Shown piece after piece: positions 1 through 21,883 of a DNA stretch of 21,883 bases. The notes under the pieces are model-generated. The model ran no database searches, was not told the origin of the DNA, and saw only the letters and a list, made by a program, of their open reading frames with translations. This stretch comes from a virus, in IMG/VR virus record IMGVR_UViG_3300048589_000249, positions 1-21,883 of that record; one strand, 5' to 3'. The position numbers and the translations under genes were made by a program. Position 1 is the stretch's first letter; every line of letters starts with the position of its first letter.

Positions 1-103
1 AGCGTGCCCGGTATTCAATCTGCTTTTTTTTCTGCACCGGTGCCTTGTCAAAGATGTTGGCCAGTTTGTTCAGCCTGGCCTGCAGTATCGTAATTCGTTG
101 CAT
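1..103 (-). CDS. Partial hypothetical protein, N-terminus only
   Basis: A leftward reading frame begins with ATG at 103-101 and stays open to the window edge. The visible 34 codons read MQRITILQARLNKLANIFDK and continue with a lysine-rich stretch (QKKKQ). This is an amphipathic helix or short coiled coil, and no family is recognisable. It lies 43 bases downstream of the stop of the 142-aa leftward gene, so the two are probably co-transcribed. No Shine-Dalgarno is visible ahead of the ATG. The homopolymer at 22-29 encodes the lysines and leaves the frame intact. The function is unknown, and the call rests on the open frame and on the operon-like position. Confidence 0.5.
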   Translation of the reverse strand, partial: MQRITILQARLNKLANIFDKAPVQKKKQIEYRAR

Positions 104-117
104 GGTGGTAGTATTGC

Positions 118-139
118 GGCCCAGGCGTCACCCTGGGCC
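118..139. other. Perfect 8-bp hairpin between two leftward genes
   Basis: GGCCCAGG (118-125) and CCTGGGCC (132-139) form a perfect 8-bp inverted repeat with a 6-base loop. It sits in the 43-base gap between the 142-aa leftward gene and the next leftward start. No T-run follows on either strand, so it does not look like a normal intrinsic terminator. It may stabilise the upstream mRNA or modulate translation of the next gene. Confidence 0.5.
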
Positions 140-146
140 TGGTTGA

Positions 147-575
147 TTAACTGGCGTTGGCTATTTTGCTTAAAAAGTTCAGATCGTCACGTAAGCTGGC
201 AACCATTGCATTGAGCATCTTTAAGGTTTTCAGATTTTCTTCCAGGCGGTTCAGGTGCCAGTCTCTTTCATTGTAAACAACTGGGGTAACTACCTGGCCA
301 AATCCATCACGGAATGTCATGCTTAAAATTTCATCCTTTGCCTTATCGCTAAACAGGCATGGAGAAGTAACTATCTGCAGCATGGTCCGGCCCTGGTCGT
401 CAATGCCAATGGTGTACAGACTGCCAACCTCAATAATGTTATTGTCCTTGTACATGGCTTTGATATCTGATTTGCAGATTGATTTGTGCGTTTCGCACTC
501 ATTCACTATACGGTCAATTACCTCAGTGTAATCTGCAATCATGCGTTTCAGTTCGTCAATGGTCATCGTTGTCAT
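147..575 (-). CDS. Hypothetical protein, 142 aa, helical
   Basis: The frame is open further upstream, but I place the start at the ATG at 575-573 (MTTMTIDELKRM). The longer reading would run through the AT-rich control region and its promoter. The 142-aa product has a helical N-terminus, a central part with GSLYTIGIDDQGRTMLQIV that looks like a beta hairpin, and a leucine-rich C-terminal helix (NRLEENLKTLKMLNAMV) that suggests a coiled coil. No catalytic motif, signal peptide or membrane segment is evident, and I do not recognise the family. It is transcribed divergently from the structural operon, from a Bacteroidota-type promoter, so an early, regulatory or accessory role is possible. That role is inferred from position only. 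Confidence 0.6.
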   Translation of the reverse strand: MTTMTIDELKRMIADYTEVIDRIVNECETHKSICKSDIKAMYKDNNIIEVGSLYTIGIDDQGRTMLQIVTSPCLFSDKAKDEILSMTFRDGFGQVVTPVVYNERDWHLNRLEENLKTLKMLNAMVASLRDDLNFLSKIANAS

Positions 576-597
576 GGCGTTTTCAATTTTGTTACAG

Positions 598-629
598 CAA
601 AGTAACGTTTGTGAGACCAAACAAACAAA
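598..629 (-). promoter_or_regulatory. Leftward Bacteroidota-type promoter
   Basis: Read on the minus strand, TTTG (629-626) is followed after exactly 20 bases by TTACTTTG (605-598). This fits the Bacteroidota primary sigma factor consensus TTTG-N19-21-TAnnTTTG at all but one position. The predicted transcription start lies a short distance before the ATG at 575. TTTG is repeated three times in tandem here (629-618), but only the first copy has the right spacing. Confidence 0.6.
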
Positions 630-691
630 TATTTTGCAATCTTTTTTTAATAAAAATGCAATCTTTTTTCTGAATAGCAAATTGATACAGG

Positions 692-722
692 TTGTCAATT
701 TGTCAATTGAACATACTTGACA
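692..722. repeat. Operator-like repeat block
   Basis: TTGTCAAT occurs twice in direct tandem (692-699 and 700-707). The second copy also forms inverted pairs: CAATT-TGTC-AATTG around 697-709, and GTCAA (702-706) with TTGAC (717-721), ten bases apart. Such dyads next to a divergent promoter are typical of repressor binding sites. No repressor gene is visible in the window. Confidence 0.35.
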
Positions 723-736
723 CTTATGATGGACAT

Positions 737-765
737 AAAAAAAGCCCGGTGTTGAAACACCAGGC
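737..765 (-). terminator. Leftward intrinsic terminator
   Basis: GCC-C-GGTGT (744-752) pairs with ACACC-A-GGC (757-765) around a TGAA loop, with one C-A mismatch. On the minus strand the hairpin is followed by seven T (743-737), the classical intrinsic terminator form. There is no matching T-run on the plus strand. No leftward gene lies to its right, so it either insulates the leftward genes from antisense transcription or ends a short leftward RNA. Confidence 0.6.
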
Positions 766-893
766 ATAACCGTAGAAAAACATAAGGCTCACCCTAAACC
801 AATTAGAGGCCTCAAAGTAATTAAATTAATTCAATTCCAATTAAAATAAATTTTACTTTTACTCAACATTAAAGCAATAAAAACGCAATCTTT

Positions 894-1769
894 ATGCAAG
901 ACCTTCAAAAAAACTATGTGCTCGCAGCGGAAGTGCTGGAAGATGCTATGGATGAAATCAAGGCACTGCTCAGCGACCCTAATTCGCAATTGATCTATGT
1001 TGGCATCCATGCAGCCCTGCAGAAACAAGCCAACCGCCTGCACTTCCTGGGAGGTAGCACCCCTAAGCACGGGATAAGTGACCAGGAGTATAAACCCATT
1101 ACGGAGTTTATGGGTGAGAAAATTGAGCACCGCAAGGAAGTAAACTTTGAGGACTTGGAACCTGGTGAGGCAGACCGTCTGCAGTATGTAGAAAAGGTTA
1201 ACAGCCTGTATGCCGAACTGCCAACGCTTTCACTGCGTGGTGTGCTGCATAGCATGACCATCACGGATGATATTCTGGTATTGCGTGGAGTTGCAAAGAA
1301 AGCCGGCATGCAGGACTTTGAGGATGCAGTAATTACGGAGGAATACCTGGAAAAAGTGGTAAAAGCCATTAATGAGCGCAATGCGTTTGAAGCCCAGGAG
1401 AAATCCATCCATGCACAACTGGAAGCGAATAAGCAGAAAGCCGGTGAGGCGCCTGTTATTACCGGTGACAGTACCACTGAGGATGAAGATGACTATTATG
1501 ATGAAGAAATGATTGACGTGGTAGTCACACAGCAGATTCTTGACATGAACCCGGTGATGGCAGAGCAGGGTATTAAACTGGGTGATATTATCCAGGTAAC
1601 TAAAGAGGGGGGGCATTTTTTGCACGACGAATTTATTTTCCCGGACGGGCTGGACGATATCAAGCCGAATGAAGCAGCAAGCGCTGAACAGGCAGCTGCA
1701 GACAAAGTAGGTAACGAACCTAAGTCCACTAAAAACCGTTCCAGCCGTGCAAATAAAAATCAACAATAA
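894..1769 (+). CDS. Hypothetical phage protein, first gene of structural operon
   Basis: This 291-aa protein starts at the first ATG after the AT-rich leader. The first 60 residues are helical (MQDLQKNYVLAAEVLEDAMD). There is a central alpha/beta part, then a strongly acidic stretch with TTEDEDDYYDEEMID near residues 193-207. The C-terminal tail is low-complexity, rich in Ala, Glu, Lys, Ser and Asn, and probably disordered. I see no enzyme motif or membrane segment. It opens the tail operon and its 3' end overlaps the next gene by 23 bases, so translational coupling to the chaperone-like gene is likely. A G7 run at 1607-1613 lies inside the frame and does not disrupt it. The family is not recognised; a tail or scaffold-type structural role is only inferred from position. 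Confidence 0.6.
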   Translation: MQDLQKNYVLAAEVLEDAMDEIKALLSDPNSQLIYVGIHAALQKQANRLHFLGGSTPKHGISDQEYKPITEFMGEKIEHRKEVNFEDLEPGEADRLQYVEKVNSLYAELPTLSLRGVLHSMTITDDILVLRGVAKKAGMQDFEDAVITEEYLEKVVKAINERNAFEAQEKSIHAQLEANKQKAGEAPVITGDSTTEDEDDYYDEEMIDVVVTQQILDMNPVMAEQGIKLGDIIQVTKEGGHFLHDEFIFPDGLDDIKPNEAASAEQAAADKVGNEPKSTKNRSSRANKNQQ

Positions 1770-2460
1770 GGTTTTCACTTTCCCCAGCAGTTTATCTGAA
1801 ATGACACTGGGGCAACGAATAGCATTTCAGCAAGAGCATGGTAACCTTTTGGATGCCATGCTCACCTCTATTTTGGAGATGCCGGAAGGACCTGAGAAAC
1901 AACTGGAAGTGATGCACTTTCAGTTTGAAAAGATGTTCCGCACGTTCAGTTTTTTTTCCGGCTTCACCGTAGAAGAATTAAAGGCCAGTGAGTTCATTGA
2001 GGAAATTGCATCAATCTATTACGCCAACGTGGCCCAGGTCATGGAGCATGAGGCACAGATTGAACTGCAGCCGTCCTACCAGTTTATGGGGGAGGAATGG
2101 GTTATTCATCCACCGGAATTAAAGCAAGGTTCAGAAATGACCTTCGGAGAATTTATTGATGCCAAACAGATCATTAAAAACCTGATTGATCTGGGCGCCA
2201 GTAAGTGGGAGCAATTGGTATGCCTGGCAGCCATCTATTTCCGGAAGAAAGGGGAGCCGTACCAGGCCAGCTTTATGTATGAAGGCAGTGAGCGCCAGGA
2301 ATTGATGAAACAATTGCCTATGGATATAGCCCTGGCTGTAGGTTTTTTTTTGAGCAGTTCTGTGAATTTATATCTCAACACTTTGCAGTTTTCTTCCCGA
2401 GCCGTGTCCGATCAGATGGCCGTTTCAGTGCAGCCCACTATGAGCGCTATGGCTGGATAA
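1747..2460 (+). CDS. Tail-assembly-chaperone-like protein, unshifted product
   Basis: The zero-frame product is 237 aa. Translation probably starts at GTG 1747, giving an N-terminal beta strand VQIKINNKVFTFPSS; the only later nearby ATG is at 1801 (MTLGQR) and would remove that strand. The middle has LEMPEGPEKQ, a helical region, and the segment EMTFGEFIDAKQIIKNLIDLG. The frame meets a T9 tract at 2343-2351 (Gly199-Phe-Phe-Leu) and then carries about 36 further residues of serine- and valine-rich sequence to a stop at 2458-2460. It lies upstream of the tape measure gene and carries a -1 frameshift, as tail assembly chaperones of the lambda G/GT type do. That analogy is from context, not from recognised sequence similarity. 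The gene is separated from TMP by seven genes, which is unusual for G/GT. Confidence 0.6.
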   Translation: MQIKINNKVFTFPSSLSEMTLGQRIAFQQEHGNLLDAMLTSILEMPEGPEKQLEVMHFQFEKMFRTFSFFSGFTVEELKASEFIEEIASIYYANVAQVMEHEAQIELQPSYQFMGEEWVIHPPELKQGSEMTFGEFIDAKQIIKNLIDLGASKWEQLVCLAAIYFRKKGEPYQASFMYEGSERQELMKQLPMDIALAVGFFLSSSVNLYLNTLQFSSRAVSDQMAVSVQPTMSAMAG

Positions 2461-2648
2461 ATTTTCTGAAAAGCATAGCAAAAACCAAAGTGTTTGATAT
2501 CCCTGGCAGCAATATGAACAGTATTGATTGCGCCCGTGCAGCCAGCGCCTTTGATGTACTGCTGTATGCCAGTGAGGAAAAAGAGTTAAACGAGGCCCAG
2601 GCATTGGACCAGGAAGCCCAGCTTAATAAACAAAAACGAAAAAAATGA
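1747..2648 (+). CDS. -1 frameshift product of the chaperone-like gene (300 aa)
   Basis: If the ribosome slips back one base in the T9 tract, the first 201 codons join a -1 frame of 99 codons that ends at TGA 2646-2648. The extension reads FEQFCEFISQHFAVFFPS, then passes through ERYGWINFLKSIAKTKVFDI to a charged tail ending NKQKRKK. It looks strongly protein-like, has no ATG early enough to explain it as a separate gene, and fills an otherwise empty 184-base gap. Its stop overlaps the ATG of the next gene as ATGA (2645-2648), the same coupling seen at other junctions here. The product is therefore real either by programmed -1 frameshifting or because one T is missing from the sequence. The G/GT-like role is inferred. 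Confidence 0.6.
2343..2352 (+). promoter_or_regulatory. Candidate -1 slippery site (T9-G)
   Basis: Nine T followed by G are read in the zero frame as GGT TTT TTT TTG. Both T-TTT-TTT and T-TTT-TTG satisfy the X-XXY-YYZ slippery heptamer rule. Slipping back one base leads into TTT GAG CAG in the -1 frame. I do not see a strong stem-loop in the first 15 bases downstream nor a clear upstream Shine-Dalgarno-type stimulator, so efficiency cannot be judged by eye. Confidence 0.55.
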
Positions 2649-3106
2649 ACGCACAATCCCCGAAGCCAGTTATGAACCTGGCAAAAGACATGCAGGACCA
2701 ACTGGTCACTGAACTCAGTAAAGTACCTTTTACGCATGAGCGCCTGACGCCCGGATGGATGGCAATGGCAAAGAGTGCTTTGCGCAAAAAATCACCGCTT
2801 GCCCTGGGTATTCGTATTGCAGACTACAAGGCTATTCTGGAATTGGAAGCCGGTGACCCGGTGAGCATGATGCAGTATAGCATCCTAAACAACAATCTGG
2901 AAAACTGCAGCATGCTGGACCTTTCCCTGCAGCTGGAAGCGTACAGTGATTTGATGGAGGACTGTGAGGTTATGAGCGAAGCATGGAATGCTGAAACGCT
3001 TGGCCTGCGTAAACAGGTGGAAGCGGATATTCTGGCCAGGTATGAAAATACCGTGGGTAAGCCAGTCGGCGGCATGAAGGCAGTACCTAAAAAAAGTGAT
3101 GCCTAA
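2645..3106 (+). CDS. Hypothetical phage protein, 153 aa
   Basis: The start ATG overlaps the stop of the frameshifted upstream product as ATGA, and the stop (TAA, ending 3106) overlaps the next ATG as TAATG. The protein is mostly helical: MNLAKDMQDQLVTEL near the N-terminus, a basic patch SALRKKS, then long amphipathic helices. It ends in a lysine-rich tail (VPKKSDA). There are no Cys-pair, catalytic or membrane features. I do not recognise the family. Its place between the chaperone-like gene and the tail/neck candidates suggests a small structural or assembly factor, with no more specific evidence. Confidence 0.6.
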   Translation: MNAQSPKPVMNLAKDMQDQLVTELSKVPFTHERLTPGWMAMAKSALRKKSPLALGIRIADYKAILELEAGDPVSMMQYSILNNNLENCSMLDLSLQLEAYSDLMEDCEVMSEAWNAETLGLRKQVEADILARYENTVGKPVGGMKAVPKKSDA

Positions 3107-3678
3107 TGAACCAGCCATTCACCCATATTGAGCGCTTGTTTACGGCTATACTTGCTCAGAGTATAGCCGTACAAGGCCGGTTTAAATTACTGGCCAGGAA
3201 CGGCGCTGAGTTGAACCAGGACGAAGTACAGGAACTTACCCATGAGTTTGCCAACAATAAAGCAGCTTTCCCGGTGGCAGCTATGCTGACGCCCAGGCTG
3301 ATCGGAGAGGTAGGCGTATTGAATGACTACAAAGAAGTTTCCATCACCATGTTCTTCCTGGATACTACTCACTACAATGCATCCGGCCAGGTTAAAAACC
3401 CGGTACCCCAAACCGGAAAATCTGGTGATGATGCCATTGATGAATGGGACCGAATGGGTAAGGTAGCACTTGACTTTGTTCGTGTATTGATGGACGTTAC
3501 TAAGCCGGTGAACAACCCAACCAGTAAGTTCAGAGTAAGACAGCAACGGTATTTCATTGACCCGGTTTCATACGTTAGCAGCAACCGCCTTTCAGGTGTA
3601 CGGCTGCAGTTTACTGGTGAAATCTTTGTGGGCTGTGATATTACCGATTATCCACCAACCATTGAACTGCCAGAATAA
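3106..3678 (+). CDS. Putative tail completion/terminator-like protein
   Basis: This 190-aa protein is coupled on both sides by TAATG junctions. The N-terminal third is helical. The centre has alternating strands (DYKEVSITMFFLDTTHYN) followed by a polar loop (GQVKNPVPQTGKSGDD), a helix (RMGKVALDFVRVLMDV), and a beta-rich C-terminus ending DITDYPPTIELPE. Size, alpha/beta composition and position just before an HK97-gp10-like gene are compatible with a tail terminator or completion protein. No diagnostic motif was seen, so this is a position-based guess. Codons 12-22 carry a perfect 11-bp inverted repeat. Confidence 0.45.
   Translation: MNQPFTHIERLFTAILAQSIAVQGRFKLLARNGAELNQDEVQELTHEFANNKAAFPVAAMLTPRLIGEVGVLNDYKEVSITMFFLDTTHYNASGQVKNPVPQTGKSGDDAIDEWDRMGKVALDFVRVLMDVTKPVNNPTSKFRVRQQRYFIDPVSYVSSNRLSGVRLQFTGEIFVGCDITDYPPTIELPE
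3135..3175. repeat. Intragenic inverted repeat, 11 bp perfect arms
   Basis: TACGGCTATAC (3141-3151) and GTATAGCCGTA (3161-3171) are perfect complements around a 9-base loop. Beyond a two-base bulge, CTTG (3135-3138) pairs with CAAG (3172-3175), giving about 15 pairs. It lies about 30-65 bases inside a coding sequence, where so strong a hairpin is unexpected. It could slow ribosomes, hold an RNA structure, or be a protein binding or recombination site. Confidence 0.6.
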
Positions 3679-3989
3679 TGCAAACACCAAAATCACCTAT
3701 TGTGCCTGATCGGCGCCTGCCTGCACATATTGCAGCAGCTTTTCCGGATGAACAACCAACTGATAAAGTTGATGCAGCCATGCGTGAACAGCTGGCAGCG
3801 GAGCGTATGGGTATTACCGTGGCCAGGCTTCGTGAGATCAATGCGTATGCCAGGCAGCTGCGTAGAAAATTCCCTCACATGGCACCACTTCGCCTGCAGC
3901 GCAAAGTGTGCGAATATTTCAAAATAAAGCTGGTTGATAATGACACTAAAGCAGATAGCACTGATGATTCCAGCGGAGTATCGCAGTGA
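3678..3989 (+). CDS. Hypothetical phage protein, 103 aa, basic centre
   Basis: It starts at the ATG of a TAATG junction. The N-terminus is proline-rich (MQTPKSPIVPDRRLPAHI). A helical middle with EQLAAERMGITVARLREINA and a basic part (QLRRKFPHMAPLRLQRKV) follow, then an acidic Ser/Asp-rich tail. The segment around residues 42-60 resembles a helix-turn-helix-like helix pair, but the pattern is too weak to call. The gene overlaps the next one by 50 bases in another frame. The function is unknown; it could be a small tail-assembly factor similar to those often found before the neck genes. Confidence 0.5.
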   Translation: MQTPKSPIVPDRRLPAHIAAAFPDEQPTDKVDAAMREQLAAERMGITVARLREINAYARQLRRKFPHMAPLRLQRKVCEYFKIKLVDNDTKADSTDDSSGVSQ

Positions 3990-4206
3990 GATACTGGAAT
4001 TGAATATGATTGCCCGTGCTCAGGCCAATAGCCAGGACACGACCATGGAATACCTCATGCAGATATGGGGCACCTATATTGAGCCAGGCAGTCATTTGGA
4101 TGCAGCCTGTGGGCTATGCAGGGAGCGAATATTAAAAAACTACCGGCAACTGCAGCCGGTGATGGTAGAGTTGAAAAAGCAGGAAAATCTTTTAAAAGCG
4201 CTGTGA
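3940..4206 (+). CDS. Hypothetical small phage protein, 88 aa
   Basis: I choose ATG 3940 (MTLKQIALMIPAEY) over the TTG at 3934, which would add only two residues. The product is helical, with a Cys pair near the middle (ACGLCRERIL, C-x2-C) and a C-terminal amphipathic helix (QPVMVELKKQENLLKAL). It overlaps the previous gene by 50 bases and the following gene by 91 bases. Such double overlap is unusual even in this compact operon and argues for coupled translation. The family is not recognised. One Cys pair alone is not enough to call a zinc site. Confidence 0.45.
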   Translation: MTLKQIALMIPAEYRSEILELNMIARAQANSQDTTMEYLMQIWGTYIEPGSHLDAACGLCRERILKNYRQLQPVMVELKKQENLLKAL

Positions 4207-4718
4207 GAAATAACATCGAAATATTACAGAGTGCCAGGCAGGTGATTGAGCAGGCCATCCGTGAGGAATTGCGTGCCCAGGGCCATTATTTAACCGGTAC
4301 CCTGGAACGCAGCTTGACGGCAGACTTCAGCCTGGGAAATACTACCATCATGCAAGGGGAAGCGCTTTTTTATGGCCAGATTTTGAATGATGGTGTTTCA
4401 CCGGCCAGAATACCGTTTTCCGGATCCACCGGGAACGGTGGCACCAGTGCGTACATAGAAGGCCTGAAACGGTATTTCATGCTCAAAGGGCTTTCTGATC
4501 AGGAAGCGCTTCGTGCTGCCTTCGCTACTGCTCACGTACATAAGCGGGAAGGTATGCCTTCCCAGGGTAGCAGCCAGTACAGCAGCAACGGACGGCGCCT
4601 GAAAGCCATTGAAACAGCCTGGAACGATAGCAGCAGACGGGTGGACCGGGTGCTGGATAATGCTTATCAGCGGGAGATCGATAAAACTTTTATGCAAACC
4701 AAAAGTGAAACCATCTAA
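4116..4718 (+). CDS. HK97-gp10-like tail/neck completion protein (putative)
   Basis: This 200-aa protein starts at ATG 4116, inside the preceding gene; the next in-frame ATG is far downstream at MQGEALFYG. A basic N-terminus is followed by a long helix (VRNNIEILQSARQVIEQAIR), then GHYLTGTLERSLTADF and a central EALFYGQILNDGVSPARI. The C-terminal part includes HVHKREGMPSQGSSQY and a long helix. The pattern of an N-terminal helix, a sugar-tong-like YxxILNDG segment and a late helical arm resembles HK97-gp10 / virion-morphogenesis neck proteins that join head and tail. I judge this by pattern only. The TAATG junction couples it to the following tail protein. Confidence 0.45.
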   Translation: MQGANIKKLPATAAGDGRVEKAGKSFKSAVRNNIEILQSARQVIEQAIREELRAQGHYLTGTLERSLTADFSLGNTTIMQGEALFYGQILNDGVSPARIPFSGSTGNGGTSAYIEGLKRYFMLKGLSDQEALRAAFATAHVHKREGMPSQGSSQYSSNGRRLKAIETAWNDSSRRVDRVLDNAYQREIDKTFMQTKSETI

Positions 4719-6253
4719 TGGCAATTACCAATGTTTTAGGGCCTGACCCACAAGCGATAAAAAGCGCCTACCGGCCTATCATTTTTGATGTGACTGCACC
4801 AGGTACGCCAAAGGTGGTGTATTGTGACCTGTACTTCAATGGCCGGTATTATAAAACCCTCAGCAAAACTCAGTACCATTCAAAAAATGCACTGGGTAGT
4901 TATTCTTACTGGAAGTTTGATATTGCTGATGCCTGCCAGGAGTTCCTGCAGAAAGTGCTGGCACCCATAGACAGCAACCTGGTGCAGAATGCTGATAAAG
5001 CATTCGTTTGGGTGTATTGCCGATTCAGGGACAGCCAGCTTGATGCAGATGGTTTAATCATTCCGGAGGGACCGGTACCCGTGCAGGGCACAATGGAAGT
5101 GGAGCCGGTTGCTGGTGGAGGATATCAAAGCACCGATTTTTTTGTGCTCAATGTGGCATTGAAACACCATCACGAGCCAGAATTGGATGATCATTTGAGC
5201 CGGTATATGGCCAGCCCATTTGCAGCCAACTGCTATCCACTGAGCCGTAGGCCTAAGCGCTACCATATTTCCCTGGGGAGTAGTGATTTTTACCCGGTTA
5301 TTGATACAGAAAACCAGCGGTGCAGCCCTAACCTTCGCCTGAATTATAAGTATTTCGGGCAAAGCACTTTCAGTCAGGCAAACAGCGGCGCCAGTTATGG
5401 CTTTATCAATTCTACCGTAACCTCCTTATCCGTGGTACAGATTGGTGAGATTATAAGCCTGAACTGGCAATATACTGGCAATCCCAGCAGCTTCAACGTG
5501 CAGGTGGATAGTGGAGTGGTACAGAATACACCAATACCCAGCATAGAGCTATCAGGGCTATCCGTTGGCATACATTCCGTAAGAATTACGCCTATATCTG
5601 GCTGTGCTCAGGGTACCCAGTTTACTGCTGATATTACCGTTGATGTAGCTGCAGAATTGTGCTTTTTTGAAGTGTACAGCGTGCTGATTACGCAGACCGG
5701 TGCAGATACCATCCAGGTGGGGGCTTTCCTTAATAGCACTCCACCCAGTTTTGTGTATAGTTTAGACGGTGGTCCCAGTGTACCCGTGGCAGGCATACCT
5801 TTCACCATAAGTGGCATCACAGCTGGTGGCCATACGTTGAAGTTGACACCTGTTTGTGACGATGATCGTTTTGGTGCAGCGGCCACAACCAGCTTCACCC
5901 AGGCGCCAGCGCCTAGCATCACACAAACCAGCAACACGAGCACCGGAGTAGGTGGTACCCGTACACAAGTTTTTTTGATTGGGCCAAACGTGAACCCTGG
6001 CAACCGTTATACAGTCGGTGTGTACAGCTATGTTATTACCGTCACAGCCGTGGCCGGAGATACGCCTAGCACCATTGCAACAAAATTGAGGGATGCAGTG
6101 AACGGTACTACATTGGCGCAATGGAACTCATTTGGAGTAGCACCAGCGCCTGGCACCAATGGTTATCCACCCACTGCAACGGCCAGCGGAGCGTATTTAT
6201 CCCTCAAATTAAATCACACGAATTCATTTTCTGCATCTGCATTTATATCCTAA
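4718..6253 (+). CDS. Tail protein with tandem Ig-like domains
   Basis: This 511-aa protein has a conserved-looking N-terminal domain of about 230 residues (VVYCDLYFNGRYYKTLSK; FVWVYCRFRDSQLDADG) and then two tandem Ig/FN3-like beta domains. The first, around residues 240-310, has the pattern IELSGLSVGIHSVRITPISGC. The second, around 320-390, has FTISGITAGGHTLKLTPVC, so the two clearly share an SGLxxGxHxxxxTPxxxC pattern. A third beta-rich module (about 400-511) contains YSYVITVTAVAGDTPSTIAT. Ig-like domains in tail proteins commonly bind cell-surface glycans weakly. It sits between the neck candidate and the tail-tip genes; the role as a decorated tail or baseplate protein is inferred. Confidence 0.55.
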   Translation: MAITNVLGPDPQAIKSAYRPIIFDVTAPGTPKVVYCDLYFNGRYYKTLSKTQYHSKNALGSYSYWKFDIADACQEFLQKVLAPIDSNLVQNADKAFVWVYCRFRDSQLDADGLIIPEGPVPVQGTMEVEPVAGGGYQSTDFFVLNVALKHHHEPELDDHLSRYMASPFAANCYPLSRRPKRYHISLGSSDFYPVIDTENQRCSPNLRLNYKYFGQSTFSQANSGASYGFINSTVTSLSVVQIGEIISLNWQYTGNPSSFNVQVDSGVVQNTPIPSIELSGLSVGIHSVRITPISGCAQGTQFTADITVDVAAELCFFEVYSVLITQTGADTIQVGAFLNSTPPSFVYSLDGGPSVPVAGIPFTISGITAGGHTLKLTPVCDDDRFGAAATTSFTQAPAPSITQTSNTSTGVGGTRTQVFLIGPNVNPGNRYTVGVYSYVITVTAVAGDTPSTIATKLRDAVNGTTLAQWNSFGVAPAPGTNGYPPTATASGAYLSLKLNHTNSFSASAFIS

Positions 6254-6255
6254 AC

Positions 6256-6828
6256 ATGGCAGTTTTAAACTACATACCAAACGGTCCGGCCAATCTGCAA
6301 AGCATTTTCCCCTCAGTGGATTTTACAGAATTGGCTGAGTATTTTATTGAGTTAATGGCAACAGATGGCACCACAATGGTCGCCAGGAGTACGGTGAACG
6401 TGCTGCACAAGCGGTGCTCAGATACCGTGCGGATCCACTTTGTCAATGGTTGTGGTACAATGGATGCCATTGACTTTGATATACAGCAGCTGCAGCACCA
6501 GGTAAAGAGTGAAGAATTTGAAACCCCTGGCACCCATCCGCATGATTATACCCGTCACGGCATTCAGCGCTTTAATATCAAGGCCAATGATGTGTATGAG
6601 GGCGTGAACATTCTTTATGGTGAGGAACAGCAGGAATGGCTGGATGAACTCTTTGATAGCCCTATGGCCTGGATAGAACAAAGCAGCCCCTTCACGAATG
6701 AGCGCTTTTATCTACCAATTGTCATACTTGATAATGAGCGCCAGAAAATAAAGCCCAATGGCAGGTACCTGTATGAGGTCAAAATACAGTTTAAACTTTC
6801 TAATGAAGTAACCACAATCCGGAACTAA
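6256..6828 (+). CDS. Putative tail/baseplate protein, 190 aa
   Basis: The open frame extends back to 6121 inside the previous gene, but I start at ATG 6256, two bases after that gene's stop (MAVLNYIPNGPANLQSIFPS). The product is beta-rich, with a long strand-turn stretch in the middle (SDTVRIHFVNGCGTMDAIDF) and a C-terminal part ending YLYEVKIQFKLSNEVTTIRN. No enzyme motif is visible. Its stop overlaps the next start as TAATG. Being small, beta-rich and just before a 772-aa tail-tip candidate, it fits a distal-tail or baseplate adaptor, but I cannot assign a family. Confidence 0.5.
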   Translation: MAVLNYIPNGPANLQSIFPSVDFTELAEYFIELMATDGTTMVARSTVNVLHKRCSDTVRIHFVNGCGTMDAIDFDIQQLQHQVKSEEFETPGTHPHDYTRHGIQRFNIKANDVYEGVNILYGEEQQEWLDELFDSPMAWIEQSSPFTNERFYLPIVILDNERQKIKPNGRYLYEVKIQFKLSNEVTTIRN

Positions 6829-9146
6829 TGAGCCAAAAAAGCAAATATGTTCGCATAACCATAGACGGCCAGGAAATTGATATTGAGCAGACGGATGATC
6901 TGCCAATTGCAATCAGTTACCAGGTGGAGGACGTTAAGAACTTCCAGGAAAAAAGAAGCGCCAGCAGCCTGGATATCACCGTGCCTGCAACTACACTCAA
7001 CAGCAAATTGAGCAATGGGCTGCACAATCCGGACGTGCTGGACATGACGGAGGATAAGCGCTATTCAAAGCCTGTTCCTGCAGTAATTGAAGCCGGTGGG
7101 TATGAATTGCTGGTGGGCAAAGCATTCCGGAAGCGTGCCCGGCACCGCCGTAACCCCATAAGCTATGACTTTGACCTCTATGGTGATAATGCGGATTGGA
7201 TTATTTCTTTGCGGGAAACTACGCTGTTTGATGCACTGCAGCATGTCAATTTTTTGTTTACCAAAGAGGGCATCATTGACAGCTGGGCATTTGATGGCCG
7301 GGACCCTCAATTGCCGTATGTTTTTGCTCCTTTCCGGCATAGCCAAACTATGGATGAAGGGTATAGCAATTATGTGATGGACCCACCGCCAAAAGTGCTG
7401 GATTGGAGCATGTCACCACATTATATGCGGCCATCCCTTTCCATTTATTGGATATTGTACTGGGGCTTTAAGCTGGCAGGGTACAAAATAGAAAGCGACT
7501 TTTTTGAAACAGATTATTTCCGGCGTGCTGTGACGCCGTGGGTGTATGGTAGTTTTCTGTACAGTGATGGCACCCGGTTGGATAACCTGGATTTTCTGGC
7601 CAAAGCAGACAGGGCCGTGGTATTTGAGGATGATTTTGCAGAGCAATACATTGATTGTGAGGTAAGCAATGACAGCACGAATGGCGCCTTTGATAATAAT
7701 GGTTCCTATGTGTATGATGCAGTCAACCTGGCTATGAAGTGGACCTATTTGCCAGCGTACGACTATGGGAACCTGGATGCAACCTTTCACTTTCAGGCCA
7801 TTGTTGACACGACCGTGGCAGCGAATAGCCGGAGTGAATTACATATTCATTGGTTTAAAAACGGGGTTCAGTTTCGTGAAACGGAACTGGTTAATCTAAA
7901 TGCGCCTGTTATTGGGCGCCGTGATCAGGCCGGCACGGTAGAAGATTTTGCCAGCATAGCCGTGGTCCCGGGTGATGTTATCACCGCAAAGGTCCAGCTG
8001 TATATGTTCGCCAGCAGCCTGGGACGGGCCAATTTCTCTATTCAGGTGGTGGCATTTGAACTGGATTATTTTCGCATACCCCTGGGCGGGACCATTGACT
8101 TTAAAAACTACAATGGCCTGAAGAAACACAAGTTTCTGGACCTGCTGCGTGGTGTGACGGATGCCTTCAATTTAGAGTTTGGTACAGACAGTATTTCAAA
8201 AACCGTTCGCATAGAGCCTGCGCATGCGTATAGCTTAACCGGCAATTTGCCAGACCGGACGGGCTACTGGAATGGCCAGACCGTGGACTGGACATATAAG
8301 CAGGATTTAAGCAAGGACAGCGTGATTGAGTACCTGGATGAAGGAGAAAGGGAGTTGATTTTTTGCTTCAAAGAAGATAACCAGGATGGGCTTATCAAGA
8401 TGGTGCAGGACCGGTACAGTTTACGCCTGGCCAGTTCAAAGTACGTGCTTCCAGAAAGATACCAGGCTGGGAAAAAAGAATATGCAAACCGGTTTTTTAG
8501 TCCGACTATGCACTATCTGGTGCGCCAGTGGGAGCCAGCAGGTGAACCACCGTACATGGTAGCCATTGTCCCGGAAAACCGATCAGATACCAGTGGCCGT
8601 GAAGCGGATAACACCATACAGCCAAAGATGTGCTGGTATAAAGGCATTCAGCCCTATGGATGGGTATTTGATCAGGAAAAGCGTACAGACTTCCCCATGA
8701 TGTTTGCCGTCAATTACAACCTGGGCGGTGAAAATGACCCGGTGTTTAGTTACTGTGATGAAGCCATCCCAAACAGCACCGGAGGCTTCAATGTGGGCCG
8801 TGGCCTGCTGAAACGTTTTTTCTGGCAGCGCCTGGCCAATATGCGAAGGGGTATGATTTATAACACCTCACTCAAATTGAACAATTTTGACGTTTGCAAC
8901 CAGCGGCACCGGGAGTATAAGCTACTGGGTGGCCATAAGTGGGAACTCATTGCCATCAATAGCTATAAGCCATTAATGGAACAGTCAACGGACTGCGTGC
9001 TGCGTTATGTAGAGCCGTTGAGTATTGAAGACAAGGAAGCAACCTTCCCGAGTGATACCAGCGTGCTGGCAGATACATTGACCAGCAACAGCTTTGACCA
9101 AAAGTACAAGCCCCTTATTTGTTTAACCACTGATATACCTGCGTAA
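6828..9146 (+). CDS. Large putative tail-tip/baseplate protein, 772 aa
   Basis: The start is the ATG of a TAATG junction, and the stop makes another TAATG with the tape measure start. The N-terminus is beta-rich (KYVRITIDGQEIDIEQTDDL). The protein is rich in aromatic residues (Trp, Tyr, Phe) throughout, which is common in phage tail-tip and receptor-proximal proteins. The centre has repeated beta segments (SELHIHWFKNGVQFRETEL) with no Gly-rich or collagen-like repeats. The C-terminal part has FFWQRLANMRRGMIYNTSL. I see no peptidase, lysozyme or lyase motif. Placed directly before the tape measure rather than after it, it could be a distal tail or hub protein; the assignment is tentative. Confidence 0.5.
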   Translation: MSQKSKYVRITIDGQEIDIEQTDDLPIAISYQVEDVKNFQEKRSASSLDITVPATTLNSKLSNGLHNPDVLDMTEDKRYSKPVPAVIEAGGYELLVGKAFRKRARHRRNPISYDFDLYGDNADWIISLRETTLFDALQHVNFLFTKEGIIDSWAFDGRDPQLPYVFAPFRHSQTMDEGYSNYVMDPPPKVLDWSMSPHYMRPSLSIYWILYWGFKLAGYKIESDFFETDYFRRAVTPWVYGSFLYSDGTRLDNLDFLAKADRAVVFEDDFAEQYIDCEVSNDSTNGAFDNNGSYVYDAVNLAMKWTYLPAYDYGNLDATFHFQAIVDTTVAANSRSELHIHWFKNGVQFRETELVNLNAPVIGRRDQAGTVEDFASIAVVPGDVITAKVQLYMFASSLGRANFSIQVVAFELDYFRIPLGGTIDFKNYNGLKKHKFLDLLRGVTDAFNLEFGTDSISKTVRIEPAHAYSLTGNLPDRTGYWNGQTVDWTYKQDLSKDSVIEYLDEGERELIFCFKEDNQDGLIKMVQDRYSLRLASSKYVLPERYQAGKKEYANRFFSPTMHYLVRQWEPAGEPPYMVAIVPENRSDTSGREADNTIQPKMCWYKGIQPYGWVFDQEKRTDFPMMFAVNYNLGGENDPVFSYCDEAIPNSTGGFNVGRGLLKRFFWQRLANMRRGMIYNTSLKLNNFDVCNQRHREYKLLGGHKWELIAINSYKPLMEQSTDCVLRYVEPLSIEDKEATFPSDTSVLADTLTSNSFDQKYKPLICLTTDIPA

Positions 9147-11704
9147 TGGCACAATCACAACTGACAAAAATTTATGAACTGCGGTCCATTGGCTATGAGG
9201 AACTGCAAGGCCAGTTAACCAATATCAATACGGCATTTTCTGAGATCAGGAAAAATAAAGAAGCCCTGAATAAGATGGCCGGCAAAGGTAGCCGTACCAG
9301 TGAGGAACTGGAAAAGGAGCGCCAGGCTACGGAAAAGCTGCGAGTGGAGGAACAGGAATTGCGTAACCAGCGCTTGAAAATGCAGAATGAGGCCAAAGCA
9401 TGGGCACTGCTGCAGCAGCAGGAAAAGCAGCGCCTGCAGGAACAAGCCAGGTTTGCAAAAGTAGCTGCAGGCAGTTACAATGAATTGTACTTGCAGTACC
9501 GTGAATTGTACAAACTGGTGAAGGCTGCACCAGCTGGTGGCCAGGTGACTTTCCTGGGCAATACCCTGCAGTATGACCAGGCCATTAAAAAGCTGCAGGA
9601 GTTGGCAGCAGCAGAGCAAAATTTCCGGCGCCAGTTTCAGCGTGATGGCCTGCTGGTGGGAGAATATACCAGCGGTATCGTGCAGGCATTTAAGTCAATG
9701 GGGCTGGATGATCTGATAGGTGGCCAGATAACCAAAGCAAAAACCAGGTTGACAGACCTCAATTCAGAGTTTAATAAGCTGCAGCAGGAACTTTCTGAAA
9801 CCAAAGTGGCCGGTGATGGTAGCCTGCAGGCTATTGAACGCATGCTCATTGAAAACCGTAAGGAAGCCATTGCACTCACCCAGCAGGTAGGCAAATTAGA
9901 AGCAGAATTCAGGGGCACTGGTGATGTGGGTAATCAAATTACGGCCAGCCTGGCAGCTGGCTTCAAAGATGCTAAAAACCAGCTGAGTAATTTCGTGCTG
10001 GGGTATGTAGGTTTTCAGGCAGCCCTGGGCGGTGTACAGCGTGCCATTGACCTAAATGCAGAATTGTCCGATAAGTTTGTGGACCTGCAGCGGATTCTGG
10101 GTATTACGGAGGAAGCGACCGCCAAAGTGGTGAACAGCTTAAAGCAGATTGATTCCCGTACCTCATTGCAAGGGCTCACGGATATTGCCATCATAGCAGC
10201 GAAGGCCGGCGTGGCAGCGGAAGATATTGACGGGGTGACGGCTGCTATTGATCAGCTGGTACTGGTGGCCGGTAAGGAACTGGGTGACGTAGAAAAATCA
10301 ACGGAGAGCCTGGTAAAACTGGTGAACATCTTTTCGGAAGATGGCAAAGTAACAGGTGATGCCGTTCGTTCAATAGGTAACGGACTGGTGGAACTGGCCA
10401 ATGCTGGCGTGGCATCCGGTGGATTCCTGATTGATTTCTCCCAGCGTTTGGCAGGTGTGGCCGGGACGGCAAACATTAGCCTGGATTCTGTGCTGGGACT
10501 GGCTGCAGGATTTGAAGAACTGGGCCAATCCAGTGAAGTTTCCAGCGGCGCCGTGGTACAGGTATTAAGTAAGATCGGCCAGGACGTTCCAAAGTATGCA
10601 AAGCTGGCCGGCAAGTCCGTGGAGGAATTTACGCAAACCTTGCGAACAGCGCCTCAGGAAGCACTTTTGCAGCTGGCTGAGAACCTGGGCGGTAATGGTG
10701 GTGCCTTTGATGAACTGAGTAAAAACTTTGCAGATGCTGAGGCCCGTGGCATCCGGGTAATTCAAACCCTGGGTGTTTTGGGTGCGAATGCAGATACTTT
10801 CCGGGCAAAGATCAAACTGGCAGGCGGTGCCCTGGCAGATACCAATGCGATCGTTGACGGCGCCAACCAGAAACAGCAGACGTTTGGAGCAACCGTGGAT
10901 AAGATCAGGAAACAGTTTGAACTGCTGGGTAATAACAAAGCCGTGCAGGCGCTGATGCTGGCCGTAGCTGGTTCCATATCCTTGCTGATTGCCAACCTGC
11001 CTACATTGCTGGTATTATTGGGGGCACTCGCCGTGAATTGGGCTATCCAAAATGCAAACCTGCTTTTACTCAATGCTTCCATGATCGGGTATAACCTGCT
11101 CATTGCCCGTAACTACGTGCTGATGGGTTTGCTTACTCCTTTACTGGTAGCCCAAAAAATTGCATTGTTTCTGCTGAATGGAGCCTATACACTGGTGACG
11201 GCTGCAGCCAGTCGTTTCAATATTGTTATCGGTCGGACACCACTGGGGCTAATCTTAACAGGTATCACCTTGCTCACTGCTGCTACGGTGGCCTATGGTA
11301 ACTCATTAAATGCAGCCAGCAACCGACTGAGGGAACAAAACAGGCAGGCCCGGATAATGAATGAACTGCAGAATGAAGCCAGAAAATCCGTCACAGAAAC
11401 CATTGCAAAGGAGCAAACTTACCTCAGCATCATCCGGGATAATACCCTGGCGCTGGGTACCCGTCAACGGGCGCTGAATGAATTAATTGCACTTAACCCA
11501 GAATACCTGAAAGGCCTGACCCTGGAAAACATTGAAATGGATAAAGGGCGTGCTATTCTGGAAAAGTACAATGAGGCACTGTATGCGAAAGCCCTGGCTG
11601 AAGCTGCTGCAGCGAGATCATCCCGGGAGTTCCAAAAGCTGGTAAGCCTGCAGACACTTCAACAGGATGTGCAGTTCGCATTAAAAACCGGCAGAAACCA
11701 CTGA
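9146..11704 (+). CDS. Tape measure protein, N-terminal part (852 aa)
   Basis: A long coiled-coil N-terminus (residues about 10-150, rich in Glu, Gln, Lys, Leu) leads to a TP901-type tape measure core. The core includes RILGITEEATAKVVNSLK, GLTDIAIIAAKAGVAAED and the motif SIGNGLVELANAGVASGG at about residues 310-470. Several hydrophobic segments follow around residues 605-720 (VLLGALAVNWAI, LLTPLLVAQKIALFLL, ILTGITLLTAAT), as usual for proteins that line the tail and insert into the host envelope. The frame stops at 11702-11704, immediately after QFALKTGRNH, where the coiled-coil continuation is found in the +1 frame. It sets tail length and guides assembly. Confidence 0.85.
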   Translation: MAQSQLTKIYELRSIGYEELQGQLTNINTAFSEIRKNKEALNKMAGKGSRTSEELEKERQATEKLRVEEQELRNQRLKMQNEAKAWALLQQQEKQRLQEQARFAKVAAGSYNELYLQYRELYKLVKAAPAGGQVTFLGNTLQYDQAIKKLQELAAAEQNFRRQFQRDGLLVGEYTSGIVQAFKSMGLDDLIGGQITKAKTRLTDLNSEFNKLQQELSETKVAGDGSLQAIERMLIENRKEAIALTQQVGKLEAEFRGTGDVGNQITASLAAGFKDAKNQLSNFVLGYVGFQAALGGVQRAIDLNAELSDKFVDLQRILGITEEATAKVVNSLKQIDSRTSLQGLTDIAIIAAKAGVAAEDIDGVTAAIDQLVLVAGKELGDVEKSTESLVKLVNIFSEDGKVTGDAVRSIGNGLVELANAGVASGGFLIDFSQRLAGVAGTANISLDSVLGLAAGFEELGQSSEVSSGAVVQVLSKIGQDVPKYAKLAGKSVEEFTQTLRTAPQEALLQLAENLGGNGGAFDELSKNFADAEARGIRVIQTLGVLGANADTFRAKIKLAGGALADTNAIVDGANQKQQTFGATVDKIRKQFELLGNNKAVQALMLAVAGSISLLIANLPTLLVLLGALAVNWAIQNANLLLLNASMIGYNLLIARNYVLMGLLTPLLVAQKIALFLLNGAYTLVTAAASRFNIVIGRTPLGLILTGITLLTAATVAYGNSLNAASNRLREQNRQARIMNELQNEARKSVTETIAKEQTYLSIIRDNTLALGTRQRALNELIALNPEYLKGLTLENIEMDKGRAILEKYNEALYAKALAEAAAARSSREFQKLVSLQTLQQDVQFALKTGRNH

Positions 11705-13829
11705 CACCCCATTCCTTAACAGTTTATTCCTGGCAGCGGCCAAAGGTATAGGTGCCAGCCTGGACAATGTTAGCCAGCTGAGGGACTTGGATAAGATACT
11801 GCAGGCAAACATCAATGAGCAGCAGCAGATTGTCAATGATGTAGAGAAAAACAAACTGCTTATTGACAAAGCGCTGGGTAAGCCTACAACTGATAAAAAA
11901 ACCGGTGGCGGTAGAGTGGTGACGGATGAAGAAAAGAAAACGGGCAAGCGCCGGGCTGATCGGCTGGACGTTGATATACAAAACCAGTTTAAGGACATTG
12001 ATGCTTTGCGGGATGAAGCCCTGGCCAAAGAAAGACAGCGCCGGTTAAAGGATGAAATTGACGAGGAAACCTACCTGCGTAATATTCTGGTGATCAACCA
12101 GCAGGCGATCGATAAAAAGCTGGCCCTGCTGAAAGCCCGGAACAGTGAGGAACGTAAACAGTATGCAGAGTTGAGCCTTAATAGGATTGAGCAAGAGCAG
12201 GAAACCAATGAGGCCATTTTCAAGCTGCGTGAGCGTGCTGCCAGACAGCTGCTGGATGCAGAAACCTCCCAGGCAGAATCATCTGCGACTGTAAGCCTGC
12301 AGGATCCTAATCTTAGCAGCCAGGACCGTGCTGGGATTGAAGTAAGTAAAACGGAAGCCATACTGGCAGCCCAGGTGAAGTTCAATGAAACGATTGACCA
12401 GCTGGAAAAAGAGTTCACCCAGATAAGCCGGGAAAATGCTGACAAGCGCAAAGCGGCTATCCTGGCCATTGAAGCTGAACTGCGTGCTGATCGAATTGCC
12501 CTGGCTACCAGCCAGCTGCAGGATATTGACCGGGCTGAAAAGCGCCAGCTGACGGAGTACGAGATTTATTTCAGTAAAATACGCCAGGCCATTCTGGAAA
12601 ATGATGAATTGACGGAGGAACAGCGGAAGTTTAAGCTGGATGAAGTCAACCGTACTGAAACCCGTACCATACTTTCCGCTGAGTTGGCAAAGCTGAACAT
12701 TGAAGTAGCCAAAAAGAAACAGCTGCTGCAGCAAGGCTTAATCAGTCAGGATGAATACCTGGATGCTGTAAAGCGCCAGCAGCAAAAAGCGGAGGAACTG
12801 GCTGCAGATTATACACTGCCAGATGCACAGCGTCCGGAGATCAATGGCGTACAGGGTGCCCTGCAGATTGGAGTAAGAAAATTATCCGGCTTTAAAGCTG
12901 GCAGCAATGAGGATAAGATGCTGGCAGATGCCATCACAGCGTCATACAACCTGGCTACTGATGCAATGAACGGTTATTTTGATGCAGAGCGTTCACGGAT
13001 AGAGGATAGTTTGAGCTTGGCCATTGAACGGCTGGATATTGAGCAGGAACAGGTGATGAACCTAGCCAGCAGTAAAGCTGAACAGGAAGCTATTGAAAAG
13101 CAGTATGCAGCAAAGAAGCGGAAGCTGGAACAGGAAGCGTTTGAGAAAACAAAGGAAACCAAACGGAAGGAGGCAAAGATTGCTTTCTTGATGGAACTGG
13201 CCAATATCTGGTCCAGCGTGTGGTCCATTGGTAACCCTATTGTAGCTGCCATCATGGGGGCCGTGCTTTCAGGCCTGGCCATTGCCCGGTATGCCAATAC
13301 GGTGAGCCAGATCAATCAGCAAAAATTTGAATTCGGTGGTAAGCCAGGTGATGTGCCTACTCAGGGTGGTAAATTCGGTGGCCAACCTCATAGCAAGGGT
13401 GGCACCCCTTTCACCTTCAAAGGCCAGTCATACGAGGCTGAGGTAGATGAATTAGCGGTTATCCGTACCCGTAATGCACCGAAAAACCGGACGTATAATA
13501 TCAGCGGCACTCAAAGCCAGATAGCCAGCAAATTAAATGAACTGGGTGGTGGCGTGGCATTTGACCGTGGCGCCAGGCTGAACAAATTTGAGTATGGTGG
13601 CCAGGTAGGCGAGCGTCTGCAGGCACCGGTATTCGTTCCATCTGCAGTATCACTGAGTGATGCAGCAGGCAACCAGACAGCTGAGATATTGGACACCATG
13701 CGTGAGCAGGCAATGGCTATTCAAGCGGTATCTAACCAGGTTCGCACCCTGCAGGTAGTGCAGCGCACTTCCACCGTAACGGAAGCCCAGGACAAAGAAG
13801 TTAAGCAAATTAAAACAGGCACTTTATGA
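11685..13829 (+). CDS. Tape measure protein, C-terminal part in +1 frame
   Basis: The +1 frame opens at 11685, overlapping the end of the N-terminal frame, and continues as KPAETTDTPFLNSLFLAAAK and on through a long coiled coil to 13829. It has no in-frame ATG until 12918, several hundred codons in, so it cannot be an independent gene with an ordinary ATG start (a TTG exists at 11787). Near residues corresponding to 13190-13290 there is a hydrophobic segment (SVWSIGNPIVAAIMGAVL), then a glycine-rich C-terminus (KFGGQPHSKGGTPFTF) typical of tape measure ends. A +1 shift within 11685-11702 gives one protein of about 1560 aa. The junction sits at an A5 run (11683-11687). Either a one-base indel, a sequencing error or recoding explains it. 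Its stop overlaps the next start as ATGA. Confidence 0.8.
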   Translation, partial: KPAETTDTPFLNSLFLAAAKGIGASLDNVSQLRDLDKILQANINEQQQIVNDVEKNKLLIDKALGKPTTDKKTGGGRVVTDEEKKTGKRRADRLDVDIQNQFKDIDALRDEALAKERQRRLKDEIDEETYLRNILVINQQAIDKKLALLKARNSEERKQYAELSLNRIEQEQETNEAIFKLRERAARQLLDAETSQAESSATVSLQDPNLSSQDRAGIEVSKTEAILAAQVKFNETIDQLEKEFTQISRENADKRKAAILAIEAELRADRIALATSQLQDIDRAEKRQLTEYEIYFSKIRQAILENDELTEEQRKFKLDEVNRTETRTILSAELAKLNIEVAKKKQLLQQGLISQDEYLDAVKRQQQKAEELAADYTLPDAQRPEINGVQGALQIGVRKLSGFKAGSNEDKMLADAITASYNLATDAMNGYFDAERSRIEDSLSLAIERLDIEQEQVMNLASSKAEQEAIEKQYAAKKRKLEQEAFEKTKETKRKEAKIAFLMELANIWSSVWSIGNPIVAAIMGAVLSGLAIARYANTVSQINQQKFEFGGKPGDVPTQGGKFGGQPHSKGGTPFTFKGQSYEAEVDELAVIRTRNAPKNRTYNISGTQSQIASKLNELGGGVAFDRGARLNKFEYGGQVGERLQAPVFVPSAVSLSDAAGNQTAEILDTMREQAMAIQAVSNQVRTLQVVQRTSTVTEAQDKEVKQIKTGTL

Positions 13830-14050
13830 GTGATCAGAAAATGACCATACTGGACCGCCAGCTGCAGGAAATTGCCATGAGCAACTGGGCGCAATTTGTT
13901 GCCATCATTGGACCGGATGCTGTTAAAAGTGCGAAGGTGTGCCTGCTCAGGCAGAAACAAGCCAGCTATGCACAAATAAGTATCAAGCTGGGAGTGACGG
14001 AAAATCAAGCCCGGTATGCCTGCCAAAAATGTGAGGAAAAGGGGGTGTGA
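13826..14050 (+). CDS. Small helix-turn-helix protein, 74 aa
   Basis: The start ATG overlaps the tape measure stop as ATGA. Residues about 45-66 (ASYAQISIKLGVTENQARYA) read as a helix-turn-helix of the sigma region 4 / LuxR type, with a glycine-valine turn and a recognition helix TENQARYACQK. The rest is a helical N-terminus (ILDRQLQEIAMSNWAQFV). It is a plausible DNA-binding protein at the boundary of the tail and head modules. Just downstream are an inverted repeat and a promoter-like box, which suggests that it could regulate the head genes or itself. The structural setting also allows a non-DNA-binding virion role. Confidence 0.55.
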   Translation: MSDQKMTILDRQLQEIAMSNWAQFVAIIGPDAVKSAKVCLLRQKQASYAQISIKLGVTENQARYACQKCEEKGV

Positions 14051-14085
14051 ATTTTTTGCACCCTTTGAATTAAAATAATTAAAAA

Positions 14086-14109
14086 AGTATTAATTCAATA
14101 CTACATTTG
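14086..14109 (+). promoter_or_regulatory. Promoter-like box with overlapping inverted repeat
   Basis: TACATTTG at 14102-14109 is a full match to the Bacteroidota -7 consensus TAnnTTTG. AGTATT (14086-14091) and AATACT (14097-14102) form a perfect 6-bp inverted repeat with a 5-base spacer, whose right arm touches the box. No TTTG lies 19-21 bases upstream; the closest (14064-14067) is 34 bases away, so the promoter is incomplete or depends on an activator. The ATG at 14121 is only 11 bases downstream. Confidence 0.4.
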
Positions 14110-14120
14110 AATTGTCAACT

Positions 14121-15212
14121 ATGAAAAAGACACTACAAGTTTTCAATTTTGCAGTACGGAACCAGACTGATGATACGCTGGAAGTTCACATTGACGGCGA
14201 TATTGTGGACGCCAGTACCCAGGAAATTCTGCGGAACTGGTACGGTGACGAAACCAGCGTTTCATTCAAATCCTTACGGGACAAGCTGCTGGCCAGCAAT
14301 GCCAAAACCATCAACATCTATGTAAATAGTCCTGGTGGTCATGTGGGTGACGCAATGGCTATCCATGACCTGCTTAAAGACATGCAGGCCAAAGGGAAAA
14401 CTGTAAACACGGAAGGCCGTGGCATTATTGCGAGTGCTGCGACCTACATACTTATGGCTGGCAACAATCCAACCATGAGCGCTAACAGCTGGTTCATGAT
14501 CCACAATGTTAGCGGGGGAATTTACGGAGATGTGAACACCATTGAAAACTATTCCAAGACCCTGAGGAAATTCAATGATGCCGTCCGTGACTTCTACGCA
14601 TCGGCTACTGGTATGCGTAAGGAGGATATCACAAAGTACATGGATAACGAAACATGGTTCACTGCTAATGAAGCAAAGGAAAAGGGCTTCATTAAAAACG
14701 TCACCAGTGATGCTGTGTTCAATTCTGTTATCAAGCCAGAAAGCTGGCAGTTTTCCAATACCGCCGTCCTCAATGCCTACAATAAAGCCGTACAGGCGCC
14801 TATTCCGGAGGACGAAAACACCAAGTCTTTAATTAAAAATCAGTTTTCTGAAATGAAAAAGTTTTTTGAGCAGATGCTTAATGCCATTAAAGGCATCCAG
14901 CCTGCAAACACTGCCGAAGGTGGTGCCCCTGTTAATCTGGCTGAGCAAATTGCCAACACTATGCAACCTCATTTTGAGAGCCTGGCCACTGAAATTGAAA
15001 CCCAAATCAGCAACCAGGTGAGCCAGCAGCGTGAGCAACTGGTGAAGGACGTTACCACTGCAGTAACTGATTCATTTAAGGAAACCATCACCAACCTGCA
15101 GACTGCAAATGAGGACTTAAAAAAAGAACTCACTACGCTGAAGGGTGGTAAAACCCAAAGTGAAAACAAGGATGATAACACCAGAGCAATTGGTGGATTC
15201 CGTAAGGCTTAA
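14121..15212 (+). CDS. ClpP-type prohead protease with C-terminal scaffold-like region
   Basis: A TTG at 14112 would extend the frame by three codons, but ATG 14121 (MKKTLQVFNFAV) is the natural start, giving 363 aa. The N-terminal 200 residues have the ClpP/S49-like fold pattern: oxyanion segment SPGGHVGDA (about 70-78), nucleophile Ser105 in GRGIIASAATYI, His128 in WFMIHNVSGG, and Asp175 in KYMDNETWFTANEA, with family spacing. This fold in phage head modules processes the capsid or scaffold. The C-terminal 130 residues contain coiled-coil-like stretches (FKETITNLQTANEDLKKEL) and likely act as the scaffold, as known for fused protease-scaffolds. It is the first gene after the AT-rich gap and directly precedes the decoration-like and capsid genes. 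Confidence 0.85.
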   Translation: MKKTLQVFNFAVRNQTDDTLEVHIDGDIVDASTQEILRNWYGDETSVSFKSLRDKLLASNAKTINIYVNSPGGHVGDAMAIHDLLKDMQAKGKTVNTEGRGIIASAATYILMAGNNPTMSANSWFMIHNVSGGIYGDVNTIENYSKTLRKFNDAVRDFYASATGMRKEDITKYMDNETWFTANEAKEKGFIKNVTSDAVFNSVIKPESWQFSNTAVLNAYNKAVQAPIPEDENTKSLIKNQFSEMKKFFEQMLNAIKGIQPANTAEGGAPVNLAEQIANTMQPHFESLATEIETQISNQVSQQREQLVKDVTTAVTDSFKETITNLQTANEDLKKELTTLKGGKTQSENKDDNTRAIGGFRKA

Positions 15213-15262
15213 TTCATCCGTAATCCGTAACCCGAATTTTTAATCTGTAAATTTTTTTCCAA

Positions 15263-15652
15263 ATGGGAGCTCAAGCAATAGACAACAGCAACATGCTCAA
15301 TTACCGGAACTCAGCGGACCTGGCTGGTTTTACACCATCCGTTGGAATCGTGTACAATGCCGGTGCAAACACAGTGGTTTTTACTGATGGAAGTACCATT
15401 CCTGCAGGTGACACTTTGAAGAAAGTGCGTGTCCGTGTAACCGACAATTTTGGCGGTGAAGTTCGTGACACAATTACTGTAACCGGTGCCCCTGGTGCAA
15501 AAACTGTAAGCACCGCAGGATTGAACAGCGCTGAAGGCCTGAATGTGATGGCCACTGTTATCACTTCCAACGGTATTGTGGCAGATGGTTCAATTTTCAA
15601 GATTGGAGCAGCTGGCAATATCAGTCGCTGGGATACTCAAAAAAATGCGTAA
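15263..15652 (+). CDS. Putative capsid decoration protein, 129 aa
   Basis: It lies between the protease-scaffold and the major capsid gene, the usual site for a decoration or head-stabilising protein. The 129-aa product is beta-rich, with glycine, threonine, valine and serine abundant and few charges (VIYNAGANTVVFTDGST-like strands are not quoted exactly; the clear segment is KVRVRVTDNFGGEVRDTI). No enzyme motif, signal peptide or membrane segment is seen. It has its own AT-rich leader ahead of ATG 15263. A 7-base tandem repeat ATCCGTA-ATCCGTA (15216-15229) lies in that leader. The assignment rests on size, composition and place, and a small scaffolding or tail accessory role is not excluded. 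Confidence 0.5.
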   Translation: MGAQAIDNSNMLNYRNSADLAGFTPSVGIVYNAGANTVVFTDGSTIPAGDTLKKVRVRVTDNFGGEVRDTITVTGAPGAKTVSTAGLNSAEGLNVMATVITSNGIVADGSIFKIGAAGNISRWDTQKNA

Positions 15653-15694
15653 CCAGTAAAGAAACCCGATTCTAAAATTCTTTAATCAATATCC

Positions 15695-16723
15695 ATGTTT
15701 CAAACATTTGCAATTGACAGCCTGGCGTTTCATGAGAGCATCATTGCGCCTGCCTTCGCTGATATTATTCCTCAGGGCTTTCCGTACACCGGCACCCTGA
15801 ACGAATTCACGTTGATGGATAACGTTGTTTCCAAACGTCCTATCATTGACATTCGCCGGACCGCTAACATTTTACAGCGCCGTGACGCCAGTTGTGATAT
15901 CAACTACAAGAAAGTAGTGGGTGCCAGCACCAGGCAGATCAGTGTTGATGAAGTGTATGGTGCAACCCAGTTTTGCCGTAACGAGTTTTATAAAGGCGCC
16001 CTGAAAGATTGGCGGAATAACGACCCGTTATTCGGCAACAAAATCCTGCCATATTTCCAGCAGGCAGTTATGCTGGACGTGGCCAGTAACAGCTATTTCG
16101 GAGACGTTGATCGTGTGGCACCTGTGAATGCACAGTGGTCAACCAGCATCTTTGACGGCGTGTTCAAGTGGATTAAGCGCTATATAGCTGCTAACGTAAT
16201 TCCTGCAGCGCAAACAGTGACCATTGCGGATGGTACTGATTATGCAGCTGCTGGTGGTCCGGCTGCAGCATACGGCCTGATTAAATCTTTGCATGACAAA
16301 CAAAACCAGCTGATGTACAGCTTTGCTGACAATCAGAAGGCTTTCTATGTGAGCAAAGAAATTGCCAGCGCCTATGAGGATTATTTGATTTCTGTGGGCC
16401 TGGAATCATCCGGATATACCCTGCTGGAAAGCGGTATCAAAACCCTGGCATACAAGGGTATTCCGATCATGGTTGAACCCATTTGGACCCCAATTATCAG
16501 TGAGATCAAAGGATCAGCTGGTTATGCAGCCATTCTCACCCTGCGTGGAAACTTTGTTTTCGCTACGGATGCAGAATATGGTGAAGGTGAGGACGGCAAA
16601 ACCGCACTGGAAGTGTGGTATGATCAGAAGGAAATGCAGTGGTATTTCCGGATGTTCCTCAAAGCCGGTACTCAGATAGCACTGCCTGAGCACATGGTAG
16701 TAGCAATGACCGCCTGGACGTAA
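15695..16723 (+). CDS. Major capsid protein (HK97-fold type)
   Basis: This 342-aa protein follows the protease-scaffold and decoration-like genes. The C-terminal half has the HK97-family look: FYVSKEIASAYEDYLISVGL, then LESGIKTLAYKGIPIMVEPI and a closing stretch AYAAILTLRG-like strand (residues around 270-285, exact text GYAAILTLRGNFVFA). The YKGIPIMVEP segment is characteristic of the P-domain region of this fold. There is no long N-terminal scaffold domain, which fits a separate scaffold region fused to the protease. It is preceded by an AT-rich leader and followed by a strong hairpin spanning its stop codon. It forms the icosahedral shell of the head. Confidence 0.75.
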   Translation: MFQTFAIDSLAFHESIIAPAFADIIPQGFPYTGTLNEFTLMDNVVSKRPIIDIRRTANILQRRDASCDINYKKVVGASTRQISVDEVYGATQFCRNEFYKGALKDWRNNDPLFGNKILPYFQQAVMLDVASNSYFGDVDRVAPVNAQWSTSIFDGVFKWIKRYIAANVIPAAQTVTIADGTDYAAAGGPAAAYGLIKSLHDKQNQLMYSFADNQKAFYVSKEIASAYEDYLISVGLESSGYTLLESGIKTLAYKGIPIMVEPIWTPIISEIKGSAGYAAILTLRGNFVFATDAEYGEGEDGKTALEVWYDQKEMQWYFRMFLKAGTQIALPEHMVVAMTAWT

Positions 16724-16745
16724 TAAAACGTCCAGGGGTTTCCCC
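16713..16745 (+). other. Strong hairpin spanning the capsid stop codon
   Basis: CCTGGACGT (16713-16721) and ACGTCCAGG (16728-16736) form a perfect 9-bp stem with a 6-base loop, and the TAA stop (16721-16723) lies partly inside it. A second small dyad GGGG-TTT-CCCC (16735-16745) adjoins. There is no long T-run, so it is not a classical terminator, but it could partly terminate, protect the mRNA 3' end or separate capsid from downstream expression. Confidence 0.55.
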
Positions 16746-16789
16746 ATAAATCAAGAAATCCAATTTTTAAAAATTAAAGATCATTCAAA

Positions 16790-17377
16790 ATGACTTGCGT
16801 TCAATTACAAAGCTATAACCGGGCCTGTGGTGGTGTTACAGGCGGGCTTTCTGATATACTGATTTTTGACCCGGCTGATTTTGATTTCACCCAGGCTGCA
16901 CCTGTTTCTGGTGTTCAACAACCATACACAGCGGTAGCCCGTGCTGCAGGAGTTTCCAATACAGCTGTATTTTATCCTGTTAAATTTCAGGAGAAAGAAG
17001 CTGAGCGCCTGTGGGCACATACCGTAACCGGCTGCTCGGTAAAATACGAGCATACCGTTAACGCTCAGCTGCCTCAATTGAGCCAGGGGCTGACCACCTT
17101 CCTGCAGTCCCTGGATGCAGCCGGTTGTTGCTGCGGCCTGGGCCTGATCATTCGTCACAATGATGGAAAAATCTTTGTGATGGGTGAGAAAATTGTAAAT
17201 GCAGCCAGCATTCCAAAATTCAGCGTGAAGATGGAAGGTTCAGATGGTACGTCCGGCAAACTCTTTGATGATTTCAACGGTGCAAACGTTGTTATCAAAG
17301 GTGAGTATTCCCGTGACCTGTTTGAATATACTGGTACCTGGGCCAGTTTGGAAGCCCTGCTGGTGCCTGGTGCTTAA
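16790..17377 (+). CDS. Putative tail tube protein, 195 aa
   Basis: The N-terminal part carries CVQLQSYNRACGGVTGG and a beta-rich stretch (DILIFDPADFDFTQ). The centre has an unusual CCCG run (LDAAGCCCGLGLIIRHNDGK), then KIFVMGEKI and a C-terminal half with strand segments ending in EYSRDLFEYTGTWASLEALL. The order of strands, a mid-protein DGKxFVMGE hairpin and a long C-terminal strand pair, is like tail-tube-type proteins of Bacteroidota phages, but I cannot confirm it. It sits after the capsid gene, behind its own AT-rich leader. An alternative is a second head or neck protein. Confidence 0.4.
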   Translation: MTCVQLQSYNRACGGVTGGLSDILIFDPADFDFTQAAPVSGVQQPYTAVARAAGVSNTAVFYPVKFQEKEAERLWAHTVTGCSVKYEHTVNAQLPQLSQGLTTFLQSLDAAGCCCGLGLIIRHNDGKIFVMGEKIVNAASIPKFSVKMEGSDGTSGKLFDDFNGANVVIKGEYSRDLFEYTGTWASLEALLVPGA

Positions 17378-17388
17378 TCTTTATCATC

Positions 17389-17742
17389 ATGGTAAAAGTA
17401 AAAGATCAATACCTGGCCACTGTTATCGCATTCGGTAAGAGTGGCCAGGCTTTAAGCCAACGGTCACAGGATGAACTGAATGACCTGGCCATACTGGCAT
17501 TGCAAAGCAATAGCCCGTCACTGCTTCGCTTATTTGAAGATCCACTGCCAACACTGGATGAATTGCAAAAAAGCAAGTTGGCAAAAACACTTCCCAAAGT
17601 AGAGGCAGTTCCAACTGATAACGCTTTAAAGATTGACACCGATGACAGCACAGAAACCAACCCAGCAAAAGAAGCGCCAGCCGGTGCAGCAAAAGAAGGC
17701 AACAAAGCCGGTGTCAAACAGCGTACAGATAAGCGCCAATAA
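17389..17742 (+). CDS. Hypothetical protein, 117 aa, disordered C-terminus
   Basis: It starts 11 bases after the tail-tube candidate. The first 60 residues are folded-looking (VKDQYLATVIAFGKSGQALS; helix DELNDLAILALQ), then a linker and a low-complexity, Ala/Glu/Lys/Thr-rich tail (EAPAGAAKEGNKAGVKQR). The last third overlaps the portal gene by 101 bases in another frame, so that tail may be constrained by the second reading frame. No known family is evident. By place, between tube candidate and portal, it could be a small assembly or connector factor. The folded part gives reasonable confidence that it is a real gene. Confidence 0.5.
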   Translation: MVKVKDQYLATVIAFGKSGQALSQRSQDELNDLAILALQSNSPSLLRLFEDPLPTLDELQKSKLAKTLPKVEAVPTDNALKIDTDDSTETNPAKEAPAGAAKEGNKAGVKQRTDKRQ

Positions 17743-19051
17743 TCCAATCCCCTGGGATATTGGGGGCCGTACATTTTCATTCGTCAATCAATCTAAATAC
17801 CTGCCTTTCCTGGGGGCTGAGGACAATTTTGGGACCATCTTACTGGAAGCCCGGTTATTGAGCACCACTCAGGGCGCCTGCATTAAAACAAAGCGTGATT
17901 ATTGCGCTGGTACTGGCATGGTTGACATGGAGGGCAAGGGCCTCCCGCCTGCGTTTATAGAGATGCTTAAAGGCATGAACCTGAAAAATGAGGATTGCGT
18001 TGAAGTAAACAAACAGATTTTTGAAAGTTTCTTCACCTATGGTAATTCGCCTATTGAAATAGTGCGCATGACTGTAGCTGGTGCCAAAAAACTGTTTGTG
18101 TATGTTCACAACTTTTTGGAGTGGCGCCTGATGGAGCCGGATGAAAATGGCATTGTAAGAAAGGCCATTCATTCAAAATTGTTTTTGCGTCAGGGGCACA
18201 GCCTAACAAAGGAGCAAATTGAGAAAGCCAAACAGCTGCCATTGTATAACCCCACGATGCCAGAATCAGAAAACTGGTTGAAAGATGAAAAAGGTGCTGA
18301 GCGGACCATGATCTGGTATAAGAATTCAATGGCTGGTTATGACCATTATGGCATGGCTTCCAGCGTTTCTTCGCTTATTTACCAGGTATTGGAGTACAAG
18401 GGTGCCAGGTATAACTTGGACAATTTTGAAAACAATATGGTGATCGGTGGAGTGCTGGCATTAAAGGGCAACCTGGGCCAGGGTGAAGCGACCCGTATTG
18501 GAAAAGATGTAGTTAAAACGCATACCGGTGACGGTAAGCGTGGTCGTGTTATGGTAGTGGCCAGCGAGGAAGGTATTGATGGCAGTGACTGGCATTCCTT
18601 TGATACAACAAAGGACGGTAGCTACCTGGAAAGTGACGACCGTTGGTCGCAAAAGATCATTCTGGCTAATGAATGGGATGCTGTGCTGGCCGGTATGGTA
18701 AGTAATAGCAGCCTGGGAAAAGGCAGCGGATTTCTAAGTAAAATTTTTGAGGTTAAGCAGCTGAACGTAATTGGTCCAGCGCAAACCCATCTGATCAATA
18801 ATGTGTGGTCACACATTCTGAAAATTGCCGGTGAGTGGTTAGGCTTCCAAACAGATGGTATTTCATTGGCCATCAAAGGAACGGCTATGATTAACAGCTT
18901 ACATGAGGTTGATATCGCAACCGTGGCAACTGTTAATGAAGTGCGTGAAGCCAATGGCCTGCCAGCTGATGATTCAGCAACTGGTAAGAAGTACCTGCAC
19001 GAATTAAAGGCGGCAAAGCCTGCAAATACAAAGGAGGTAGGTGATGCATAA
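17642..19051 (+). CDS. Phage portal protein
   Basis: The best start is ATG 17642 (MTAQKPTQQKKRQPVQ), giving 469 aa. A TTG at 17633 would add three residues, and a GTG at 17711 would trim the Lys/Gln-rich overlap region. The body begins NPIPWDIGGRTFSFVN and contains KRDYCAGTGMVDM, the segment LFVYVHNFLEWRLMEPD, and later the strand-helix parts typical of portal rings (NNVWSHILKIAGEWLGF). Length and order fit the HK97/SPP1-type portal, the dodecameric ring through which DNA enters and leaves the head. It lies after the capsid gene, not before the protease. Its stop overlaps the next start within GATGCATAA, and an AAGGAGG sits in its last codons. Confidence 0.8.
   Translation: MTAQKPTQQKKRQPVQQKKATKPVSNSVQISANNPIPWDIGGRTFSFVNQSKYLPFLGAEDNFGTILLEARLLSTTQGACIKTKRDYCAGTGMVDMEGKGLPPAFIEMLKGMNLKNEDCVEVNKQIFESFFTYGNSPIEIVRMTVAGAKKLFVYVHNFLEWRLMEPDENGIVRKAIHSKLFLRQGHSLTKEQIEKAKQLPLYNPTMPESENWLKDEKGAERTMIWYKNSMAGYDHYGMASSVSSLIYQVLEYKGARYNLDNFENNMVIGGVLALKGNLGQGEATRIGKDVVKTHTGDGKRGRVMVVASEEGIDGSDWHSFDTTKDGSYLESDDRWSQKIILANEWDAVLAGMVSNSSLGKGSGFLSKIFEVKQLNVIGPAQTHLINNVWSHILKIAGEWLGFQTDGISLAIKGTAMINSLHEVDIATVATVNEVREANGLPADDSATGKKYLHELKAAKPANTKEVGDA
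19031..19037 (+). promoter_or_regulatory. Strong Shine-Dalgarno inside portal 3' end
   Basis: AAGGAGG (19031-19037) is placed six bases ahead of ATG 19044 and lies within portal codons for Lys-Glu-Val. Other junctions here lack such a site. It favours ATG 19044 over the GTG at 19041 as the start, and predicts stronger, SD-driven initiation of the following gene. Confidence 0.5.
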
Positions 19052-19736
19052 AATAAACAACCTGCAGCGGCCTGTATTGATTACTACGGATGAAGTGATC
19101 TTCCATGCGCACAAAGGTCATACCCTGGATCCGGAAATGATTTCCAATGCCATAATTATTGCGGAAGAAAGATTCGGCAGGCAAGCCCTGGGCTATGACT
19201 TTTATGAACACCTGGTCAATCAAAAGAATACAGTGGTGACCGCTGATAACCTGGCTGATCTGCAGACAAAAGTCAATGCAGACAAATATCCAGGCGCTAG
19301 TGATGTGACACTGCAAGCCGGTATGATCGTAAATGCAGCAGAGTTTCTCAATACTGCCAATCAAAACCTTTGGAAACAACTGCTGTGGAAATTCATTGCA
19401 GAGTGCGTTATGCTGGTGGCGCTTCCGGAGGGCTTTGTGCAATTCACCAGCGAGGGCGCTGTACATAAACAGGCCCAGGGTGGCGCTATGACGCCAGCAG
19501 GCACCAGTGTAACCCCTGGCCTGGGTTCCATGAAGTGGGCAATGGATAAGAAGCTGATGGACCGGATTGACCCATTGCAGGAAGCCCTGCACGTTTGGCT
19601 GTGTAAAAATTATGCAGACTATCCGCTGTATAGAAAACCGTGTGATTGTTCTGCTGATGGTACCCCATATAAACGCAAAACCAATCTTGTCATGGGTATC
19701 TATGACGAAGATGAAAACTGTGGATGCTATGATTAA
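19044..19736 (+). CDS. Putative head-tail connector, Cys-rich C-terminus
   Basis: The 230-aa protein starts at ATG 19044, eight bases into the end of the portal gene and behind an AAGGAGG. The first 170 residues are alpha/beta (RPVLITTDEVIFHAHKGHT; IIIAEERFGRQALGYDFYEH; a helical bundle DLADLQTKVNA-like region). The C-terminus has two CxC motifs: PCDCSADG (Cys200 and Cys202) and ENCGCYD (Cys226 and Cys228). Position directly after the portal and the general helical layout fit a head-tail connector or adaptor of the gp6/gp15 type, which docks under the portal ring. This is by position; no motif is decisive. The Cys pairs are unusual for that class. Confidence 0.5.
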   Translation: MHKINNLQRPVLITTDEVIFHAHKGHTLDPEMISNAIIIAEERFGRQALGYDFYEHLVNQKNTVVTADNLADLQTKVNADKYPGASDVTLQAGMIVNAAEFLNTANQNLWKQLLWKFIAECVMLVALPEGFVQFTSEGAVHKQAQGGAMTPAGTSVTPGLGSMKWAMDKKLMDRIDPLQEALHVWLCKNYADYPLYRKPCDCSADGTPYKRKTNLVMGIYDEDENCGCYD

Positions 19737-19989
19737 ATGGTTATTCCGGGTTATGGTCGGCTGGGGCCGTAAACTGAAGTACATCGATACCAGCCCGGCA
19801 CTGGATGCACTTTCTGAATTGCGTTTGAGAACCTGTTCAAAATGTGGCCATTCCGGCACCAGTAAAATACTGCAATTGACAGACAGCGGAGGCGCCTATG
19901 AAGATGTTATAAGCTGCAAAATTTGTCATTGCCCGTGCCGTCAAAAAACATTGGTAATTGAAGAAAAATGCCCAATCGGGCGCTGGTAA
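19729..19989 (+). CDS. Small zinc-ribbon-like protein, 86 aa
   Basis: The frame is open upstream to 19567, but I start at ATG 19729 (MIKWLFRVMVGWGRKLKY), overlapping the previous gene by eight bases; an ATG at 19711 is a possible longer alternative. Two Cys-x2-Cys pairs, Cys36-SK-Cys39 and Cys63-KI-Cys66, with further Cys68 and Cys70 (CKICHCPC), give a classical zinc-ribbon spacing around a 23-residue loop. The N-terminus is short, basic and hydrophobic. It could be a DNA- or protein-binding zinc ribbon or a metal-stabilised neck component. The extra CxC pair could bind a second metal or form disulfides. Confidence 0.5.
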   Translation: MIKWLFRVMVGWGRKLKYIDTSPALDALSELRLRTCSKCGHSGTSKILQLTDSGGAYEDVISCKICHCPCRQKTLVIEEKCPIGRW

Positions 19990-19992
19990 GCT

Positions 19993-20409
19993 ATGGGTGG
20001 ATATTATGATAATGGATTTTGTAATTGCGACTACGTTGATACTACCGTCAAAGTAAACGGTGGCCTGTATAACCATTACAAAAATCATTGTGTATGTCCA
20101 ACCACTGAGGTTTACTTGCCATTGAAAGACCTGGAAGGGGATGATGTACCAGGCTATCCCGTTGATGTATATAATGTCAATGAGGAAATGATTGGCGTAG
20201 CCAATAATAAAAACCAGTATATAACCGTATGGAACAGCGATCCTGATAACCAATTGATTGGCACCCTGGAAAATTTAATCGGCCCCATGAGTTTCAAATT
20301 AAAATTGAACCGTGGCCAGACAGCACCGCCTTATGTAATAGGTGTGTACACCGGGGTAGTCGAAGAGCAGAACGTTTATTCAATTGTTTATTCAAACATT
20401 TATTACTAA
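19993..20409 (+). CDS. Hypothetical Cys-rich beta protein, 138 aa
   Basis: It starts four bases after the zinc-ribbon-like gene and ends at a TAATG with the tailspike start. The N-terminus has CNCDY (Cys10, Cys12) and HCVCPT (Cys33, Cys35), then a beta-rich body: TEVYLPLKDLEGDDVPGYPV, FKLKLNRGQTAPPYVIGVYT and a tyrosine-rich C-terminus (YSIVYSNIYY). There is no signal peptide or membrane segment. The two CxC pairs spaced by about 20 residues match the pattern of the two preceding gene products. It may be a small collar, neck or tailspike-adaptor protein; the function is not known. Confidence 0.5.
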   Translation: MGGYYDNGFCNCDYVDTTVKVNGGLYNHYKNHCVCPTTEVYLPLKDLEGDDVPGYPVDVYNVNEEMIGVANNKNQYITVWNSDPDNQLIGTLENLIGPMSFKLKLNRGQTAPPYVIGVYTGVVEEQNVYSIVYSNIYY

Positions 20410-21883
20410 TGGCAAAGATTTCAGCAATAAAGGGCCGGAACAATACAGTTATCAGAACGAAAACAATGCCCAGGAGCATCACGCCAACACAGGACGCTGA
20501 CCTGCGGGATGAACTGGCTGATGAAATTCGTAACCGTGGTATCCTTCAGGTCGATACTACTACTCAATTGATGGACCAGGAGGGATCAGATACTTACAAA
20601 GTTCTGGTTAAGGATATTGGTGTATTTGTATGGAAGTCAAGCGGTGTGGCAGATAATATAAATTCATTTATTGCTGCAGGTGGTGGTATCTGGGAGAATG
20701 TTTTTCCATCCGGCAAGAAAGAAACCTTTGTTGAAACATTACAAACAGTTGCAGCCTTAAAAGCAAAAAAAGGCAAGCCGTTTAATATTGTTAGGACACT
20801 TGGATATCATACTGCGTATGATGGCGGTGGGAATTTATATTACTGGGATGAATCCAGTACGGCCACTGATGATGGTGGTTCTGTTATTCAGGTGACAGGT
20901 GAGGCTACTGGGCGGTACATTGCAATGTTTAATGCAACTGAAGTAAGCATCAAGCAATTCGGGGCCAAAGGTGATGGCGTAAATGATGATATTGATGCAA
21001 TTGATAAGGCGACTTCCTACTGTTCAATTGGCAGATCATATACTTTATTTTTTCCTAGAGGGACTTACAGAATTACCCGGCAATGGTTAATTGGTTTTCG
21101 TATTTTATCTGAAGCGGAACTGGCTATAGGATATTGGTGGAGCAGCCCTAACTGGACATTAGTGGGAGAAAATACCAATAGAAGGCCATTCAATATAGTT
21201 GGTGAAATGAACACCAGGATTTTCGGAGATTTTGATGCAGCAGAATTGCGTGCCGTTATTTATATCAACATAAGAAGAAATCCAGCAAACCTTTCTCCTA
21301 ACCGTGACCAGATGGGCGTTTCAATGAAAAACTTCATTATCTGTGGTAAAAATACGGTCAATTCTAGCGGCGTGCTCACATCACTGCAAGACAGGCAATC
21401 CTCGCTAAATCAACTGGGTATTCTCGCTGTTAATGGTATTGGGATGAAGTTTGAGAATATCATGTTCCAAAATATGCAGCGAGGATTTTTACAAAACGCT
21501 TGCTACAATACCAAAATTGATAATATGGCCGGCCAGAAACTCCAATATTTTTACCATGAATTTGGTTCAAACACTGGTGAAAGGTCAAACATGCACGTAT
21601 TTAACACTGCAGAGGATGAAATTGCCTACAATGTTAATTCAACAATGGTTATTTTTAATGGCATGTGGGGAGAAGGCCCAGGAACGATATTAAAATGTAC
21701 GGGACAGGGCATTGTTATTAATGGATTATACACTGAGGCACATCAAAGAAATATCAGTACAACTGCTTTTTGTCTCGATTTTGAGGGGTGTGATTATGTA
21801 TGCCTAAATGGGAGTTTTGTAGCGACCTCATACCCTGATAATTCATATGCTCCTGCAGTAAGACTAGGGAATACGGCCAAATC
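20409..21883 (+). CDS. Tailspike with pectate-lyase-like beta-helix, 3' truncated
   Basis: The frame starts at ATG 20409 (MAKISAIKGRNNTVIRTKTM), forming a TAATG with the previous gene, and is open to the window end, 491 codons. Residues 1-175 are an N-terminal attachment region (LADEIRNRGILQVDTTTQL; GVFVWKSSGVADNINSF), probably binding the tail tip. At residues 179-194 comes VSIKQFGAKGDGVNDD, the entry signature of the pectate-lyase superfamily 3 beta-helix, followed by LFFPRGTYRIT. Beta-helix repeats continue (KNFIICGKNTVNS; GMKFENIMFQNM). Such proteins bind or cleave host surface polysaccharides. Catalytic residues cannot be assigned because the domain is incomplete. Confidence 0.8.
   Translation, partial: MAKISAIKGRNNTVIRTKTMPRSITPTQDADLRDELADEIRNRGILQVDTTTQLMDQEGSDTYKVLVKDIGVFVWKSSGVADNINSFIAAGGGIWENVFPSGKKETFVETLQTVAALKAKKGKPFNIVRTLGYHTAYDGGGNLYYWDESSTATDDGGSVIQVTGEATGRYIAMFNATEVSIKQFGAKGDGVNDDIDAIDKATSYCSIGRSYTLFFPRGTYRITRQWLIGFRILSEAELAIGYWWSSPNWTLVGENTNRRPFNIVGEMNTRIFGDFDAAELRAVIYINIRRNPANLSPNRDQMGVSMKNFIICGKNTVNSSGVLTSLQDRQSSLNQLGILAVNGIGMKFENIMFQNMQRGFLQNACYNTKIDNMAGQKLQYFYHEFGSNTGERSNMHVFNTAEDEIAYNVNSTMVIFNGMWGEGPGTILKCTGQGIVINGLYTEAHQRNISTTAFCLDFEGCDYVCLNGSFVATSYPDNSYAPAVRLGNTAK

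Follow-up and report, generated by a model that had tools for sequence, protein, structure and literature searches.

A run of nine or ten T's at a probable programmed -1 frame switch in a tail-module gene of two distant phage families

The T9 junction of the window and its homologues

A gene in the tail module of the window, by which we mean the complete IMG/VR virus record of 21,883 bases analyzed here, probably uses a programmed -1 switch at a run of T's to make two products, one short and one long, a reading to which we assign a probability of roughly 0.88. Unshifted expression would end at the zero-frame stop and give a short protein, G, of 237 aa, and a presumably minor share would shift by -1 at the T run to give a long protein, GT, of 300 aa (201 zero-frame codons plus 99). 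Comparison of homologous junctions demonstrates, at the level of sequence, a recoded -1 arrangement with an extension under protein-level constraint, a signal of 9-10 T's, and no consistent internal start; we infer that both products are made, their ratio, their role as tail chaperones, and which enzyme slips. By this comparative evidence the switch is real, and it is old, since it is spread over two distant families, of which family 1 holds the homologues of the window's gene and family 2 its distant relatives.

The original prediction placed the end of the zero frame at 2460 (237 aa) and a 99-codon -1 frame from the T9 tract to a TGA at 2646-2648, with a 300-aa shifted product, and all of these numbers are right. 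It also named a slippery heptamer, T TTT TTG, which is present together with a second one in register, T TTT TTT (Table 1). The tract is flanked by GG at 2341-2342 and G at 2352, and it is the only run of nine or more A's or T's in the window, the next longest being two T8 runs. We note that a T8 run at 1950-1957 lies inside gene G of the window.

Table 1. Coordinates of the G/GT gene, its slip site, its neighbors in the window, and stand-alone G-like genes in relatives
Feature	Location	Position	Strand	Remark
Upstream gene, 291 aa	window	894..1769	+	No family match; same-place ORFs precede the fused GT in L072 and L090 (by position and eye)
G, zero-frame ORF, GTG start, 237 aa; putative short product	window	1747..2460	+	Kept up to T9, variable beyond
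T9 tract, candidate frame-switch signal	window	2343..2351	+	First T is the wobble base of GGT (Gly)
In-register ribosomal heptamer T TTT TTT	window	2343..2349	+	From sequence; in 37/37 family-1 and 69/69 family-2 junctions tabulated
Second in-register heptamer T TTT TTG	window	2346..2352	+	From sequence; the one named in the original prediction
-1 extension (T part of GT), 99 codons plus TGA	window	2349..2648	+	Relatives 33-97% identical; substitution periodicity
Next gene, 153 aa	window	2645..3106	+	ATG overlaps the TGA of the -1 frame (ATGA)
Tape measure protein (5' part)	window	9146..11704	+	PHROG 25337, E 1.4e-41; Pfam PF10145, E 6.4e-12
G-like gene without extension	L042 (fused phage)	7664-8344		
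G-like gene without extension	L050 (fused phage)	7519-8157		
G-like gene without extension	L051 (fused phage)	7874-8497		
G-like gene without extension	L089 (shifted phage)	5881-6651		

Relatives were searched for with each frame separately and then with alignments, in viral contigs and bacterial genomes, and junctions with an identical 210-nt context were merged into one before counting. They came from viral contigs and from a few bacterial genomes (Chitinophaga tropicalis, Taibaiella lutea, Deminuibacter soli, and several Bacteroidota MAGs). The 48 family-1 junctions consist of 44 and of 4 later ones found with the zero-frame profile; the tree uses the 44 and the wobble counts use 37. Loci without a match to the extension profile were left out of the 44, namely family 2 and L068 and L069, whose contigs stop before the junction. 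The extension is present in 6 of 394 Chitinophaga-family genomes, with one new junction among them (L081), and tblastn of either window frame against 50,697 phage records (INPHARED) gave no match at E 0.01.

The homologues strongly support a programmed -1 switch at T9. Among the 48 nonidentical family-1 junctions, 41 are shifted and 7 have the extension in frame, and every one of the 41 (37 in the first set and the 4 later ones) has exactly T9 in one register. The first T of each of the 37 tabulated runs is the third base of a Gly or Ala codon, and the runs end in TTG (36) or TTA (1). Conservation is handed over at the tract, where that of the zero frame stops and that of the -1 frame begins, and in the aligned sets the -1 extension is 33-97% identical to that of the window. 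In ten pairs, the 60 nt past the slip have 33, 27, and 57 substitutions at -1-frame positions 1, 2, and 3, the distribution one would expect if the -1 frame is constrained.

The original prediction had pointed to homologues with the extension simply in frame as evidence that would speak against a switch. Such homologues do exist, as the 7 of 48 just counted, and we read them as natural fusions and not as sequencing error because all 7 lack a run of five or more T's at the junction and because they occupy three separate places in the tree. A homopolymer error of sequencing or assembly in a gene that is truly one frame is an explanation that a T9 tract naturally invites, and a frame is broken at one more place of the window, in the tape measure gene; we give it almost no weight, since the same T9 recurs in all 41 shifted family-1 junctions, including those in the strain assemblies of Chitinophaga tropicalis and Deminuibacter soli, and is carried by two near-identical viral records.

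Separate translation of the -1 ORF from an internal or coupled start is also very improbable. Overlapping ORFs are often coupled, and in 13 of the 37 shifted junctions the stretch from where the -1 frame opens to codon +33 does contain some ATG, GTG, or TTG, but ATG is absent from that interval in 34 of 37 and all three codons are absent in 24 of 37. In the window the first -1-frame ATG is at 2514, within the conserved domain, in line with the earlier statement that the frame has no ATG of its own near its start. Both parts form a single protein in the seven in-frame homologues, and the structural model of one of these is a continuous high-confidence fold. The claim that the extension reaches exactly to the next start codon fared less well: the ATGA overlap with the ATG at 2645-2647 is real in the window, but it is incidental, because it occurs in just 13 of 44 junctions.

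Run length and codon register in two families

Family 2 was first picked up by a weak tblastn match. The G parts of the two families match in a profile comparison (E 3.3e-7, probability 93%); their extension parts, compared alone, give E 0.0066 and a probability of 5.8%, so that homology of the two extensions rests on their position and on a W-G-W region recognized by eye. We kept a sample of 80 from 272 relatives and analyzed the 69 distinct contexts it contained. All 69 junctions are shifted, with T9 in 61 and T10 in 8. The DNA at the junction reads T9-A, and the codons spell Val/Leu/Ile-Phe-Phe-Tyr, Ser-Phe-Phe-Phe-Arg, Ile-Phe-Phe-Phe-Tyr, or Val-Phe-Phe-Leu. The first T of the run occupies codon position 2 in 64 of the 69 and position 3 in the other 5, compared with position 3 throughout family 1. 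PHROG 32199 (unknown function) matches the family-2 zero-frame protein in both of the two proteins scanned (E 1.8e-16 and 5.4e-19) and gave no match to the window's own G at E 0.01. Family 2 was found in 0 of 395 genomes of a Bacteroidota-phylum set, a count that says nothing on the family-2 host.

We also note that in family 2 (L132-L210) the zero frame stays open for 57-69 codons past the T run beside 85-90 codons of the -1 frame, which makes a long dual-coding overlap, and that a TTTAGG after the T run is common to both frames in all 69 junctions.

Across both families, the run is 9-10 T's long at every one of the 110 shifted junctions and occurs in two codon registers, with no T7 or T8 among them. 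When T's are counted before and after the first in-register U_UUU_UUU, all 37 tabulated family-1 junctions give (0,2), and those of family 2 give (1,1) in 61 cases, (0,3) in 5, and (1,2) in 3. The two sides of this U7 trade off, with 0 before accompanied by 2-3 after (42/42) and 1 before by 1-2 after (64/64), for a total of 9-10.

All 37 family-1 junctions counted have T as the wobble base at codon 0, and T fills this position in 215 of 724 upstream Gly/Ala codons of the same genes. On the tree there were at least 7 exchanges of Gly and Ala at codon 0 and 0 changes of the wobble T; on the same tree the comparison wobbles changed at least 21 times (Pro -8) and at least 13 times (position -4). 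A pattern that left the Gly/Ala wobble free and let each Phe be TTT or TTC recovered 19 stretches in viral contigs, every one of them T9 and all in contigs already counted. Where family 2 has Val/Leu/Ile-Phe-Phe-Tyr, a change of the last base in the second Phe codon is silent in both frames. The second Phe codon ends in T in 66 of the 69 family-2 junctions, and the exceptions (L194, L198, and L208) are exactly the three with TTT at codon 0, that is, those in which the run is displaced upstream. The independent events behind these counts are few, with two tree changes for the second Phe wobble and about two register changes over both families.

The 413 other ORFs of 43 representative loci provide a background for long runs. 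A runs of at least nine are depleted there (3 observed against 14.0 expected from synonymous shuffles), and T runs of at least nine number 1 against 1.9 expected, too few to judge. Judged from the lengths of the 110 junction runs and from the wobble counts, the run of nine or more T's at the junction appears to be maintained by selection, which is a feature of genes with transcriptional slippage.

What slips at the run

The favored slip is one in which the host RNA polymerase would add one U at T9, producing a U10 mRNA that would then be translated normally. From sequence patterns we lean slightly toward polymerase slippage, at about an even chance, over the ribosome acting alone, with both together or some other process taking the rest. 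A wider picture, in which slippage of the host polymerase at T9-10, near the length of the RNA:DNA hybrid, would set the short-to-long chaperone ratio in two distant groups of environmental phages, and in which lineages losing the run would have fused the gene, one clade with a separate G-like gene besides, stands in our estimate at just under even odds.

Ribosomal slippage on a heptamer was the mechanism originally proposed. The heptamers are indeed present, and the ribosome is one of two serious candidates for the slip; a run kept strictly at 9-10 T's fits the polymerase too. If the ribosome alone were responsible, tandem tRNA slippage would take place on the overlapping U_UUU_UUU and U_UUU_UUG, as in classical G/GT genes, and we consider this plausible at a level somewhat short of even. 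The phage G/GT pairs known to us use the ribosome. Passages of PMC5009743 and PMC3711429 agree with ribosomal frameshifting in phage G/GT, with precedents in lambda, HK97-type phages, and TP901-1 (PMC5009743, PMC3711429, and PMC4493119, each in part), and a passage of PMC3711429 reports 6-7% frameshifting in two tail-chaperone genes. An in-register U_UUU_UUU occurs in 106/106 tabulated junctions; any T9 run holds one, and a strict U7 ribosomal site is thus also conserved in all of them.

Several observations sit less easily with the ribosome alone. The heptamer is 7 nt long and would be satisfied by T7 or T8, yet the run is at least nine in 110/110 junctions, and either family-1 heptamer taken alone leaves one end T free that is still T in 37/37. 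The remark that the window has no clear stimulatory structure is borne out by folding energies at the 37 shifted family-1 junctions, where the mean MFE z scores of the flanks are -0.10, -0.05, and -0.17 and neither side has a folding signal; at the 7 fused junctions the means are 0.54, -0.83, and -0.61 and the medians 0.71, 0.03, and 0.19. According to a passage of PMC8710568 the anti-Shine-Dalgarno sequence is sequestered in Bacteroidia, although the same source has prfB frameshifting nonetheless persisting in 523 of 726 Bacteroidia genomes. The argument for the polymerase, in turn, turns on 2-3 extra T's, several of which are forced by amino acids. Because a T9 run always holds U_UUU_UUU and because some of the flanking T's are forced in this way, we hold polymerase slippage to no better than the even chance given above and keep the ribosome only a little behind it.

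Shigella mxiE is reportedly one of the cases of transcriptional slippage. Others at 9A or 9T, as given in passages of PMC1088944 and PMC5009743, are Thermus dnaX, the Shigella spa genes, and IS elements. These resemble the present gene in having a run of nine A's or T's under selection and products with and without an extension, and they differ from it in that here the gene is one of phage morphogenesis, has in-register ribosomal heptamers as well, and is known from DNA alone. In a passage of PMC1088944, nine is the commonest length at which selection against A/T runs appears in bacterial genomes, and one in PMC5574713 describes insertions in A/T runs that climb exponentially with run length and puts the length of the RNA:DNA hybrid at nine. 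Within phages, a suggested precedent for such slippage is a poly-A-containing methyltransferase gene of a Campylobacter phage (PMC2853527, in part).

If the run acts through RNA polymerase, the ratio of the putative tail chaperones would be set by transcription and not by the ribosome. We know of no earlier phage tail-chaperone pair with a ratio set by transcription. Conserved frameshifts in tail genes are reportedly the subject of Xu 2004, the primary paper on them. Among the titles and abstract openings listed in our literature search, none describes this T9-10 switch. The natural variants (two registers, T9 versus T10, and fused genes) make up a set on which the two kinds of slippage could be told apart. 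The comparison also brings to attention a gene without a database family and suggests a frame-aware annotation rule for these phages.

Protein fold, tail setting, and fused genes

In its designation as chaperone-like, the original prediction is backed by the position of the gene in the tail module and by its two-product architecture, but not by any Pfam or PHROG match or by a useful PDB fold match. Neither frame of the window's gene matches any family in Pfam or PHROG, and in a PHROG scan of 65 related sequences any one PHROG was matched by at most 3, all of these PHROGs being unnamed. The proteins of the gene gave no match to the sequences of solved structures. The AlphaFold model of a natural fused GT (L090, 65-row alignment) is mainly helical, with a mean pLDDT of 94.8 and a pTM of 0.89, and one helix passes through the junction; the extra 99 residues of GT would be the C-terminal portion of a single unbroken helical fold. 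A fold search of the PDB with this model returned nothing at E 0.001 (best E 1.0), and its best VIA-align match was Skp (Z 4.4, rmsd 6.3 over 59 residues). BFVD gave 16 matches up to E 0.001, the best at 5.0e-8 and none with a function name, and one weak match, at E 1.9, is named tail assembly chaperone.

A weak fold match also led to Flavobacterium phage 6H, in which the likely gene, chosen by its length of 191 aa, has T6 and not T9 and was not counted. We note that its locus (L241, 10048-10927, minus strand) contains the CDS AGN89393 and, after it, 304 nt that carry no annotation but hold a frame of coding appearance. The locus may represent a further two-product gene, with T6-C, no T9, and a -1-frame stop just past the site.

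The tape measure gene, which begins at 9146 on the same strand as G/GT, places the locus in the tail module, although the two are not adjacent and eight ORFs lie between them. The window also encodes a Clp-type head maturation protease, a portal-like protein, and a virion structural protein. Recoded short/long pairs in a tail module are the usual sign of chaperones, and from gene position and two-product architecture we take G and GT to be putative tail-assembly chaperones; on the model of lambda gpG/gpGT, their ratio would have to be fixed. It is unlikely, though well worth considering, that the gene is recoded and serves some other two-form role, for example in the neck: the eight intervening ORFs would fit such a role, as would the lack of a match to any solved chaperone fold and the neck or tail-completion look of the genes directly after G/GT, which is a judgment by eye on genes that have no PHROG name. 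The usual meaning of a recoded pair in a tail module speaks against it, as does L075, in which just two ORFs separate the fused GT from a tape-measure-like protein (its PHROG matches to tape measures begin at E 1.7e-6 and rank after a stronger one to a virion structural protein).

The likeness to lambda gpG/gpGT, HK97, and TP901-1 is one of organization, with a short and a -1-extended protein from one start, a location in the tail module, and an extension without its own start. Passages of PMC5009743 and PMC4493119 describe, for lambda, gpG binding the tape measure and the T part binding the tube protein. We detected no relation in sequence or solved fold to these systems, and the present gene differs from them in the eight ORFs that separate it from the tape measure, in its natural fusions, in the separate G-like gene, and in a slippery signal of 9-10 T's in place of a heptamer such as the GGGAAAG of TP901-1 (PMC4493119, in part). 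The gene thus resembles lambda G/GT in its likely working, and we do not claim homologous membership.

A maximum-likelihood tree of the 44 proteins shows three separate switches between the recoded and the fused gene, each of them required by branches with good support. Because family 2 is shifted at all 69 junctions, the fused genes probably represent the derived state, in which the shift was lost by fusion. Five members make up one fused clade, and in three of these (L042, L050, and L051) the fused gene is followed, after about 1.2-1.6 kb, by a separate G-like gene that is shorter and lacks the extension. No such gene was seen in the other two members, whose contigs end 700 and 1,792 bases past the fused gene; of these, L073 could have shown its first part. 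In a search of whole records, several of them short fragments, 3 of 5 fused phages and 1 of 34 shifted ones (L089) had a second G-like gene. The other two fused lineages gave none in L090 (whole record) or in L075 (5,979 bases downstream). It looks as if the frame switch was replaced by two genes in this one clade.

The tape measure gene of the window is itself split (11704/11787), and we considered and rejected a second programmed shift there: in the near-identical L111 and L112 the gene is one frame of 1581 codons, and a short stretch is missing from the window in the region 11650-11800, by assembly or by natural deletion.
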